In this document: positions 1 to 64,000 of the stretch, piece after piece
How positions within the stretch are numbered: the stretch's first letter is position 1
How the letters are laid out: each line of letters begins with the position of its first letter
From: Peteryoungia aggregata LMG 23059
GTDB taxonomy: Bacteria; Pseudomonadota; Alphaproteobacteria; Rhizobiales; Rhizobiaceae
Length of the DNA stretch: 64,000 nt
Assembly (NCBI RefSeq): GCF_030814435.1
Contig: NZ_JAUSUW010000019.1
Location: forward strand, 1 to 64,000
Direction: 5' to 3'
Translations under genes and position numbers: made by a program
Notes under the pieces: generated by a model
The model's database searches: none
What the model saw: the letters and a program-made list of their open reading frames with translations, nothing else
What the model was told of the DNA's origin: nothing

Positions 1-131
1 CACGGGCTTAGTGTCCCAAAGAGGCTTCGGTCTCCCATCCGCCACCGCAAAAGGCATTACAGCCTCCAATGCGGATTTTGGGAAGTTACAAGGGGTTACG
101 CTGTCGCCTCAGTCTCTGCGTACACCTGACT
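1..131. other. window edge, no gene seen
   Basis: Short stretch downstream of recQ. No convincing reading frame, hairpin or promoter was found. It may hold the 3' flank of recQ or the end of a gene outside the window. Confidence 0.3.
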
Positions 132-1991
132 TCACCTTGAATACGCCGTGATCACCTCGAGAAACGCATCCCCGTAACGCTCGAGCTTCGATTGCCCGAT
201 GCCGGAAATGCCGAGCATCTCGTCTTCGTCCATCGGCCGTTCGGTGGCCATCGCAATCAGTGTCGTGTCGGGGAAGACCACATAGGGCGGGACGCCCTGG
301 TCCCTGGCGATCTCCATGCGTTTGGCCCTGAGTGCTTCGAACAGCTCGAGATCGGCGCCATCCAGCCCCGCCTTGGCGCTTGCCGCCCGCGCAGATGAGG
401 CCCCACGTGCCGCCTTGCCCGTCGTCGGCCGGTCCTTGCGGAACTTGACGTCCACCTCGCGCTTGAACACCGCGCGTGCCGTCTCCTCAAGCTTCAGCGC
501 CCCGAACGCCGTGTGGTCGACGCGCACATAGCCCGCAGCCAGCAACTGCCGAAACACCGATTGCCAGGTTTTGCCCGCAATATCCTTGCCGGCCCCGAAG
601 ATCGGCATGTCGGAATGGCCAAACCGTGTGGTCTTGTCGTTCTCATTGCCCAGGAGCACATCGATCAGATGCCCGGTGCCGAAACGCTCGCCGGTGCGAT
701 AGACCGCCGCCAGCGCCTTGATCGCGGCCTCCGTGCCTTCCCAGGTCTCGACCGGTTTCAGGCAGGTGTCGCAATTGCCGCAGTTTCCGGCATGGCTCTC
801 GCCAAAATGCTTGAGGATAGCCTGTCTTCTGCAACCGGGCGTCTCGCAGATCGCCAAGAGCGCATTGAGCTTCGCCCGCTCCACCCGCTTGATCTCGTCG
901 GCAGCACCACCCTCGTCGATCATCCGCCCGCGCTGGATGACATCGGCCATGCCATAGGCCATCCACACGTCAGACGGCAGCCCGTCGCGCCCCGCACGGC
1001 CCGTCTCCTGGTAATAGGCCTCGACCGAGCCCGGCAGGTCGAGATGCGCGACATAGCGCACATTCGGCTTGTCGATGCCCATGCCGAAGGCGACGGTGGC
1101 AACCAGGCAGAGGTCTTCCTCCTTGAGGAAGGCATCCTGATTGGCATCCCGCACCGCCCGGTCCATCCCGGCATGATAGGCAAGCGCCCGGATACCCTGC
1201 GTTTCCAGCCATTCGGCCGTCTCCTCGACCTTGGCGCGAGACAGGCAATAAACGATGCCGCTCGATCCCTTGTGGCGGGAGAGAAAGCGCAACAGCTGCT
1301 GGCGCGGCTGGTCGCGCTCGACGATTTCATAGGCGATGTTCGGCCGGTCGAAGGAGGTGGTGAACACCTCCGCGCCCTGAAGCCCCAGCCGCTCGATAAT
1401 GTCCTCGCGCGTATGCGGATCGGCAGTCGCGGTGAGTGCCATGCGTGGCACCCCCGGAAACAGGTCGGTCAGCTTGCCGAGTTCGCGGTATTCGGGCCTG
1501 AAATCATGTCCCCATTGCGAGACGCAATGCGCCTCGTCGATGGCAAACAGCGCGATCTCCACCCCTTGCATCATCTCGATGAAGCCCGGGGTCGCAGTGC
1601 GTTCGGGCGTCACATAGAGAAAGTCGAGCGCGCCGCGATCGAGTGCCCGGCGGATCTCGACATACTCCTCGCGCGAAAGCGTCGAGTTGAGCGCCGCTGC
1701 CCTGACACCCAGGCCCTTCAATGCCTCAACCTGGTCGCGCATCAGCGCAATCAGTGGCGAAACGACGATGCCCACCCCCGGCCGGCAGAGTGCCGGCACC
1801 TGGAAACAAAGGGATTTGCCGGCCCCGGTCGGAAACAGCACCACGGCATCGCCGCCGGAAACGACATGGGAGACCACCTCCGCCTGGCGCCCGCGAAAGG
1901 CCGGGTAGCCATAGACGCGCTTCAGGACGGCCAGCGGGGTGTCCCGGCCATGGGCGGAAAACAGCGGATCGGTAAGGGACTGAGTCGGCAT
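132..1991 (-). CDS. recQ: ATP-dependent DNA helicase RecQ
   Basis: 3'-5' superfamily 2 DNA helicase acting in recombination and replication-fork repair. Seen: Walker A TGAGKS near residues 55-60, a DEAH box, the TATAD motif, the arginine-finger motif ETGRAGRDG, and a zinc-binding cysteine set (CETPGCRR followed by CGNCDTC). A C-terminal HRDC domain ends in a [11 protein letters not shown] helix-hairpin. At about 619 residues it matches the usual RecQ length and is intact. The ATG at 1991 is preferred over an upstream TTG (2033) because similarity to the helicase core begins soon after it. It reads away from the next gene, in a single-gene arrangement. Confidence 0.96.
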
Positions 1992-2087
1992 GATCAGAGG
2001 TTTAGCCGACGGGTGAGGGGATGGCCACTGCAAAGCAGACAGGCGCCCGCAAGGGCGCCTGCTGTGTAGAAACGTGGATGCTCCGCC

Positions 2088-2813
2088 TCAGGTCCAGCGG
2101 TTGAAATAGCCGTTCACCCTGACCGCCACCTGCTGATGGTTGAGGTTCAGCGCGATATATTCGTATTGCAGGCCGGTGCTCACGGCGAATTCCTGGAAAG
2201 CCTTGTATTCGTGAAGCTCCCAGCCGGGATAATTGAAATATTCGTCGAACAGGATGATCGTGCCCGGCACGATGCGCTCACGCAGCTGGGTAAACACGGT
2301 CTGCGTCGACGAGTAGAGATCGCAATCGACATGCAGGAAGGACACCGGTCCCGGATGGGCATCGAGGAAGCTCGGCAGCGTGCGGTCGAACCAGCCAACG
2401 ACGAGCTCGACATTCGGCTCCACGGGCGGCAGGTCGGTGCGTGCGAAAGCGCCCTTCTCGTAACCCTCGCGCCAGCCTTCCGGCAGGCCTTCAAAACTGT
2501 CGAAGCCATATACGGCGCCTGCCCGCTGCTGTGCGGTGCGGTTGATCGAGTTGCCCGAATAGACGCCGAATTCGAGCGAAAGGCCCGGCACGGTGGCACA
2601 GGACAACGCATAGTCGAGCACATCCGTTGAGCTTTGCAGGCGCTGGGCCCCCGTCATCTTCGTGTAGAGATATTGCGAGGATGTCATGGCGGCGGAGAGG
2701 TTCGCCACCGCTTCCAGATTGTGGGATGCCCCGGGCTTCTTGCCGAGTACCTCATTGACGATGAGGGCCACGTATTGAACGAATTGCGGACTGCCTATCT
2801 GGATTGCTTCCAT
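2088..2813 (-). CDS. TylF/MycF-like class I SAM-dependent methyltransferase
   Basis: About 241 residues. Visible motifs are a SAM-binding loop LEFGVYSGNS, then YGFDSFEGLPEGW, the acidic pair in FLHVDCDLYSST and a later FDEYFNYPGW. These fit the TylF/macrocin O-methyltransferase family (Methyltransf_24-like), in which the acidic residues bind a metal near the acceptor hydroxyl. The substrate cannot be told from sequence; a sugar or glycan is plausible by family. The frame is open upstream to 2996, but the extra 61 residues look non-coding and overlap the divergent gene, so the ATG at 2813 was chosen; its ribosome site is weak. Stands alone, divergent from the deoxyribosyltransferase gene. Confidence 0.8.
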   Translation of the reverse strand: MEAIQIGSPQFVQYVALIVNEVLGKKPGASHNLEAVANLSAAMTSSQYLYTKMTGAQRLQSSTDVLDYALSCATVPGLSLEFGVYSGNSINRTAQQRAGAVYGFDSFEGLPEGWREGYEKGAFARTDLPPVEPNVELVVGWFDRTLPSFLDAHPGPVSFLHVDCDLYSSTQTVFTQLRERIVPGTIILFDEYFNYPGWELHEYKAFQEFAVSTGLQYEYIALNLNHQQVAVRVNGYFNRWT

Positions 2814-3043
2814 TGCCTTTGTTGGACCCTTTGCCCCGAGCGCTTCAGCTTTCTTCCATGTAAGTCGCAGGACTTGCCCGAGGCTTGATATGTCCTTGGC
2901 CGACAGGCGGCAAGATTCCCTGGCCTGCCGGGGCTTGGGGCCCAGTCCAAGCCTGTGCACAGAGACAAAACACCCTTGCCGACCGGAGGGTCGCATGGTC
3001 CTGTCGAGACCTTTCCGCCATGATGCAAGGTTTCCAAGCCCCC

Positions 3044-3616
3044 ATGTCCTCCCCCTTGAAACTCTATCTCGCCGGTCCCGAAGTCTTCCTGCCCGATGCC
3101 CGCGCCGTCCTCGACGAAAAGGCGGCCATGACGCGCGCCTATGGTTTCGAGCCGATCTGCCCCGGCGATCTCGTCATTCCGCCGGCCCCGACCAAACACC
3201 AGTTCGGCCTGAACATCTCCGAGATCGACGAGAGCTTCATGAACCGCGCCGATGGCGTGATTGCCAATCTCACACCCTTTCGCGGCATCGCTGCCGATCC
3301 CGGCACGGTCTTCGAACTCGGCTATATGTGCGGTGCGGGCAAGATCGTCTCGGCCTATACCAATGTCGTGGAGACCCATTTCGACCGCACGCTCGCCTGG
3401 TATGACGGCAAGCTGACCCGCGACGCAGACGGCCGCATGCGCGGTTCGGACGGTCATTCGCTCGAGGATTTCGAGATGATCGAAAACCTGATGCTGCATG
3501 GCGGCGTCGTCAGGCGCGGCGGCCACATCGCCATCCACAAGGCGAGCCCCGATCGCCTCTATCACGACCTGACCGCTTTCGAGGAATGCCTGAGGGTTCT
3601 GGCGGAGAAGCGGTGA
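3044..3616 (+). CDS. nucleoside 2-deoxyribosyltransferase family protein
   Basis: 190 residues. The N-terminal YLAGPEVF strand-loop, the ADGVIANLTPFRG loop and DPGTVFELGYM, with the catalytic glutamate, are the hallmarks of this family. It cleaves or transfers the N-glycosidic bond of (deoxy)nucleosides or hydrolyses deoxynucleoside monophosphates, in nucleotide salvage or sanitation. It acts in the cytosol (no signal peptide). The ATG at 3044 lies just before the first beta strand; in-frame ATGs at 3020 and 3023 are alternatives. Substrate preference cannot be read from the sequence. Confidence 0.88.
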   Translation: MSSPLKLYLAGPEVFLPDARAVLDEKAAMTRAYGFEPICPGDLVIPPAPTKHQFGLNISEIDESFMNRADGVIANLTPFRGIAADPGTVFELGYMCGAGKIVSAYTNVVETHFDRTLAWYDGKLTRDADGRMRGSDGHSLEDFEMIENLMLHGGVVRRGGHIAIHKASPDRLYHDLTAFEECLRVLAEKR

Positions 3617-3638
3617 GGGCGTTGTCTTGCGGAGCGCC

Positions 3639-4052
3639 TCAAAACTCCCAGGGATTGATCAGTTCGAGCGCGCAATGGCGAAAGTCATCGACGTTGCGGG
3701 TTGCAAGCGGCCCACCTTTGGTCTTTGCGACGGCCGCAATCATGCCATCGGGCGCAGACATCGTCGTCCCCCGGCGTTTTGCATCCCCCATGATCTCACC
3801 ATAGGCAAGCGCCGCCTCTTCACCGAAGCCATGGATGCGCCCGGCAAACCGGCTCCGCCAGTCCTTGAGGGAAAGCTCGAGCCGTGGTGCCCGTTCGTCA
3901 TCGCGAATCTTTGCAATGCCATAGGCGATCTCGCCAATCACGATACTGGATAGCGCAAGTTCGGCATCGTAGCGGATCAGCCACGCAATCACCGCCTCGT
4001 TCGGCTCCTTCTTGAAGGTCTCGGAGACCACATTGGTGTCGAGAAAGATCAA
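3639..4052 (-). CDS. vapC: PIN-domain ribonuclease toxin (VapC/FitB type)
   Basis: 137 residues, typical for a PIN toxin. The acidic metal-binding positions are present: Asp in FLDTNVVSE at residue 5, Glu in VIGEIAYG, Asp in SAPDGMIAA and Asp in NVDDF. The family cuts RNA with Mg2+ and is held inactive by its cognate antitoxin. The start overlaps the stop of the antitoxin gene by 4 bp (ATGA), so the two are translationally coupled. The FitB-like sequence and complete acidic set suggest an active toxin. Confidence 0.9.
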   Translation of the reverse strand: MIFLDTNVVSETFKKEPNEAVIAWLIRYDAELALSSIVIGEIAYGIAKIRDDERAPRLELSLKDWRSRFAGRIHGFGEEAALAYGEIMGDAKRRGTTMSAPDGMIAAVAKTKGGPLATRNVDDFRHCALELINPWEF

Positions 4053-4297
4053 AACTCCGGTCCCTCATGCGCCTTTCGATCCGCCCGGACGACCGCGTCG
4101 AGATCGATGTCGAGCCCCGACTGCGCGCTGATCCGGCGATAGAAATCCGCCGCCGGCTCCCGGCCCGTCTGTTGCGTCTCATAGGCTTCCAGCGCCCGTT
4201 CAACGATGTCGGCGATCGAGCGATTCTCGCGACGTGCGAGCCGATGCGCCAGATCGCGGGCACGGGCGCTGCGGACAGAGAGCTGTGGTTCGGCCAT
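4049..4297 (-). CDS. vapB: VapB-type antitoxin
   Basis: 82 residues. The N-terminal half (QLSVRSARARDLAHRLARR) resembles the DNA-binding part of the VapB/PSK-operon antitoxins, and the acidic C-terminal tail would wrap the toxin. The ATG at 4297 is chosen over TTG at 4303 because AAGGAG sits 7 nt upstream. First gene of the vapBC operon. A perfect 9-bp-arm palindrome lies about 40 bp upstream and is the probable autoregulatory site. Confidence 0.87.
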   Translation of the reverse strand: MAEPQLSVRSARARDLAHRLARRENRSIADIVERALEAYETQQTGREPAADFYRRISAQSGLDIDLDAVVRADRKAHEGPEF

Positions 4298-4335
4298 GGT
4301 CAATCTCCTTGCCGGAGAATATAGCTCCGCGACTG

Positions 4336-4355
4336 CCTGCCATCAAGATGGCAGG
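4336..4355 (-). promoter_or_regulatory. palindromic operator of vapBC
   Basis: Perfect inverted repeat CCTGCCATC-AA-GATGGCAGG, centred about 48 bp upstream of the vapB start. On the minus strand a TATATT, a plausible -10, follows it, so the palindrome covers the -35 region. Type II antitoxins of this family usually repress their own operon from such sites. The assignment is by position and symmetry. Confidence 0.65.
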
Positions 4356-4472
4356 AGATGGCGAGCTGTCTGATCACGCGTTGCGTGGACGACAGAGGTT
4401 TTCCTGAAATCGCAGGGCTTGTGACGCGGACAGGTCGGTGCTTTTGTCGAACTCCCACCGGAGAGCTCCCCC

Positions 4473-5762
4473 GTGAACCAGCATGTGACGCCGAAGCCGC
4501 CGCTCGGCCCCAGTTTCCATCGGCTTTTGGCGTCGAGCGGGCTTGCAAACCTCGCCGATGGTATCGGCATCGTCGCCTGGCCGTGGCTCGCCTCGCTGAT
4601 CACCCGCGATCCCCTGGCGATCGCGCTTGTCGGTGTGGCACAGAAACTCCCCTGGTTCCTGTTCGCCCTGCCATCCGGCGTGATCAGCGACCGGCTGGAT
4701 CGTCGCTGGCTGGTGATATCTATGGATTTCCTGCGCTGCGCCACGCTGCTCGGTCTGGCCCTTGCGCTGGTTATTCCCGGCCTGATGCCGCAGACACCGG
4801 TTGCCGATTTCCCCACCATTCCCCTCTACTGTCTGCTGTTGCTGGCGGCCCTGATCGTCGGATTCGCCGAGGTGCTTCGGGACAACTGTGCGATCACACT
4901 CCTGCCATCCATTGTCTCCGTCGACCGGCTGGAAACGGCGAATGGCCGCATGGGCAGCGTGGAAACCTTGATGAACATGATGATCGGCCCGCCGCTCGCC
5001 GGCCTCGTCATCGGCCTCGCACTGCCGCTCGCCTTCGGGCTCTATGGCCTCGCCTTCGCGCTTGCCGGCTTGCTGGTCCTGTCGATTCCCGGCAGGTTCC
5101 GGACCCTGAGACCCGAGCCGCGCCACTGGGTTGCCGAAATCCGCGAGGGGGCTGCTTATCTCTTCGCCCGTCCCCTGCTGCGCGATCTGGCCATTGCGCT
5201 GGGTGTCCTGAATGCCGTCGAGATGATGATGCTGACCGGGCTGGTCCTTTATGGGCAGGAGGTCATGGGCCTGAATTCGGCACAATACGGCCTGCTTCTG
5301 ACCGGTGCCGCAGTCGGAGGCGTGATCGGTGGTCTGGGCGGCGAGGCCGTCATCCGCCGCATCGGCCAGTCCGCCTGCCTGCGTCTGGCCACGGCAACCT
5401 TCCTCGTCCAGGCGCTGGTGATCTTCCTCGTCCCGCTGCCGATCCTTGTCTGGGGCAGCTTCTTCCTGGTGGCGGCAACCAACATGATCTGGAACATCAT
5501 CACGCTGTCTCTGCGCCAGCGCGCTGTGCCGCCGCATCTGCTCGGCCGGGTCAACAGCGTCTACCGCTTCTTCGGTCTGGGCACGATGCCGCTCGGTCTC
5601 GTTCTCTCAGGCGTCAGCGTCACCCTGGCCGAAACAGTGCTGCCGCGCAGTGCAGCCCTGGCCGTGCCCTTTGCCCTCGGCGCCATCCTCTCCCTCCTGC
5701 TGCTCGTCGCAATCTGGACCCGCGTCTCGCCAAAGGCACTCGCCGATTTTCACGCCGGATGA
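4473..5762 (+). CDS. MFS transporter (MFS_3/EntS-like)
   Basis: 429 residues with about 12 hydrophobic membrane segments. The loop between TM2 and TM3 carries the MFS signature as SGVISDRLDRRW. Start is GTG at 4473 with GGAGAG upstream. By similarity it is a major-facilitator exporter of the MFS_3 type, which includes siderophore and drug exporters. The substrate is not evident. It is followed directly by a mosaic repeat and by the AT-rich type III toxin island on the opposite strand. Confidence 0.88.
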   Translation: MNQHVTPKPPLGPSFHRLLASSGLANLADGIGIVAWPWLASLITRDPLAIALVGVAQKLPWFLFALPSGVISDRLDRRWLVISMDFLRCATLLGLALALVIPGLMPQTPVADFPTIPLYCLLLLAALIVGFAEVLRDNCAITLLPSIVSVDRLETANGRMGSVETLMNMMIGPPLAGLVIGLALPLAFGLYGLAFALAGLLVLSIPGRFRTLRPEPRHWVAEIREGAAYLFARPLLRDLAIALGVLNAVEMMMLTGLVLYGQEVMGLNSAQYGLLLTGAAVGGVIGGLGGEAVIRRIGQSACLRLATATFLVQALVIFLVPLPILVWGSFFLVAATNMIWNIITLSLRQRAVPPHLLGRVNSVYRFFGLGTMPLGLVLSGVSVTLAETVLPRSAALAVPFALGAILSLLLLVAIWTRVSPKALADFHAG

Positions 5763-5765
5763 GGG

Positions 5766-5821
5766 GCTCCCACCTTCCCCTTGAGGGGGGAGGTCGCCGC
5801 AAAGCGGCGGGTGGGGGTGAC
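5766..5821. repeat. G/C-rich intergenic mosaic repeat
   Basis: Palindromic element with arms of the type CCACC...CCCCTTGAGGGGGG and GCCGCAAAGCGGC. Related copies lie at 23748, 49822, 50036 and 52846. It belongs to the REP/RIME-like intergenic elements usual in rhizobial chromosomes. It directly follows the MFS stop codon. Confidence 0.7.
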
Positions 5822-5915
5822 GCCGGGGCCTGTAACACGCGGAATTAGGTAGAGACTGTCACCAAACCAAAATCCTGATCAACAGGCTCTTAGGATCGTC
5901 GCTCGTTGCGATGAA

Positions 5916-6383
5916 TTAAGCTGGAGGAACGATCTTGAGTTCTTCGTGGTAATTCTGAAGCGTCGAGTAGCGGTACTCTCTGAGGATGTTCTTATCGCCT
6001 GCGTTGGCCGCTTTGACATACTTCTTGATGTATTTCTCGAATCTCTCGCGAATAAAAAGCTCCCGGTCGGCGATCTTCACGAATTCGTCTTGTGGGATAT
6101 GGAAGGCGTCCTGAGATACGTGTCTTTCATTCTTGATGAGGACCGATTTTGTGTAATCCAGCCCTTTCGTTCCGGTGGTGATGAATGAAGAATGGTGCGT
6201 GATATGGGAACGCAACGGGATACCGAAAAGCATCCCGTTTTCGATGCGCACGGTAACAACCCCGTAGCCACGGGTCTTTTCAGCAGCCAAATCGCCCGTA
6301 GCCCCACCGTGAAGGGCTTCGACTAGATTGCCGTTCTCTTTGAAAAACTCTTCATCAAGTTTGACGACTTTAATTATCTTCAT
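5916..6383 (-). CDS. type III toxin-antitoxin endoribonuclease toxin (ToxN/TenpN-like)
   Basis: 155 residues, the size of type III toxins. The central GMLFGIPLRSHITHH segment, then GLDYTKSVLI and a long helical C-terminus (ERFEKYIKKYVKAA), resemble the TenpN branch of the ToxN/AbiQ superfamily, endoribonucleases that cut their own repeat RNA and other transcripts. Context is decisive: upstream on the same strand lie, in order, a sigma70-type promoter, two 51-nt tandem repeats and a UUCG-loop terminator. The gene is visibly AT-richer than its neighbours, so probably acquired. No strong Shine-Dalgarno precedes the ATG at 6383, which fits low read-through expression. Assignment to TenpIN rather than ToxIN or CptIN is from memory of family patterns. 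Confidence 0.72.
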   Translation of the reverse strand: MKIIKVVKLDEEFFKENGNLVEALHGGATGDLAAEKTRGYGVVTVRIENGMLFGIPLRSHITHHSSFITTGTKGLDYTKSVLIKNERHVSQDAFHIPQDEFVKIADRELFIRERFEKYIKKYVKAANAGDKNILREYRYSTLQNYHEELKIVPPA

Positions 6384-6398
6384 GGAAATCCCGGCAAT

Positions 6399-6426
6399 AA
6401 AAAAAAAGGCCCGAAGGCCTTTTTTT
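6399..6426 (-). terminator. rho-independent terminator between RNA antitoxin and toxin gene
   Basis: A GGCC stem with a UUCG tetraloop (minus strand) flanked by a run of A and a run of 9 T, 16 bp upstream of the toxin start codon. A terminator between repeats and toxin is the standard layout of type III systems. It lets the RNA antitoxin outnumber the toxin mRNA. The flanking A/T runs make it able to work in both directions. Confidence 0.85.
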
Positions 6427-6427
6427 G

Positions 6428-6531
6428 TCAGTCAGTGGGTATTTCAGTTTTTAACGTGGGGCACACCCTACCGCCACATCAGTCAGTGGGTATTTCAGTT
6501 TTTAACGTGGGGCACACCCTACCACCACATC
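6428..6531 (-). ncRNA. tandem-repeat RNA antitoxin (type III TA)
   Basis: Two direct copies of a 51-nt unit (6430-6480 and 6481-6531) plus 2 nt of a further copy. They are identical except at one position (6473 G / 6524 A). Transcribed on the minus strand from a promoter starting a few bases upstream and ended by the terminator at 6399-6426, giving a short RNA of about 130 nt. Within a unit, two complementary pairs are interleaved (GTGG at 4-7 with CCAC at 22-25; GGGTGT at 13-18 with ATACCC at 39-44, one G-U). This is the topology of an H-type pseudoknot, as found in known type III antitoxins. The pairing was done by eye. Confidence 0.75.
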
Positions 6532-6539
6532 ACTAGACA

Positions 6540-6569
6540 CGTATATGTTACGCACATGCACAACGTCAA
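6540..6569 (-). promoter_or_regulatory. promoter of the repeat RNA
   Basis: Minus strand: -35 TTGACG (6564-6569), 17-nt spacer, -10 ATATAC (6541-6546), or TATACG with an 18-nt spacer. The predicted start of transcription, near 6533, coincides with the beginning of the repeat array. Confidence 0.6.
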
Positions 6570-6933
6570 GATCTGTTTTGCAAACGTCAGATCAGCCAGC
6601 GGGCAATACAAGTTTTTGTTCTCCTGTGACTGATATAGGTCACTTGGAGTCATTTTCAGACCGCGATGTCGATTCTTGCCATGGAAAGGCCGTGATTTAC
6701 AATAGTCGTGAAGGCCTAGGCCTGACGCTGATGGAAGGCTCTGGCGCCGAGCGGAGGGTCTCTTGAATTGCCTTCCAATAATTCGAAGTCCGAAACATGA
6801 GCCGCGCAGACGCGCAACACACTGCTCTGCAGGGCTGGTGGCAGGTGCTACCTAGTTTCGCGAATGCGCCGCTGCTCGTCACCCCGGCTTGGACCTACGG
6901 TCAGCCCCTCCTCTCAAGGTAAGGGTGAAGTCA
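6570..6933. other. gap upstream of the type III locus, nothing recognised
   Basis: AT-rich near the island, becoming G/C-rich toward msrB. Short frames exist on both strands, but none has a ribosome site or a recognisable product. Likely flanking DNA of the acquired island. Confidence 0.4.
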
Positions 6934-7347
6934 TCACTTCAACGGCTCAAAAACCATCGAATGCCCGTTGATGCAGTAGCGCAGCCCCGTCGGCTTCGGG
7001 CCGTCGGGGAAGACGTGGCCGAGATGCCCGCCGCAATTGGCGCAGCGGATTTCCGTGCGCACCATGCCGAAGGCGGTGTCGCGGTGTTCGGTGACGGCAT
7101 CCGGCTTTACCGGCTCGAAATAGCTCGGCCAGCCGCAGCCGGCGTCGAACTTGGTGTCGGAGACGAACAGCGCCTCGTCGCAGGCAGCACAGCGATAGAG
7201 GCCCTTGTCGAAACTGTTCCAGTAAGGGCCGGTAAAGGCGCGCTCCGTGCCGTGTTCGCGCAGGATCCGGTATTGCTCCGGCGTCAGCTGCTCGCGCCAT
7301 TCGGCATCCGACTTGCTGATCTTCGGGGCGTTGGTGGGGTTGGACAT
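6934..7347 (-). CDS. msrB: peptide-methionine (R)-S-oxide reductase MsrB
   Basis: Repairs methionine-R-sulfoxide in oxidised proteins. 137 residues. Two CxxC zinc pairs (CAAC and CANC), the GCGWPSYF substrate pocket, GGHLGHVF and the catalytic cysteine in RYCINGHS are all present, so it is predicted active. Cytosolic form, with no signal peptide. The second ATG (7347) has AAGGAG at better spacing than the first (7350). Divergent from the mrp operon. Confidence 0.95.
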
Positions 7348-7564
7348 CATCTTCTCCTTGGGCGAGAGCCGGGCAGGGTGCCAAGTCTAGGCCGGCCCGG
7401 GTTGGACTATAGATAGGGTCGTCGGTGCTATCAGGCAATTCTCCCTCTGCTCCCTTAGGTCGCGCAGAAGACGCCATCCTTTCACGCGAAACTGAAATAC
7501 ATGCGGGCTATCTCACCGAAACGTGGGTTGACGCGTCCGTGAAGGGGGGATGTTCCGTTTTTGC

Positions 7565-7593
7565 TTGAGACGAAGGTTGGCTTGTCCTAACAC
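7565..7593 (+). promoter_or_regulatory. possible promoter of the mrp operon
   Basis: TTGAGA and TAACAC separated by 17 nt, about 60 bp upstream of mnhA in the 300-bp gap shared with divergent msrB. A weak match and a low-confidence call. Nothing else was recognised in the gap. Confidence 0.3.
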
Positions 7594-7652
7594 GGTCGCA
7601 CCTTGTATCGACAGATGATCGAAAGCTGATCCGATGCCAGCGGGGAGATGGA

Positions 7653-10055
7653 ATGCCTGAGATGACGAGCGACCTGACCTGGGTCGCGATGCTGTTGCCC
7701 TTCGCCGCCGCACTTCTGGCGCCCTGGCTCACGGCTCGAACAGGGGCGAATGCCGCCTGGCTCCTGGCCCTCGCGCCGGGGCTGGCCTTCGCCCACTTCG
7801 CCGGTTTCCTGCCGGAGATCGCCGCCGGCGAACGGGTCACCGGCGGCTATGCCTGGGTGCCGAGCCTCAACCTCTCCTTTTCCTGGTTCATCGACGGCTT
7901 GTCGCTCACCTTCGCGCTGTTGATCACCGGCATCGGCACGCTCATCGTGCTTTATGCCGGCGGCTACATGAAGGGCCATCCGCAGCAGGGCCGCTTCATT
8001 GGCTTCATCCTGCTCTTCATGGGCGCCATGCTCGGCCTCGTCGTCTCTGACAGCTTCCTGATGCTCTTTGTCTTCTGGGAACTGACATCGATCACCTCCT
8101 TCCTGCTGATCGGTTTTGATCACAGCCGCGAGGCCTCGCGCCGTGCAGCGCTCCAGGCGCTCGTCGTCACCGGTGGCGGCGGCCTCATCCTCTTGGCCGG
8201 CATGATCTTCATCTGGAACATCACCGGCACCAGCCAGCTCTCGCTTCTGCTCGCCACGGGTGATGCGATGCGCGAAAGCCCCTTCTATCTGGCGGCCCTC
8301 TTCCTGGTGCTCGGCGGCGCCTTCACCAAGTCGGCCCAGTTCCCCTTCCATTTCTGGCTGCCCAATGCCATGGAAGCGCCGACCCCGGTCTCGGCCTATC
8401 TGCATTCGGCCACCATGGTGAAGGCCGGCGTCTATCTGCTGATGCGCCTCAATCCTGTGATGGGAGAGACGCCCGCCTGGGAAATCCTGCTGCCCTTCTT
8501 CGGCGGCATCACGCTGATCGTCGGTGCGGTGCTGGCTGTCCGCCAGACGGATCTGAAGCTGATGCTCGCCTATACGACGGTTGCCTCGCTCGGCCTGCTC
8601 GTGATGCTGACCGGCTTTGACACCGAATATGCGGTCGAGGCGGCGGTCCTCTATCTCGTCGCACATTCGCTGTTCAAGGGCGCGCTCTTCATGGTTGCCG
8701 GCGCCATCGACCACGAGGCAGGCACCCGTGACATCACAAAGCTGGGCGGGCTTGGCAAGCTGATGCCGATCACCTTTGCTGCCGCCCTTTTGGCCGGCAT
8801 CTCCATGGCCGGCCTGCCGCCGCTTTTCGGGTTCCTCGCCAAGGAAGAGATCTATTATGCGCTGGCGGGGTCAGATCCGCGCGCCATCCTCTTCACGGCG
8901 GTTGCAGTCATCGGCAATGCGCTGATGTTCGTCATCGCCTTCGCCGTCGGGTTGAAACCCTTCATCGGGAAGGAAGGCAATACGCCGAAACACGCCCATG
9001 AAGGCCCCGTGCTGCTCTGGCTCGGGCCGCTGACGCTGGCCGCGCTGTCGCTCGCAGCCGCGCTCTTCTCCGGCGTCACGCACCGCTTCATCTCCTCGCC
9101 CATGGCAAGCGCCGTCGATGGCGAGGCCCAGACGGTGACGATCAGCCTCATCCCGCATCTCGGCGTGGCACTGGCGCTGTCCGTCCTCACCGTCATTCTC
9201 GGCCTCGTGCTTTATCTCGGCCTCGACCGCCTGCGCAGCGCCGTCGATCGTCTGGTCACCGGCCTCGGCGTCAGCCCCGATCGCGGCTTCGACCATTTCA
9301 TTTCCGGCCTGGTCCGCCTTTCGACGGTGGTCACCCGCTTCCTGCAGAACGGCAGGCTCGAGACCTACATCACCGCCTCCTTCGTCTTCGTCGCCCTGGT
9401 TCTGCTGGTCACGCCCGTGGTCTATGGCGAGCTTCCGACCCGCTTCAATCTGCCGTCGGAATTCGACCTGCATGAGATGGCCATTCTCGCCATCGCCGTC
9501 ATTGGGGTCATCGCGGTCCTGACGGCGAGGGACCGCCTGACCGCCATCGTCTGCCTCGGCATCCAGGGCTTCGCCGTCGCGGTCATTTTCCTGCTCTACG
9601 GTGCGCCGGACCTCTCCTTCACCCAGTTCATGGTCGAGACGCTCTCGGTCGTCATCCTGGCACTGGTCATGACCCGTCTGAAACTGTCGCCCTCTGATCA
9701 CCGCCCGGGTCTGGCGCGGCTGTTTGACGGCACACTGGCGATCGCTTGCGGTCTCGGCTTTGCCCTGATGCTGGTCGCCTCGACCTCAGGTCCCTTCGAT
9801 GCCTCGTTGACGGCTTTCTTCGGAGAGTATTCGAAGATCATCGCCCACGGCGCCAATGTCGTGAACGTCATCATCGTCGACTTCCGCGGCGTCGACACGT
9901 TGGGCGAGATTGCTGTGGTGATGATAACAGGCCTGTCGATCCTGGCACTGATCCGCATCCGTGTCGGTCAGCCCACCATCCAGGCACCTGCGCCGTCCGC
10001 AGTCGCCCGGTCGCCGGCACCGGCACCGGCGAAGAAGAAGGGGGCAGGCAAATGA
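7653..10055 (+). CDS. mnhA: Mrp/Mnh Na+(K+)/H+ antiporter subunit A
   Basis: 800-residue membrane protein, the large NuoL-like subunit of the multi-subunit cation/proton antiporter. The N-terminal two thirds is the proton-translocating module (conserved ITSFLLIGFDH, then AQFPFHFWLPNAMEAPTPVSAYLHS cut here to its key PFHFWLPNA). The C-terminal third has the DUF4040-like extension typical of subunit A. Subunit B is a separate gene, so this is the group with unfused A and B. The A/B-fused PhaAB of other rhizobia would be longer. SD-like GGGAGATG precedes the ATG. First gene of mnhABCDEFG. Confidence 0.95.
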   Translation: MPEMTSDLTWVAMLLPFAAALLAPWLTARTGANAAWLLALAPGLAFAHFAGFLPEIAAGERVTGGYAWVPSLNLSFSWFIDGLSLTFALLITGIGTLIVLYAGGYMKGHPQQGRFIGFILLFMGAMLGLVVSDSFLMLFVFWELTSITSFLLIGFDHSREASRRAALQALVVTGGGGLILLAGMIFIWNITGTSQLSLLLATGDAMRESPFYLAALFLVLGGAFTKSAQFPFHFWLPNAMEAPTPVSAYLHSATMVKAGVYLLMRLNPVMGETPAWEILLPFFGGITLIVGAVLAVRQTDLKLMLAYTTVASLGLLVMLTGFDTEYAVEAAVLYLVAHSLFKGALFMVAGAIDHEAGTRDITKLGGLGKLMPITFAAALLAGISMAGLPPLFGFLAKEEIYYALAGSDPRAILFTAVAVIGNALMFVIAFAVGLKPFIGKEGNTPKHAHEGPVLLWLGPLTLAALSLAAALFSGVTHRFISSPMASAVDGEAQTVTISLIPHLGVALALSVLTVILGLVLYLGLDRLRSAVDRLVTGLGVSPDRGFDHFISGLVRLSTVVTRFLQNGRLETYITASFVFVALVLLVTPVVYGELPTRFNLPSEFDLHEMAILAIAVIGVIAVLTARDRLTAIVCLGIQGFAVAVIFLLYGAPDLSFTQFMVETLSVVILALVMTRLKLSPSDHRPGLARLFDGTLAIACGLGFALMLVASTSGPFDASLTAFFGEYSKIIAHGANVVNVIIVDFRGVDTLGEIAVVMITGLSILALIRIRVGQPTIQAPAPSAVARSPAPAPAKKKGAGK

Positions 10056-10082
10056 GCATGGTCTCTCAGATAATCCTCACTG

Positions 10083-10240
10083 CGGGTTACCCCCCTCTGT
10101 CGGCGACGCCGACATCTCCCCCACAAGGGGGGAGAGTGGCCGCGACCGTTTCGCCCGCGCTAGCCGCCTTCCGCTCTCCCCCCCTGTGGGGGAGATGCCC
10201 GCCCTTCGACAGGCTCAGGGGGCAGAGGGGGGTACCAGGA
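10083..10240. repeat. mosaic repeat between mnhA and mnhB
   Basis: Contains facing arms CATCTCCCCCACAAGGGG and CTCCCCCCCTGTGGGGGAG and the module CCCTTCGACAGGCTCAGGGG. Close relatives lie at 48948-49200 and, for the CGACAGGCTCAGGGG module, near 34820. It occupies most of the 230-bp gap inside an operon whose other junctions are mostly overlapping, so it looks like an insertion. The paired arms could fold in the mRNA and affect mnhB-G expression. Confidence 0.75.
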
Positions 10241-10287
10241 ACGCATACGGCTGAGTATCGCCAACAGACTGCGACGGAGGCCCCGCG

Positions 10288-10707
10288 ATGAACACCGTGA
10301 TCTTCCGCACTTTCGCGCCTTTTCTCACGGCGCTGATGCTGGTCTTCTCGATCTTCGTGCTGCTGCGCGGGCACAACGAACCGGGTGGCGGCTTCATCGG
10401 TGGCCTGATCGGCGCCTCCGCCTTCGCCATCTATGGTATCGCCTTTGGCGTCCAGGCCGTGCGTCGCGCGCTGAAGTTCCACCCCATGTCGATCGCCGGC
10501 TTCGGCCTGCTGGTCTCGACTTTGTCCGGCGTCGTCTCCGCACCGCTCGGCTATCCCTTCATGACCGGCATCTGGGTCTATCCGAGCCTGTTCGGGGTCG
10601 AGGTGCCGTTCGCCACGGTCATTTCCTTCGATATCGGCGTCTATCTTGTCGTGGTGGGAACCTTCACCTCCATTGCGCTCGCACTCGAAGAAAGGGATGA
10701 CGGCTGA
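10288..10707 (+). CDS. mnhB: Mrp antiporter subunit B
   Basis: 139 residues, four hydrophobic segments, with the MnhB signature region [15 protein letters not shown]. Small integral-membrane partner of subunit A in the antiporter complex. GGAGG lies 6-7 nt before the ATG. Its last base of stop is shared with the start of mnhC. Confidence 0.95.
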
Positions 10708-11084
10708 TGGAAGTCATCTTCTCCCTCGTTGTCGGCATCTTCTTCGCTGCCGCCGTCTATCTGATGCTCTCGAAGAAGATCATCCGCATCCTGCTCGGCA
10801 TCGTGCTGCTCGGCAATGCCGTCAACATGCTGATCTTCACCACCGGCCGCCTGACGCCCGCCATCCCGCCGATCATCCCCGGCGGGGCCGACGTGCTGCC
10901 GCTGGGCACCGCCAATCCGCTGCCGCAGGCCCTCATCCTGACGGCGATCGTTATCTCCTTCTCCTTCTTCTGCTTCCTGCTGGTGCTCACCTACCGCGCC
11001 TACCAGGACCTCGGCACCGATGACTCCGCCGAAATGCGGGTGGCGGAGCCGATGGACGATCCGTTGCCGCCGAGCGGCTACTGA
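10707..11084 (+). CDS. mnhC: Mrp antiporter subunit C
   Basis: 125 residues, NuoK-like, three membrane segments; the RILLGIVLLGNAVNMLIF helix is characteristic. One-base overlap with mnhB (TGATG) indicates coupling. Works with the D subunit in the NuoKN-like half of the complex. Confidence 0.95.
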   Translation: MEVIFSLVVGIFFAAAVYLMLSKKIIRILLGIVLLGNAVNMLIFTTGRLTPAIPPIIPGGADVLPLGTANPLPQALILTAIVISFSFFCFLLVLTYRAYQDLGTDDSAEMRVAEPMDDPLPPSGY

Positions 11085-11104
11085 GCAGGAGACACGAGGA
11101 CATC

Positions 11105-12685
11105 ATGGCTGCCCCCACCACAACGCCCGTCGATTACGCCGCCGCCTATGTCATGGAGCCGGCGACGCTTGCCCACTGGCTGGCCGTTACTCCAATTGCA
11201 CTCTGCATCGGCGTCGGCGCGATCCTGATGATGATCCGCCACCGCACGGACTGGCATCCGCCGGTGGCGCTCGTCGCTCTCGCGATCCTGATCGGCGTGG
11301 ATGCCCTTCTCCTCATGCAGGTCATGGCAGACGGGCCGATCACCATGATGATGGGCCGCTGGCTGCCGCCCTTCGGCATCGCCATCACGGTGGACCTCAC
11401 CGGCGCGCTGCTCTCACTCGCTGCGGCCATCGTCGCCTTCGCCGGGGCGCTCTATGCCCATGTCGAAATCGGCTCGAGTGGGCGCCGCTATGGTTTCTAT
11501 CCGCTTCTGATGCTGCTGATGGCCGGCGTGTCCGGTGCCTTCCTGACCGGTGACATCTTCAACCTCTATGTCTGGTTCGAGGTGCTGCTGATCTCGTCCT
11601 TCGGCCTGCTGATCCTCGGCTCCGAGCGCGAGCAGATCGACGGCGCGCTGAAATATGCCGTGCTGAACCTGATGGCAACCACGCTCTTCCTGATCGCCGT
11701 CGCCTATCTCTATGGCATCTTCGGCACGCTCAACATGGCCGATATTGCGCTGAAGGTCCCGGCCTATGCCGAGACCGCGCCGCTGATGACGCTGTCGGCG
11801 CTCTTCATCCTCGCCTTCTCGATGAAGGCCGCGGCCTTCCCGGTCAATTTCTGGCTGCCTGCCTCCTATCACACGCCGCGCGTCGTGGTTTCGGCGCTGT
11901 TCGCCGGCCTGCTCACCAAGGTCGGTGTCTATGCGCTCCTGCGCGTCATGGTCATGCTCTTCCCCGTCGAGCGCGAGGCCTTGAGCCTCGTCATCGCCGT
12001 CGTCGCGGCGCTGACCATGATCCTCGGTGCCATCGGCGCGCTCGCCCAGAATGACATTCGCCGCTTCCTCGGCTTCGTCGTCATCGCCGGCATCGGCAAC
12101 ATGCTGGCGGGCGTGGCGATTGGTGGCGAGATGGCCGTCGGTGCCGCCATCTTCTACGCGCTGCATTCCATCCTGCTGATGACTGCCCTCTATCTGGTCG
12201 CCGGCGAGATCGCCCGCCTTGGCGGCAGTTTCCGCCTCGACCGTGTGGCGGGTCTCTGGACTGCCGCACCGGCCTTTGCCGCCATATCCCTGGCGCTGTT
12301 CTTTGCCGGCAGCGGCCTGCCGCCCTTTTCCGGCTTCTGGCCCAAGACGCTGCTCGTCAAGGCCTCGATCGATATCGGCGCCTGGTGGTTGGCGGCCTCC
12401 GTGCTCGTCTCCGGCTTCCTGACCACGATTGCCTTCGGTCGCGTCTTCCTCTTCGCCTTCTGGCGACCGGTGGCCGTCGAGGGGGCCGCCAATGCGGTCG
12501 CCCCGGCCATCTCCGCCGGTGCCGAGCGCTGGCGCATGGCGCCGATCCTGCTGCTGACCGGCTTCGTCGTCTGGTTCGGCCTCTTCCCCGATAGCCTGAT
12601 CGTCGCCAGCCAGCAGGCGGCTGCCGGTCTCGGCGACCCGACCGCCTATATCCGCTCCGTCTTCCCTGAAGGAGGTGCCCGATGA
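11105..12685 (+). CDS. mnhD: Mrp antiporter subunit D
   Basis: 526 residues, second NuoL/M/N-type proton-channel subunit with about 14 membrane helices. Conserved AAFPVNFWLPASYHTPR and the lysine-containing helix following it are seen. GGAGACACGAGG leader before the ATG at 11105. It overlaps mnhE by 4 bp (ATGA). Confidence 0.95.
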   Translation: MAAPTTTPVDYAAAYVMEPATLAHWLAVTPIALCIGVGAILMMIRHRTDWHPPVALVALAILIGVDALLLMQVMADGPITMMMGRWLPPFGIAITVDLTGALLSLAAAIVAFAGALYAHVEIGSSGRRYGFYPLLMLLMAGVSGAFLTGDIFNLYVWFEVLLISSFGLLILGSEREQIDGALKYAVLNLMATTLFLIAVAYLYGIFGTLNMADIALKVPAYAETAPLMTLSALFILAFSMKAAAFPVNFWLPASYHTPRVVVSALFAGLLTKVGVYALLRVMVMLFPVEREALSLVIAVVAALTMILGAIGALAQNDIRRFLGFVVIAGIGNMLAGVAIGGEMAVGAAIFYALHSILLMTALYLVAGEIARLGGSFRLDRVAGLWTAAPAFAAISLALFFAGSGLPPFSGFWPKTLLVKASIDIGAWWLAASVLVSGFLTTIAFGRVFLFAFWRPVAVEGAANAVAPAISAGAERWRMAPILLLTGFVVWFGLFPDSLIVASQQAAAGLGDPTAYIRSVFPEGGAR

Positions 12686-13155
12686 GCCTTTATGCGATCA
12701 GCATCCTGATGGCGGTGATCTGGGCCACCGTGTCAGGCAGTTTCACGCTCCTCAACCTGATCTTCGGCTTCGTCCTCTCGCTGCTGACACTCTATCTGCT
12801 GCGCGAGCGTTTCGTCGGTCGCGACTATACCAGCCGCAGCCGTCGCGTGTTTGCGCTGGTGCTGCTGTTTCTCGTCGAACTCGCCAAATCCGCCTGGAAG
12901 GTCGCAATACTCGTCCTCCGGCCCAACATGGATCTGAAGCCCGGCATCTTTGCCTATCGGCTGACGGTGAAGAGCGACTGGGAGATCTCACTGCTCGCCA
13001 ATCTCATCACGCTCACACCCGGCACGCTCTCCGTCGATGTGTCGGAAGACCGCCAGACGCTCTATATCCATGCGATCGATTGCAGTGACGTCGAGGCGGC
13101 GCGGCGTGACATCGCCGAGGGCTTCGAGAAGAAGATCATGGAGGCCTTTGCCTGA
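12682..13155 (+). CDS. mnhE: Mrp antiporter subunit E
   Basis: 157 residues, MnhE/PhaE family. Two to three N-terminal helices, then a soluble tail with [14 protein letters not shown], the family's best conserved stretch. Overlaps mnhD by 4 bp and mnhF by 1 bp. Confidence 0.94.
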
Positions 13156-13559
13156 TGACCCCTGAACTCATCGTCGAATACGCCTCGATCTTCGCCATTT
13201 TCATCCTGGTGATCGCGCTGCTGATGACGGTCTACCGCGCCGTGGTCGGTCCGACGCTGCCCGACCGCATCATCGCGCTCGACATGCTGGTCGGCATCGT
13301 CATCGGCTTCATCGCTGTGATCGCGCTGAGAACCGGCTACACGCTCTATATCGACATCGCCATCGCGCTCGGCCTCGTTGGCTTCCTGGCAACCGTCGCC
13401 TTCGCCCGTTTCATCCTTGTCCGTGGCGTCGTCGGGGAGGGGGAGCAGGTCCAGTCCGGTCCGCAACGCGCCGCAGTCAAGGGCAAGGCCGCCCGCAAGC
13501 CTGCCAAAACAGGCAAATCGTCCAAATCAGCCGCCGCACGTGGCAAGGAGGTCAACTGA
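13155..13559 (+). CDS. mnhF: Mrp antiporter subunit F
   Basis: 134 residues. Three membrane helices with the conserved [12 protein letters not shown] loop define the MnhF/PhaF family. The lysine/alanine-rich C-terminal tail of about 45 residues is longer than the family minimum and probably disordered. One-base overlaps on both sides. Confidence 0.93.
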
Positions 13560-13885
13560 TGTCCATGCTCGCCGCCATTTTCGTCGCATTCATCATGGTC
13601 GTCGGCGCGCTCTTTTCACTGATCGCCGCGATCGGCGTCAATCGCCTGCCCGATCTCTATACACGCATGCATGCGGCCTCCAAGGCGGGCACCGTCGGTT
13701 CCGGCCTGCTTCTGCTCGCCGTCGGCATTCATGCGGCTGATGTCGCCACTTTCGGCCGCGCCCTGGCCGGCATCGTGTTTTTCATCCTCACCGCTCCCGT
13801 GTCGGCGCACTTGCTGGCCCGCGCAGCGCACAAGGTGGGCTACACGCTTTCATCTGTATCTGTACGTGACGATATGAGCAGATGA
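13559..13885 (+). CDS. mnhG: Mrp antiporter subunit G
   Basis: 108 residues, last gene of the operon. MnhG/PhaG family: conserved [20 protein letters not shown] and three hydrophobic segments. With it the seven-subunit antiporter is complete, so Na+/K+ and pH homeostasis by Mrp can be predicted. Confidence 0.94.
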
Positions 13886-14243
13886 TATAATTGACGTAAG
13901 TTATGGTTGAACTTTGGATTTTTTTGAAATCGCAGTTCTATCTTTGCAATGCAAAATCGAACGAACGTCTAATAAAGCCGGTTTATACCCGTCAAATCTA
14001 GTAGAAATAACCGGTAGACATTTATGCCAAGAGTGGTAATTCCATATCGAGGGCGCTGATCTGTTGCGTGCCTGATCTGTAGGTGAAGTTGAATCTAGGT
14101 ATTGCCACACGTAGGCGCCAGATCTTCGCCAGGATCGGCGTTACAGGTGCCTGGACGGTTTGGGGTCGTCCGGTATTCCAGCTGATCTTCGTGGGGTTGT
14201 TTTCTTCTTCTCCCTTCGCCGTCCTCGGCAAGGGAGAGGCACT
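13886..14243. promoter_or_regulatory. long AT-rich mucR upstream region
   Basis: About 360 bp without a convincing gene. AT-rich in its first 250 bp, with many T-A steps. MucR/Ros proteins bind AT-rich DNA and repress their own genes, so this is the expected place for autoregulatory sites. No single operator could be singled out. Confidence 0.45.
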
Positions 14244-14288
14244 ATGAATCGTGTCTGCGGGCGACGGCGGAGCGCCGCAGGCTTATGA
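14244..14288 (+). CDS. possible 14-residue leader peptide upstream of mucR
   Basis: ATG at 14244 follows AAGGGAGAGG at good spacing and reads MNRVCGRRRSAAGL to a TGA at 14286-14288. That stop is directly followed by ACAGGAG, the mucR ribosome site. Six of the fourteen residues are Arg, Cys or Gly. Its codons overlap a CTGCG...CGCAG hairpin. The arrangement suggests translational coupling, but conservation is unknown. Confidence 0.35.
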   Translation: MNRVCGRRRSAAGL

Positions 14289-14301
14289 ACAGGAGACGTG
14301 A

Positions 14302-14730
14302 ATGAGTGAAGTACAACAGGGACCCAGCCAGCAAGTGCTGGTGGAACTGACGGCTGACATCGTGGCAGCCTATGTCAGCAACCATGTGGTCCAGGTCAGT
14401 GATCTGACCAATTTGATTGCCGATGTCCACCAGGCGCTGAGCAACACCACCTCGCCGACCCCGGTGCCGGTCGTCGTCGAAAAGCCGAAGCCGCCGGTTC
14501 CGATCCGCAAGTCGATCGAGGACGACTACCTGATCTGCCTCGAGGATGGTCAGAAGTTCAAGTCGCTGAAGCGCCACCTGATGACCCATTACAACATGAC
14601 GCCGGAAGAATACCGCGAGAAGTGGGGCCTGCCGTCCGACTATCCGATGGTAGCCCCTGCCTATGCCGAAGCGCGCTCGCGCCTCGCCAAGGAAATGGGC
14701 CTCGGCCAGCGCCGCAAGCGCAGCAAGTAA
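14302..14730 (+). CDS. mucR: MucR/Ros-family transcriptional regulator
   Basis: 142 residues. The C-terminal zinc-finger-like domain [18 protein letters not shown] followed by [19 protein letters not shown] is diagnostic. As in MucR proteins, the second classic cysteine of Ros is an aspartate. The N-terminal half is the oligomerisation region typical of this family. MucR globally controls exopolysaccharide, motility and virulence or symbiosis genes in rhizobia and acts as an H-NS-like silencer of AT-rich DNA. Followed by a strong terminator. Confidence 0.95.
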
Positions 14731-14769
14731 GCCGGTCTGGATGCCCCTGCATCCGTTGCCAGAAAACGA

Positions 14770-14795
14770 GGCCGGTCCAGCGACCGGCCTTTTTT
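14770..14795 (+). terminator. terminator of mucR
   Basis: Perfect 8-bp stem GGCCGGTC/GACCGGCC with a CAGC loop, followed by six T. Confidence 0.88.
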
Positions 14796-14958
14796 ATGAA
14801 TTAAGAAAGGAAAATATTCCGAATTTGTGATGGTGTCGTCGCACGCAGGCGTGCTTTGCGAAGCCATAAATTTGTTAGGACCCATCAAATTATGGGGTAC
14901 AAAAGCGCTGTCGCTCTGTTAGCTTTAATAGGAAGAAAATCCTATTGCGAGGCGCGCT

Positions 14959-15399
14959 ATGACCATCGATACTTCGCCAGTCTCACCCGCTCACCCCTTG
15001 TCGGCTGCGCCGGCCATCGAATGGTCGCCCGATGACGACCAATTCACCCCGGCGACCCTAGACGATGATCGTCAGTTGACGCCCGAACGGCGGCTTCTCT
15101 GCATGATCGTCCGGCAACTGGCCGAGGAGCTTCTGCGCGCCACCGGCCTTGACCACGATCAGGAGCCCGGGAGGCGGGCCGCGAACCATGTCCGTCAGGT
15201 CGCAATGTATGTCTGCCATGTCGCCTATTCCATGCCCATGGGCGAGGTGGCCCAGGCCTTCGGCCGCGACCGCTCCACGGTCGGCCATGCTTGCCGCATG
15301 GTCGAGGACCGGCGTGACGACCGCGCCTACGACACCTTCGTCGCCATTGTCGAGCGCATGGCGAGCGCCGTGCATCTGCTCGCCGGCCGCCGCATCTGA
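14959..15399 (+). CDS. HTH protein with DnaA domain-IV-like DNA-binding region
   Basis: 146 residues. The C-terminal half contains MPMGEVAQAFGRDRSTVGHA, a helix-turn-helix like the one DnaA uses to read DnaA boxes, without the ATPase domain. The N-terminal 45 residues are low-complexity and probably disordered. Stand-alone DnaA-box-binding paralogues of this kind occur in Rhizobiales; a regulatory role is inferred. It is followed after 15 bp by the DUF6456 gene and is likely co-transcribed. Confidence 0.75.
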   Translation: MTIDTSPVSPAHPLSAAPAIEWSPDDDQFTPATLDDDRQLTPERRLLCMIVRQLAEELLRATGLDHDQEPGRRAANHVRQVAMYVCHVAYSMPMGEVAQAFGRDRSTVGHACRMVEDRRDDRAYDTFVAIVERMASAVHLLAGRRI

Positions 15400-15414
15400 A
15401 GGGAGGGAGAGATC

Positions 15415-16206
15415 ATGACCCGCAGCGAAAGACGGCAGATCCGCCAGATCCTGCGCCGCGCTCTTGCCGCGCCGCTTCTTACTGGCACAACCAGCCCCGA
15501 GGCGGGCGCCGACCGCAGCTCCACGATTTCAGCCGGCATGGCTCCGGATCTCATCGCCCGGCTGGTCTCCGACGGTCTGCTTGCCCCATCGCCCCGGGGC
15601 TTCGTCGCTACGCCGCAAACCGCCGCCTGGCTGCGCCGCGATCTCTGTGATCTGCCCGACGAGGCCCATGCCAGCCAGCATCGCACTGTCGCCGTCGAGA
15701 CGCTGGACATGCCGGACGGACGCCAGGTGGCGCGCCGCAACCTTCAGGAATCGCCGCTCTTTCCGTTGCTGCGCCTCAAGGAGAAGGACGGGCGTCCCTT
15801 TCTCTCCGAGGAGGCCCTTGCCGCCGGAGAGCGGCTCGCCGCAGATTTCGACTTCGCCGGCCTGCAGCCGCGCATCACCGCAAGCTGGGAGCCGAGACTT
15901 GCGAGCCGCAGCACGGGTGCCCCGCCGGCAGCCGTCGAGCTGACGGACAACAGGCTCTCTGCCCGAAGCCGCGTCACGCGTGCCATGGAGGCCATGGGCC
16001 CGGAACTGTCCGGTGTGGCGCTCGATGTCTGCTGCTTTGGAAAGGGGCTCGAAACCGTCGAGCGCGAGCGTCAATGGCCGGCCCGCTCCGCCAAGCTCAT
16101 GCTGCGGGCGGCCCTGCTTTCGCTCGCCCGCCACTATACCCCGCCAGCGCCGAAATCGCGGTCGCGCCACTGGGGCGACGAAGGCTTTCGGCCGGAGATG
16201 GCGTGA
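15415..16206 (+). CDS. DUF6456 domain-containing protein
   Basis: 263 residues, no signal or membrane segment. The C-terminal part (AVELTDNRLSARSRVTRAM, then GVALDVCCFGKGLETVERE and WPARSAKLMLRAALLSLARHY) corresponds to the DUF6456 region known from Rhizobiales. It looks like a winged-helix-type DNA-binding fold, but its function is not known. GGAGGGAGAG precedes the ATG. Second gene behind the DnaA-like HTH gene. Confidence 0.75.
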   Translation: MTRSERRQIRQILRRALAAPLLTGTTSPEAGADRSSTISAGMAPDLIARLVSDGLLAPSPRGFVATPQTAAWLRRDLCDLPDEAHASQHRTVAVETLDMPDGRQVARRNLQESPLFPLLRLKEKDGRPFLSEEALAAGERLAADFDFAGLQPRITASWEPRLASRSTGAPPAAVELTDNRLSARSRVTRAMEAMGPELSGVALDVCCFGKGLETVERERQWPARSAKLMLRAALLSLARHYTPPAPKSRSRHWGDEGFRPEMA

Positions 16207-16224
16207 GCGCCTGATCGCCTGAGG

Positions 16225-16641
16225 CTAAACGATCCGCCGAGCCGCCTCTTCGCGGATCCGCTGGATCATCGAGCGTAGGCCGTTGGCCCGCTGCGCGGTC
16301 AGGTGTTCGAGAAGCCCAAGCTGCTTGAAGAGATCCAGCGCGTCGAAGGCGACCACTTCGGACGCTCGTCTGCCCGAATAGGCCTCGAGCACGATGGCGA
16401 CCAGTCCGCGCACGATGAAGGCGTCGCTGTCACCGCGAAAGGTCATGACCGGATCGGCGCCGTCGCCGGATGTGACCGAGAGCCAGACCTGGCTGGCGCA
16501 GCCCTGCACCTTGTTCTCCGCCGATTTTTCCGCATCCGGCAGGTCCGGCAGCGCCTTCCCGAGCTCGATCACATAGCGCATCCGGTCCTCCCAATCCTCC
16601 AGGAAGCCGAAGTCGTCGATCATCTCGTTCAAAGTCGCCAT
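16225..16641 (-). CDS. sufE: SufE-family sulfur acceptor protein
   Basis: 138 residues. Carries VQGCASQVW, whose cysteine accepts persulfide sulfur from the SufS desulfurase for Fe-S cluster assembly. The ATG at 16641 (MATLNEMIDDF) fits the known N-terminus; upstream in-frame residues to 16737 do not look coding. Stands apart from any suf operon in this window. Convergent with the DUF6456 gene. Confidence 0.93.
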   Translation of the reverse strand: MATLNEMIDDFGFLEDWEDRMRYVIELGKALPDLPDAEKSAENKVQGCASQVWLSVTSGDGADPVMTFRGDSDAFIVRGLVAIVLEAYSGRRASEVVAFDALDLFKQLGLLEHLTAQRANGLRSMIQRIREEAARRIV

Positions 16642-16747
16642 GCTGCACCCGCTCTTTTCGTCCGCCCCATATAGGCCAGACCCGAGCCCTTTTGAACCGG
16701 CTGCGGCAAGGAAACCTGTCGGTGGCTTTCGCGGCATCAGTCGAACA

Positions 16748-16779
16748 AGAAAAAAGCCGCGCAGCTTGCGCTACGCGGC
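16748..16779 (-). terminator. terminator downstream of the DUF5330 gene
   Basis: Minus strand: stem GCCGCG/CGCGGC with inner partly paired bases, then a run of T (seen as A on the plus strand). It lies about 145 bp beyond the stop of the gene at 16924. Confidence 0.65.
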
Positions 16780-16923
16780 CCGGCAAATGCCGAATTCAGT
16801 GAGGGACAGGCAGACAGGCATCCGGTCCATGGCAGGGCCGGTTGCAAGCAGGTGAGGGGCGGGCATCCGCCCCGGAATTCTTGAAGGATTGCCGGATGGC
16901 AATCGGATGGAATGGTCAGGCCG

Positions 16924-17397
16924 TCAGAGTTTCGGCGGCTGATAGGGTTTCGGCAGGTGCTTCGGGCGTTCCGTCGGTGTCACCGTGCCTGTGATCACGG
17001 GAGCCTCGGTCTCGACGCTTGCGAGGCGCGGTGTTTCCACGGCGGGCTTGAGGATCTCCACGCCACCGGTCTGCGGCGCCAGCGTTTCGTCGGCCACGGC
17101 CGTCGTGCCGTCGTCGGTGAATTGCTTGTCGAGCAGCTGGTAGGCGACGAGCGCCCCTTCGCGGGCCCGCTGGCCGAGCGCCTGGAAGGTCTGGGCGCCC
17201 TTTTCGCAGACCTCGGGCTTCTCGACGCAGAGCGAGGTCACGTAGTCATAGGCACCGCTGGCGGCGGTGACGGCCGCACCCATGTCGAAGCCGGCGCCGT
17301 CCTTTTCCTCCGCAGGCGGGGCCGCGAGGAAGGACAGGGCGACCAGTGTCGCGGTGCAATAGAAAGTTCCCTTGATCAGAAACCACATGGTCTTCAC
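16924..17397 (-). CDS. DUF5330 domain-containing protein, membrane-anchored or exported
   Basis: About 157 residues. One hydrophobic N-terminal segment (FLIKGTFYCTATLVALSFLA) is a signal peptide or anchor. It is followed by a helical domain with two cysteines (SLCVEKPEVCEKG) likely to form a disulfide in the periplasm, then a long Thr/Pro-rich tail. Matches the Rhizobiales DUF5330 family; function unknown. Start uncertain: GTG 17397 (AGGGA nearby) or ATG 17385-17388. Confidence 0.72.
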   Translation of the reverse strand: MKTMWFLIKGTFYCTATLVALSFLAAPPAEEKDGAGFDMGAAVTAASGAYDYVTSLCVEKPEVCEKGAQTFQALGQRAREGALVAYQLLDKQFTDDGTTAVADETLAPQTGGVEILKPAVETPRLASVETEAPVITGTVTPTERPKHLPKPYQPPKL

Positions 17398-17846
17398 CAA
17401 ATCCCTGTTGCCGGTCTTTGCCGGAACGGCCCGGGTTTCTCCCCGAACTCGTGAATGCCACCCTAGGTTTGATTCGCGAAAATCGCTTTTCTAAACCCGT
17501 TCGGCTTTGAGGCGAATTTGACTAAAATTCGAGTGATCCCGGCGTTTTGGGGCACTCGTGTCAAAGTTTAGCGGTTGGCGTTAAGCATAAATGTGGCGCG
17601 CGCCCGGCAATCCACCGCTTGTTGCGGCATTGCGCCACCACAAGTGTTAACGGTATTGCGAAAAATCGAATGATTTCAGCGCTTACGCTCCATTAACCAT
17701 GTTCTGGAAAGCCTTCTCCGGCTGTCCTGTTTCGGGTCAGAACCAGCGCTTGCGGGCGCTCGCGGCCCCCAGCCTTATCTATTCCTTAAGCGCGTCCGGC
17801 CTATCTTCCCCGGGTAAATCAGAGGAACCGGTCGCGGATTTCTGGC
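17398..17846. promoter_or_regulatory. intergenic region between DUF5330 and the DivJ-like kinase
   Basis: About 450 bp without a gene, moderately AT-rich, serving two divergent genes. Several TTAA and GTTAAC words are present, but no complete CtrA-type site (TTAA-N7-TTAA) was found by eye. Confidence 0.4.
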
Positions 17847-19391
17847 GTGGTTGTATTGCGTAAAGTGTCGGATGCATTGACGGTGACGATGGACGGGCTG
17901 CTGGCCCGGCTGCTGTCGCGTCACGCCGCCGGCCGCCCGATCGACCGGGCCGAAATCGCCGCCCTGCGCCGGCTGACCTTTGCCCTTTCGCCGGCCTTCC
18001 TTGCCATACCCGCCGGCCTCACCCTTCTCTTCGGCGCCGCCACCGGCCTGCCGATCGGCTTTGCCCTCGCCACCGCGCTCTATTTGCTGGCCGCCGTCGC
18101 TCTGGTCGCCGGTCGCCGTCTCGGGGCCGCCGGTGCAGAGGCAAAGGTGCCGCCGCATGCGGGGATCGCCGCCGATCCATATGAGTTCTGCCCTGGCCTC
18201 TTTCTGACGGTCGATGCCGGCGGTATCGTCCGCTCCGCTGGCGGCCGCGACCGCCAGATGTTTCTTTCCTTCCTGCGTGAACCTCTGGCGCGGCCCTTCG
18301 TCGAGCAGGTGCATGTCTCCGACCGTCTGGCCTTCGTCCAGGCGCTCGACGAACTGCGCCTCGGCGCCGATGTCGTGGTCACCGATCTGCGGCTCGATCG
18401 TCCGGTCATCGGCCTCGACCAGGCCCAGTTCCTCAATGTCCGCCTCGACATGACCGCCGTGCGCGCCGACGACGGCACTCTCCTCGCCGTCCGAGCCCAG
18501 ATGCTTGACATCGAGGGCGAGATGCGGATGCGCGATGCGGTTGCCCGCAAGGAGGAGGAGGCGAACGCGGCGCACGAGATCAAGAGCCGCTTCCTCGCCG
18601 CCGTCAGCCACGAGATGCGCACCCCGCTCAACGCCATCCTCGGCTTTTCCGACATCCTCGCCGGCGAATATTTCGGCAAGCTCGAAAACGACCGCCAGCG
18701 CGAATATGTCCAGCTGATCCGCCAGTCGGGCGCCCATCTCCTGTCTGTGGTCAACACCATGCTCGACATGTCGAAGATCGAGGCGGGCCGCTACGAGCTC
18801 CTGCTCGAAGGCTTCGACCTTGCCGATACCTTGACCGAATGCGAGCGCATGCTCTCGTTGCAGGCCCAGACGAAGGGCGTGAAGCTGACAAGCCGCCTGC
18901 CCAGGGGCCTGGGCGAAATCACCGCCGACAGCCGGGCGCTGCGCCAGATCGTCATCAATCTCGTCTGCAACGCGATCAAGTTCACCGAGACCGGCGGTGC
19001 CGTCATCATTGATGCCATCAGGACTGGCAACGAGGTGACCATCAGTGTCAGCGACACGGGCATCGGCATCGCGCCGGAAAAGATGGCCCTGATCGGCCGC
19101 CCCTTCATACAGGTGCAGAACGATCTCAATCGAAACCATGAGGGTTCCGGCCTGGGTCTTTCGCTGGTAAAGGGATTGACGGCCCTCCATGGTGGCACCT
19201 TCCGGATCGAAAGCCGGCCGGGTGAGGGGACTGTCGTGATGGTGACCCTGCCGGTCGACGGCTCCGGCGCCAGGGCTGCAGACGAAACGAACATGGTCGA
19301 ATTCCCGCCGCGCCTCGCCGAGGCGGGAGCCGGCCGCAAGACGGGTGGGAAAGCACCGGGGCATGACCAAGCGGAAGCGAAAATCGCCTGA
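17847..19391 (+). CDS. DivJ-like sensor histidine kinase
   Basis: 514 residues. Two adjacent membrane helices (about residues 45-95), a PAS-like region, a HisKA domain with phospho-accepting His in VSHEMRTPLNAILGFSDIL, then an HATPase with N box NLVCNAIKFTE, G1 VSDTGIGIA and G2 GSGLGLSLVKGL. The dimerisation helix with SKIEAGRYEL resembles the DivJ/PleC/PdhS group that acts on DivK in alphaproteobacterial cell-cycle control. Exact orthology is inferred. GTG start at 17847 is the best in-frame candidate. The 3' end overlaps the start of the next gene. Confidence 0.8.
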   Translation: MVVLRKVSDALTVTMDGLLARLLSRHAAGRPIDRAEIAALRRLTFALSPAFLAIPAGLTLLFGAATGLPIGFALATALYLLAAVALVAGRRLGAAGAEAKVPPHAGIAADPYEFCPGLFLTVDAGGIVRSAGGRDRQMFLSFLREPLARPFVEQVHVSDRLAFVQALDELRLGADVVVTDLRLDRPVIGLDQAQFLNVRLDMTAVRADDGTLLAVRAQMLDIEGEMRMRDAVARKEEEANAAHEIKSRFLAAVSHEMRTPLNAILGFSDILAGEYFGKLENDRQREYVQLIRQSGAHLLSVVNTMLDMSKIEAGRYELLLEGFDLADTLTECERMLSLQAQTKGVKLTSRLPRGLGEITADSRALRQIVINLVCNAIKFTETGGAVIIDAIRTGNEVTISVSDTGIGIAPEKMALIGRPFIQVQNDLNRNHEGSGLGLSLVKGLTALHGGTFRIESRPGEGTVVMVTLPVDGSGARAADETNMVEFPPRLAEAGAGRKTGGKAPGHDQAEAKIA

Positions 19392-20337
19392 GAAGAAGAA
19401 GGTTGGCTCAAGTGCCCTCCGGCTTCTGTCGTGGGGCGCGGGCGCGCTCGCGCGGCTGGCCGGGCGCCACCCGCGCGCCCTGGGCGGCTCCGCATGCTTC
19501 ACCCTGGTCTTCGGCACGATCGCTGCCAATGCCCTCTGGTACCAGCCGGGCCAGCATCCCTCGCCCTTCCTGCGCACCCGCGACGCCGAGGATTTCACCG
19601 CACTCTCCGGCGTCCCGCGCACCCCGCTGTTGAGCGAGCAGGATCCCGATACCGTCACAACCTTCCGCATCCAGCGCGAGACGCCTGCCGAAACCACGCC
19701 GGAGCAGGCGGCCGGCGATCCGGCGGGCCTGAAGCTTGCGAGCCTGCCGGCCAATGCCGCCGAGACCGCAGACCTCATCCGCAAGGTCCAGGCCGAACTC
19801 CTGCGTCGGGGCCTGTATGATGGTGAGGCGGACGGTGTCATCGGCCCGCGCACCGAGACCGCGATCGCCGTCTTCCAGAAGACTGTCGGCATGGAAGCGA
19901 ACGGCCTCGTCACGCCGGAACTGCTCGCGGCCCTGACCCTCGACCGCAGCGTGACCGCCGCCGTGCCGGCCCAGCGTCCGGTGATGGATCTCGACGCCAC
20001 CGGCGAGGATCCCGTCGCCGCCGCGATCCTCAGCGCCGAAACCCAGGTCGTCACCGCGCCGCGTCGGCCGGTCGCAGCCCCGGCTGTCCTGCCGCCGAAA
20101 GAGGTGAAGTCCACGGCTCCGCCGCCGGTCCAGCAGGCGAACTTCGACCCCGGCCTGGTGATGGAAATCCAGCGCGGCCTGTCCAACATGGCCTACAAGA
20201 ACATCACCATCGATGGCGTCCCCGGCGACGATACCCGAGCGGCCATCCGTCGCTTCGAGCGCCACTACCAACTGCCGGAAACCGGTGAGCCCAGTGCCGC
20301 CGTGCTCAAGAAACTCAAGGCCATAGGCGCTCTCTGA
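19363..20337 (+). CDS. membrane-anchored protein with two peptidoglycan-binding domains
   Basis: 324 residues. A basic N-terminus, one membrane helix (residues about 40-60), and two PG_binding_1 repeats. The first is at AELLRRGLYDGEADGVIGPRTETAI and is cited here by its GEADGVIGPRT core. The second is at the C-terminus with ITIDGVPGDDTRAAIRRFE. Orientation implies periplasmic domains that hold the cell wall. The start ATG 19363 lies inside the kinase gene (29-bp overlap), implying co-expression and perhaps a link between envelope and cell-cycle signalling. Confidence 0.82.
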   Translation: MTKRKRKSPEKKKVGSSALRLLSWGAGALARLAGRHPRALGGSACFTLVFGTIAANALWYQPGQHPSPFLRTRDAEDFTALSGVPRTPLLSEQDPDTVTTFRIQRETPAETTPEQAAGDPAGLKLASLPANAAETADLIRKVQAELLRRGLYDGEADGVIGPRTETAIAVFQKTVGMEANGLVTPELLAALTLDRSVTAAVPAQRPVMDLDATGEDPVAAAILSAETQVVTAPRRPVAAPAVLPPKEVKSTAPPPVQQANFDPGLVMEIQRGLSNMAYKNITIDGVPGDDTRAAIRRFERHYQLPETGEPSAAVLKKLKAIGAL

Positions 20338-20429
20338 GGCTTTCGTCTAAGTGAGTTTTCGCATTCTCTGAATAAAGCCCTCATTAATCATACCAATGTT
20401 ATCCTCCGTCGATTGGAGGAGGATCAACC

Positions 20430-21893
20430 ATGACTGCTGCGATGAACGCACGCTTCGATGACGACCAGCATTCCGGCGAGGTGGCCATGTCCCCTCAGCC
20501 CGATGTCGATGCCGCCACCCTGCGCGGCATTGTCCAGCGCCTGGCAGAAGAAGCCTCGACCCTCGGTGTCGACCTTGTCGACATTGCCGGTGCCATTCAG
20601 GATGTCGCTGGCATCTCCAAACGCCATGCCACGACCTTTGTTGGCATCACGAGGACAGCGCTGTCGATCGCCGAGACCAATCGCGACGTCGCCGCGACCC
20701 TGCGCGAGACCGACCAGACCGCCGGCGAAGCCCGCCGTATGCTGACCGACAGCGCCACGCGCCTGACCGGTGCCGTCGGCAAGATCGACCACATGGTGTC
20801 GACATCGGAAGAGATCGGCACGGAGATCGGCAGCTTTTCGCAGTCCCTGGCCGAAGTCGACAAGGTCGCCGAGGAGATCGGCACGATTGCCCGCCAGACC
20901 AACCTTCTGGCGCTGAATGCCGCCATCGAGGCCGCCCGCGCCGGTGATGCCGGCAAGGGCTTTGCGGTCGTGGCAGCCGAGGTGCGCGCCCTGGCGCTGC
21001 AGACCTCCCAGGCCACCGGTGCCATCCAGGAAACGCTGAACCAGATCCGCCACAAGATCGTCCGCCTCAACGATGCCGGCCGTGGCGCGACCGAAAGCGC
21101 CCGCGACGTGCGCGAGACCTCCCAGGCGATGAATGCCTCCTTCACCGCCATGGAGCAGGTGATCACCCGCATTCTCGACGGCTCCTCCGCCATGGCCCAG
21201 ACGACAGACCAGGTTGACCGCCAGTGCTCGGAATTTGTCGCCACGCTCGATACCATGGCCGGCGAGGTCCGCCAGTCCGACCAGCATCTGCAGCAGACTG
21301 CAGGCCGCGTCGACAAGGTGGTGGCGCTGTCGGAAACCCTGATCCAGCTCACCGCCAGCGCCGGCATCCGCACGGCCGACAGCGCCTGGATCGACACGGC
21401 CGTTTCCGTTGCGCAGCAGATCTCCGAGACCTTCCAGCGCGCCGTCGACAGTGGGCGCATCCGTCAGTCCGATCTCTTCGACCGCAACTATCGCCCGATC
21501 CCGGGCACCGACCCGGTGCAGATGGTCACCGGCTTCACCGATTTTACAGATCAGGTTCTGCCGGCCATCATTGAACCCGTCGCCGGCTCGTCTGACCGGA
21601 TCGGCTTCTGCGCCGCCGTCGACGAGAACGGCTACCTGCCGACCCACAACAAGAAGTTCTCCGCCCCCCAGCGCCCGGGCGACACCGTGTGGAACACCGC
21701 CAACTGCCGCAACCGCCGCATCTTCAACGACCGCGTCGGCCTGGCCGCCGGCCGCTCGACGGCGCCCTTCCTCGTCCAGACCTACCGCCGCGACATGGGC
21801 GGTGGCAATTTCGTCCTGATGAAGGATATCTCCGCCCCGATCTTCGTCGGCGGAAGGCATTGGGGCGGGCTGAGGTTGGCCGTGAAGGTGTAA
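20430..21893 (+). CDS. soluble methyl-accepting chemotaxis protein
   Basis: 487 residues with no membrane segment. The signalling hairpin tip [20 protein letters not shown] is intact, inside a long coiled coil in the N-terminal half. The C-terminal 170 residues (ending with [16 protein letters not shown] and a conserved [16 protein letters not shown]-like end) form a sensory module found in cytosolic alphaproteobacterial chemoreceptors. It therefore probably senses an intracellular signal and drives CheA. Strong GGAGGAGGATC before the ATG at 20430. Confidence 0.87.
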
Positions 21894-21994
21894 GGCGTCG
21901 CGTTCGGACACCCATCTGTTTGGCAGTCGCGCAACTTGCCCTCTGCGTGAAGTCGCGCGACACTGCAGCCGAGACGCGTACGGGGGGTAGGTCG

Positions 21995-22564
21995 ATGGCT
22001 CGGAGCGATGAAGAGCGCGAGCAATTCGATGCGCTCTATGGTCCTGCCATTCCTGCCGGTGGCAATGGTATTCAGTTACACGAGTGGCCTATGTTTCCGC
22101 GCAGCCGGCAGAAACTCGACAAGACGTCGGGTGGAGCACTCGCGGCATATCTTCAGCAGGTGGCCGAATTACATCTGAACAATCTGTTTCCCGAGATCTT
22201 CCACTTACTCTGGATAGTCGATGAAGACGGGGAGCTCTGGTTCTCGGTCGAGGAAGTCGTAGACCAAAGCGGCGTCACAATCGGCGTATTTCCAAAGTCG
22301 GTTCAGGCGCGACCGTTCAACCTGCAAAAACTCGGCCATCCGACGCTGTTGGGCAATGCGTTGAAGCTGGCCTGCATCGGAGGAGAGGTCGTGTTCGATC
22401 CGGATGATCCTGATGGCAGCGGTCGTAAATTTTGCCTGACGAATGCCTCTGGTCGCTATGGGCTGCGTCCGTCTCAGCGCCGGGAGCATCTGGAGGCCGT
22501 GGCTGGCAAATTTGAACAGAATGGCTTATATTTCTGGATTGACTTCCAGAAGCCTCGACCTTGA
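21995..22564 (+). CDS. hypothetical protein, first gene of a low-GC pair
   Basis: 189 residues, cytosolic; no family recognised. Visible: a Trp/Pro-rich N-terminus, an ELWFSVEEVVDQSG strand region, an acidic DPDDPDGSGRK loop followed by FCLTNASGRYG, and an aromatic C-terminus. ATG at 21995 with a G-run upstream. Codon use is AT-richer than in the flanking chemoreceptor and DUF1491 genes, pointing to transfer. Ten bp separate it from the next gene, so a two-gene operon is likely. Confidence 0.6.
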   Translation: MARSDEEREQFDALYGPAIPAGGNGIQLHEWPMFPRSRQKLDKTSGGALAAYLQQVAELHLNNLFPEIFHLLWIVDEDGELWFSVEEVVDQSGVTIGVFPKSVQARPFNLQKLGHPTLLGNALKLACIGGEVVFDPDDPDGSGRKFCLTNASGRYGLRPSQRREHLEAVAGKFEQNGLYFWIDFQKPRP

Positions 22565-22574
22565 TAGGCTAGTT

Positions 22575-23135
22575 ATGGTTGATATCGCGAATATGCGGCC
22601 TTCGGTTCTGCGGAAGCTGTATGAGAACTTGGAAGACCCGAATTACGCTGAGGACTTTCTCAAAAGTCTGGCGAGTTACCTGACAAACGCTGCCCCTGAT
22701 GGCGGGGTCGACTCGGATCGTCTTTATGTCGTCGGTCTTCAGCTCAGCAACGCAAGAACCTGGGAACGCATCCATCCACTGGATGTAATGAGACGAGCCG
22801 GCCACATTCCATCTGAAGCGCTCCTCGCGTTTACAGCGGGCATGCCTGACGACGTCGCGCGCTTGTTCCTCGAAACGCGTGTGCGTGAAGATCAGGCGGC
22901 TGAACAAGGCGCAGGCGAGCTATTGGCGATGCGGCTTTTGGCCGGCGCACCCTTGGGGGGAAGTGCCATCGCGGCTCTCTCTCTTGACCTGGAACCAGCA
23001 AACGTAAAACTCGTAATTCGGTCCTTAGTGCGTAAGCTGACTGCAGCGCGCGTTGAAACCGGCTCTGCCTCATCTGACCGGGCGCCACCGCCTGGGCTCG
23101 TGCCGCCTGTCTCGCCGAACGTTAAGACGTCGTGA
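22575..23135 (+). CDS. hypothetical protein, second gene of a low-GC pair
   Basis: 186 residues, mainly helical by composition; no family recognised. Features: an N-terminal PSVLRKLYENLEDPNYAEDF helix, a central HPLDVMRRAGHIPSEALLAF, and a Pro-rich tail. It reads on directly from the preceding gene with a start ATG at 22575. A toxin-immunity or stress role could be imagined from the two-gene format, but nothing in the sequence proves it. Confidence 0.55.
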   Translation: MVDIANMRPSVLRKLYENLEDPNYAEDFLKSLASYLTNAAPDGGVDSDRLYVVGLQLSNARTWERIHPLDVMRRAGHIPSEALLAFTAGMPDDVARLFLETRVREDQAAEQGAGELLAMRLLAGAPLGGSAIAALSLDLEPANVKLVIRSLVRKLTAARVETGSASSDRAPPPGLVPPVSPNVKTS

Positions 23136-23381
23136 TACGTTTGCCTCGGGTCGCCGGAGACGGTCTGGACAGCGGGAAGTTGCCATATCACCGATCTTGC
23201 CGTCCAGCCTGCGGACATGCGCTCGTTGGGCTTGAGTGTCGCAACGCGGGTTCTAAGGCGTCGCGTGGCGGTTTGCCTTCTGAAGGAGGGGGACTCTGCT
23301 TGTCCCACAGCGTGGCTCTCGCGCAGACCTCCTTCTAGCCCCACCCTCGACGCCGCCCCGGCAATCCCCTAAACCCTTCCC

Positions 23382-23729
23382 ATGCGCATCCGCTCCGACA
23401 TCTTCATCTCCGCTCTCACCCGCCGAGTCTTTTCCGACGGCGGTTATGCTGCAATCGTCGCCAAGGGCTCGGAAGCCTCGGGCGCCATCTTCGTGCGCCA
23501 GCGTTTCCGTGACGGCCTGGAGACGCTCTACGGCCCGGCGCCGCAGGCCATGATCGGGGTTGGGGAGCACGACGACCGCATCTTCGAGCCGCGCCTGACA
23601 CGATCAGAGCCCGACGCCGTCGAGGCGCTGATCGCCCGCGAGCGAAAATTCGACAGCGATCTCTGGCTGGTCGAGATCGAGGTCGAGGATCTCGGCACCT
23701 ATCTGACGCTGACAGATGAGAAGGATTGA
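23382..23729 (+). CDS. DUF1491 family protein
   Basis: 115 residues. MRIRSDIFISALTRRVF and the GAIFVRQR segment, then the C-terminal DSDLWLVEIE, are conserved in the DUF1491 family of Rhizobiales, function unknown. Small, soluble and single-copy. Its 3' end runs into a mosaic repeat. Confidence 0.85.
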   Translation: MRIRSDIFISALTRRVFSDGGYAAIVAKGSEASGAIFVRQRFRDGLETLYGPAPQAMIGVGEHDDRIFEPRLTRSEPDAVEALIARERKFDSDLWLVEIEVEDLGTYLTLTDEKD

Positions 23730-23747
23730 CCCGCAGATGAGGCGGAC

Positions 23748-23812
23748 ACCTCACCCTCCCCTTGAGGGGGAGGGTCGGCGCAAAGCGCCGGGGTGGGGTG
23801 ACAACGGCGTCA
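23748..23812. repeat. G/C-rich intergenic mosaic repeat
   Basis: Arms CCTCCCCTTGAGGGGGAGG and GGCGCAAAGCGCC with the trailing GGGGTGGGGTGAC. Same family as 5766, 49822, 50036 and 52846. Confidence 0.7.
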
Positions 23813-23837
23813 GCGCGGTCCAGGCCTAGCCACAATG

Positions 23838-23879
23838 GCCCATTGCCCATTGCCCATTGCCCATTGCCTACTGCCTGCA
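23838..23879. repeat. heptanucleotide tandem repeat
   Basis: Four perfect GCCCATT units (23838-23865), then two degenerate units. It lies in the non-coding gap between convergent genes. A sister array with unit GACTGCC is at 54061-54081. Confidence 0.8.
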
Positions 23880-23895
23880 GCCTAAGACCTGGTCC

Positions 23896-25077
23896 TTACC
23901 GCTTGCGCGCCCTTAGCACCTGCCGCCCGTGTTCGTCGCCCACGGGCTGGCGCTTGGGCGAGGCCTGGTTTGCTGCGGCAAGGCCGCTTGTCTGTTGCGC
24001 GATCACAGGGGCGCGCGGCTCGGCCTGCGGCTCCTCGCCGGCAAAGGTGTAGCGGTCGGCGCGGATCCAGCTGTCAATCCTTGCTTCCGCCTGGTCCGGA
24101 TCCATGCCGAACAGCAGGGTCTCTGCCCGGCTTGCGCCACCTTCGCGCCGGGCCAGATGCGGATAGATGTGTTCGAGGATGAAGATCGCCTCGCGATCCT
24201 CCATCGCAACGCCAGCCAGCGTCGTGGCCAGCTGGCGGCCGGAAATGTCGAGCAGGATGCGCTCGGCGAGCCAGCGGCTGGCCGACAGCAGGTCGGCGAG
24301 CGTGGTGGCGAACAGGCCGCCGTCATGCGCACGGGCGAAACGCACCAGAAGCGCCGTCTGCAGCGGTGTCGCCTGGCGCCGCCCGAGCCGGTCGCTGGCT
24401 GCAGGCCGATGCTGGTAGGCCATGCGCTTGATTGTCTGGCGCAGCGCCTCTTCGCGCGACTGGACGGCCTCGGCGTTTCCACCATCAGCCGTGATCGGAT
24501 CCGCCGGCCGGGTTGCCGGGTGGGGCGCCGCTGCACCGGGCAGGTCCGTCATCGCAAGGTCGGCCATGATCCGGTCGAAGCGCGACGGAGTCTCGGTCTG
24601 GGTGCCGGTCGGTTGCGGCTCTGTCTTCGCCATCTCGGTCTTGGTCTTGTCCGGTCGCGGCGGCAGTGCATGCCGGAGCGAAACCAGCGCATCGATGACG
24701 GTCGGAGACAATCGCTCGCGCTTGACGATGGCGCGCGCATGGTCGGCCCCTTGCGTGCGGGCGATCATGATCAGCATGTCGTCCGACAGTGCCGGCGAGA
24801 CGGCGAGGAAGGGTGCTGCGATCGCAATCGGCTGTGAGGCGATGAAGGCGGCCACCGAAAGCGGCAGGTTGCGGCTCTGCGAAAGGGCCGCCACCGCCTC
24901 GCGGCGGGCTTCCATCGACGATCCGGCAAACAGCGGCAGGAACAGCTCGGCAAATTGTCGGAGTTCGGTCTTGCCGGGGAAGGAGAGCGCCTGGAAACTC
25001 GTGACCGTGGCCATCAGAACGACATCCTTGTTCCGCGCGCTGATAGGCTTTTCCAGCTCCCTGAATTGTTCGCTCAC
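23896..25077 (-). CDS. DUF2336 domain-containing protein
   Basis: About 393 residues, soluble, helical-repeat-like composition. FAELFLPLFAGSSMEARREA followed by AALSQSRNLPLSVAAFIASQ matches the DUF2336 family (HEAT-like repeats) common in Alphaproteobacteria, of unknown function. Start uncertain: GTG 25077 has GGAGTGGG upstream; ATG 25014 (MATVTSF) is the alternative. The C-terminal 60 residues are Ala/Arg-rich and likely flexible. Confidence 0.78.
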   Translation of the reverse strand: MSEQFRELEKPISARNKDVVLMATVTSFQALSFPGKTELRQFAELFLPLFAGSSMEARREAVAALSQSRNLPLSVAAFIASQPIAIAAPFLAVSPALSDDMLIMIARTQGADHARAIVKRERLSPTVIDALVSLRHALPPRPDKTKTEMAKTEPQPTGTQTETPSRFDRIMADLAMTDLPGAAAPHPATRPADPITADGGNAEAVQSREEALRQTIKRMAYQHRPAASDRLGRRQATPLQTALLVRFARAHDGGLFATTLADLLSASRWLAERILLDISGRQLATTLAGVAMEDREAIFILEHIYPHLARREGGASRAETLLFGMDPDQAEARIDSWIRADRYTFAGEEPQAEPRAPVIAQQTSGLAAANQASPKRQPVGDEHGRQVLRARKR

Positions 25078-25400
25078 GACAAACCCACTCCAACGCAATA
25101 CAGATATGCGCCAGATTAAAACGAATTTGTTAGCAAGCTGTTAACTAACCTATGGCTTCTTGTGGCCAGGTGGATGGTCATCTTAGACGATTCGCCGCAT
25201 GTTTCCGATATTAGGCATATGCGTACCCCGTTCGTGGGGTGAACCGCGACAGGGGAACGCGTCGGAGAAAGGCGCAGATGACCCGGTGCGTGTGAGACTT
25301 TCCGCAGCATGAACCGGATTGTGCCGGCCCTCGTAGACTGAGGGCAGGGTGAGATGAACCTCTCGACCCTCTCGATCTTTCTTCTCGAAAGGAGACGAGC

Positions 25401-25613
25401 ATGGCGGACATCATCAGGATTTCGGACCGACTGCCCCTCTCGCGCCGCGCGGCCCGCACGGGCGCCCACAAGGCTGAGATCCTCTTCTTCACCGGCATTC
25501 GCTACGAGCGGCTGGACCCCAACGCCATCTGGCCGCGGGTGGAACTGCCGACCCTGCCGGCATTGCCTGCCCCGCAAGGCCCCGTGTTCGGCCCCGGTCG
25601 CCGACCCTTCTGA
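25401..25613 (+). CDS. small conserved-type hypothetical protein
   Basis: 70 residues with a very good AAAGGAGACGAGC ribosome site. Basic N-terminal half (LPLSRRAARTG), then EILFFTGIRYERL and a Pro-rich C-terminus. It resembles short Rhizobiales proteins with an ILFFTGVRYER-like core; function unknown. Codon third positions are G/C-rich, as in real genes here. Confidence 0.65.
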   Translation: MADIIRISDRLPLSRRAARTGAHKAEILFFTGIRYERLDPNAIWPRVELPTLPALPAPQGPVFGPGRRPF

Positions 25614-25905
25614 GGCGGGCGCTCAAGGCGTTCCTGCGACACCGCCGCGATCCGGTGGCGGCCTCATGTCCGACATGCCGCCTTCCCGTGAGCTCTCTCT
25701 CCGCACCGCACCTTGCTGGCGCCATGCCGGTCGTTCCGTCGGAGAGGCGTCCCGCCGCGCGGCGTCACAACCTCTCCATTTACCCCCGGATTTACAGAGT
25801 CTAAATCAGTTTAGTTGAATATGGTTGTAAGCTGGCCGTACTTGGTGCCGGCGGCGTCGAGACCTTTCAAGAGGTCGATTCAGTGCGGAGTCCCGGCAGA
25901 TCATC
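25614..25905. other. gap upstream of the HD-GYP gene
   Basis: First part G/C-rich without a credible gene; second part AT-rich around TTTACAGAGTCTAAATCAG, and probably holds the promoter of the HD-GYP gene. No defined operator seen. Confidence 0.35.
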
Positions 25906-26838
25906 ATGCTCGTCAAGATCCAGAAGCAGCGCATCCGCAAGGGCATGTTCATCGAAAGCGTTGCCTGTCCGAGCCGCGAGTTTGCCAGGCGGCGTTTCAT
26001 CCTGGCGAGCGACAAGGATCTTGCCGCAATTCTGGCCACGTCGGCAACCGAGGTCTCAATCAACATCGCCTTGGGGCTCGATGAGAACGGCGCGCAGTCA
26101 CGTGCCGGCAGTCAGGCCGCCCCCCACGCCGAGCCGCAGCGGGCACAGGCGGTGCGCGGTGAAATCGATCAGGCAGCCATCACGCTCAGGGCAAACCTGC
26201 GCGAAATCGTCGGCGCCGGCACCCTCGATATGGCCGGCCTCTCCCGCGCGGCTGACGACAATGCACGAACATGGTCTGACAGCGCTGTCATAGCGCTCGA
26301 AGTCACACGCCTGAAGACGAAGGACGAAACCACCTATGTCCATTCGTTGGCGGTCAGCGGCATGATGACGCTTCTCGCCCGTGCTCTTGAGCTCGATGAC
26401 GAGACCACCGGACTTCTCGGTGTCGCCGGGATGCTGCATGACATCGGCAAGTTGCTCATTCCCAACGAGATCCTGACCAAGCCGGGCGCACTGACGGATG
26501 CCGAGCGCGAGATCATCCGCAATCATCCGGAAGCAGGCTATCAGTTGCTGAAGACCTATCCGGAGATCCCGCAGGTCGCGCTCGACATCTGCCGTCTGCA
26601 TCACGAGGTGCTCGATGGCTCCGGCTATCCGCTGGGGCTGAAGCAGAAGGATCTGAGCGCCACCGTCCGGTTGAGCACGGTCTGCGACGTCTTTGAAGCG
26701 CTGACCTCGGTCAGGCCCTACAAGCGCCCCTGGACCTCGACCGAGGCGCTGGACTGGATGTTTGCCCGGCCGCATCTCTTTGATCGCAAGATGGTCATCC
26801 GCCTCGGCAGCGTGCTGGTCGACGCCCCGATCGTCTGA
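25906..26838 (+). CDS. HD-GYP domain cyclic-di-GMP phosphodiesterase
   Basis: 310 residues, no membrane segment. N-terminal DUF3391-like region (QRIRKGMFIESVACPSR), then an HD-GYP domain: HD pair in GMLHDIGKLLIPNEI, HHEVLDGSGYPLGL as the GYP motif, and the conserved CDVFEALTSVRPYK. All metal ligands appear present, so hydrolysis of c-di-GMP is predicted. It pairs functionally with the two diguanylate cyclases in the window. Confidence 0.92.
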   Translation: MLVKIQKQRIRKGMFIESVACPSREFARRRFILASDKDLAAILATSATEVSINIALGLDENGAQSRAGSQAAPHAEPQRAQAVRGEIDQAAITLRANLREIVGAGTLDMAGLSRAADDNARTWSDSAVIALEVTRLKTKDETTYVHSLAVSGMMTLLARALELDDETTGLLGVAGMLHDIGKLLIPNEILTKPGALTDAEREIIRNHPEAGYQLLKTYPEIPQVALDICRLHHEVLDGSGYPLGLKQKDLSATVRLSTVCDVFEALTSVRPYKRPWTSTEALDWMFARPHLFDRKMVIRLGSVLVDAPIV

Positions 26839-26850
26839 ACGCCTCCGCGC

Positions 26851-27402
26851 TCAGCGCCCGGTAAAGGGCAGGCATTCCGCATCGGCGAGAAAGGCCTTCG
26901 CCTCCGCTTCATAACTCGCCTGCGGAGCGAGCACCCGCAGCACCACATAGCCCTCGGCTCCCGGATGCTCGACGAGGATCGTCTCGGCCAGCGCCGCGAT
27001 CGGCGTCTTGCGCAGTTGTGCCACCTGCACCGGCGTCGCCACCAGCACATCGAGATCACCGGCCACCGACGTGCGGTCGTTCATCGAAAACACCTCGTTG
27101 GCGTCCCGGTCGTAGATGGCGACCGACCAGAAATCCACGCCGCCACCGACAGCCACCAGCGAAAGCGGCTGGCGCTCGATGTCGAAGTGGCAGACGGCAA
27201 CGCGCAGATAGGGATCGAGACTGGACAAGCCAACCGCATCCGGTGTGGCCGAAAGCGCATGGAAGACGAAGGGCACGCCTTCCGACGTCACGCGGGTATA
27301 GGCGTCGCGTCCGGTGAAATGCGGCACGCCCAGGATGATGATGATATGCAGCAGGACGGCGCCAAAGAGACCCGTCAGCACGGCATAGAGAAACTTGCTC
27401 AT
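26851..27402 (-). CDS. DUF1254 domain-containing membrane protein
   Basis: 183 residues. One N-terminal membrane helix (FLYAVLTGLFGAVLLHIIII), then a periplasmic domain. Paired with a DUF1214 gene, as is normal for DUF1254. The ATG at 27402 overlaps the stop of that gene by 4 bp (ATGA), which fixes the start. Function unknown. Confidence 0.8.
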   Translation of the reverse strand: MSKFLYAVLTGLFGAVLLHIIIILGVPHFTGRDAYTRVTSEGVPFVFHALSATPDAVGLSSLDPYLRVAVCHFDIERQPLSLVAVGGGVDFWSVAIYDRDANEVFSMNDRTSVAGDLDVLVATPVQVAQLRKTPIAALAETILVEHPGAEGYVVLRVLAPQASYEAEAKAFLADAECLPFTGR

Positions 27403-27983
27403 TGGCCGCACCCGATCTGCTCGATAACAGGCATCGCTAGCCCGGATAGCCCGGTCGAGGCGGCAGCCGGCGTGTCGAGCAGCGTCAGCACCAGCTGGAA
27501 GGCGCCCGTATCGGGAATGGCGAGCCAGTTGCCGGCCCTGGCCGTGCGCGAGATCTCGATGTCGAAGGAGCCGTCACGCCGTCTGAGGACCGTCTGCGAG
27601 TTCTTCGCCACCGGCAGTTCGGCGCCGGTATTCAGCGGTTTGCCGTCGGCATCGGCAGCATAGAGTGTCCACAGTCGCGCCGTCGGCGTGCGCCCGCGCA
27701 TCCGGTAGGAACAGGTCCCCGTCAGTGTCAGCCCCTCGGCATCGCGCGCCGCGGTAAACTGCAACCCTTCCGCCGACCCATAGAGCAGCCGCCCGCCCTT
27801 GGCCCGATGCGCCTTGGCATAAGGATCGGCCGAGGCCGTCTGCGCCGCCGGAAAGGCCCGCCACCCCGCCACCTCGATCGCCCCGAAGCCCACCGATGCA
27901 TTCAGCATCGACAACGCCGACAGGATCCCGCCCCCGAAGGCGATGATCAGCGCAGTGGCGACGATGAGCGGAACACGAAACAC
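27399..27983 (-). CDS. DUF1214 domain-containing protein
   Basis: 194 residues. N-terminal signal/anchor helix (LIVATALIIAFGGGILSAL) and a beta-rich domain with LTGTCSYRMRGRTPTARLW and TARAGNWLAIPDTGAF, typical of DUF1214. Located in the periplasm or on the inner membrane. First gene of a two-gene operon with DUF1254. Confidence 0.85.
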   Translation of the reverse strand: MFRVPLIVATALIIAFGGGILSALSMLNASVGFGAIEVAGWRAFPAAQTASADPYAKAHRAKGGRLLYGSAEGLQFTAARDAEGLTLTGTCSYRMRGRTPTARLWTLYAADADGKPLNTGAELPVAKNSQTVLRRRDGSFDIEISRTARAGNWLAIPDTGAFQLVLTLLDTPAAASTGLSGLAMPVIEQIGCGQ

Positions 27984-28126
27984 GGGCGGGACGAGACCTT
28001 GGAATACGGGCGCCAGGCGCCAGGCGGCAGTGCCCGAGGGGTATCACTGATTCGGGGGTGAGGGAAGTTTGGGGCTGCGGGGGAGGGGGCGGCGGCTTCG
28101 AAAGGCGGACCGATCAGTGAGCGAAT

Positions 28127-28540
28127 TCACACCGCCCGACGAGGCCGCCCGCCCTTGGTGCCGTTCGCCCTTGCCGCAGCCGCCTTGGCTTCGGATGTGA
28201 CCTGTCCCGCCCGACGCGCCAGTTCCCGCGTCATCCAGGCCTTGGTACCAAAAACTCCGGCTATCAACGCTGGCACATACAGATCGACGTCGAGATCCGG
28301 CCAATGAAGGTTGAACCCGAGCCCGTCGACCTCGACGCTCGCCAGCGCCTCGGTCGCTGCCCCCTGCAGATCCTCGACAAGCACGGTTGGGAAGGCGTAG
28401 GTACAGCCGTTGGCAAGGTCGAGCACGACCCGGCCCGTTTCCGCGTCGTAGCGCGCGGCAACGGCTCTCGGCTCTGTCTCCAGGATGGCACGCCCGCGTG
28501 CTTCTGCGGCGTCGAATTGTCGTTCGTCGAAGTCAGCCAT
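28127..28540 (-). CDS. DUF2442 domain-containing protein
   Basis: 137 residues. The core (ARYDAETGRVVLDLANGCTY, AFPTVLVEDL, then LGFNLHWPDLDVDLYVPALI) matches DUF2442. An additional basic tail ends in GTKGGRPRRAV, as in putative DNA-binding variants. It overlaps the DUF4160 gene by 8 bp. The DUF4160-DUF2442 pair recurs in many genomes and is suspected to be a toxin-antitoxin-like unit. This is not demonstrated. Confidence 0.85.
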   Translation of the reverse strand: MADFDERQFDAAEARGRAILETEPRAVAARYDAETGRVVLDLANGCTYAFPTVLVEDLQGAATEALASVEVDGLGFNLHWPDLDVDLYVPALIAGVFGTKAWMTRELARRAGQVTSEAKAAAARANGTKGGRPRRAV

Positions 28541-28772
28541 GGATACGCTCCCATTCAGTCAAAAGTCGTGATTGCTCGACGGCGACTTCGTTCAGGATTC
28601 GTCTGAGGTCGGCACGCTTGATGCCTATGCTATAGACGAGTTCCGGGTTTCCATTTTGGCCGAGCAGATTGATCTTCGCCTGCCCGGCGCCGGTGATGTG
28701 GACATGCGCGGGCTCATGATCCTGTGTGTAGATCACGAAGCGAAAGCCGAATGCGCGATGAACAACAACCAT
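28533..28772 (-). CDS. DUF4160 domain-containing protein
   Basis: 79 residues. FRFVIYTQDHEPAHVHI with the PAHVH motif and a C-terminal LLTEWERIHG are the DUF4160 pattern. First gene of a pair with DUF2442. A 17-bp palindrome lies 10 bp upstream of its start. Confidence 0.87.
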   Translation of the reverse strand: MVVVHRAFGFRFVIYTQDHEPAHVHITGAGQAKINLLGQNGNPELVYSIGIKRADLRRILNEVAVEQSRLLTEWERIHG

Positions 28773-28782
28773 GGTGAATAAT

Positions 28783-28799
28783 AACCCATCCGTTGGGTT
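28783..28799 (-). promoter_or_regulatory. palindrome upstream of the DUF4160-DUF2442 pair
   Basis: AACCCA-TCCGT-TGGGTT, perfect 6-bp arms, 10 bp from the start codon. Position fits an autoregulatory operator. On the plus strand it is followed by five T, so a terminator-like role cannot be excluded, although no plus-strand gene ends here. Confidence 0.5.
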
Positions 28800-28826
28800 T
28801 TTCCAAGTGGCTCGTCTTGGATACCT

Positions 28827-29216
28827 TCAGGGCACAGGTGCCGAAAGTCCATTCGGCAGCGAAATCCAGATCACCGTCTGCGCCTCGGGCGAATGCCGCG
28901 ACAGATGCCCCTTGCCATGCGTATCCTCGACCAGAACGAAGCTGCCGGCTGGAACATGGCGCCGGTCGCCGTCGCTGGTTTCATACTCGACCGATCCGTC
29001 GAGCCGCACGGTGAGCACAGGTTCCGGCACCCTGTGCCAGGCAACTTCCCGCATGCCCGCCGGAATGTGGGTGAACCGCACGCGCGACGCCGGATAGCTT
29101 GCGGTGACGTCGAAGGGAGCGGCATCGGGATGCACCGAAACCTGCGTCGTCGGCAGCTCGACTTCATCGAAATGCGATTCCCCCTCGGCGTCGGCATAGA
29201 TCCTCAGACACTTCAT
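28827..29216 (-). CDS. cupin-domain protein
   Basis: 129 residues. Single small beta-barrel: the PAGMREVAWHRVPEPVLTV region and the second motif VPAGSFVLVEDTHGKGH, which supplies His residues. Similar proteins are annotated only as cupin-like. Soluble, with no evident substrate. Confidence 0.75.
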   Translation of the reverse strand: MKCLRIYADAEGESHFDEVELPTTQVSVHPDAAPFDVTASYPASRVRFTHIPAGMREVAWHRVPEPVLTVRLDGSVEYETSDGDRRHVPAGSFVLVEDTHGKGHLSRHSPEAQTVIWISLPNGLSAPVP

Positions 29217-29247
29217 CTGAAAGGTTCTTTCCTAGTGATCGAGACAC

Positions 29248-29571
29248 TCACCCCAGAACCTCAATTCCATGCTTCTCGAGGATGGCCAGAAGTTTGAGCG
29301 CCGGTCCGCTCGGACGTTTCGAGCCGTTCTCCCATTTCTGCACGGTTGACGGACTGATGTTGAGATAACGTGCGAAGACCGGCTGGCTGACATGGTTGCG
29401 CTCGCGCAGCGCCTTGATCGCGTCCGGAGACATGGGATCGGGAGACACGAGACATGTCTCGTCAAAGCGACGCATCGTCTGCTTGTCGATGGTCCCTGCC
29501 TCCAACATATCCGAAACGGCGCTGTGGATCGCCTCGAAGGCGTCAGACTTGTAAACGGCCTTCGCTGTCAT
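29248..29571 (-). CDS. XRE-family HTH protein, HigA/NadS-like antitoxin
   Basis: 107 residues from the ATG at 29571. C-terminal helix-turn-helix: LRERNHVSQPVFARYLNISP then STVQKWENGSKRPSGPALKL. This layout, with an N-terminal extension, is that of NadS/HigA2-type antitoxins. Their toxin gene normally lies immediately upstream, but here upstream sequence is a mosaic repeat. It thus appears orphaned, or works as a plain regulator. Confidence 0.75.
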   Translation of the reverse strand: MTAKAVYKSDAFEAIHSAVSDMLEAGTIDKQTMRRFDETCLVSPDPMSPDAIKALRERNHVSQPVFARYLNISPSTVQKWENGSKRPSGPALKLLAILEKHGIEVLG

Positions 29572-29647
29572 TGCAGATATCCATGATGGCACCGCTGGCC
29601 GATTCCTCTGCGAAAACATGCAACGATAACTGATGTCGAGGATCGGG

Positions 29648-29792
29648 TGACAGCCCCCTCATCCCCGGCGCAATGACATTGCGCCTGACCTGCCGGCACC
29701 TTCTCCCCGCAGGCGGGGAGAAGGCCGAGATCGCCACCGCTTGCTCCACCCTCTCCCCGCCTGCGGGGAGAGGGCAGGGTGAGGGGCACTCC
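29648..29792. repeat. mosaic repeat with CTCCCCGCAGGCGGGGAG arms
   Basis: Two palindromes, CTTCTCCCCGC...GCGGGGAGAAG and CTCTCCCCGC...GCGGGGAGAG, inside an outer CCCCTCATCC...GTGAGGGGC bracket. A related element is at 60098-60215. Confidence 0.75.
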
Positions 29793-29820
29793 TGAGCGTG
29801 AAGGTGCAATTTGGGGCAGC

Positions 29821-30198
29821 CTACCTTAACACCCCCGCCGCCAGCGCTCGCTGGATGCCGCGCACATCCGTGCCCTTCTTCAAGGTCTTCGTCACCGGCT
29901 CATGGGCGCCCGACACCCAGATCTTCAGCTCGCTGTCGAGGTCGAAGGTGCCGGCGGTTTCGACGGAAAAGCGGGTGATGGCGCGGTAGGGCACGGACAT
30001 GTAATCCACCTTCGAGCCGGTGATGCCCTGCACGTCGATCAGGATCAACCGCTTGTCGGTAAAGACGAAGACGTCGCGGATGACCTTGAAGGCAAGCCCA
30101 ACCTGTTCGCCTTCGATCAAGACGCCGTCCAGCCGCTTGGCGAGATCGGAAGGATCCACGCTCGATCCATGGCCCAGCAATCCGTCAAACAAACCCAT
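29821..30198 (-). CDS. PH-domain protein (bPH type)
   Basis: 125 residues. GEQVGLAFKVIRDVFVFTDK followed by RLILIDVQGITGSKVDYMSV and a Phe-rich strand is the bacterial pleckstrin-homology-like pattern. Soluble and usually oligomeric; role unknown. AGGAGG six bases before the ATG at 30198 decides the start over ATG 30204. Confidence 0.85.
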   Translation of the reverse strand: MGLFDGLLGHGSSVDPSDLAKRLDGVLIEGEQVGLAFKVIRDVFVFTDKRLILIDVQGITGSKVDYMSVPYRAITRFSVETAGTFDLDSELKIWVSGAHEPVTKTLKKGTDVRGIQRALAAGVLR

Positions 30199-30304
30199 CG
30201 TCATCCTCCTGTGGTGGTGAGCGGGAGATGGGGAGGGGGGGTGAGGGCGTCAAGACGCCGTCATCTGACGATGCCGTCAACGTCCGGCGTGGCAGAACAC
30301 GCCG

Positions 30305-30610
30305 TTAGATTTTGCCCTCAAGTGTTTCCACGCGCTGAGCGACATGGCTAACGCTCGCCTCTATGCGAGAGAGCGAATTTTCGATCGAAGTCTGCATGTT
30401 TGCAAGGGAGCCGCCAAGTTCCATCTTCACCATCAGCTCGATGTCATCGCGAAGCTCGGTCTCTCGCCGCTCGACTCGCCTGGTCAGATCATAGGTGGCG
30501 TTCAGGAGCCGCATCATATCGGCCATATCCTTGCGGAGCAGGCGCAATTCCTCGATCTGCAGTTTGGACTGTTTCGCCAGGAAATCGAGACTGATGTTGT
30601 CGGTGGCCAT
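30305..30610 (-). CDS. coiled-coil hypothetical protein
   Basis: 101 residues, almost wholly alpha-helical with heptad spacing from LQIEELRLLRKDMADMM to the end. No family recognised beyond coiled coil. No signal peptide. Good composition for a real gene. Confidence 0.6.
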   Translation of the reverse strand: MATDNISLDFLAKQSKLQIEELRLLRKDMADMMRLLNATYDLTRRVERRETELRDDIELMVKMELGGSLANMQTSIENSLSRIEASVSHVAQRVETLEGKI

Positions 30611-30671
30611 GCTCCGCCGCTCCCTTTGCGACGGAGTTTAGCCTCGAATGCGCCGAAGCACAAATCAGCCC

Positions 30672-31208
30672 TCACACCCGCTCGCAAAACGCAATCCGGT
30701 TGCTGAACGGGTCGGTCACCGTCATCTGCAATCCCCAGGGCGCATCCTCGATCCCCGGTTTCAGATAGCGATAGTCCTTCGCCGTCAGCTCTGCGTGCAA
30801 GGCCTTGATGCCGCGCATCCAGGTGAAGGCCTTGGCGCCGGGCGAGGCGTCGCCGGCATGTTCCGACAGATGCAGCACGCAAGTCCCGCGCGAAACCTGG
30901 CAGTAGAGCGGAAAATTCTCGCCGAAACGGTGTTCGAAATCGACCTGGAAACCCAGAAAGTCCCGGTAGAACTCCATCGCCTTGTCGACATCGAAGATGC
31001 GGAAGATCGGGATCGGGGCTTCGATTGCGATGTCGGCTTGCGGCTCTTCATCCGCGGCGATCCGGGCCGCGAGAATGTTCCACTGCTCGAAGCCCAGTTG
31101 CCGGGCGACAAGCTCGAGCGCCTGGGAATGGCTGATGTCGAGATCGGTTCTGGCCAGTTCCGCCTTCAGCGTCCTTGCCATCAGTTTGGCATCGCGAAAA
31201 CCGCGCAT
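30672..31208 (-). CDS. glyoxalase-superfamily protein
   Basis: 178 residues. A short helical N-terminal domain (MRGFRDAKLMARTLKAEL, with SHSQALELVARQLGFEQWN) precedes a single vicinal-oxygen-chelate domain from IPIFRIFDVDKAMEFYRDFL to the C-terminus. Resembles a bleomycin-resistance-like fold, but no specific substrate can be inferred. The ATG at 31208 has AAGGAAAG upstream. The frame is open to 31403, but that part is low-complexity. Confidence 0.82.
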   Translation of the reverse strand: MRGFRDAKLMARTLKAELARTDLDISHSQALELVARQLGFEQWNILAARIAADEEPQADIAIEAPIPIFRIFDVDKAMEFYRDFLGFQVDFEHRFGENFPLYCQVSRGTCVLHLSEHAGDASPGAKAFTWMRGIKALHAELTAKDYRYLKPGIEDAPWGLQMTVTDPFSNRIAFCERV

Positions 31209-31488
31209 GGTCTTTCCTTCTTCGGTGGCAACAGTGGCATCAGTGTCCGCGTCTGCTGATCCGTCGCCATCTTCCGGAGAGGGAAAAGGTGGAAGGAACT
31301 CGTCTCTCGATGCATTCACCATCGCGCCCTCAAGAGGGCGCCGCGGAACGGCAGGCTGCATCGGCCCGTGGGCGAAGGTTATCAGAGCACGGACCGGGCG
31401 CAAGGGTGCAAAAACAGCAGGTCGGCCTTCACCCCTGTCCCGCCATGCGCTATCTGGTCATCAGACAAATCGGGCAGGAGGAAACCCT

Positions 31489-32382
31489 ATGGGCAAGCGG
31501 ATCGTATTCACCGGCGGCAGCGGCAAGGCGGGGCGCCATGTCGTGCCCTATCTCATCGCCAAGGGCCACACGGTGCTGAATGTCGATCGCACCGCGCTTG
31601 ATGTGCCGGGCGTGCACACGCTCCTGACCGACGTCACCGACAGCGGCCAGGTGTTCAACGCGCTCTCCTGCCATTTCGGCTATGACGGCTATGAAGACGC
31701 GGGCGGCCCGAAGCCGGTCGATGCCGTCGTGCATTTCGCCGCAGTCCCCCGCATCCTGATGCATCCTGATAACAAGACCTTCGCGGAAAACACCGTCTCG
31801 ACCTACAATGTCATCGAGGCCGCCGCCAAGCTCGGCATCAGGAAGGTGATCATCGCCTCCTCGGAAACCACCTATGGCGTCTGCTTTGCCGAGGGTGACA
31901 AGGATTACCACGAATTCCCGCTGACCGAAGACTACGACACCGACCCGATGGATAGCTACGGCCTCTCCAAGGTGGTCAATGAAAAGACGGCGCGTGCCTT
32001 TGCCATGCGCTACGGCATCGACGTCTATGCGCTGCGCATCGGCAATGTCATTGCCCCCGAGGACTACGCGAATTTCCCCGGCTATCTCGCCGATCCGCCG
32101 GCCCGCAAGCGCAATGCCTGGTCCTATATCGACGCCCGCGATCTCGGCCAGATCGTCGATCTCTGCGTCAAGAAGGACGGCCTCGGCTTCCAGGTCTTCA
32201 ACGCCGTCAACGACACGATCACGGCGACGATCCCCACCCGCGAATTCCTGGCGAAATGGGCCCCGAACACGCCGATCACGGGAGACCAGGACGGCTTCGC
32301 AGCCCCGCTGTCCAACGCCAAGATCCGCGATGTCCTCGGCTTTCGCGAGGAGCATGACTGGCGCAAATACGTCAAGGTCTGA
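31489..32382 (+). CDS. NAD(P)-dependent epimerase/dehydratase family protein
   Basis: 297 residues. Rossmann motif FTGGSGKAGRHV at the N-terminus, the catalytic YxxxK in SYGLSKVVNEK, and SSETTYG supplying the Ser/Thr of the triad. Extended short-chain dehydrogenase acting on a sugar nucleotide or related sugar acid; exact substrate unknown. CAGGAGG lies 8 nt before the ATG at 31489. Single transcription unit. Confidence 0.87.
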   Translation: MGKRIVFTGGSGKAGRHVVPYLIAKGHTVLNVDRTALDVPGVHTLLTDVTDSGQVFNALSCHFGYDGYEDAGGPKPVDAVVHFAAVPRILMHPDNKTFAENTVSTYNVIEAAAKLGIRKVIIASSETTYGVCFAEGDKDYHEFPLTEDYDTDPMDSYGLSKVVNEKTARAFAMRYGIDVYALRIGNVIAPEDYANFPGYLADPPARKRNAWSYIDARDLGQIVDLCVKKDGLGFQVFNAVNDTITATIPTREFLAKWAPNTPITGDQDGFAAPLSNAKIRDVLGFREEHDWRKYVKV

Positions 32383-32457
32383 GACCTTTTGCCGGCGGCC
32401 AGCCTCCCGTCGGGGGCGCCGACCGCATCTCTGCAAAGTTTGTGGGGTATAACTCCA

Positions 32458-32494
32458 AAAATACACGTTTTCGTCGGTGTTTTTTTGTATATGA
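32458..32494 (+). terminator. possible terminator of the epimerase gene
   Basis: Imperfect hairpin AAAAATACAC...GTGTTTTTTT about 75 bp after the epimerase stop. The T run follows the second arm directly. Confidence 0.45.
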
Positions 32495-32553
32495 GGATGG
32501 ACACATGTCCCGATGAGTGAGCCGGAAGCGGGGTCGCACCCGAAGGAGGAGCC

Positions 32554-32832
32554 TTGGCCGAGCGACGCATGCAGATCACCAATGTCGCGCAGACCGAATT
32601 GCGCGGGCACAGCTTCGTGACATTCGACGTCGCGATGAACGGTCATGTCATCTCCACCGTCGACGCGCCGCGCCTGTCCGGCCGCATCCTGTGGTCACAC
32701 GCCGCAATCCATGGTTTCGGCGATTTTGATTGCGGTGAGCGTACGCTCCTGGAGGCGGAGGTCGACAGGGTGCTTGAACCCGCATCCCCGCTGACCTGGG
32801 TCATGGGGAAGTGTATGACGCGCCGCCATTGA
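32554..32832 (+). CDS. small hypothetical protein
   Basis: 92 residues from TTG at 32554, preceded by AAGGAGGAGCC; ATG 32569 is the alternative. Composition is that of a soluble protein: HSFVTFDVAMNGHVISTVD, then SHAAIHGFGDFDCG. No family recognised. Confidence 0.5.
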   Translation: MAERRMQITNVAQTELRGHSFVTFDVAMNGHVISTVDAPRLSGRILWSHAAIHGFGDFDCGERTLLEAEVDRVLEPASPLTWVMGKCMTRRH

Positions 32833-32920
32833 CTGTCGACTGGCCGGTGCCGGTCAAGGCGCGGTATCCGGTGATCCTTGCTCGGGCACTGTTCGCAGGC
32901 GCCGGGAGCCGAGACGCCGC

Positions 32921-33208
32921 TCAGCCCTTCAGGAATGCCAGCCGCTCGTCCGTGCGCCCCGGCTGGACCTCGTGGATCTCGGCACGCACGACCCCTTCCG
33001 CGACGAAGGGGTCCAGATCCACAAAGGCGTCGATCGCGCTGCGTTCAGCGCCATGGGCGAGGATCATGCCGCCTGCCTGCGCCTGAAGGCTTCCGGCGAC
33101 CAGGAAAAGCCCCTGGTCGAAGCCCAGTTTCAGCCAGGCATTATGCCCGGCCATGAGCTCGCCGGCCTTTGCCCTGTTTTCCGAAAAACGCAAAAAGATG
33201 ATGAACAT
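32921..33208 (-). CDS. YciI-like protein
   Basis: 95 residues from ATG 33208. FIIFLRFSENRAKAGELMAG then HNAWLKLGFDQGLFLVAGS and a conserved DPFVAEGV are the YciI (dimeric ferredoxin-like) pattern. Possible enzymatic or binding role unknown. Twenty-two bases behind the tetR gene on the same strand, so probably controlled by it. Confidence 0.86.
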   Translation of the reverse strand: MFIIFLRFSENRAKAGELMAGHNAWLKLGFDQGLFLVAGSLQAQAGGMILAHGAERSAIDAFVDLDPFVAEGVVRAEIHEVQPGRTDERLAFLKG

Positions 33209-33230
33209 GCAAGGTCTCCTGGATACTGGA

Positions 33231-33842
33231 TCAGTCATGACTCTGGAATGGGCGGGCCGAATTGGTGGCGAGGGACCCGCGCGCGATATCGTGCAACCAC
33301 GATGTCATCGCCACCACTTCGCGCTCGATGAATTCCGGGTCCTGAAAAGCATTGTAGAGGGTTGCCGCGCCCTGGCTGCGTGACAGGAGCTGCAGCGCCA
33401 ACTGGTCGGCATCCTCTGCCCGACCGAGCGCTGCAAACTGCTGTGCGAGCCAGTCGCGAAACACGGTGAACAGCCGCACCGCCTCCGGTCGGGCGGGGTG
33501 GTCAAGTTTTGCCAGTTCGCTGGTCAGCGTCCCGATCGGGCAGCCGTGGCGGCGGATCTTGTCGCCATTCACCCGCAGGATGTCGATGAAGGCCTCGATT
33601 CGCCCGACCGGATCGGACACATCAGTCTCCCAGCAGGCCATCATGCGCACCCGGTCCACGCGCCGCTTTGCGATCACGGCGGCCAGGATCTCGTCCTTGC
33701 TCTTGAAGTGATGGTAAAAATTCCCGCGCGAAATGCCGACAGCTGCTGCGATATCGGCAAAGGACGTATGCTCGAAGCCGCAGCGGTAGAACAGCATGTC
33801 TGCGGTTGCGACGATCCTCTCGCGTGTCTCTCGCTGTGTCAT
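33231..33842 (-). CDS. TetR/AcrR-family transcriptional regulator
   Basis: 203 residues. N-terminal HTH: TSFADIAAAVGISRGNFYHH then FKSKDEILAA. The C-terminal effector domain contains the GCPIGTLTSELA stretch of the TetR_C family that senses small electrophiles or quinones. It faces a tandem operator immediately upstream. Regulates itself, the YciI gene and possibly the divergent methyltransferase. Confidence 0.93.
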   Translation of the reverse strand: MTQRETRERIVATADMLFYRCGFEHTSFADIAAAVGISRGNFYHHFKSKDEILAAVIAKRRVDRVRMMACWETDVSDPVGRIEAFIDILRVNGDKIRRHGCPIGTLTSELAKLDHPARPEAVRLFTVFRDWLAQQFAALGRAEDADQLALQLLSRSQGAATLYNAFQDPEFIEREVVAMTSWLHDIARGSLATNSARPFQSHD

Positions 33843-33870
33843 GCCGGCTCGGCCCCTGTCACGAAATGCA

Positions 33871-33913
33871 CTAGGTCAATTGTCCTAGGGTGGAATTAGG
33901 ACGATTGACCTAG
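33871..33913. promoter_or_regulatory. tandem TetR operator
   Basis: Two near-palindromic 18-bp sites, CTAGGTCAATTGTCCTAG (33871-33888) and TTAGGACGATTGACCTAG (33896-33913), 25 bp centre to centre. Together they form an inverted repeat with 16 of 17 matched bases per arm. The gap serves both the tetR gene and the divergent gene at 33986. Symmetry and position strongly suggest two TetR dimers. Confidence 0.8.
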
Positions 33914-33985
33914 TTTGTCAACCGCCCTTGAGAATCACCCCACCCCCTGCCAGTGTCGCGCACTCGCCATGCCACCGGAGATCCG

Positions 33986-34774
33986 ATGCTCGTCCTCTTC
34001 CGCAAGACGCCGATCCTCGGCGCGCTCCTGGCCCAGGTCGTCGCCCTGCCGGTCGTCGCCGCCGTCACCGCGCCGCTCTCGACCATGGTCGAGCGCCTGC
34101 CGCTGATCGTGATCGCCCTTGTGCTGCAGGGAGGGCTTGCGGCGCTACTCTGCGCGCTTTTGCGCCTTCCGCGCTGGTGGCTCTTGATTGCCTTCGTCTT
34201 TCCGCTCGCCATGGGCTCGGCCATGCTGCTCGGCAATCTGCCCGCCTGGCCCTTCGGCATCGCCTTTCTCGTTCTGGCGCTGGTCTTCTCCAACACCACG
34301 CGCGGGCGCGTGCCGCTTTATCTCACCAATGCCGAGACGGCCTCGGTGCTCAAGGACCTGATGAAGGATAGGGCCGCGACCCGCGTGCTGGATCTCGGCT
34401 GCGGTCTGGGCGGCGTGGTCCGCGCGCTCGATGGCGAGGGCCGGCAGGCACGCGGGGTGGAAAACGCCCCCGCCGTCTATCTCGCCGCCCGCCTCGTCTC
34501 AGGCCTGACCGGCAAGGGCGAGATCCGCCTTGGCGACCTCTGGAAGACGGATGTCTCAGAGGAAGATGTCGTCTACGCCTTCCTCTCGCCGGCACCCATG
34601 CCGGCCCTCTGGCAGAAGCTTTCCAGCGAGATGAAACCCGGCAGCCTCTTCGTCTCCAACAGCTTTGCCGTGCCGGATGTCGACCCCGACGAGATCTGGG
34701 AACTGTCGGACAGCCGCAAGACCCGTCTGTTCTTGTATCCGATCGGCAAGACGGAGGAGGGGACGGCGGGGTGA
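33986..34774 (+). CDS. membrane-anchored class I SAM methyltransferase
   Basis: 262 residues. Three or four N-terminal membrane helices (about residues 1-95), then a cytosolic SAM-binding domain with VLDLGCGLGGVVRAL as motif I and GVENAPAVYL as the acidic strand. Membrane-plus-methyltransferase fusions act on lipids, quinones or steroid-like substrates in some families; here unproved. CGGAG precedes the ATG at 33986. Divergent from tetR over the double operator. Confidence 0.75.
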   Translation: MLVLFRKTPILGALLAQVVALPVVAAVTAPLSTMVERLPLIVIALVLQGGLAALLCALLRLPRWWLLIAFVFPLAMGSAMLLGNLPAWPFGIAFLVLALVFSNTTRGRVPLYLTNAETASVLKDLMKDRAATRVLDLGCGLGGVVRALDGEGRQARGVENAPAVYLAARLVSGLTGKGEIRLGDLWKTDVSEEDVVYAFLSPAPMPALWQKLSSEMKPGSLFVSNSFAVPDVDPDEIWELSDSRKTRLFLYPIGKTEEGTAG

Positions 34775-34855
34775 GGTGTTCCCTTCTCCCCGCTTGGCGA
34801 GGAGAAGGTGGCCGCCCATCGACAGGCTCAGGGGCCGGATGGGGGGCGCCGGACA
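34775..34855. repeat. mosaic repeat
   Basis: CCTTCTCCCCGC...GGAGAAGGTGG arms followed by the CATCGACAGGCTCAGGGG module shared with 10083-10240 and 48948-49200. Confidence 0.65.
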
Positions 34856-34897
34856 TCATGGCAAAGGCAGAGCAGATCCCAACTGGTCTTGGTTTGC

Positions 34898-35566
34898 CTA
34901 GGAGGGAGTCGACAGCAGCGCCTCTCGCTCGTCCCTGGACCGAACCATGCGCTGGCGGGCCGCCGCCAGTATTTCCGGGCGCGCCCGCGCCGGCAAGCCG
35001 GCATCAAAGGGTGGAGCCGGTGCGTATTCCAGCGACAGCTGGATCGTCTCCGCCTCATCCTGTCCCATCAGTTCCGCGATGACCGACAGGCCGAAATCGA
35101 TCCCGGATGTGACGCCGCCGGCGGTGATCAGATTGCCGTCGCGTACCACGCGGGCTTCCACTGCGGTGGCCCCGAACCCTGGGAGAAAATCCATGGCGTT
35201 CCAATGCGTCGCTGCGCGTTTCCCAGCAAGCAGCCCGGCCTGGCCGAGGACCAGCGTGCCCGTGCAGACAGAGGTGACGAAGCGCGCTGTCTTCGCCTGC
35301 GCCCGCACGAAGTCGAGCGTTTGGTCGTCTGTCAGAAGCGGGTTGACCCCGCCGCCACCCGGCACGCAGATCACATCGAACGCAGGCGCCTCTTCAAAGT
35401 TGAGGTCTGGCGTGAGCCACAGCCCCGTCGAAGCGCGAACCGGCGCCTTGTCTTTCCAGACCAGATCCACCCGCGCATCACGGGCAGAGCCGAAAACCTC
35501 GTATGGGCCCGTCAGATCGAGCTGCTGCACATTGGGAAAGCATAGAATTCCGAAGCGGATGGACAC
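34898..35566 (-). CDS. DJ-1/PfpI family protein (isonitrile hydratase-like)
   Basis: 222 residues. The nucleophile-elbow cysteine is in SVCTGTLVLGQAGLL, with the following HWNAMDFLPGFGA. N-terminal IRFGILCFPNVQQLDLTGPY is usual for the family. Start GTG 35566 is decided by AGGAG 8 bp upstream; the ATG-less extension to 35626 is unlikely. Divergent to a GlxA-type regulator that has a homologous domain. Confidence 0.85.
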   Translation of the reverse strand: MSIRFGILCFPNVQQLDLTGPYEVFGSARDARVDLVWKDKAPVRASTGLWLTPDLNFEEAPAFDVICVPGGGGVNPLLTDDQTLDFVRAQAKTARFVTSVCTGTLVLGQAGLLAGKRAATHWNAMDFLPGFGATAVEARVVRDGNLITAGGVTSGIDFGLSVIAELMGQDEAETIQLSLEYAPAPPFDAGLPARARPEILAAARQRMVRSRDEREALLSTPS

Positions 35567-35640
35567 TGTTTTTCTCCTGTCTTGACGCCGAGACCATGAC
35601 AGGAAATGGTTTGGCCTGAACGCCAATTACCCCTCGTTTC

Positions 35641-36636
35641 ATGCCAAAGTTGATGCTGATGTCACCCGCTATGCCACGCCGGATTGAGATCCTTGTCTTT
35701 CCAGATGCCCAGCTCCTGGACGCGACAGGGCCGGCACAGGTCTTCGCGTCGGCCAACGAAATGGCGCTCAGAAGCGCCCATCTCGAAAAGGGCCCGCTTT
35801 ATGAAATCGCGCTGGTGGCGGAAATGGCGGAGGTGACCACCAATTCGGGGATCGCGCTCCGCTGTGCGCTGCTCTCGGAAAACCGACCGGCACCCGACAC
35901 CGCGATCGCTGTTGGCGGCAGCGGGGTCAATGCCGCGTGCAGCCGTCCCGCCCTGATCGACTGGGTCCGTGACCGCGCGATCCATGCCCGGCGCATGGCG
36001 TCCGTTTGCAGCGGTGCGTTTCTATTGGCGCAGGCCGGCTTGCTGGATGGTCGCCGTGCCGTGACGCATTGGCATCGCTATGACGAATTCGCCGGGCGGT
36101 TTCCGCAGGTCCGCCTCGAACGCGACCCGATATTTGTGAACGATGGGAATATCTGGACCTCGGCGGGGGTGACGGCCGGGATCGACCTCGCTCTGGCGAT
36201 GGTTGAAGAGGATCACGGCCGCACGCTCGCGCTTGCCGTCGCCCGCGAACTGGTGGTCTTTCTCAAGCGCCCCGGCGGCCAGTCGCAATTCAGCGCGCCC
36301 TTGCGCCTCCAGACCGCAGACGACAGGTTCTCCGATCTTCACGCCTGGATCTCCGCCAATCTGACGCGTCCCCTCACGCTGGACACATTGGCGGACCGAG
36401 CCGGAATGAGCCTTCGATCATTCGCCCGCCACTACCGGCAACGGACAGGCCGCACCCCCGCCGAGGCCGTCGAAATCATCCGGCTGGAGCGGGCGCAAGG
36501 GCTACTGGAAACTGGATCTTCCGTCGAAGTCACCGCCCGCAAATGCGGCTTCGGCTCTACGGAGACTATGCGGCGGGTGTTTCTGCGCAGATTGGGCGTC
36601 GGCCCAAAGGACTGGCAGGAGCGGTTTCATGATTGA
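35641..36636 (+). CDS. GlxA-family AraC transcriptional regulator
   Basis: 331 residues: an N-terminal DJ-1/PfpI-like ligand domain (IEILVFPDAQLLDATGPAQV, with SVCSGAFLLAQAGLLDGRRA) and a C-terminal AraC double HTH (LADRAGMSLRSFARHYRQRT, then ARKCGFGSTETMRRVFLRR). Such proteins regulate an adjacent enzyme gene. The divergent DJ-1 gene is the likely target. No strong ribosome site; a start at 35671 is possible. Confidence 0.9.
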   Translation: MPKLMLMSPAMPRRIEILVFPDAQLLDATGPAQVFASANEMALRSAHLEKGPLYEIALVAEMAEVTTNSGIALRCALLSENRPAPDTAIAVGGSGVNAACSRPALIDWVRDRAIHARRMASVCSGAFLLAQAGLLDGRRAVTHWHRYDEFAGRFPQVRLERDPIFVNDGNIWTSAGVTAGIDLALAMVEEDHGRTLALAVARELVVFLKRPGGQSQFSAPLRLQTADDRFSDLHAWISANLTRPLTLDTLADRAGMSLRSFARHYRQRTGRTPAEAVEIIRLERAQGLLETGSSVEVTARKCGFGSTETMRRVFLRRLGVGPKDWQERFHD

Positions 36637-36839
36637 GAATGGGCACCGAGATGGTGCTGGCTCTGCCGATCGCATCCGCTCCTCGGGGACCTGTCGTCCC
36701 ACGGCGATCTGCAATTTGATGTCGGCTTCAAAAGCCTTGCGGATGAGATCTGGCGGGAGGCATCCGGTTTGCGCCAATTGCGGACATGGCGAGCCTCGCT
36801 TGATGCTCTATAGTACGCATGATTGATAGGAGATTATTC

Positions 36840-37280
36840 ATGCGGTCACGGCCATCTTCCCGGCTATTGGTCATCGACCAATTCGGTTGCGTTCTGCTTT
36901 TCAAATTTTCTCATTCCTCGGGGCCCTTGATTGGTAAAACATACTGGGCAACGCCTGGTGGTGCGGTCGACGAGGGTGAAACTTTTGAGGCGGCGGCATT
37001 GCGAGAGTTGGAAGAAGAGACTGGCCTCGTTGGCCTCGATTTGACCGGCGAAGTTGGCCGTCGGTCCTTTGAGCTTCCCCTGACGAGCGGTGAGGTTGTT
37101 TGGGCGGAGGAGAGGTTCTTTGGCATCCGAGCCGAACGAAGTCCCATCTCCGACACCGGTTGGACCGAGAATGAACGAGAAGTGATGGCCGATCATCGCT
37201 GGTGGTCCGAACAAGAGCTTCGAGAAACTTGCGACACCATATTCCCTGACGGCCTCATAGACTTGCTGAGCAAGGTATGA
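36840..37280 (+). CDS. NUDIX hydrolase
   Basis: 146 residues. Complete Nudix box from GGAVDEGETFEAAALREL to EEETGL. Hydrolyses a nucleoside diphosphate linked to another moiety; substrate unknown. The start ATG at 36840 is set by AGGAG 8 nt upstream, preferred to ATG 36819. Sequence is somewhat AT-richer than neighbouring genes. Confidence 0.87.
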   Translation: MRSRPSSRLLVIDQFGCVLLFKFSHSSGPLIGKTYWATPGGAVDEGETFEAAALRELEEETGLVGLDLTGEVGRRSFELPLTSGEVVWAEERFFGIRAERSPISDTGWTENEREVMADHRWWSEQELRETCDTIFPDGLIDLLSKV

Positions 37281-37421
37281 CCGCAATGGGCCGACAGCCG
37301 GCATTGCCGCTTTGCCCCGGAAGCGGTCATGGGAAAGCCGGGGCCACAAGCCCGCGCATCCGGCACAATCGTCAGGCCATGCAACGGTAGCGCGCGATCA
37401 GCCTGTTGAAACTGCAGCAGC

Positions 37422-37877
37422 CTATGTTGAAGCGTCACGGTCTGTATCGAGGAATTTTCGCAACACTTCGAGATCAGGAAGCAAGCGCGCGACGAGGTCA
37501 GGGGGGAGGGCTGCTGCAATCCGTTTGAGATCGGGTGCGAGTGCGTCGATCGCATCCTGCCGGAACGTTCGCCCTGCATCCGTGATATGAACCAGTTTTG
37601 ACCGGCCATCCCTCGGGTTCTTGCGGATCTCGATCAGGCCTGCCTGTTCCAGAACCGCCAATGAGTGCGTCATCGATGTCTTGGGCACCTGAAACGCGCG
37701 GGCCATGGCAACAGGCGTGCGGCCATCGCCAACGCGGACCAGATGATTCAACACATGAAATTGCGCTGCGACGAAGCCCGGCGGCAACCGGGCTTCCAGC
37801 AGGGCGCGTGACAGCTGTTCAATGATACCGATTTCGTTGAAGAGCCGGAAATAGTCCGGCAGTCCGCTTTCAGGCAT
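37422..37877 (-). CDS. MarR-family transcriptional regulator
   Basis: 151 residues. Winged-helix core TPVAMARAFQVPKTSMTHSL with the wing NPRDGRSKLVHITDAG. It overlaps the 3' end of the nitroreductase gene by 8 bp, second in a two-gene operon. Binds probably to the long palindrome upstream of the operon. Confidence 0.92.
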   Translation of the reverse strand: MPESGLPDYFRLFNEIGIIEQLSRALLEARLPPGFVAAQFHVLNHLVRVGDGRTPVAMARAFQVPKTSMTHSLAVLEQAGLIEIRKNPRDGRSKLVHITDAGRTFRQDAIDALAPDLKRIAAALPPDLVARLLPDLEVLRKFLDTDRDAST

Positions 37878-39018
37878 TCATGATCCTGCTCTCCAAAGGC
37901 CAACGCGGGCTGTTTCCCACAACCGGACCATAGCCGATGCGCGACAGCATTTGAACAGTGCCCCCGTCTGGTGCAAGGCGTTCATGCACTTGGTCATAGG
38001 GTCCTGCCATCTCCGGAAACTCCTGCAGGGCCTGGCTGAGGGGCTGGAACCCAAGTCCCAGAGCCGTCGCCGCCAGGTTGACGCGCAGCCAGTCTGCGCC
38101 CGTGGCGAGCTGCGTTTCGCGGCTGTTGTCGGCGGTGACCAGCCAGACATGTCCCATCGCGGTATCGGCATTGGCGTAGACCGCGTCCATGCCGGACTTG
38201 AAGGCGAAGCTCGTCGGGTCAGCCGCCATTTCACGGCTGAACATGCCTGTCAGGTGCATGGTTTCAAACAGTGGCCCCGAGAAGTCGATGCCATCAGGGT
38301 TGGCATCCACTTCCTGGCGTCCGATGCGGAACAGATCGACGCTCTCCTGATAGGTGTGCAGCGTTTCGACCTCGATACGAAGCGCTTCACGCGTCAACGC
38401 GCGCAATTCTGCTGTTTCCGCCGGGTCGACGGTGCCGCCGAACCGCGTGCCGTTGCTGGCTGCCGCAGCCATCTGCGTCAACATGTCGGGTGCAAGCGGG
38501 CGGCTCATGTCGAACGGTTCCTTGTTGGAGCGCCGGGCAGGCACCAGGGCGAAGAGGGGATCGCGCTTAACCGCCGGATCAGCTGTCAGGGTGATGCGCG
38601 CGATGGGCCGTTGGTCTAGGGCCGTGGCGCTGCTGCCCAGGGGGAACAGCGTCATGTCGGCGCGATGGCCCTCTTCTGCTGCGGCCATGCGCAGGAGTTC
38701 CAGAAAACACCCCAGACCGATCACGATCTGCCGGTTGAAGGGATCGGTGTATGGCAACAGGCGGTCAGTATCCACATGCAGCGTGATGACATCGTCCTCG
38801 GATACATCTGCCAGCCAAGGCTGGCGATTGTGCGGGTTCGGGGCCAGGAGCGCCCATGACAGGGCCCGCATCCGCAGGTCCTCATAGCCGCCCGCGCGTT
38901 GCCAAGGAAGGTAAGCCGTTTGCGGCATGCGTGTCGCCGTGTATCCGAAGGCACCACCGGCTGCCAGAACAGCTCCGCCGCCAACAAGGAAAATCATCTT
39001 GCGCCGTGTCAGGTTCAT
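37870..39018 (-). CDS. Acg-like nitroreductase-family protein, Tat-exported
   Basis: About 382 residues. Begins with a twin-arginine signal (LTRRKMIFLVGGGAVLAAGG), so export of a folded flavoprotein is predicted. Body: APNPHNRQPWLADV and a C-terminal nitroreductase-like FMN domain in the style of mycobacterial Acg. Start ATG 39018 has GGAG 6 nt upstream; ATGs at 39030 and 39024 are alternatives. First gene of the operon with marR. Confidence 0.8.
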   Translation of the reverse strand: MNLTRRKMIFLVGGGAVLAAGGAFGYTATRMPQTAYLPWQRAGGYEDLRMRALSWALLAPNPHNRQPWLADVSEDDVITLHVDTDRLLPYTDPFNRQIVIGLGCFLELLRMAAAEEGHRADMTLFPLGSSATALDQRPIARITLTADPAVKRDPLFALVPARRSNKEPFDMSRPLAPDMLTQMAAAASNGTRFGGTVDPAETAELRALTREALRIEVETLHTYQESVDLFRIGRQEVDANPDGIDFSGPLFETMHLTGMFSREMAADPTSFAFKSGMDAVYANADTAMGHVWLVTADNSRETQLATGADWLRVNLAATALGLGFQPLSQALQEFPEMAGPYDQVHERLAPDGGTVQMLSRIGYGPVVGNSPRWPLESRIMNA

Positions 39019-39027
39019 CGCCATCTC

Positions 39028-39071
39028 CATTAGTACGACATCGCACCATATAGTGCGATGTCGTACTAATG
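39028..39071 (-). promoter_or_regulatory. 19-bp-arm palindrome, MarR operator over the promoter
   Basis: CATTAGTACGACATCGCAC (39028-39046), spacer CATATA, and the perfect complement 39053-39071. On the minus strand TATATG in the loop is a fair -10 and the transcript would start within the second arm. Its edge is 9 bp upstream of the chosen start codon. A bound MarR dimer pair would block transcription. Confidence 0.78.
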
Positions 39072-39285
39072 TCCAGTGGCATCGGACTTTGACCCTTTGT
39101 CCAGGAGGCAGCACCGAGGCAAACCGCTGATGCTGACCGCCCGTTCAAGGCCCAGGGCGGACGTTGGCGTCCTGCGGTGTTCTGGCCGCGTTCGTCTTTT
39201 GCGTTGGAAAAGCAGTCAGATTGGAGGCGGGCCCATCGACGCCCAAACTCTGAGCCCCGGCTGTCACCGGTTGGGAGCCCAACCT

Positions 39286-39637
39286 GCCTCACGCCACCAC
39301 CCGCTGGTCCATCTCGGTCATGCTGACGCGCCAGCTGTTGCGGCCGTCGCTCTTGGCGGCGTAGAGCGCCCGGTCGGCGGTATGGGCATGGGCGATACCG
39401 AGCTGGCGGACCGCCCGGCGCAGGCTTTCGGCAAGGGCCGCTGCCGTATCCGTATCGGCGTCAGCCAGGATCGCGACGAATTCCTCGCCGCCGTGGCGGG
39501 CGAGATGTGCTTCGATCGGCAATGCCCGGCGCATGGCGCGGGCCACACGCTTGAGGCAGTCGTCGCCGGCACCATGGCCATAGGCGTCGTTATAGGCCTT
39601 GCAGTGGTCGACATCGGCGACCAGCAGCACCACGCGA
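39286..39637 (-). pseudogene. duplicated 3' fragment of the GGDEF gene
   Basis: Nearly identical to 40480-40915, the C-terminal GGDEF half of the cyclase gene. It keeps the HGGEEF site and the same C-terminus, but lacks the sensor and membrane part. It also has an in-frame 90-bp (30-codon) deletion between the direct repeats CGGTCGGCGGT and CGGTCGCCGGT. Phe to Cys in VADVDHCKAY. No promoter or start of its own: a dead copy. Confidence 0.85.
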
Positions 39638-39660
39638 CAGATCGGCAGCCAGAAAGAAGC

Positions 39661-40266
39661 TCAGCCGGGTTGAAGCTCTTCAATCCAGACATGTCCTGGA
39701 TGCAGCACCTCCAGCCATCGACGAAGGGTGGATTTATCACTGGATTCCAAGCGAGGTAAGGCATTGCGGAAGTCCCCGTGATCTTTGTCGCGGGCGTGCT
39801 TGGCTTTGAAGAGCAGAACGATGTGCGGTGCCAGATATCGGATGCCGCCGGCTGTTGCGCGGATGGCTTTGGTTCGCGGCAAGGTGAAAGATGGATCACG
39901 TTTGTAGACCCACATATCCGGCGATCCCCGATCGACCATCATGTCGACGCGCCAGCGACCGGCGCCAATATCCGCACCCCACTGCTGCCAAACATCCGTG
40001 GGCAGTGGTTCTACGAGGGGGAGATGGTCAAGTTTGCCATCCTTCGCTGTGAAGAACTCCAGATCCGACAGGGCGCCGCGATAGCGTTGAGCCTGGCAGG
40101 CAAGCACCGAGAACTCCAAGTCTTCATGCGCACGGGTCGGCTCGCCGTGCCAAAGGTCCAGGGCCCAGCCGCCAACGATGTACCAGTCGGTGTTAGACAC
40201 GCCGAGGCGAGCGAACAACTCATCCGGGGACCAAGCCTCCCAAGCATCATCTGGCGGTGGCTGCAT
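39661..40266 (-). CDS. minimal nucleotidyltransferase, ANT(2'')/LinB-like
   Basis: 201 residues. DWYIVGGWALDLWHGEPTRA then HEDLEFSV fits the GGWAxD...TRxHxDxE pattern of aminoglycoside/lincosamide nucleotidyltransferase-like proteins. The distal YLAPHIVLLFKAKHARDKDH is also shared. A resistance function is only one possibility; many relatives have unknown substrates. It sits between two copies of the GGDEF 3' end. ATG 40266 taken as the start. Confidence 0.72.
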   Translation of the reverse strand: MQPPPDDAWEAWSPDELFARLGVSNTDWYIVGGWALDLWHGEPTRAHEDLEFSVLACQAQRYRGALSDLEFFTAKDGKLDHLPLVEPLPTDVWQQWGADIGAGRWRVDMMVDRGSPDMWVYKRDPSFTLPRTKAIRATAGGIRYLAPHIVLLFKAKHARDKDHGDFRNALPRLESSDKSTLRRWLEVLHPGHVWIEELQPG

Positions 40267-40476
40267 TGAGGCATTGCTCCTGAAGGGACAAGAACGCCTG
40301 ATACGTGAGCTGACCCCCATGTTCAATGGCGGCTTCGGGCCGATGGCGGACGTCAGCGGTGGATGCGCTGGCCGCTTTCATTTTTTGAGTTCGAGAAGCA
40401 GGCAGTCCGCTCTCCCACCCCTCAAAACCGCCACTGCTCAAACACGAGGCGGCGGCGCCCAATCAGCCTCAAGCCC

Positions 40477-41667
40477 TCACGCCACCACCCGCTGGTCCAT
40501 CTCGGTCATGCTGACGCGCCAGCTGTTGCGGCCGTCGCTCTTGGCGGCGTAGAGCGCCCGGTCGGCGGTCTCCAGCAGTTGCTCGAAATCGCCGTCGCTG
40601 CGGATCGGCCCGCAGGCAGCCCCCACGCTGATCGTCACATGCTGGTTGCGGTCGCCGGTATGGGCATGGGCGATGCCGAGCTGGCGGACCGCCCGGCGCA
40701 GGCTTTCGGCAAGGGCCGCTGCCCTATCCGTATCGGCGTCAGCCAGGATCGCGACGAATTCCTCGCCGCCGTGGCGGGCGAGATGGGCCTCGATCGGCAA
40801 TGCCCGGCGCATGGCGCGGGCCACGCGCTTCAGGCAATCGTCGCCGGCGCCATGGCCATAGGCGTCGTTATAGGCCTTGAAGTGGTCGACATCGGCGACC
40901 AGCAGCACCACGCGGGAGGCTGCATCCGGTGTCTCGGTCATCAGCCGCGAAAGCTCCATCTCCGTGCCGCGCCGGTTCGACAGGCGGGTCAGCGGATCGG
41001 TGACGGAAAGCCGTGCCAGATCCTTGTTCTGTCGGGACAATTCCCGTTTCAGCGCCTCGTTCTCCTCCATCTGCAGATGGCTGGTCAGCGCCTCCACCTC
41101 CAGCTGATAGGAAACGAGCAGCGTCATGATCACGGTCGGCATGTAGACCGCAAGATGCTGGATCACATAGGCGGGCGTGGCACCTTCCAGGAACCAGATC
41201 GCCGAATAGTTCAGGCAGAAGGTAAAGACGCTGGCGCGCAGCGCCGGGCGGAAGGGCGAGGCAGCGGCAATCGTGATCGCCATCTGGAAGCTGGCGGCGG
41301 CGTAGAAATAGGTGAGCACGCCGGGGCTCGAACTTGAGACCAGGATCGCACACCAACAGACATTGGCAAACAGCGCCACGAGGATCGCGGCGATCTCCTT
41401 CTTCTCCACCGGATGGTCTGCGCCGATATAGACGACGAGGCCGATCGCGATCGGCAGCATGACGCCGAAGCGCAGTGTCGCCGACAGCAGGGTGACATCA
41501 CCGAGCAACCACAGATCGAAAAGGAAGCAGATGAGGTAGAAGATCAAGACGCAGAGCACGGCGGCCCGCAGCATGCGGCTGCGAAGGGGCGCGCGCGATT
41601 GCAGAAAAGCCGCATATTGTTCCGCCGTCATGCGGGGGCGTGCGGGAAGTCCGAGCCATCTCATCAT
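40477..41667 (-). CDS. diguanylate cyclase, membrane GGDEF protein
   Basis: 396 residues: about six membrane helices (residues 35-195), a short coiled linker, then a GGDEF domain starting at LSVTDPLTRLSNRRGTEMEL with active site GGEEF. No RxxD inhibitory site directly before it, so product inhibition may be absent. Makes c-di-GMP. Its 3' half is duplicated at 39286-39637. Confidence 0.92.
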   Translation of the reverse strand: MMRWLGLPARPRMTAEQYAAFLQSRAPLRSRMLRAAVLCVLIFYLICFLFDLWLLGDVTLLSATLRFGVMLPIAIGLVVYIGADHPVEKKEIAAILVALFANVCWCAILVSSSSPGVLTYFYAAASFQMAITIAAASPFRPALRASVFTFCLNYSAIWFLEGATPAYVIQHLAVYMPTVIMTLLVSYQLEVEALTSHLQMEENEALKRELSRQNKDLARLSVTDPLTRLSNRRGTEMELSRLMTETPDAASRVVLLVADVDHFKAYNDAYGHGAGDDCLKRVARAMRRALPIEAHLARHGGEEFVAILADADTDRAAALAESLRRAVRQLGIAHAHTGDRNQHVTISVGAACGPIRSDGDFEQLLETADRALYAAKSDGRNSWRVSMTEMDQRVVA

Positions 41668-41979
41668 GGATGTCCAATCACCGATTGAAAATATGTGTCC
41701 TTCGAAATCGCCGTGAACCTAGCGGCGTCCCCCTTAATTTGGGGTGAAGGTTGTGTCCCAATACGAGAAATGAGGGATGAACAAAGAGGCCATGGTAAAC
41801 AAAGGGTAAAGCCGGGCACACAGCGCCAGAAATACCAGAATTTTCTGTTTCAATTCAGGATGGTATCGTCTTCGTGCCGCTTCGGGACGCGCCGAAACAC
41901 ATCCTGATGGCCGAATCAGGCCTTTCCATGTCGCGGATCTTCGCCGGGGTCGTTACCCCTTCGTAAACCTGCAATTGTC
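41668..41979. other. gap between the cyclase and the PBP gene
   Basis: 312 bp upstream of the cyclase and downstream of the PBP gene. AT-rich patches (AAACAAAGGGTAAA and nearby) suggest the cyclase promoter. No gene or defined site recognised. Confidence 0.35.
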
Positions 41980-44238
41980 TTAACGTGTGGTTGCGCCGGT
42001 CGTTTCCGGCTCTGCCGGGGCCCGTGCGGTGCGGGCGGTCGGGATGGCCAGCGGATCCGCCGCCTTCAGCCGCGCTGCCAGATCGCGGATCAGGCGCGTC
42101 GATTGCGACGAGAGCGAGCGTGGACGCACCATCGGCGGCAGCGCATCCGGACTGGATGCCGCATCGGCGACGGCAGGCGCCTCCTGCCGTTCCGGCATGG
42201 GCTGGTCGATGCCGAAGATCGGCTTCAGGTCGATGCCCTGATGGGCATAATCCATCAGCTTCTTGAAGGTCATCGCCGGCAGCGAGCCGCCCGTCATGTT
42301 GTTGGTCGAGGTATAGTCGTCATTGCCGAACCAGACGGCGGCGGTGTAGTTGCCGGTATAGCCGACGAACCAGGCGTCGCGGTAAGCCTGCGTCGTGCCG
42401 GTCTTGCCGCCGGTCAAAACCCCGTCGACGGCGGCGCGCCGCGCCGTGCCGATATAGGGGATCTTGGTCATCATCTCGTTCATGTAGATCGCCGCCTGCT
42501 CGGTCAGGATCTGCTCGGCCGCCGGCGCGTCGCGCTCGAAGTCATAGAGCACCTCGCCGGCATAATTGCTGATCTGGGCAATCCCGTGCCGACGCGAGGC
42601 CTTGCCGCCGGCCGGCAGCACGGCATAGGCCGTCGCCTGGTCCATCACGGTCACTTCGGCAGTGCCGAGCGGGATGGTCACATCCTTTTTGATCGGCGTT
42701 TCCACGCCCATCGCCTTGGTGGTCTGGATGATGGCGTCGATGCCGAACTTTTCCTTGGCAAGCCTGACCGGGATCGTGTTGATCGATTTCGCCAGCGCCG
42801 TTTCCATGGTCACCCGGCCCGCATAGCTGCGGCCATAGTTCTGCGGGCTCCAGTTGCCCCAGGAGACGGGGCCGTCGGTCACGACAGTCTCGGGCGTATA
42901 GCCATTCTCCATGGCAAGCGCGTAGGTGTACATCTTGAACGACGAGCCCGGCTGGCGCAGCGCCCGCGTGGCGCGGTTGAACTGGCTTTCACCATAGTCC
43001 CGCCCGCCGACCATGGCCCTGACCGCGCCGCCGCCCTCGATCATCACAAGCGCGCCCTGGCGGACATTGTAGCTCTCGCCATATTCGCGCAGCGACGAGG
43101 CAACCGCCTCTTCCGCCGCCTGCTGCAGCCCAAGATCGATCGTGGTGCGCACGACGAGCGTGTGATCCTTGAAGCGGGCGGCAATCCGCTGCACTTCCTC
43201 GAAGGCCCAGTCGAGGAAGAAGTCGGGCGCGTCCTTCTCGTCGCGATCGATGACGGAGGCCGGATTGCGGCGCGCAGCCACCACCTGGCCCTCGGTCATC
43301 AGCCCGCTCTGCACCATGTTGGTCAAGACATCATTGGCCCGCGCACGCGCCGCCGGCAGGTTGACATGCGGCGCATATTTCGCCGGCGCCTTGAACAGGC
43401 CCGCCAGCATCGCCGCTTCCGCCAGCGTCACCTCGGTAATGTTCCTGCCGAAATAGAATTGCGAGGCCGCCGCTGCGCCGAACGTGCCGCCGCCCATATA
43501 GGCGCGGTCGAGATAGAGCGACAGGATCTCCTGCTTGGAGAGATTGGCCTCCAGCCAGAGCGCCAGGAAGGCTTCCTTGATCTTGCGCTCGATCGATCGC
43601 TCATTGGTGAGAAACAGGTTCTTGGCCAGCTGCTGCGTCAGCGTCGAGCCGCCCTGGACCACTTCGCCGGCCTTGGCATTTTCGCTCATCGCGCGGGCAA
43701 GGCCGAAGAAATCGATGCCGAAATGCTCAAAGAAGCGCCGGTCTTCGGTGGCCAGCACGGCTTTGACCAGATGGTCCGGCAGTTCGTCGACCGGCACGGA
43801 ATTCTCATGAATGATGCCGCGATGGCCGATCATATTGCCGTAACGATCGAGGAAGGTGACGGCGAAATTGTCGTGGTTGCGCCAGTCTTTCTTGGTCTCC
43901 TCAAGCGCCGGCTGGGCCAGCGTCAACAGCACCACCATGCCGGCGGTGCCGAGCGTCATCGCCTCGCCGGCAATCTCGAAGCCGAGCTTCTTCAGGCCCC
44001 GTACTCGGAAACGGCGGAAGAAGATGGTGATCTCTTCCCAGGTTTCGACCAGATCGTAACCGGCATTCCACAGGGTGGAATCGAGCCAGCTGTCGATCTT
44101 AAGGAAGATATGGCGCTTCAGCTTCGGGGGCGTCTCGCCCTTGGCCGAGGGGCGCCCTGAGGCAAGACGATCGCCTGCATCGGCACCACCGAGGCGCTCC
44201 ACCGGCTCCAGATCCTCAGGCTTGTCACTGTCGGCCAC
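41980..44238 (-). CDS. class A penicillin-binding protein (PBP1A-type)
   Basis: 752 residues. N-terminal cytosolic tail and one membrane helix near residue 90-110; glycosyltransferase domain with the catalytic Glu in EDRRFFEHFGIDF and GGSTLTQQLAKNL; transpeptidase domain with SxxK in GSSFKMYTY, SIN in AKSINTIP and KTGTT. Polymerises and cross-links peptidoglycan in the periplasm. Start is GTG at 44238. Intact and of usual length. Confidence 0.94.
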   Translation of the reverse strand: MADSDKPEDLEPVERLGGADAGDRLASGRPSAKGETPPKLKRHIFLKIDSWLDSTLWNAGYDLVETWEEITIFFRRFRVRGLKKLGFEIAGEAMTLGTAGMVVLLTLAQPALEETKKDWRNHDNFAVTFLDRYGNMIGHRGIIHENSVPVDELPDHLVKAVLATEDRRFFEHFGIDFFGLARAMSENAKAGEVVQGGSTLTQQLAKNLFLTNERSIERKIKEAFLALWLEANLSKQEILSLYLDRAYMGGGTFGAAAASQFYFGRNITEVTLAEAAMLAGLFKAPAKYAPHVNLPAARARANDVLTNMVQSGLMTEGQVVAARRNPASVIDRDEKDAPDFFLDWAFEEVQRIAARFKDHTLVVRTTIDLGLQQAAEEAVASSLREYGESYNVRQGALVMIEGGGAVRAMVGGRDYGESQFNRATRALRQPGSSFKMYTYALAMENGYTPETVVTDGPVSWGNWSPQNYGRSYAGRVTMETALAKSINTIPVRLAKEKFGIDAIIQTTKAMGVETPIKKDVTIPLGTAEVTVMDQATAYAVLPAGGKASRRHGIAQISNYAGEVLYDFERDAPAAEQILTEQAAIYMNEMMTKIPYIGTARRAAVDGVLTGGKTGTTQAYRDAWFVGYTGNYTAAVWFGNDDYTSTNNMTGGSLPAMTFKKLMDYAHQGIDLKPIFGIDQPMPERQEAPAVADAASSPDALPPMVRPRSLSSQSTRLIRDLAARLKAADPLAIPTARTARAPAEPETTGATTR

Positions 44239-44522
44239 CGTGGCTTTTCCCGAAAACTTGTTGTCCGCTCCCTTGACGCGCCCGCCGATTGGGATCAGGA
44301 CCCAGAGGGATCATGGGGCATGTCGTCGTCAACGAGTGATGGGCGATTTGCCGCCAAAGAACAAGCGGTTTCGCGGGCCATGGTGAACCCGACCGAGGTG
44401 AGCGCGCGCTTTTTGCCGAACGGCGTTGCACCCCTGCCACCTGCCGGGAGCAGGGCCACCCGCCAGGGCTGAAGCCGCATGCCACCGATGCCCCGCAAAA
44501 CCACAGTCAGTTGAACGAGCCG
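44239..44522. other. gap between the PBP gene and the YcgN-type gene
   Basis: Divergent promoter region of 280 bp; no credible gene, and no operator recognised. Confidence 0.3.
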
Positions 44523-44990
44523 ATGACCGAACAACCCTTCTGGAAGACCAAGACGCTCGCCGAGATGAGCAACGCGGAATGGGAAAGCCTCTGCGACGGC
44601 TGTGGCCTCTGTTGTCTCAACAAGCTGGAGGACTGGGACACCGGCGAGGTGGTCTTCACCTCGGTTGCCTGCAAGCTGCTCGACGGCGAGAGCTGTCGCT
44701 GCAAGGACTATGAAAACCGCCAGGACACCGTGCCCGACTGTATCCAGCTGACACTCCAGGGCCTGCGCGAAATCCAGTGGCTTCCCCCCACCTGCGGCTA
44801 CCGCCTGATCGACGAGGGCCTCGACCTCTACTGGTGGCACCCGCTGGTCTCCGGCGACCCCAACACCGTCCACGCCGCCGGCGTCTCCGCCAAGGGCCGC
44901 ACGATCTCGGAAGAGGGCATGGATGTGGAGGATCTCGAGAATTACGTGGTCGACTGGCCGATGCGGCTCGGCGAGGGCGGCAGGGGGTAG
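44523..44990 (+). CDS. YcgN-family cysteine-cluster protein
   Basis: 155 residues. Cysteines in [31 protein letters not shown] and PTCGYR form the YkgJ/YcgN zinc- or iron-binding cluster. Function not established in the family. ATG 44523 taken over the TTG at 44511. Confidence 0.87.
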
Positions 44991-45055
44991 GGGCGAGGGG
45001 CTCTCGCAAAAGCCGGGTCCGGATGGTATCCTTGCCGTCAAAGGAGACCTCCGCC

Positions 45056-45319
45056 ATGCTGGCCCTGACCCTTCCCAAAGACCTTGATGCCCGCCTCGAA
45101 GGCCTCGCCCGTGTCACCGGTCAGAGCAAGGCTGCGCTCGTGGAAGAGGCGGTATTGGCGCTTGTCGAGGATCTGGAAAATTCCGAACGTGAGAAGGCGT
45201 CCCTGGAGACCTGGCTGCGCACGGAAGGTGTCGCGGCCCATGACCGGTTGAAGGCAGATCCAGGGCGGGCCTTGAGCATCGATCAGGTACGGGCGCATCT
45301 GGAGAGGCGGCGGGGCTAA
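45056..45319 (+). CDS. ribbon-helix-helix antitoxin (CopG/ParD-like)
   Basis: 87 residues. MLALTLPKDLDARLEGLARV then TGQSKAALVEEAV is the RHH DNA-binding unit; the rest is an acidic and helical toxin-binding tail. AAAGGAG lies upstream of the ATG at 45056. A RelE/ParE toxin would normally follow at once, but the next gene is an unrelated-looking low-GC gene. So either an orphan antitoxin or a new pairing. Confidence 0.75.
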   Translation: MLALTLPKDLDARLEGLARVTGQSKAALVEEAVLALVEDLENSEREKASLETWLRTEGVAAHDRLKADPGRALSIDQVRAHLERRRG

Positions 45320-45326
45320 GCGATTG

Positions 45327-46073
45327 ATGGCAGATGGCTTGGACAGAGATTGGATTGTGCGAGTAGACGGCACTGATCAATCTTTGGCTTTTTGGCTCTC
45401 AAAACTTTCCCCAAGAGACGGGGTCTACTTTGAGATACTGGACGTCAACGACACCCCGTTGGTTGTTCTGCGCGCCAGTGGGTTTGGCGGACTTGGGTCT
45501 GCTGATGAAGTGTTGGAATACACTGGCAGAACATTGGATCTCCTGCGTTTTATCTGTCCAGCGGATTTCGATGCCCATCCGCTTAAGATCTCCAGCATCT
45601 CTAAAATTGTTGATGGGCAGCATAAGGGTTGGCAGTACTTTCAGAGCGCATCAATTGAAGCAAAAAGTCATGTTCATCTATCTGGGGTGGTCATGAATGC
45701 TGTTGGTAAGGTGCGAGCTCGACTGGCGCCTCGTTTGCCGCGCGGAGACAGGCAGGCGGATCGTCTGCGGAAAGGCTTTTTGCTTGCAGCACAGTTGGAT
45801 GAGCGCCTTGCAAAAGCTTTGCTTTATCTGCACGGGGAACCGGGATGGATCGAATACTATAAGGCTTGTGAGGTGCTGTGGTCTTTGCCAACGCCCGGTA
45901 TTTCCGAACGGGAAAAAGAACGCCTAAAGCGAACGGCAAACGTTTACCGTCATCACAGAACTCCCTCAGCGCCTAAAGTACCAATGACGCTTAGCGAGGC
46001 CAGCGGCTTCATCGAGCTATGGTTGGATGTTGCGGTTGCTCAGGTCTTGATGAGGCACGGTCGGACCCAATAG
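45327..46073 (+). CDS. hypothetical protein in the toxin position behind the RHH antitoxin
   Basis: 248 residues; codon use clearly AT-richer than neighbours. Strand-rich N-terminal half (RDGVYFEILDVNDTPLVVLR) and helical C-terminal half (LDERLAKALLYLHGEPGWIE then YYKACEVLW). No known family recognised. Starts 8 bp after the antitoxin stop, so could be co-transcribed with it. Its size is larger than that of ParE or RelE toxins. Confidence 0.6.
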   Translation: MADGLDRDWIVRVDGTDQSLAFWLSKLSPRDGVYFEILDVNDTPLVVLRASGFGGLGSADEVLEYTGRTLDLLRFICPADFDAHPLKISSISKIVDGQHKGWQYFQSASIEAKSHVHLSGVVMNAVGKVRARLAPRLPRGDRQADRLRKGFLLAAQLDERLAKALLYLHGEPGWIEYYKACEVLWSLPTPGISEREKERLKRTANVYRHHRTPSAPKVPMTLSEASGFIELWLDVAVAQVLMRHGRTQ

Positions 46074-46260
46074 CGTCTGTCGCTACTGCATCGAGAAAAG
46101 CCTCAAGCCCCGCATCCTTACGGTCGGCCTGCCTTGTCAGCCGAGCGTGACGCGCGCAGTCCTCGGCAAAGCCGGGTTCGCTCGCAATAGACGGCTCATG
46201 ACCAGGTCTTTCCAGGGCTCGTGCTGGAATAACTTCGCTGTGATCGTCACCCATTTCCAC
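46009..46260 (-). CDS. possible small ORF behind higA
   Basis: About 80 residues beginning at GTG 46260 or ATG 46254, next to the higA stop. Polar, with no recognised motif. It overlaps the tail of the preceding gene on the other strand. Could be a third gene of the hig operon or chance; kept at low confidence. Confidence 0.25.
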   Translation of the reverse strand: MEMGDDHSEVIPARALERPGHEPSIASEPGFAEDCARHARLTRQADRKDAGLEAFLDAVATDAIGSDRASSRPEQPQHPTIAR

Positions 46261-46261
46261 C

Positions 46262-46543
46262 TCACGCCGCCTCCGTCACGGTCATCTCGACCGTCAGCCC
46301 CGCCGCGACCGCCATGGTCACCAGCCCGTCTAGGGCAAAGAGGTCGATCTTGCCGCGCTTCAGGTCCGAGATCCTCGGTTGCGTCACGCCGAGCCGCCGC
46401 GCGGCCTCTGCCTGGGTCCAGCCGCTCGATAGCATGTGCTGCTCAAGTGCCATCATCAGCTTGGCGCGAAGCTTCATGTTTTCGGCTTCTGCAGGTGTGT
46501 CCTCAATGGCGTCCCATACGCTGGCATAAGTTTCCTGGCTCAT
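46262..46543 (-). CDS. higA: HigA-type antitoxin (XRE HTH)
   Basis: 93 residues. HTH in GWTQAEAARRLGVTQPRISD, followed by LKRGKIDLFALDGL. Antitoxin and repressor of the pair; overlaps higB by 4 bp. The toxin-first order is that of HigBA. Confidence 0.9.
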   Translation of the reverse strand: MSQETYASVWDAIEDTPAEAENMKLRAKLMMALEQHMLSSGWTQAEAARRLGVTQPRISDLKRGKIDLFALDGLVTMAVAAGLTVEMTVTEAA

Positions 46544-46869
46544 GTCGTGCGTTCCCTCATCAATTCACCATAGCGCTTGGCAGCGAGTTGGAGATCAAGT
46601 TTTCCGGTCTTCTGGCTCTTCTTCTGAAAGCAATGCAGGACATAAATGGCGTCAGCGAAGCGGGCGACATAGAGGATCCTGAAGGCACCATTCGCGTCTC
46701 TGATGCGGATTTCCTCAACGCCCGAGCCCACACTGGCCATCGGCTTCCAGTCCCCCGGCTCCAACCCATTTTGCAGCCGGTCCAACTGATACCCGGCGTC
46801 TCGCCTTGCCGTTGCCGGGAAGGCCCGCAAAGCCTGCAAGGCGTTACCAATGAAGACGACGGTTCTCAT
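46540..46869 (-). CDS. higB: HigB/Gp49-like RelE-family toxin
   Basis: 109 residues. VEEIRIRDANGAFRILYVA and IYVLHCFQKKSQKTGKLDL are the conserved strands of Gp49-like HigB toxins, which cut mRNA on the ribosome. The Arg and Lys positions typical of the active site are kept. First gene in the operon, with a good promoter and a palindrome directly upstream. Confidence 0.9.
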   Translation of the reverse strand: MRTVVFIGNALQALRAFPATARRDAGYQLDRLQNGLEPGDWKPMASVGSGVEEIRIRDANGAFRILYVARFADAIYVLHCFQKKSQKTGKLDLQLAAKRYGELMRERTT

Positions 46870-46874
46870 GAAGG

Positions 46875-46903
46875 ATGACTATACAATATTTTGTATGTTG
46901 TCG
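46875..46903 (-). promoter_or_regulatory. promoter and operator of higBA
   Basis: Minus strand: -35 TTGCGA, 17-nt spacer, -10 TATAGT. The spacer holds the palindrome ATACAA-AATA-TTGTAT (46881-46896). Such placement is typical for HigA autorepression. Confidence 0.72.
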
Positions 46904-46924
46904 CAATTCATCCCCCCCATCCCC

Positions 46925-47718
46925 TCACTCCACCTTCCGCACCGACCAAAGCGTCCGCACATCGCTCCCCATCGCTGGGCCGCCGAACATAGGACCGGGG
47001 ACGGTGCCGGGGCCGAAACCGGCCGCAGGGGGGCGTTCGCAAGCGCGTAGGCTGCCTCGCGGGCAAAGTCGAAGGCCAGCTTGTTCAGCCGGGGGGAGGT
47101 GCCGTATTCGGGCGCCTTGGGCCCGCTCAAGGACACCGTGATCGATCCGTCATCGGTCTTGGTGATCGGCGCAATCTCCTGCAAGGGCTCGCCGGTCTGC
47201 ACGTCATAGATGCGAAGCCCCGCAACCAGCTGCGGCCCGTCCGGTCGCCTGACCCCGTCGATGGTGACTTCCGCCCCGGTCAGCCGCTGCAGGCTGAGCT
47301 GGCTGCGGATAAAGACGGAATAGACGACAACCTCGGCGCGCGCCGGGCGCGTCCCCTTGAACAGCGGCGTCAGCTGATCGCGCACATGCGGGGTGATATT
47401 GGCTGATATCGCCTGCTGCATCGCCGTCTGCTTGGCCGCCTGGTTGGTCAGCCCGAGCCGCGTCCCGAGCCCATCGATCGTTGAAGACGAAACCGACCGG
47501 TTGATGTCGCCCTCCAGATCCGACACCAGCAGCGGCTGGTTCAGCCTGGAATAGTCAACCGTGATCTCGGCGAGCGAAAACTGCCCGAGAACGCTCTGGA
47601 TCTGCGGCGCGGGTGGCGCCTGGCAGGACGCGAGCAGGGATAGCATGGCGGCGGCAACCGTCAGGCGCAGCCGACCGATCGAAGAGCACAAGGCAAGCGA
47701 GGCACGCATGAAAGACAT
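46925..47718 (-). pseudogene. lipoprotein gene with an apparent 1-base frameshift near the 3' end
   Basis: Signal peptide with lipobox LLASCQAP (Cys about residue 32), then a soluble periplasmic domain of about 220 residues (VRDQLTPLFKGTRPARAEVVV and TGEPLQEIAPITKTDDG). As read, the frame ends at 46879 with an implausible Cys/Arg/Gly tail that runs through the higBA promoter. Adding one base to the six-base C run (47028-47033 on the plus strand as G) restores an ending MFGGPAMGSDVRTLWSVRK at a stop at 46925. So either a recent frameshift or a sequencing error. ATG 47718 has GGAG upstream. Function unknown. Confidence 0.7.
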
Positions 47719-48015
47719 CGGTTATCTCCGTCTCGGTGTCTTCGCGAGGGTGCAAAGACCGCAACTGCAGGCGTTCTGGCCTCAAGGCTAGGATGAAACG
47801 ATCCCCTTGTCTCGGCAGATCAGGGGCGAGACGCCCGGTTGGCCACAGTTTGACGTCTTGCTTATGGACGAGGCGATGTCATGCGCCGGATCGGGCAAAC
47901 GCTGCCAGAAGCGAGGCTTTGCCTTCAAGCTTTTGATCATGAACGATTTTCCGTCCGATACTTCCTCAGGCGCAGTTCTTCGTTAGGACGTGCTCCTCTG
48001 CCCAGGGAGGTTTGC

Positions 48016-48504
48016 GTGAAATTCTTGCTGATCCTGTCTCTTACGCTCATCGGGCTTGCTGCCCTTGTCTTTGTCGCAGGGCTCTTTCTGCCGCCGACGC
48101 GCGAGGGCAGGGCGGCAACTGAAATTGCAGTTCCGCCCGAGCGGGTGGCCGCCGTGATCACTGATGTCGCCCGCCAGCCGGAGTGGCGTGACGGTCTAGC
48201 CTCCATCGAGGTCGAGGTCGATGGCGATGGCTGGGTGGAGACGACCACGCGCGGCGAGGTGATCCGCTTTGCCTGGGCAGAGCGCCAACCCTTGAAGCTG
48301 GCCCTGACATTCCGCTCCGATGCCGGTTACCATGGCTCCTGGCAGGCGGATCTTCAGCCGCAGGCGAGCGGCACGCGGGTGACGGTGGTGGAGCGCGCAA
48401 CGATCGACAATCCGCTCGGTCGCATCATCGCCCGCTTCATGTTTGATCCGCAGGCTTTTGCCGCCCGTTATCTGCAAGCGCTGAAAACAGAAGCCGAGCG
48501 TTGA
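48016..48504 (+). CDS. SRPBCC-family protein
   Basis: 162 residues. One N-terminal membrane helix (LLILSLTLIGLAALVFVAGL), then a START/Bet v1-like domain (AVPPERVAAVITDVARQPEW). Anchored in the membrane, with a pocket for a hydrophobic ligand. Start GTG 48016 with AGGGAGG seven bases upstream. Confidence 0.8.
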   Translation: MKFLLILSLTLIGLAALVFVAGLFLPPTREGRAATEIAVPPERVAAVITDVARQPEWRDGLASIEVEVDGDGWVETTTRGEVIRFAWAERQPLKLALTFRSDAGYHGSWQADLQPQASGTRVTVVERATIDNPLGRIIARFMFDPQAFAARYLQALKTEAER

Positions 48505-48517
48505 AAGGAGGAGGCCC

Positions 48518-48946
48518 ATGGCCAAGAGCGAGAAACCGAAGAAATCGACCGACTGGCGCAAGCGCTTCGGCGCCGCCAAGGACCCGCATGTGGTGATGCT
48601 GTCCTCGCCCTTTGCCGGCGTGCCCTCAGGCGCGATGATGCTGATCTCCTCGCCGGGCGACATCGCCCGCTATGTCGCGGCCATTCCCTCCGGCGAAACC
48701 CGCTCCATCGCCCGCCTGCGCAGCGATCTTGCCAAACGCGCCAAAGCCGACGCCATGTGCCCCGTCACCACCGCGATCTATCTGCGCGTCGTGGCCGAAG
48801 TGGCGCTGGACGAGCTGGAGGCAGGAAAGCCGATGGACGAGGTCGTGCCCTTCTGGCGCATCATCGAGCCGAAGGACAAACTCGTCGCCAAACTCTCCTG
48901 TGGGCCTGAGCGGATCGAGCATTTGCGGGCACTGGAGGAAGGCTGA
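48518..48946 (+). CDS. conserved hypothetical, possibly MGMT/Atl-like winged helix
   Basis: 142 residues. The SIARLRSDLAKRAKADAMCP then VTTAIYLRVVAEVALDELEAG segment resembles the winged-helix DNA-binding part of methylguanine methyltransferases and alkyltransferase-like proteins, but lacks the PCHR active site. A basic N-terminus is compatible with nucleic-acid binding. Thirteen bases after the SRPBCC gene, so likely co-transcribed. Confidence 0.55.
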   Translation: MAKSEKPKKSTDWRKRFGAAKDPHVVMLSSPFAGVPSGAMMLISSPGDIARYVAAIPSGETRSIARLRSDLAKRAKADAMCPVTTAIYLRVVAEVALDELEAGKPMDEVVPFWRIIEPKDKLVAKLSCGPERIEHLRALEEG

Positions 48947-48947
48947 G

Positions 48948-49200
48948 AGCCACCTCCCCCTTGAGGGCGCAATTGCATCTGGAACGGACCCCCCTCTGGC
49001 CTCCTGAGCTTGTCGAAGGGCGGCCATCTCCCCCACAAGGGGGGAGAGCGGTTGAACCGCCGGCCCGCTCACATTCCGTTGGCGCCGCAAAGGGATCGGC
49101 GAATGCGGCGCTCCGCTCTCCCCCCTTGTGGGGGAGATGTCACGCAGTGACAGAGGGGGGTATCCACACGCGATTCCCTCCCCTTGAGGCGCAGGGTGGC
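48948..49200. repeat. composite mosaic repeat
   Basis: Contains CCCCCTCTGGCCTCCTGAGC, CTTGTCGAAGGGCGGCC, two CTCCCCCACAAGGGGGGAG-type palindromes and CACGCAGTGACAGAGGGGGG. Shares modules with 10083-10240 and 34775-34855. Confidence 0.75.
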
Positions 49201-49216
49201 AGGGTCACCAAGGCCC

Positions 49217-49738
49217 TCAACCCCACAACTCCGGCCGCATCCAGGCTTCCGGCAATATCAGCCGACCCCCGAGATCATCGCTGGTGCCATCAAGCCTTTG
49301 CCACTGCCAGGCCTCCGTCCATTCAGCGGGGAGCGGATAGGGTGGCGTCACCCGGCTGGCCGGCCGGAAGCCGGAGCGGCTGTAATAGGTGGGGTCGCCG
49401 AGCACCAGCACCTCTGCCACGCCCTGCGTTTTCAGGCGAGCGAGACCCTCGGCGATCAGGGCCTTGCCGATCCCCCGCCGCTGATGATCCCGATGGACGG
49501 CCAGCGGGCCGAGCAGCGCCACGGTTTCGGGACGTCCTTCAACCGCGCCGCGGGTGAAGAGAACATGGCCGATGAGCAGCGCGCCGGTCCTCGCCGAAAG
49601 CGACAAGACGGCAGGGTCTGGGAGCAGCGCTTCGACCAGGGGGACAAGCTCTTCCTCTGGAAAAGCGGACGCATAGAGCTCCGGGATCTGGGCCTCATCG
49701 GCGGGCAGTGTCTCGCTGAGCGTGAAACTGAACGGCAT
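49217..49738 (-). CDS. GNAT-family N-acetyltransferase
   Basis: 173 residues. Acetyl-CoA loop in HRDHQRRGIGKALIAEGL and the strand VLVLGDPTYYSRSGF, which is conserved in a subgroup of rhizobial GNATs. Transfers acetyl to an unknown amine. ATG 49738 with GGAGG upstream; the further upstream frame is repeat-derived. Confidence 0.88.
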   Translation of the reverse strand: MPFSFTLSETLPADEAQIPELYASAFPEEELVPLVEALLPDPAVLSLSARTGALLIGHVLFTRGAVEGRPETVALLGPLAVHRDHQRRGIGKALIAEGLARLKTQGVAEVLVLGDPTYYSRSGFRPASRVTPPYPLPAEWTEAWQWQRLDGTSDDLGGRLILPEAWMRPELWG

Positions 49739-49821
49739 GGCGTTTCCTCCGGGATGACGTCCATCCCTAGGACGCTTGTGGTTGCGCGGCAAGCCCGGAT
49801 GGCAGGCGGGTGAGGGGCGCA

Positions 49822-49972
49822 CCCACCTCCCCCTTGAGGCGGAGGTCGCGCGAACGCGCGGGTGGGGGTGATCCATACCCGTCGACATCATCAGGCGAAG
49901 TCAAACGCCGCGCGCCACCCCACCCCGGAGCTGCGCTCCGACCCTCCCCCTCGAGGGGAGGGTGGCAGGGAC
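49822..49972. repeat. mosaic repeat, first copy of a 150-bp direct pair
   Basis: Contains CGCGCGAACGCGCG, TGATCCATACCCGTCGACAT, GGCGAAGTCAAACGCC and CCCCTCGAGGGG palindromes. The copy at 50036 is nearly identical over about 150 bp, offset 214 bp. Confidence 0.8.
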
Positions 49973-50035
49973 AGCAAGAGCCGTTAACCCCACAAGTCCC
50001 TGCCTTGCTGAGGCAAGACGCTAACCGGAGCACAC

Positions 50036-50182
50036 CCACCGCCCCCTTGCGGGGGGAGGTCGCGCGAACGCGCGGGTGGGGGTGATCCATACCCGTCGAC
50101 ATCCTCAGGCGAAGTCAAACGCCGTGTGTCACCCCACCCCGGAGCTGCGCTCCGACCCTCCCCCTCGAGGGGAGGGTGGAGT
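50036..50182. repeat. mosaic repeat, second copy
   Basis: Direct copy of 49822-49972 with a handful of differences, ending 50 bp before the copA promoter. Confidence 0.8.
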
Positions 50183-50234
50183 GTTCCTTGCCCGGCGATA
50201 TTCAAAGTGATGGAACGAATTTCATCGCCACCCC

Positions 50235-50266
50235 TTGACCCTCCCATGATGGGAAGGTCCATGTAA
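50235..50266 (+). promoter_or_regulatory. CueR-type promoter of copA
   Basis: -35 TTGACC and -10 CATGTA/ATGTAA separated by 19-20 bp, longer than normal, as in MerR-family promoters. The spacer is a dyad GACCCTCCCA-TGA-TGGGAAGGTC (9 of 10 arm bases match). This is the pattern recognised by CueR, whose gene is at 53274. Confidence 0.82.
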
Positions 50267-50290
50267 GGGCACAGAGGTGATGATTTGAAT

Positions 50291-52858
50291 ATGCAAAACA
50301 TGAACAATGCGGCCGGATCAGAAGCCGGAGCCATCCGGCTGGAGATCCCGGTCGAGGGCATGACCTGTGCGTCCTGCGTGCGCCGGGTGGAGAAGGCTGC
50401 CGCCTCTGTCGAGGGCGTCTCCGCAAGTGCTGTGAACTTTGCCACGGAAACCCTGTCGCTTAACGTCGGCCCAGGCTTTTCCGCTGAGGCGCTGGAAAGG
50501 GCGATCACGGAGGCGGGCTATGAGGCGCGGGCCGAAACACTCAGGCTGGAAATCGAGGACATGACCTGTGCCTCCTGCGTCTCCAGGGTGGAAAAGGCGC
50601 TGAAGACCGTTGCCGCCGTTCAGACCGCCAGCGTCAATCTGGCAACCGGCGAGGCCGTGGTCCGCGTCTTTGGCGGGGCAGTGGCCCTGCCGGCGATGAA
50701 GGCTGCGGTGGAAAAGGCCGGATACAACGTGCGGCTGGCCGGGCCTGAGCATGCCACGGATGCGGGCGCAGATGTGGGTGCCGGCGCAGGCAGGCCGGCT
50801 GCGGAAGATGACAGCCGCGAGGCAAGGCGTGCCCGCGAGATCGACGGGCTCTGGCGCGATGCGCTCATCGCCGGGGTCCTGACCCTGCCGCTTTTCGTCG
50901 TGGAAATGGGCAGCCACATCTATCCGCCGCTGCATCATGTGCTGATGGATGTTTTTCCCGGTAATACGCTGTATCTCCTGCAGTTTGCGCTGGCGACCGC
51001 AGTGCTTGTCGGTCCTGGCCGGCGCTTCTACCTGAAGGGCATTCCGGCGCTCTTTCGCCTGACACCTGACATGAACTCGCTGGTCGCGATGGGGACGTCG
51101 GCGGCCTATCTCTATTCTGTCGTGACCACCTTTGCGCCCACGCTTCTGCCGGTCGAGGCGCGCCATGTCTATTATGAGGCCGCCACCGTCATCGTCACGC
51201 TGATCCTTGTCGGACGGCTGCTGGAGGCGCGGGCCAAGGGCCGCACCGGGGCGGCGATCCGCAAGCTGGCGGGTCTGCAGGCTAGGAACGCCCGGGTGGA
51301 GCGCGACGGGGAGATGCGCGATGTGGCGCTCTCGGATGTCAGGCTCGGCGATGTCGTCGTTGTCCGTCCGGGCGAGCGCATTCCGGTCGATGGCCTTGTG
51401 ATCGATGGGAGAAGCGCTGTTGACGAGGCGATGATCTCGGGCGAGCCGATCCCGGTGGAGAAGGGAGCGGGGGCGACCGTCATTGGCGGCACGGTCAACG
51501 GTTCGGGAAGCTTCCGTTTCGAGGCGACCGGCATCGGCGCCGACATGATGCTGTCGCGCATCATCCGCATGGTGCAGGAAGCACAAGGGGCGAAACTGCC
51601 GATCCAGAAACTGGTGGATCAGGTGACGGCCTTCTTCGTGCCGGCGGTCATTACCATTGCGGTCCTCACCTTCATCGCCTGGTTCCTGCTCGGTCCCGAA
51701 CCCGCCTATACCTATGGGCTGGTGGCGGCTGTCGCCGTGCTGATCATTGCCTGCCCCTGCGCCATGGGCTTGGCCACCCCGACCTCGATCATGGTTGGCA
51801 CCGGCAGAGCTGCCGAACTCGGCGTATTGTTCCGCAAGGGCGAGGCGCTGCAGACGCTGTCGGTTATCGACACCGTCGTCATGGACAAGACCGGCACGAT
51901 CACCAAAGGCCGCCCGGAAGTGACCGAGATCATTCTTTCGCAAGGCTTTGAACGGGCAGAGCTTCTGGCGCTGACGGCAAGCCTGGAGGTACGCTCGGAA
52001 CACCCGCTGGCCGATGCCATTGTGCGGGCGGCGGAGGCCGAGGGGCTTGAACTGATGGAGGCAAGCGAGGTCGAGGCCGTCACCGGCTTTGGCGTCACCG
52101 GGATGGTCAAGGGGCGGCGCGTGGCAGCCGGTGCCGATCGCTATATGGTGAAACTCGGCGTGATGGCGGCGGATGCCACCGGTAATCCGCTGAAGGACGC
52201 CATGGCAAGGCTCGCCGACGAAGGGGCAAGCCCGCTTTATGTGGCGGTCGATGGCAGGCTCGCCGCCGCCATAGCCGTGGCCGATCCGCTGAAGGAGACG
52301 AGTGTGGCGGCGATTGCCGCGCTGAAGGGACTGGGGTTGAAAGTGGTGATGGTGACCGGCGACAACAGGCGCACGGCAAAGGCGATTGCCGCCAAAGCCG
52401 GCATCGAGGATGTCGTGGCCGAAGTGCTGCCGGAAGGAAAGGTCAGCGTCATCAAGGGCCTGCAGGCAAAGGGCGGCAAGCTCGCCTTTATCGGCGATGG
52501 CATCAATGATGCGCCGGCTCTCGCCACGGCAGACGCTGGAATCGCGATTGGCACGGGCACCGATGTGGCGATTGAAAGTGCGGATGTGGTGCTGGTCAAC
52601 GGCGATCTCTCGGGCGCGCTGCATGCCATCGAACTGTCGCGCCAGGTGATGCGCAACATCCGCCAGAACCTGTTCTGGGCCTTCGGCTACAATGTCGCGC
52701 TGATCCCGGTGGCGGCCGGTGCGCTCTACCCGGTGTTCGGCTGGATGCTCTCGCCGATGCTCGGGGCAGCGGCCATGGGGCTTTCGAGCGTGTTTGTGTT
52801 GTCGAATGCGCTGCGGTTGAAGCGGGCGCGGGTGACGGGGTTCTTGACCTCCCCTTGA
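50291..52858 (+). CDS. copA: Cu(I)-exporting P1B-type ATPase
   Basis: 855 residues. Two N-terminal heavy-metal domains, each with a CxxC ([14 protein letters not shown] and [14 protein letters not shown]), eight predicted helices including the CPC transport site in [11 protein letters not shown], the phosphorylation motif [13 protein letters not shown] and [10 protein letters not shown]. Pumps Cu+ out of the cytosol using ATP. ATG 50291 chosen because AGAGGTGA is 9-10 nt upstream; TTG 50285 is too close. Regulated by the CueR-type promoter just upstream. Confidence 0.95.
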
Positions 52859-53060
52859 GGGGGAGGTCGCGCGGAACGCGCGGGTGGGGTGATGTTGGTG
52901 CGCGCCGCCGGGTCACCCCACCCCGGAGCTTCGCTCCGACCCTCCCCCTCAAGGGGAGGGTCGAGGATCTATCTCCCCCCTTCTTGCGGGGGAGAGTTCG
53001 GAGTGATGGCCGAAGGCCAGAAATCGATCCAGTGAATCGATTTCCGCGAACGGAGGCCTG
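52846..53060. repeat. composite mosaic repeat behind copA
   Basis: Two palindromic blocks (CTCCCCTTGAGGGGGAG; GCGCGGAACGCGCG; CTCCCCCTCAAGGGGAGGG), then GAAGGCCAGAAATCGATCC...CAGTGAATCGATTTCCGC, a separate inverted-repeat module. Its start overlaps the last codons of copA. Confidence 0.72.
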
Positions 53061-53108
53061 AGCGCGACGCCGCGAGAAGGCGATGAGAGGGCTTGAGAGC
53101 GATCAGGG

Positions 53109-53194
53109 CTAAACCTCAGATTTTGCAAGAGGGGGGCTTGGTTAGGTTGGTGCAGACTGAACCTGGCCCCCCACCAGGAAAATCTGAAGTTTAG
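53109..53194. repeat. 86-bp inverted-repeat element
   Basis: Arms CTAAACCTCAGATTTT and AAAATCTGAAGTTTAG (15 of 16 complementary) enclose a second pair, GAGGGGGGC and GGCCCCCC. No coding capacity. Structured RNA or a small palindromic element; 80 bp upstream of cueR. Confidence 0.65.
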
Positions 53195-53273
53195 GCGGCT
53201 TTCGCTCGCCTAACCCTTCGATTTTCCGTCCTCCCCCGCAAGGGGGGAGGGACGTAGAGCAAGGAACGAAACC

Positions 53274-53723
53274 ATGTCCATGACCATAGGCGAGGCCTCT
53301 CATGCCTCCGGCGTTTCGGCCAAGATGATCCGCTACTACGAGGAGATCGGGCTGATTTCACCGGCAGGGCGCACCGCGTCCAACTACCGGGTCTATGATG
53401 TAGACAGCGTCAACCGGCTGCGTTTCGTGCGGCGATCGCGCAATCTCGGCTTCTCGCTTGAAGAGACCGAGCGGCTGCTCAAACTCTGGGACGACAAGGC
53501 GCGGGCAAGTGCCGAGGTGAAGGCCCTGGCGCTCGCCCATGTCGAGGAGCTGGAGACGAAGATCGCTGAAATGCAGGCGATGCGCGACACACTCTCCCAT
53601 CTGGCCGAGCGCTGCCAGGGCAATGACCGGCCGAATTGCCCGATCCTGGCTGACCTCGAGGGCAGACCGCTGCGGCAAAAGACCACTGCGAAAGGTGAGG
53701 GCGGGGACTGTTGCGGGGCTTGA
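53274..53723 (+). CDS. cueR: Cu(I)-responsive MerR-family regulator CueR
   Basis: 149 residues. N-terminal MerR HTH (MTIGEASHASGVSAKMIRYY), long dimerisation helix, and the metal loop RCQGNDRPNCPI with the two cysteines that bind Cu(I), plus a C-terminal CC pair. Activates copA from the dyad promoter at 50235. Between copA and copZ. Confidence 0.94.
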   Translation: MSMTIGEASHASGVSAKMIRYYEEIGLISPAGRTASNYRVYDVDSVNRLRFVRRSRNLGFSLEETERLLKLWDDKARASAEVKALALAHVEELETKIAEMQAMRDTLSHLAERCQGNDRPNCPILADLEGRPLRQKTTAKGEGGDCCGA

Positions 53724-53793
53724 CCTTGCCCCCGTGGGAAGGATGACAATGCAAGGGATTATGGCGCCCGGGGCGCGAGAAAGGAAAGACATC

Positions 53794-53997
53794 ATGATCG
53801 GACAGACGGTATTCAGGATCGAGGACATGACCTGCGGACACTGCGAGAAGACCCTGGTCAAGGCACTGGCCGAGGTGCTGCCCGGCAAGGCGGTGACCAT
53901 CGATCTTGCCGCCCGCAAGGCCTTTGTCGATGGCGATGCCGTGCTGGCCGAACAGGCCATTCGCGAGGCGGGCTACACGCCGGTGCGGGAGGTCTGA
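53794..53997 (+). CDS. copZ: heavy-metal-associated protein, CopZ-like copper chaperone
   Basis: 67 residues, one HMA domain: DMTCGHCEKTLVKALAE with the metal-binding CxxC. Delivers Cu(I) to CopA in related systems. AAAGGAAAG precedes the ATG. Together with copA and cueR forms a copper-resistance cassette. Confidence 0.92.
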   Translation: MIGQTVFRIEDMTCGHCEKTLVKALAEVLPGKAVTIDLAARKAFVDGDAVLAEQAIREAGYTPVREV

Positions 53998-54060
53998 GGG
54001 TTTGGGCCATGGGCAGTTGGCAAGAGGGGGTGAGCCCATGCCGGGGATCGATCCAAACTC

Positions 54061-54081
54061 GACTGCCGACTGCCGACTGCC
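54061..54081. repeat. heptanucleotide tandem repeat
   Basis: Three perfect GACTGCC units, in the gap between copZ and the AhpD-like gene. Compare 23838-23879. Confidence 0.7.
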
Positions 54082-54142
54082 TTGCAATCCTCGCTAGCTT
54101 CTATGGATATAAATTATAATATATGTTTTCGGAGACATCGCC

Positions 54143-54493
54143 ATGGCCAAGGATTACGTCGCAATCACCAGGGAAATCTCGAACGGGATCAAGACTTTGC
54201 GCAAGGACATTCCCGATGTGATGCAGGGCTTTTCGGCGCTGGCCGGGGCGGCGACGAAGGACGGTGCGCTGTCCAAGAAGGTCAAGGAACTGGTGGCGCT
54301 CGGGATCGCCATCTCCACCCGCTGTGACGGCTGCATCGGCTTTCACACCGAAGCCCTGATCAAGCTGGGTTGCACCAAGGCGGAATTCGAGGAAACGCTG
54401 GGGCTGGCCGTCTACATGGGCGGCGGTCCCTCGCTGATGTATGCCGGCGACGCCATGGCAGCCTGGGAGCAGTTCGGTGGCCCCGAGGCCTGA
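54143..54493 (+). CDS. carboxymuconolactone decarboxylase/AhpD-like protein
   Basis: 116 residues. Catalytic-type CxxC with a proton-relay His in RCDGCIGFHTEAL, the AhpD signature. Probably a small thiol peroxidase or disulfide enzyme. AT-rich upstream region with TATAAT (54115-54120) may hold its promoter, but no well-spaced -35 was found. CGGAGAC before the ATG. Confidence 0.88.
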   Translation: MAKDYVAITREISNGIKTLRKDIPDVMQGFSALAGAATKDGALSKKVKELVALGIAISTRCDGCIGFHTEALIKLGCTKAEFEETLGLAVYMGGGPSLMYAGDAMAAWEQFGGPEA

Positions 54494-54618
54494 CTCCGGC
54501 AGCCTGCGGGAAACCCCTGAATTATCCCGGCTAAATTAGCAAAAAATTTGCAAGCCTCGCGCATGATCTCCGGCAAGGCGGCGGTGTGGGGCCGTTGCCG
54601 GTGAAGGGATCACGAGGC

Positions 54619-55773
54619 ATGCGGGCTGACCTGGGCGCCAGGGGACGGGTGGATTGGCTTTTGCGCATGCCGCCCGAAGTGGAGCGTGCCCATGAGCGCG
54701 ACTTCGGCCCGGCCCGCATCCGGCATCTGCGCCATGCGATCATCGTCGGCCTGATCGTCTACAACATCTACAATCTGACCAGCCTGCACCTGATGGGCGA
54801 TATCCAGCCGTTTACGGTGGCGATGCGGCTCTTTTTGCTCACGCCGGGTTCTATTCTTATCTTCCTGCTGGTCTCGCGCCTGCCGGCGGCCTGGCGCGAA
54901 GTGCTGTTGCTGCAGGGCATGTTCACCGCCAGTTTGCTGCCGCTCTATCTCGTCTACATCTCGCAATCGCCCTATGCGAGCTACACGCTCGGCGAACTGC
55001 CGCTGGTGCTGCTCTTCGGCAACATGCTGCTGGTGCTGCGGTTCCGCTGGGCGCTGATCTTCACCACCGTCACTTGCCTGACGGCGCTCTGGGTGATCCA
55101 CATCAAACCCGGTCTGGACGAGAACCTGATCTTTCCCCTGACCGTGCAGGTGATCACCGGGCTGTTCTTCACGCTCTACGGCAACTGGCATTTCGAAAGA
55201 CAGCGCTGTCTGACCTATCTTGCCCAGTACGACGCCGAAAACCGCGCCGACCGGGCCGAGCGCATCGGCGACGCGCTGCGCGACCTCACCCGCACCGACA
55301 CGCTGACCGGCATCGCCAACCGCCGCCATCTGGAGGAGACGCTTGACGGCTGGCTGAAGTCCCGCCCGTCGGTGCTGCTGATGATGGTCGATGTCGATCA
55401 CTTCAAGGCCTATAACGACCGGCTGGGGCATCTGGCCGGCGACGACTGCCTGCGCCGGATCGCCGCCGCGCTCTCCGCCTTCGCCGCCCGCCACGAGGGC
55501 TTCGCCGCCCGCTATGGCGGCGAGGAATTCACCCTGCTGTTTGCCGTGGACAGCGAGACCGGCGGCGCCTTCCTGGCCGACCGGCTGGTGCGCACCATCC
55601 GCGACTGCGCCATCCCCCATCCCGGCCGCCCCGACGGGCTGGTCCATGTCACCGTCTCCGCCGGTTATGCCGGCGCCGACCGCGACCGCGACGCGCTCAC
55701 CCTCGTGACGCGCGCCGATCTGGCGCTGTACGAAGCGAAGAGTGCCGGGCGGAACAGGTCGAAGGCGGGGTGA
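54619..55773 (+). CDS. diguanylate cyclase, membrane GGDEF protein
   Basis: 384 residues. Six membrane helices (about residues 35-195), then a GGDEF domain from LTRTDTLTGIANRRHLEETL with the site GGEEF. No RxxD inhibitory site before it. Same architecture as the cyclase at 40477 but only moderately similar. ATG 54619 chosen over GTG 54586. Confidence 0.9.
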   Translation: MRADLGARGRVDWLLRMPPEVERAHERDFGPARIRHLRHAIIVGLIVYNIYNLTSLHLMGDIQPFTVAMRLFLLTPGSILIFLLVSRLPAAWREVLLLQGMFTASLLPLYLVYISQSPYASYTLGELPLVLLFGNMLLVLRFRWALIFTTVTCLTALWVIHIKPGLDENLIFPLTVQVITGLFFTLYGNWHFERQRCLTYLAQYDAENRADRAERIGDALRDLTRTDTLTGIANRRHLEETLDGWLKSRPSVLLMMVDVDHFKAYNDRLGHLAGDDCLRRIAAALSAFAARHEGFAARYGGEEFTLLFAVDSETGGAFLADRLVRTIRDCAIPHPGRPDGLVHVTVSAGYAGADRDRDALTLVTRADLALYEAKSAGRNRSKAG

Positions 55774-55936
55774 GGCGGCTTGGTGAGGCCGCTGCTATGC
55801 AGGGCACCATAGGATCAGGGGTATAATTCTACCAAAACGTACCTGCCGCCTTTCCTGCGGATCATTGTCGGCATATGCTGGGTTGCGTGGATCAACTACT
55901 GCAATTCTAACTTCATCGCATTTGGGGCTAGCTGAC

Positions 55937-56737
55937 ATGCGGGCACTCAAAGCCGCAAATTTCTGCATCTATTGCGGGGGAATGCCCGAGAGGCTAACGG
56001 ACGAGCACGTGTTTCCCTATGCCCTGGGAGGCGAGCTAGTTGTCCCAAAATCGTCCTGTCCCAAATGTGCGGAGAAGACATCCCGGCTGGAGTTGTTTGT
56101 ACTGCGGCGTATGTTCGGTAAGGCCAGAGCTAAGTTACAGATGCGGAGCCGAAGGCCTGATAAGCGACCGAAGGAACACTCAATCACATTGATCATGGCT
56201 GATGGTTCGGAAATAGACAGGCTTGTATCAATTGACGATTATCCGTTTCACTTTACCTGTCCAATTTATTCTCCGGCGCGCGCTCTTCGTGGACTGCTAC
56301 CAAACGAAGGACAAGTTCGCAAAATTGGGATCTGGTCGACGTGTGACGAAGATCAGGTGCACCGGTTGAGGTTAAGGTATGGCGCTGCAGACGTCAGCTT
56401 GCACATGACGGACCTGAACAGCACCGTTCTATGTCGCTTCCTTGCCAAGATAGCGCATAGCTATGCATTTGCTACCGAAGTGCAGGATTACATTCCGCTT
56501 ACCAGGGAGTTCATTTTAGGATTAGATATCGACCCTAACTTTCTTGTGGGGTGTGAAGATGCATTCAAAATCGTACCGACGAGCGACGATGGATTGTTTC
56601 TAAGGACATGGATTAGTCGAAGCCATTACCCCGGTTTCGTCGTTGCGTTCATACAATTTTTTCCCTCAAGAGATGCGCCTGTTTATCATGTTCTTGTTGG
56701 AATGATGCACCCCTCTACAGGACGACACTCAGGATAG
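55937..56737 (+). CDS. HNH-nuclease-like zinc protein
   Basis: 266 residues, clearly AT-richer than neighbours. CIYCGGMPERLTDEHVFPYA then LGGELVVPKSSCPKCAEKTS has the CxxC...DEH...CxxC layout of HNH-type nucleases, with His in DEHVFP as the putative catalytic residue. The remaining 200 residues match nothing recognised. Solitary, so a homing or defence role is only a guess. ATG 55937. Confidence 0.6.
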   Translation: MRALKAANFCIYCGGMPERLTDEHVFPYALGGELVVPKSSCPKCAEKTSRLELFVLRRMFGKARAKLQMRSRRPDKRPKEHSITLIMADGSEIDRLVSIDDYPFHFTCPIYSPARALRGLLPNEGQVRKIGIWSTCDEDQVHRLRLRYGAADVSLHMTDLNSTVLCRFLAKIAHSYAFATEVQDYIPLTREFILGLDIDPNFLVGCEDAFKIVPTSDDGLFLRTWISRSHYPGFVVAFIQFFPSRDAPVYHVLVGMMHPSTGRHSG

Positions 56738-56757
56738 ATGAAATAGGAAAATAATCC

Positions 56758-56786
56758 TTGACAGCGTGACGGTCGTCGGATAGGGT
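56758..56786 (+). promoter_or_regulatory. sigma70-type promoter upstream of the phage-like cluster
   Basis: -35 TTGACA (56758-56763), 17-bp spacer, -10 TAGGGT (56781-56786). Directly upstream of the first gene of the GTA-like cluster. Confidence 0.6.
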
Positions 56787-56844
56787 TATGGCATGATCGG
56801 AAAGCTGTGGCCGGGTGGCCAGATGGGGTTCCGCAGAGGTTTTG

Positions 56845-56869
56845 AAAGGGTCCGCTTGGCGGGCCCTTT
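56845..56869 (+). promoter_or_regulatory. leader hairpin before the phage-like cluster
   Basis: Stem AAAGGGTCCGC / GCGGGCCCTTT (one G-U pair) with a TTG loop, between the promoter and the ribosome site at 56878. No T run follows, so it is not a plain terminator. Could be an mRNA-stabilising or regulatory hairpin. Confidence 0.5.
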
Positions 56870-56889
56870 GTCGTTTCGGAGGGATGCGG

Positions 56890-57351
56890 ATGGATGAGCC
56901 CGAGATGATCGAGGCACTGCCTGATGTCATCGAGGTGAAGGCGGCGGGGGCAGGCGATCTGGAGGCGCTGCTCCAGGAATTCACCACGGAGATGCGCGCC
57001 CAGTTCGACCTGTTTCGACGCCTGAGGGCCGGGGCCGAGGGCCTGATCGACGGCGCTGACGAGGCGCTGGCGAAATTGGCGCGCGCCGACATCAAGGCCT
57101 CAACCGATGCGATTGCGCTGATCGTGCGGACGCTGGAAAAGATCGATGCGCTCCTGCGCCAGCTGGAGCGCGACCGGCTGGATGCCGAGGAACGGCTGAT
57201 CGAGGCGCGTGATCCGGAGGTCTTGCGGGGCGAGGTTGAGGCGCTGATTGCGGCTCGGGTCGAGGCGGAAGTGGCCGGACGGCTTGAGGCGGCGGTGGCA
57301 GCAAGGATGGCGGAGGTTTCGGGATTGGCCGAGGGGCGGGGCCCGCCGTGA
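56890..57351 (+). CDS. coiled-coil protein, possible GTA small terminase (g1-like)
   Basis: 153 residues, helical with acidic and Ala-rich repeats (ADEALAKLARADIKASTDAI; LEKIDALLRQLERDRLDAEE). No sharp motif. Position ahead of the large terminase and portal, as ORF g1 of rhodobacteral gene-transfer agents, suggests a small terminase. ATG 56890 has GGAGGG 6 nt upstream. Confidence 0.5.
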   Translation: MDEPEMIEALPDVIEVKAAGAGDLEALLQEFTTEMRAQFDLFRRLRAGAEGLIDGADEALAKLARADIKASTDAIALIVRTLEKIDALLRQLERDRLDAEERLIEARDPEVLRGEVEALIAARVEAEVAGRLEAAVAARMAEVSGLAEGRGPP

Positions 57352-57455
57352 GGGCTCCCCCCTGCAATGAATGTGGCGTCATTCAGTGTTGCACACTCTC
57401 CTACCGCTCAGTGGTCTGGCCCATCTTGATGCCCTAACCAATATCGAGGTCCCGC

Positions 57456-58262
57456 ATGCTAACGCCCGAAGTTCTTACTGTTGTGCCCAAGACAAATCCC
57501 CCAGCGCCTTGGATCGGTGGTAAGCGGCTGTTGTCAGCTCAAATCATCGGGTTGATTGAGGGAGTTCCACACAGATCTTACATTGAACCGTTCTTTGGTA
57601 TGGGGGGAGTGTTCTTTCGCCGGACGCGCGTTCCGAAAGCCGAGGTCATCAACGACCGGTCTGGTGAAGTGTTTAACTTTTTTCGGATTCTTCAACGACA
57701 CTACCCTCAATTGATGGATATCCTCAGATTTCAACTGGCCAGTCGACAAGAGTTCGAGCGGCTGCGTGCTTCCGATCCTCAAGGCCTCACGGATCTCGAG
57801 CGTGCTGCGCGTTTCCTCTATCTTCAGAAGCTGAGCTTTGCCGGGAAGGTCCGGGGGCAGAGCTTCGGGATCAGCAAAAACAGCCCCAGCCGCTTCAACA
57901 TATCGAACTTGGGCACGGTCCTTCAGTCGGTTCACGAACGCTTGGCCGGTGTCATTGTCGAGAATCTTGATTGGTTGGAAATTCTTGAGCGATACGACAG
58001 CTCCACGGCTCTGTTCTATCTCGATCCGCCATATCATGGGCATGAAGATGACTATGGAGCCGGGATGTTTGAGAATGACCAGTTTGAAAAGCTTGCCGAT
58101 CAACTGACCCGGTTGAAAGGGCGCTTCGTTCTCTCGGTCAATGATGATCCATTTATTCGAACAACTTTCAACGGCTTCTCGATGCGAGAGTTGGACGTCG
58201 AATATACGGCGTGCAGGTCTAGCAGAGTACGTCGCAAGGAGCTCTTGTTCCTATCTCCATAA
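57456..58262 (+). CDS. D12-class DNA adenine-N6 methyltransferase (Dam-like)
   Basis: 268 residues. SAM-binding motif in PWIGGKRLL with the following IEPFFGMGGVFF, and the catalytic DPPY in FYLDPPYHGHEDDYG. Methylates adenine in a short target, likely phage-borne. AT-richer than the GTA genes and inserted between g1-like and terminase genes. GAGGT before the ATG. Confidence 0.88.
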   Translation: MLTPEVLTVVPKTNPPAPWIGGKRLLSAQIIGLIEGVPHRSYIEPFFGMGGVFFRRTRVPKAEVINDRSGEVFNFFRILQRHYPQLMDILRFQLASRQEFERLRASDPQGLTDLERAARFLYLQKLSFAGKVRGQSFGISKNSPSRFNISNLGTVLQSVHERLAGVIVENLDWLEILERYDSSTALFYLDPPYHGHEDDYGAGMFENDQFEKLADQLTRLKGRFVLSVNDDPFIRTTFNGFSMRELDVEYTACRSSRVRRKELLFLSP

Positions 58263-58602
58263 TAGCATGTGCGGCCAGGCTATTCCTTGCGCTCAACGCT
58301 CGGCACCGAAGCAGTTTATGCATCCAAGCGTACATTTCGCCAGCGCAGCCGCGGAGACGATGCCGGAGATAGCATAGACATTAAAATCTATGAGCAGCCT
58401 TCGACGGGGGCGGGAAGCCTCAATCTGTCCGTTGGCCGTTGGTATTGTCAGCGACTTTACAGAGCGAATGATTCACTTATCAACTAGGATGCAAGAGGCG
58501 AAGACCCAGTGCCGCTTGATAGCAAACTGGATGATCTCAGAAGAGCGTGGGGACCCAAGACTCGTCATCGGTGTATCAGGTCGATTGCCAGCAGATCTTG
58601 TG
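58263..58602. other. unassigned gap between dam and the terminase
   Basis: An open frame extends upstream of the terminase start, but its composition differs (AT-rich and Ser/Arg-rich) and no family match or ribosome site is evident. Probably trailing DNA of the dam insertion. Nothing else seen. Confidence 0.4.
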
Positions 58603-59959
58603 ATGCCGCACCCGATTGATTCCGCAGACATCGCCGACCTTTCGCGGTTTACCCCCGCCGATATCGCCTTTCTCGCCCGGGACTGGAGGCTTCTGGCACG
58701 GCCCGAGCAATGGCCGCCGGAGGGAGATTGGCGGAGCTGGCTGATCCTCGGCGGGCGGGGATCGGGCAAGACGCGGGCCGGGGCCGAATGGGTGCAGGCG
58801 CAGGTGTTGGCGGCGGGCAAGCGGACGGATTTGAGGATTGCGCTGGTGGCGGAAACGCTGGGGGATGCCCGCGAGGTGATGATCGACGGGGCCTCGGGGC
58901 TGACGAGGATTGCCAGGCGGATGCGGCCGGAGGTGGAGATTTCGAGACGCAGGCTTGTCTGGCCGAATGGGGCGATTGCGCAGATCTTTTCCTCCGAAGA
59001 CCCGGAAAGCCTGCGCGGGCCGCAATTTCATCTCGCCTGGTGCGACGAGTACGTCAGGTAGAAACGCATTTTAATAAAAATCCGCTTTTCCCCCTACGTT
59101 GCTAGAAATCATATGCTGTGACGAACTCGCCAAATGGAAACATGCCGACGAGACCTTCGACATGCTGCAGTTTGCGCTGCGGTTGGGCGATGATCCGCGC
59201 CAGGTGGTGACGACGACGCCAAGGCCGGTGCCGCTGTTGAAGCGGCTGATGGCGGATGAGGCGACGCGGATTACGAGGATGGCGACTTCGGCCAATGCGG
59301 CGCATCTGGCGCCGGGGTTTCTGGCGGCGCTTGCCGCCCGTTATGGCGGGACACGGCTCGGGCGGCAGGAGCTGGACGGCGAGCTGATCGAGGACCGGCC
59401 GGACGCTTTGTGGAAGCGGGCGCGGCTCGACGAGATCGTCGTGAAACTGGCAGAACCCTTGCGACGGATCGTCGTGGCGGTCGATCCGCCGGCGGGGGGC
59501 GTGTCCGCCTGCTGCGGCATTGTGGTTGCCGGGCTGAAGAAAAATGGTCAGGCGGTGGTGCTATCAGATTGTTCGGTCGAGGGGGCCGGCCCGGCGGGCT
59601 GGGCCCGCGCGGTGGTTTCAGCGTATCGACGGTTTGAGGCTGACCGGGTGGTGGCCGAGGTGAACCAGGGCGGCGATATGGTGCGCGCCGTGCTTGAGGG
59701 CATCGAGGCGCGGCTGCCGGTGACGGTGGTGAGGGCCACGCGCGGCAAGTTCCTGCGCGCCGAACCGGTGGCGGCTTTGTACGAACAGGGGCGGGTTCTG
59801 CATGCCGGACGGTTTGTCGAGCTCGAGGACCAGATGTGTGATTTCGGCCCGGAGGGGCTGTCGAACGGGCGCTCGCCGGACCGGCTGGATGCGCTGGTCT
59901 GGGCGTTGACGGCGCTGATGCTGGAGGGCGGGAGCGAGCCACGGATACGGGGGGTGTGA
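58603..59959 (+). pseudogene. GTA-type large terminase (g2), split by a 76-bp insertion
   Basis: N part 58603-59061 and C part about 59117-59959 together make a terminase of about 425 residues. Walker A GGRGSGKTRAG is in the N part; the sequence then reads FHLAWCDE, the presumed Walker B. At this point 76 bp are inserted, with TGCGACGA at the left edge (59041) and TGTGACGA at the right (59117). The N frame stops at 59059-59061. The C part resumes CDELAKWKHADETFDM and holds the nuclease domain (VAVDPPAGGVSACCGI). Removing 76 bp restores the frame. DNA packaging by this terminase should be lost unless the insert is bypassed. Confidence 0.82.
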
Positions 59960-59965
59960 GATCCC

Positions 59966-60075
59966 TCATGCTGAGGTGCCCGCAGGTAGTGTGGACCTCG
60001 AAGTATTTTATTTCAACCTTGAGGCCTCGACCCTTCGAGGCCCTCGCAGAGCGAGGGCACCTCAGGGTGAGGGGA
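59966..60075. repeat. palindromic element with GAGGTGC...GCACCTC ends
   Basis: Outer arms CTCATGCTGAGGTGC and GCACCTCAGGGTGAGG around CCTCGACCCTTCGAGG and CCCTCGCAGAGCGAGGG hairpins. Common rhizobial palindromic-element form. Confidence 0.75.
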
Positions 60076-60097
60076 CATGATGTGCGCGGCTTTGCCC

Positions 60098-60215
60098 CTC
60101 ATCCGCCCTTCGGGCACCTTCTCCCCGCAGGCGGGGAGACGGAGACGCCGCCGCCCATCGGATCCGCCTTCTCCCCGTTCACGGGGAGAAGGTCCCGGCA
60201 GGGGATGAGGGGCAT
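60098..60215. repeat. mosaic repeat of the 29648 type
   Basis: CCCTCATCCGCCC...GATGAGGGGC bracket enclosing CTTCTCCCCGCAGGCGGGGAG and CTTCTCCCCGTTCACGGGG palindromes. Confidence 0.75.
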
Positions 60216-60229
60216 TGGCACCCCAAACG

Positions 60230-60262
60230 AAAAAACCGGCGCCCTTTCGGACGCCGGTTTTT
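60230..60262 (-). terminator. terminator of the 41-residue gene
   Basis: Stem CCGGCG/CGCCGG (plus adjoining bases) flanked by A and T runs, 22 bp behind the stop codon of the small gene on the minus strand. Confidence 0.8.
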
Positions 60263-60284
60263 CCACGCGATACGGTGGATCGGG

Positions 60285-60410
60285 TTACTTGGACTCGCTG
60301 CTGGGCGGGGCCGGCTGGCGGACCTGGCGCCATTCGTTTTCGAGGCGCTGCAGGACATGGGCCGGGATCGTTGCCGGAGCGGCGGTCTTGGTCGAAGTGT
60401 TCGTCTGCAT
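60285..60410 (-). CDS. 41-residue small protein
   Basis: ATG 60408-60410 with GAGGAGGGAAGAG upstream. Thr/Ala-rich N-terminus (MQTNTSTKTAAPATIPAHVL) and an amphipathic QRLENEWRQVRQ helix, stop at 60285. Own terminator follows. Likely real because of the strong ribosome site and terminator; function unknown. Confidence 0.6.
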   Translation of the reverse strand: MQTNTSTKTAAPATIPAHVLQRLENEWRQVRQPAPPSSESK

Positions 60411-60510
60411 CTCTTCCCTCCTCGGGTTTGGAAGTCTGGGCTCCCAACGTGTCTGTGGGCTGAAAGTTCCACAGCGTTAATCCTTTGTAAATATGAACGG
60501 AACGGGCTCT

Positions 60511-60537
60511 AAACGATTGAAATTTCTTCAATCGTTT
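60511..60537. terminator. AT-rich hairpin
   Basis: Perfect 11-bp stem AAACGATTGAA/TTCAATCGTTT with a 5-nt loop, in the gap between the small gene and the GH19 gene. Could end a plus-strand transcript or shape the divergent promoters; neither is certain. Confidence 0.5.
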
Positions 60538-60618
60538 TAATTCCGAACTTTTTTCATGGCCGCAGGTGCCCGTCGCGCCCGGGACGGCTGTTCTTTCTCC
60601 GACATTAAGGATCTGACC

Positions 60619-61239
60619 ATGCGGATCGACCGGCGAATCGTCTTCGCGGGGCTGCGCAACGCCGTGTTCGGCGGGCGGCTGAGCCAGGGGCAGGTGGAGG
60701 GCGTGGAGGCGGTGCTGACGCGCTTTTCCGCGCGCGGCTGGGTCGATCCGCGCTGGCTCGCCTATATGCTGGCAACCGCCCATCACGAGACTGCCGGCAC
60801 GATGCAGGCGGTGCGCGAGACGCTGGCGGAGACCGACGAGGAGGCCGTGGCGCGGCTGGAGCGCGCCTGGCGCGGTGGAAAGCTGCCGACCGTGACGGTG
60901 CCCTATTGGCGGCGGGATGATCAGGGGCGGAGCTATCATGGCCGGGGGCTGGTGCAGATCACCCACCGCGAGAATTATGCCAGGATGAGCCGGGTGACCG
61001 GGCTCGACCTGGTGGCCGAGCCGGATCTGGCGCTCCGGCTCGATGTATCCGCGACCATTCTGGTGGTCGGCATGACCGAGGGGCTGTTCTCGGGAGCGAG
61101 GCTTGCGGATTTCTTTTCAGGCGCCAAGGCGGACTGGACCGGTGCGCGAAAAATCGTCAACGGGACGGACCGGGCGAAAAAGATCGCTGTGACGGCCAGG
61201 ACCTTCGATGCGGCTGTCAGGGCCGGGCTGATGGTGTGA
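60619..61239 (+). CDS. GH19 chitinase-like lysozyme/endolysin
   Basis: 206 residues. YMLATAHHETAGTMQAVRET (catalytic Glu in HHET) and YHGRGLVQITHRENYARMS are the GH19 signature of phage-type endolysins. No signal peptide, so a holin or tail route would be needed. AAGGATC precedes the ATG at 60619. Located between terminase and portal genes. Confidence 0.88.
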   Translation: MRIDRRIVFAGLRNAVFGGRLSQGQVEGVEAVLTRFSARGWVDPRWLAYMLATAHHETAGTMQAVRETLAETDEEAVARLERAWRGGKLPTVTVPYWRRDDQGRSYHGRGLVQITHRENYARMSRVTGLDLVAEPDLALRLDVSATILVVGMTEGLFSGARLADFFSGAKADWTGARKIVNGTDRAKKIAVTARTFDAAVRAGLMV

Positions 61240-61318
61240 AACGGCCAAGCGGCACATTGAGCGACAGGCCGGGCGATGCTATCGGCTGGTGCGCTGCAAC
61301 AGATTGCGAGGCTGCCCG

Positions 61319-61624
61319 ATGATCCGCCATATCGTCTTTTTCACCGTGAAACCTGAGAATGTCGAGGCGGTCCGGGCGGGGCTTTCGATCCTCACCGAGA
61401 TCCCGAGTGCCACGCGGCTGGAGATCGGCACGAATGTGAAGACCGACGGTTTTCACCGCAGCATCGACCTCGTGGTTTACGGTGAATTCGAGGATGAGGC
61501 GGCGCTTGCCGCCTACAAGGCCCATCCGCTCTATGAGGAGAGCATCCGGCGCGTGAAGCCGCTGCGCGAGGAGCGGTTTGCGGCGGATTATGTGGTGGGG
61601 GATGCGGTGCGGGGGCGGGTGTGA
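61319..61624 (+). CDS. Dabb (stress-responsive A/B barrel) protein
   Basis: 101 residues. MIRHIVFFTVKPENVEAVRA and SIDLVVYGEFEDEAALAAYK then AHPLYEE are the Dabb pattern. Dimeric alpha/beta barrel, no known substrate. ATG 61319; Cys/Arg extension upstream rejected. Confidence 0.87.
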   Translation: MIRHIVFFTVKPENVEAVRAGLSILTEIPSATRLEIGTNVKTDGFHRSIDLVVYGEFEDEAALAAYKAHPLYEESIRRVKPLREERFAADYVVGDAVRGRV

Positions 61625-61632
61625 GGGGCGTG

Positions 61633-62031
61633 TCAGGCCGGGCTTAGCAAGGGCTCCAATCGGTCCGCGAGCAGGGACGGGTCGTCGGTACCGATGATCA
61701 GCTCCTCGATCACATATTTCAGGCGCTCCTGCTGTTCTGCATCGAAAAACAATCGGTAGCCGTTGATTGCAATGAAATAACGGCCCGAAAGCCAGGCTGT
61801 CCGCTTGTTGCCCTGTTCGAAGGCATGCGCCTTGCCGATCGACTGGATGATGCAGCTGGCGAGCCAGGAGACCGACGATATCTGGTGATACTCTGCCTGG
61901 AAACGCGGACGGTGAAGGGCGCCTTCGAGGGCGGAGCGATCGCGCAGGAAGTGGTTCTCCGATGTGCCGAGAAGCAACCGTCTGTTGATCGCAATCACAT
62001 CCTCGATTGCAATCCAGAGGGGCTCGCTCAT
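61633..62031 (-). CDS. doc: Doc/Fic-family toxin (death-on-curing)
   Basis: 132 residues. Fic helix HAFEQGNKRTAW. Doc modifies EF-Tu by phosphorylation in the studied case. The usual acidic residue before the GN is Gln here, so activity may differ. The start ATG 62031 lies 4 bp behind the antitoxin stop. Confidence 0.85.
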   Translation of the reverse strand: MSEPLWIAIEDVIAINRRLLLGTSENHFLRDRSALEGALHRPRFQAEYHQISSVSWLASCIIQSIGKAHAFEQGNKRTAWLSGRYFIAINGYRLFFDAEQQERLKYVIEELIIGTDDPSLLADRLEPLLSPA

Positions 62032-62035
62032 GCGC

Positions 62036-62227
62036 TCACTTGGCCAGATGATCCAGGATGATCTTGTCGGTGACGAGCAGGTCTTCGACGAAATCGTCGA
62101 GATCCGGCCTGACTGCAACAGGCTTTGCGGTCTTCAACACGACGCCTTCGGAAGACGCGACCGCAGCCTTGCGGCCATCGCTGTTCCGCCTCTCGTCAAC
62201 ACGACCGATTTTCGCCTTTGAACTCAT
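62036..62227 (-). CDS. antitoxin of the Doc module
   Basis: 63 residues from ATG 62227 (MSSKAKIGRVDERRNSDGRK), with the acidic C-terminal PDLDDFVEDLLVTDKIILDH as toxin-binding part. TATATT ends six bases before the ATG, so transcription would start at or next to it: a leaderless message. Upstream frame to GTG 62266 also open. Confidence 0.72.
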   Translation of the reverse strand: MSSKAKIGRVDERRNSDGRKAAVASSEGVVLKTAKPVAVRPDLDDFVEDLLVTDKIILDHLAK

Positions 62228-62311
62228 AGAGCGAATATAGCGCAGGATTGGTGTTTTGACGAGCACTGCCGCGCTGCCCGAGTCTCGACATTCATTTCAG
62301 AGGACATCCCC

Positions 62312-63472
62312 ATGAAACTCCACTTCCGTCTGCCCTGGGCTTCCGTCCGGGATCGAACCTCCATGCCCGAAGAAAAGGCGCTGCATCCGCGACCTGGCAC
62401 GGCCCTGGCGCTGATTGCGGGCGAGGGCGAGGCGCGTTGGACGGGGCGGAATTACGCGGCGCTGGCGCGGGAAGGCTTCATGAAAAACCCGGTGGCGCAT
62501 CGCTGCGTGCGTTTGGTGTCGGAGGCAGCCGCCAGCATCGGTTTTCTTGCCTATCAGGCGGCGGTCGAACGGGAGGCGCATCCGGCGCTTGCCCTGCTGG
62601 CACGGCCGAACGGGGCGATGACGGGGGCGGATTTTCTGGAAACGCTGTATGGCCAGCTGCTGCTTTCGGGCAATTCTTACGTCGAGGCGGTGGAGATCGG
62701 TGCTGGGAGGGCGGAACTGCATCTCTTGAGGCCGGACCGGGTGAGCGTCGTGACCGGGGCGGATGGCTGGCCGTTGGCTTATGACTACCGCGCCGGCACG
62801 AAGGCCAGGCGGATCGCGCTGGACGGGCTCTTGCATCTGAAGCTGTTTCACCCGCTCGACGATCACGAGGGTTTTGCGCCGCTCGCAGCAGCTCAAGTTG
62901 CGCTCGACCTGCACAATGCGGCGGGGCGCTGGAACAAGGCGCTGCTCGACAATTCGGCCCGGCCTTCCGGCGCGCTGGTCTATCAGCCCAAGGAAGGCGG
63001 CAATCTCTCCGCCGACCAGTATCAGCGGCTGAAGGTGGAGCTCGACGAGGGCTATTCCGGGCCGATGCGCGCCGGGCGGCCGCTTTTGCTGGAAGGCGGG
63101 CTCGACTGGAAATCGATGGGGCTTTCGCCCAAGGACATGGATTTTGTCGAGGCGAAGAATGGCGCTGCCCGCGATATCGCACTCGCCTTCGGCGTGCCGC
63201 CCATGCTGCTAGGCATTCCCGGCGACAACACCTATGCCAATTACCAGGAGGCCAACCGCGCCTTCTATCGGCTGACCGTGCTGCCGCTGGTGACCCGCAC
63301 GGGGGCGTCGCTTTCGGTGTTTCTGGGCGACTTGACCGGCGAGGCGCTGCGGCTGGTGCCGGACCTCGATACGGTGGCGGGGCTTTCGGTGGAGCGCGAT
63401 GCGCTTTGGGCCAGGGTCGGGGCGGCGGCGTTTTTGACGGAGGAGGAGAAGCGGGAGGCGGTGGGGTATTGA
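62312..63472 (+). CDS. HK97-family portal protein (GTA g3-like)
   Basis: 386 residues. Typical: FMKNPVAHRCVRLVSEAAAS, LSGNSYVEAVEIG, KLFHPLDDHEGFAPLAAAQV and FGVPPMLLGIPGDNTYANYQ. Forms the ring through which DNA enters the head. Full length. ORF g3 of GTA clusters normally follows g2 directly; here 2.3 kb of other genes intervene. Confidence 0.9.
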   Translation: MKLHFRLPWASVRDRTSMPEEKALHPRPGTALALIAGEGEARWTGRNYAALAREGFMKNPVAHRCVRLVSEAAASIGFLAYQAAVEREAHPALALLARPNGAMTGADFLETLYGQLLLSGNSYVEAVEIGAGRAELHLLRPDRVSVVTGADGWPLAYDYRAGTKARRIALDGLLHLKLFHPLDDHEGFAPLAAAQVALDLHNAAGRWNKALLDNSARPSGALVYQPKEGGNLSADQYQRLKVELDEGYSGPMRAGRPLLLEGGLDWKSMGLSPKDMDFVEAKNGAARDIALAFGVPPMLLGIPGDNTYANYQEANRAFYRLTVLPLVTRTGASLSVFLGDLTGEALRLVPDLDTVAGLSVERDALWARVGAAAFLTEEEKREAVGY

Positions 63473-63693
63473 GGGGTGTTCCGCAGCGTTGACGGCTGTG
63501 GCAATTGTGCACTTTCATTCGTGTTGAAAGTTGTGATAGGCACACCACTTAAATATCAAGAGCCAAGAGCTCGGAGTTAAGCGCGACGTAAGGAATGCTC
63601 ATTAAACTACGGAACGTAGTGGTCGAATGAGCCGTTGAACCAACGTGAATTACGTGCTTATCTGATGCTAACTAGAAAGTTGGGAGACATTCA
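63473..63693. other. AT-rich gap behind the portal gene
   Basis: Where the next head genes would be expected, sequence turns AT-rich and no gene is seen. It probably contains the promoter of the ORF at 63694. Confidence 0.4.
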
Positions 63694-63879
63694 ATGTCTA
63701 CACCTATGAAAAATAGCGGTGAAATTCGGTTTGAAGACCGATTTCCGCCTGAAGTTTTCGCACCTTGCGATGACGTGACCCCAGAGGCGGTCAAATTGCT
63801 ACGGGATAAAGCTGAAAAATCCGCCAATGTGAGGAAATGGAAGCTCGTCGATGGGTTTGGACTCTCGCAGTCGATTTGA
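63694..63879 (+). CDS. 61-residue hypothetical protein, AT-rich
   Basis: Preceded by GGGAGAC seven bases before the ATG. EIRFEDRFPPEVFAP then DDVTPEAVKLLRDKAEKSAN; soluble and charged. No family recognised. Foreign composition compared with the portal gene. An 8-bp-stem hairpin lies 65 bp downstream. Confidence 0.5.
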   Translation: MSTPMKNSGEIRFEDRFPPEVFAPCDDVTPEAVKLLRDKAEKSANVRKWKLVDGFGLSQSI

Positions 63880-63943
63880 TTGGGCGTCTCAACCGCCATC
63901 CGCATTCGACATAGTAACGGCATATTTCCCCGAGACGAACCCC

Positions 63944-63968
63944 AAGGGCGAGCTAAGGCTTCGCCCTT
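63944..63968 (+). terminator. possible terminator behind the 61-residue ORF
   Basis: Perfect stem AAGGGCGA/TCGCCCTT with a 9-nt loop, followed by GTTTG; the T run is weak. Confidence 0.45.
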
Positions 63969-64000
63969 GTTTGATTCTGGACGTATTACAAGATGAAGAA

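What the first reader, a model, noticed from the sequence alone, without database searches (positions are those of the whole stretch)
5916..6569. Complete type III (RNA-protein) toxin-antitoxin locus of ToxN/TenpN type in a Rhizobiaceae chromosome
Seen in order on the minus strand: promoter TTGACG-N17-ATATAC, two 51-nt tandem repeats differing by one base, a UUCG terminator, and a 155-residue AT-rich gene with TenpN-like motifs. The predicted RNA starts at the first repeat. This architecture defines type III TA systems, known as phage-defence and stabilisation modules. Few are described in rhizobia, and the 51-nt repeat seems distinct from ToxIN (36-nt). If confirmed it is probably a new antitoxin RNA sequence.
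Basis: partly seen in the sequence, partly recalled or inferred. Interest (0 to 1): 0.85.

Follow-up and report, generated by a model that had tools for sequence, protein, structure and literature searches.

The report
Rhizobial TenpIN toxin with RNA antitoxin
The stretch holds a small bacterial self-poisoning switch, a probable RNA-cutting toxin paired with a knotted RNA that should hold it in check; it is a rare but genuine-looking member of a known family, and its RNA belongs to a conserved type that some phages also carry on its own, perhaps as a decoy.

Summary
On the minus strand lie two 51-nt repeats (one base different), a UUCG stem-loop and a 155-aa gene. The protein is TenpN-type: NCBIfam TenpIN equivalog, 122.8 bits, cut-off 90. 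Its predicted fold ranks four type III toxin structures first (Z 11.1-12.3; next row, MazF-type, 7.4). Of 33 TenpN loci read, 27 (window included) carry two related repeat units and no third above shuffled controls. An H-type pseudoknot is supported: 14 of 14 distinct S2 strands pair with their own partner (4 bp or more; 48% when swapped), and 0 of 10,000 shuffles reach the score. So this is a TenpIN type III module, and its antitoxin RNA is not new. It lies in a 1,046-bp strain-specific insert beside msrB; 3 of 394 family genomes have TenpN, self included. Toxicity, processing and phage defence were not tested. The surprise lies outside the window: TenpI-like units without TenpN occur in diverse phage contigs and in 25 Aeromonas/Stenotrophomonas phage records, often near tRNA genes. 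They may be natural decoy antitoxins.

The parts
6540..6569 (-). promoter-like region: -35 TTGACG (6569-6564), best -10 TATACG (6545-6540)
   Evidence: sequence; TTGAC at this distance in 30 of 46 loci, 0.8% in shuffles; not called by the consensus scan
6482..6532 (-). TenpI unit 1 (51 nt). Within it S1 6528-6525 + 6523-6522 with 6512-6507; S2 6519-6515 with 6492-6488
   Evidence: TRF; model R1 hit 6485-6531, 64.6 bits (R1 was built partly from this unit); covariation
6431..6481 (-). TenpI unit 2 (51 nt), one base different from unit 1; S1 and S2 at the same offsets minus 51
   Evidence: TRF; model R1 hit 6434-6480, 63.8 bits (same caveat)
6401..6426 (-). stem-loop with UUCG loop between antitoxin RNA and toxin gene, terminator-like
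   Evidence: 11-bp stem, -12.5 kcal/mol for the stretch folded; not called by the terminator scan
5916..6383 (-). tenpN, 155-aa toxin, predicted endoribonuclease (stop codon included)
   Evidence: NF047358 TenpIN 122.8 bits, cut-off 90; AlphaFold model pLDDT 85 nearest 4ato, 4glk, 2xd0, 7d8o
5822..6867 (.). strain-specific insert that carries tenpIN; the genus relative G1124 has 15 nt here
   Evidence: blastn of the region; GC 49% against 64-65% in the flanking genes

Best explanation
[quoted passage not shown] Inferred mechanism: one promoter gives an RNA of two pseudoknot units; the stem-loop lets a minority of transcripts read on into tenpN. TenpN, a ToxN/MazF-fold protein and presumably an endoribonuclease, cuts the precursor into units of about 51 nt and is blocked in a complex with them. 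If antitoxin supply falls, as when a phage shuts off host transcription, free TenpN cleaves RNA and stops growth, which aborts infection or punishes loss of the element. Shown here by computation: family, predicted fold, architecture, covarying pseudoknot, insertion. Inferred: transcription, processing, toxicity, neutralisation, phage defence.
For: TenpIN equivalog above its curated cut-off. Fold: four type III toxins at Z 11.1-12.3 over 127-138 residues, then a drop to MazF-type toxins at 7.4 and below. Two related units before the gene in 27 of 33 loci read, window included. S2: 14 of 14 distinct strands pair with their own 3' end, 0 of 10,000 shuffles reach the score; on A2, 98.6% of cells paired against 41-66% when slid. 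TenpIN of Photorhabdus luminescens aborts some phages, not all tested, in published work (PMC5377504 and PMC5449768, passages). TenpN relatives lie on 105 plasmid records. Toxin-less TenpI-like units in phages fit an arms race around it.
Against: No transcript, toxicity or RNA-binding data. The -10 and the terminator fail simple consensus scans. No Pfam or PADLOC family matched, and Foldseek alone gave no E-value below 0.001 (best 0.13, MazF). The single-sequence fold was useless (pLDDT 32). The shuffle controls do not correct for relatedness; one measure (further pair types) is no better than shuffles (394 of 500).
Confidence: 0.94

Rival explanations
1. The same module, but kept as a selfish stabilisation (addiction) cassette with little role in phage defence: it was carried in on mobile DNA and stays because losing it is harmful. 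(A rival on function only; it does not exclude the best explanation.)
For: TenpN relatives on 105 plasmid records, 60 of them typed mobilizable; strain-specific insert in which no other gene was recognised (its other ORFs were not searched against families); CptIN is said to stabilise plasmids without aborting phage in E. coli (section heading in PMC4627078).
Against: TenpIN of P. luminescens aborts some phages (PMC5377504 passages); phages carry TenpI-like units, which is hard to explain if TenpN never harms them. Both roles can coexist.
Confidence: 0.3
2. A decayed, silent module: the sequence looks complete but is no longer expressed or active.
For: Weak -10; rare and patchy distribution; interrupted or toxin-less relatives exist.
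Against: Intact ORF that keeps the invariant TenpN positions of alignment A3, S2 pairing intact in both units, -35 in the conserved place.
Confidence: 0.08
3. Not a toxin-antitoxin module: the repeats are a regulatory RNA and the protein is an unrelated RNA-binding protein.
For: No activity was tested here.
Against: Family, predicted fold and co-occurrence of related units with the toxin in 27 of 33 loci read.
Confidence: 0.02

Closest known systems
TenpIN (type III TA, type system from Photorhabdus luminescens; NCBIfam NF047358)
   Same: Toxin over the curated cut-off; repeats, stem-loop and toxin gene in the same order; Photorhabdus australis (L106) has two units of the same RNA kind before its toxin (one exact match, the second by eye).
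   Different: Rhizobiaceae host, inside a small insert; the two units are nearly identical, whereas several relatives have two clearly different units. The published P. luminescens TenpI sequence was not compared.
ToxIN / AbiQ (type III TA)
   Same: Predicted fold (4ato, 4glk, 2xd0, 7d8o; Z 11.1-12.3), gene order, H-type pseudoknot antitoxin.
   Different: 11-13% identity; 51-nt units twice, against 34-36 nt repeated 2.8-5.5 times in ToxIN/AbiQ (PMC5086642, passages).
CptIN (type III TA)
   Same: A longer (45 nt) H-type pseudoknot derived from two genetic repeats (PMC4627078, passages).
   Different: TenpIN was the only NCBIfam family over its cut-off; whether that library holds a CptN model was not checked. 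The CptN structure was not among the rows, which excludes nothing.
Phage TE pseudo-ToxI
   Same: A phage-encoded RNA that resembles a type III antitoxin (PMC3475682, abstract and passages).
   Different: Wild-type phage TE has 1.5 ToxI-like repeats, does not encode one full unit and must expand them. The TenpI-like units here are full units (S2 of 4 bp or more in 11 of 13) in phage genomes as found, often near tRNA genes.

Membership tests
Type III TA, TenpIN | Toxin of the TenpN sequence family | tested here: met
   NF047358 122.8 bits, cut-off 90, positions 1-141 of 141
Type III TA, TenpIN | ToxN/AbiQ-type fold | tested here: met
   Model pLDDT 85.2; top four VIA-align rows are type III toxins, Z 11.1-12.3; Foldseek alone showed MazF only weakly. 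A predicted, not a solved, structure
Type III TA, TenpIN | Tandem nucleotide repeats directly upstream of the toxin gene | tested here: met
   51 nt x 2.1, 98%; two related units in 27 of 33 loci read, window included
Type III TA, TenpIN | Palindrome between repeats and toxin that acts as a terminator | tested here: inconclusive
   The palindrome is present: 11-bp UUCG stem-loop. A simple terminator scan did not call it and termination itself is not testable here
Type III TA, TenpIN | Antitoxin RNA folds as a pseudoknot | tested here: met
   S2 covariation 14 of 14, 0 of 10,000 shuffles; both-side changes in S1 (1 pair) and S2 (2 pairs). Comparative evidence only
Type III TA, TenpIN | Toxin is an RNase that processes its own antitoxin; RNA neutralises it | not testable with these tools
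   Needs expression and RNA work
ToxIN | 34-36-nt antitoxin repeats | tested here: not met
   Period 51; ToxIN lengths from PMC5086642
CptIN | CptN toxin family | tested here: inconclusive
   TenpIN was the only NCBIfam family over its cut-off; the CptN structure was not listed
Any Rfam family | Match at gathering score | tested here: not met
   13 matches up to E 10 in window 5400-7000, none at its gathering score

The most novel reading that the evidence does not exclude
The TenpI pseudoknot is one side of an RNA arms race: unrelated phages have captured a single TenpI unit (two in one contig) and often placed it within or near tRNA clusters, where tRNA maturation could release it. In the two Aeromonas T4-like phages read it sits on a 19-20-bp clamp stem. 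These would be ready-made decoy antitoxins that neutralise TenpN and so defeat TenpIN defence, in contrast to the partial pseudo-ToxI of phage TE, which works only after expansion. A solitary tenpI with a promoter-like sequence but no toxin, in Rhizobium sp. FKL33, could be a cellular counterpart (anti-addiction RNA).
Probability: 0.6. Interest if true: 0.8.

Novelty: new member of a known kind. Interest (0 to 1): 0.5.

Why it matters
The locus adds a rare rhizobial member to a known defence-linked toxin-antitoxin family. The alignment behind it gives a covariation-supported TenpI pseudoknot, for which no Rfam family matched in the window. Following that RNA brought toxin-less TenpI-like units to light in phage genomes. 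If they neutralise TenpN, natural RNA decoys against type III systems exist in many phages and can be found by sequence, and the question whether phages meet TenpIN in nature becomes testable with isolated phages.

Tried and rejected
Rejected: 'new antitoxin RNA' (27 of 33 loci read share it). Rejected as chance: the Rfam hits (all under gathering score), the PDB sequence hits (E 0.78 and above), and short blastn matches in tail-fibre genes of T4-like coliphages (28% of the query). Led nowhere: the search for related loci with the single protein (no relative confirmed); single-sequence fold; Foldseek alone (the VIA second look resolved it). My first promoter count used a wrong distance window (7 of 46) and was redone with the window set after seeing the distances. 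tRNA parsing inside one search failed, so tRNA statements rest. CptN did not appear, which excludes nothing. Blower 2012 NAR (gks231) is not held, so the published TenpI consensus was not compared.

Rows dropped: of 33 toxin loci read, 27 entered the repeat test, among them near-identical small plasmids (L008, L011, L019). Left out were L020 (Listeria phage, diverged), L071 and L076 (RNA on the other strand), L079 and L081 (diverged), L080 (cut by an IS). A1 used 32 of 46 distinct units. A2 used 13, chosen by me because their S2 lies in one register; most gammaproteobacterial units have S2 one base earlier. Results against: L105 has one unit before its toxin and Paenibacillus radicis at least five (by eye), so 'two' is not universal. 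Two of 13 phage units (L124, L125) have no S2; on phage units alone the S2 test is modest (84 of 20,000 shuffles; 97 of 5,000 with 12 units). Apart from L126 and L127, which came from blastn, the phage units were found by sequence patterns, so their model scores are partly circular. Nearness to tRNA genes was not tested against a background.

Full report
Observation. On the minus strand of window 5916-6569 lie, in transcription order: TTGACG (6569-6564), two 51-nt repeats (TRF 6428-6532, 98%), a UUCG stem-loop (6426-6401; -12.5 kcal/mol) and a 155-aa ORF (6383-5916). The two units differ at one base. They score 82 and 79 against a maximum of 29 in shuffles of the same region. The gene has 48% GC in a 62% window. 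Comparison helps more: TTGAC starts 38-44 nt before the first S1 strand in 30 of 46 loci against 0.8% in shuffles.

Toxin. The protein matches NCBIfam NF047358, TenpIN equivalog, at 122.8 bits (cut-off 90), full length. It also matches phrog_8049, of unknown function. Pfam and PADLOC give nothing; of 23 family members scanned, no Pfam family matches more than one (E up to 0.1). With 24 sequences, from the window and DNA-search loci, AlphaFold gives pLDDT 85.2, pTM 0.81. Foldseek alone is weak (best E 0.13, MazF). VIA-align ranks ToxN of B. thuringiensis (4ato, Z 12.3), AbiQ (4glk, 11.7), ToxN of P. atrosepticum (2xd0, 11.3) and E. coli ToxN (7d8o, 11.1) first, with MazF-type toxins at 7.4 and below (source names of 4ato and 2xd0 partly recalled).

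Antitoxin RNA. I read the DNA before TenpN in 33 loci, window included. In 27 there are two copies of a related unit above shuffled controls and no third; start to start they are 48-55 nt apart. The other six were left out: diverged, on the other strand, or cut by an IS. Among later loci L105 has one unit and Paenibacillus radicis at least five (by eye). Most units share GTGGnGGwA, then CCCCACGTwAAA. S1 pairs GTGG.GG with CCCCAC; S2 pairs the five bases after GGwA with the 3' end. Over 14 distinct S2 5' strands, one unit each, 14 pair by at least 4 bp with their own 3' end (swapped 48%) and 9 by 5 bp (swapped 14%); no shuffle of 10,000 reaches the observed score. On 13 units in one register 98.6% of cells pair, against 41-66% when slid; both-side changes occur at one S1 pair (G-C to C-G) and two S2 pairs (G-C to A-U); the number of pair types is no better than in shuffles (394 of 500). 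These shuffles do not correct for relatedness. In the window S2 is GGGTG with TACCC. So the RNA is very probably an H-type pseudoknot of a conserved kind, found here in Rhizobiaceae, Gammaproteobacteria, an Acidobacteriota plasmid and Bacillota plasmids, and it is not a new kind of antitoxin. No Rfam family reached its gathering score in window 5400-7000.

Context. The genome has one TenpN. In the family 3 of 394 genomes have it; in class and phylum draws 1 of 385 and 2 of 398; in the genus 2 of 60; all counts include the window's genome. With the RNA model 2 of 200 relatives match, the same two genus members. The second genus member, G1173, has a contig of the same length (132,443 bp) and the same repeats as Agrobacterium vitis S00303 (L089). 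It carries tenpIN at another site, with the repeats 86% identical and the toxin only 43%. The genus relative G1124 has 15 nt where the window has 5822-6867. In four other relatives compared (L052-L055) the flanks also match without tenpIN, although the gap between them is longer. Thus tenpIN probably came in as an insert of about 1 kb, next to a dispersed repeat (about 5765-5822) that is common in the genus.

Mechanism. By analogy with ToxIN and CptIN (PMC5086642 passages; PMC4627078 passages and one section), TenpN should cleave the two-unit precursor, bind the units and be inactive until antitoxin supply fails. TenpIN of P. luminescens aborts several phages in published work, but not phages S61 and TE (PMC5377504 and PMC5449768, passages). 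For this locus expression, toxicity and defence are inferred.

Toxin-less TenpI units. An exact pattern scan found 27 genome stretches; 22 hold a TenpN match and 5 do not. One of the five, L111, lies on the same contig as a stretch that has the toxin (L094). The other four, L088, L098, L103 and Rhizobium sp. FKL33 (L104), also have no TenpIN match in the genome searched; L088 and L098 are MAGs and the other two are drafts, so absence is not certain. Four viral scans found 21 stretches; 5 hold TenpN and 16 do not. For 15 of the 16 the whole record was searched and none has TenpN, though records may be fragments; L135 was not searched as a record but has the length of phage 25. PHROG matches to DNA polymerase, helicase, primase, amidase or terminase lie in L087, L118, L120, L121 and L125; the proteins tried in L082 and L117 match less telling families and the one in L083 none. 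In phage genomes from GenBank, 26 records match: one Vibrio phage with a complete tenpIN, and 25 Aeromonas or Stenotrophomonas phage records (18 distinct by name; 82-86% identity, best E 1e-4 to 6e-3). I read two of the 25: phiAS4 and phage 25 have one unannotated unit between tRNA-Pro and tRNA-Thr, on a 19-bp perfect or 20-bp near-perfect clamp stem, and neither record has TenpN.

Of 12 distinct toxin-less phage types, 8 have the unit within about 300 nt of a tRNA gene (L082, L083, L085/L087, L119/L120, L124, L126, L127, L132-L134) and 4 have no tRNA gene in the stretch held (L117, L118, L121, L125); L126 and L127 are one lineage. In L085 a called tRNA (anticodon unclear) starts right after the 47-nt unit. 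No background was computed. S2 of 4 bp or more is present in 11 of 13 units (swapped 47%); the own-partner test on these alone is modest (84 of 20,000 shuffles). I read them as natural decoy antitoxins. They differ from phage TE pseudo-ToxI, whose wild-type 1.5 repeats do not encode one full unit (PMC3475682, passages). Searches of the held library (capped listings, titles and abstract starts seen) listed no paper that describes this; most subscription papers are not held, so this does not show that it is unpublished.

Verdict. A real but rare TenpIN module in a rhizobial genome: new member of a known kind. The interest lies in the RNA family and in its toxin-less copies in phages.

Noticed in passing
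L126 3007-3053; L127 3007-3053; 25 phage records: Unannotated single TenpI-like unit in Aeromonas/Stenotrophomonas phage records; in the two read (phiAS4, phage 25) it lies between tRNA-Pro and tRNA-Thr on a 19-20-bp clamp stem, with no TenpN in the record.
   Followed up: partly
L082 639-685; L083 1087-1133; L085 6008-6054; L124 537-582; L132 about 611-658: Toxin-less TenpI-like units within or near tRNA clusters of other phage contigs; S2 is lost in L124 (and in L125, which has no tRNA in the stretch held).
   Followed up: partly
L104 4671-4717(-): Solitary tenpI unit in Rhizobium sp. FKL33 with TTGACG 42 nt upstream and no TenpIN match in the genome searched.
   Followed up: partly
L071 about 560-800; L076 1-161: Enterococcus faecalis and Staphylococcus arlettae plasmids: the TenpI-like repeats read on the strand opposite to the toxin, i.e. 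divergent gene order (read by eye).
   Followed up: no
L111 3887-4064 with L094: Paenibacillus radicis: an array of at least five TenpI units before the toxin (by eye).
   Followed up: no
L050 4309-4716(-): The TenpN of the second genus member (Agrobacterium vitis S00303) is 136 aa, shortened near the N-terminus, yet has two intact units.
   Followed up: no
window 3639-4303(-): A second toxin-antitoxin-like pair nearby: a PIN-domain (VapC-like) protein with an upstream Rv0623-like/RHH-like partner below its cut-offs.
   Followed up: no
window about 5765-5822: Dispersed repeat of about 55 nt (up to 98% identity) present many times in genus genomes; it borders the tenpIN insert.
   Followed up: partly
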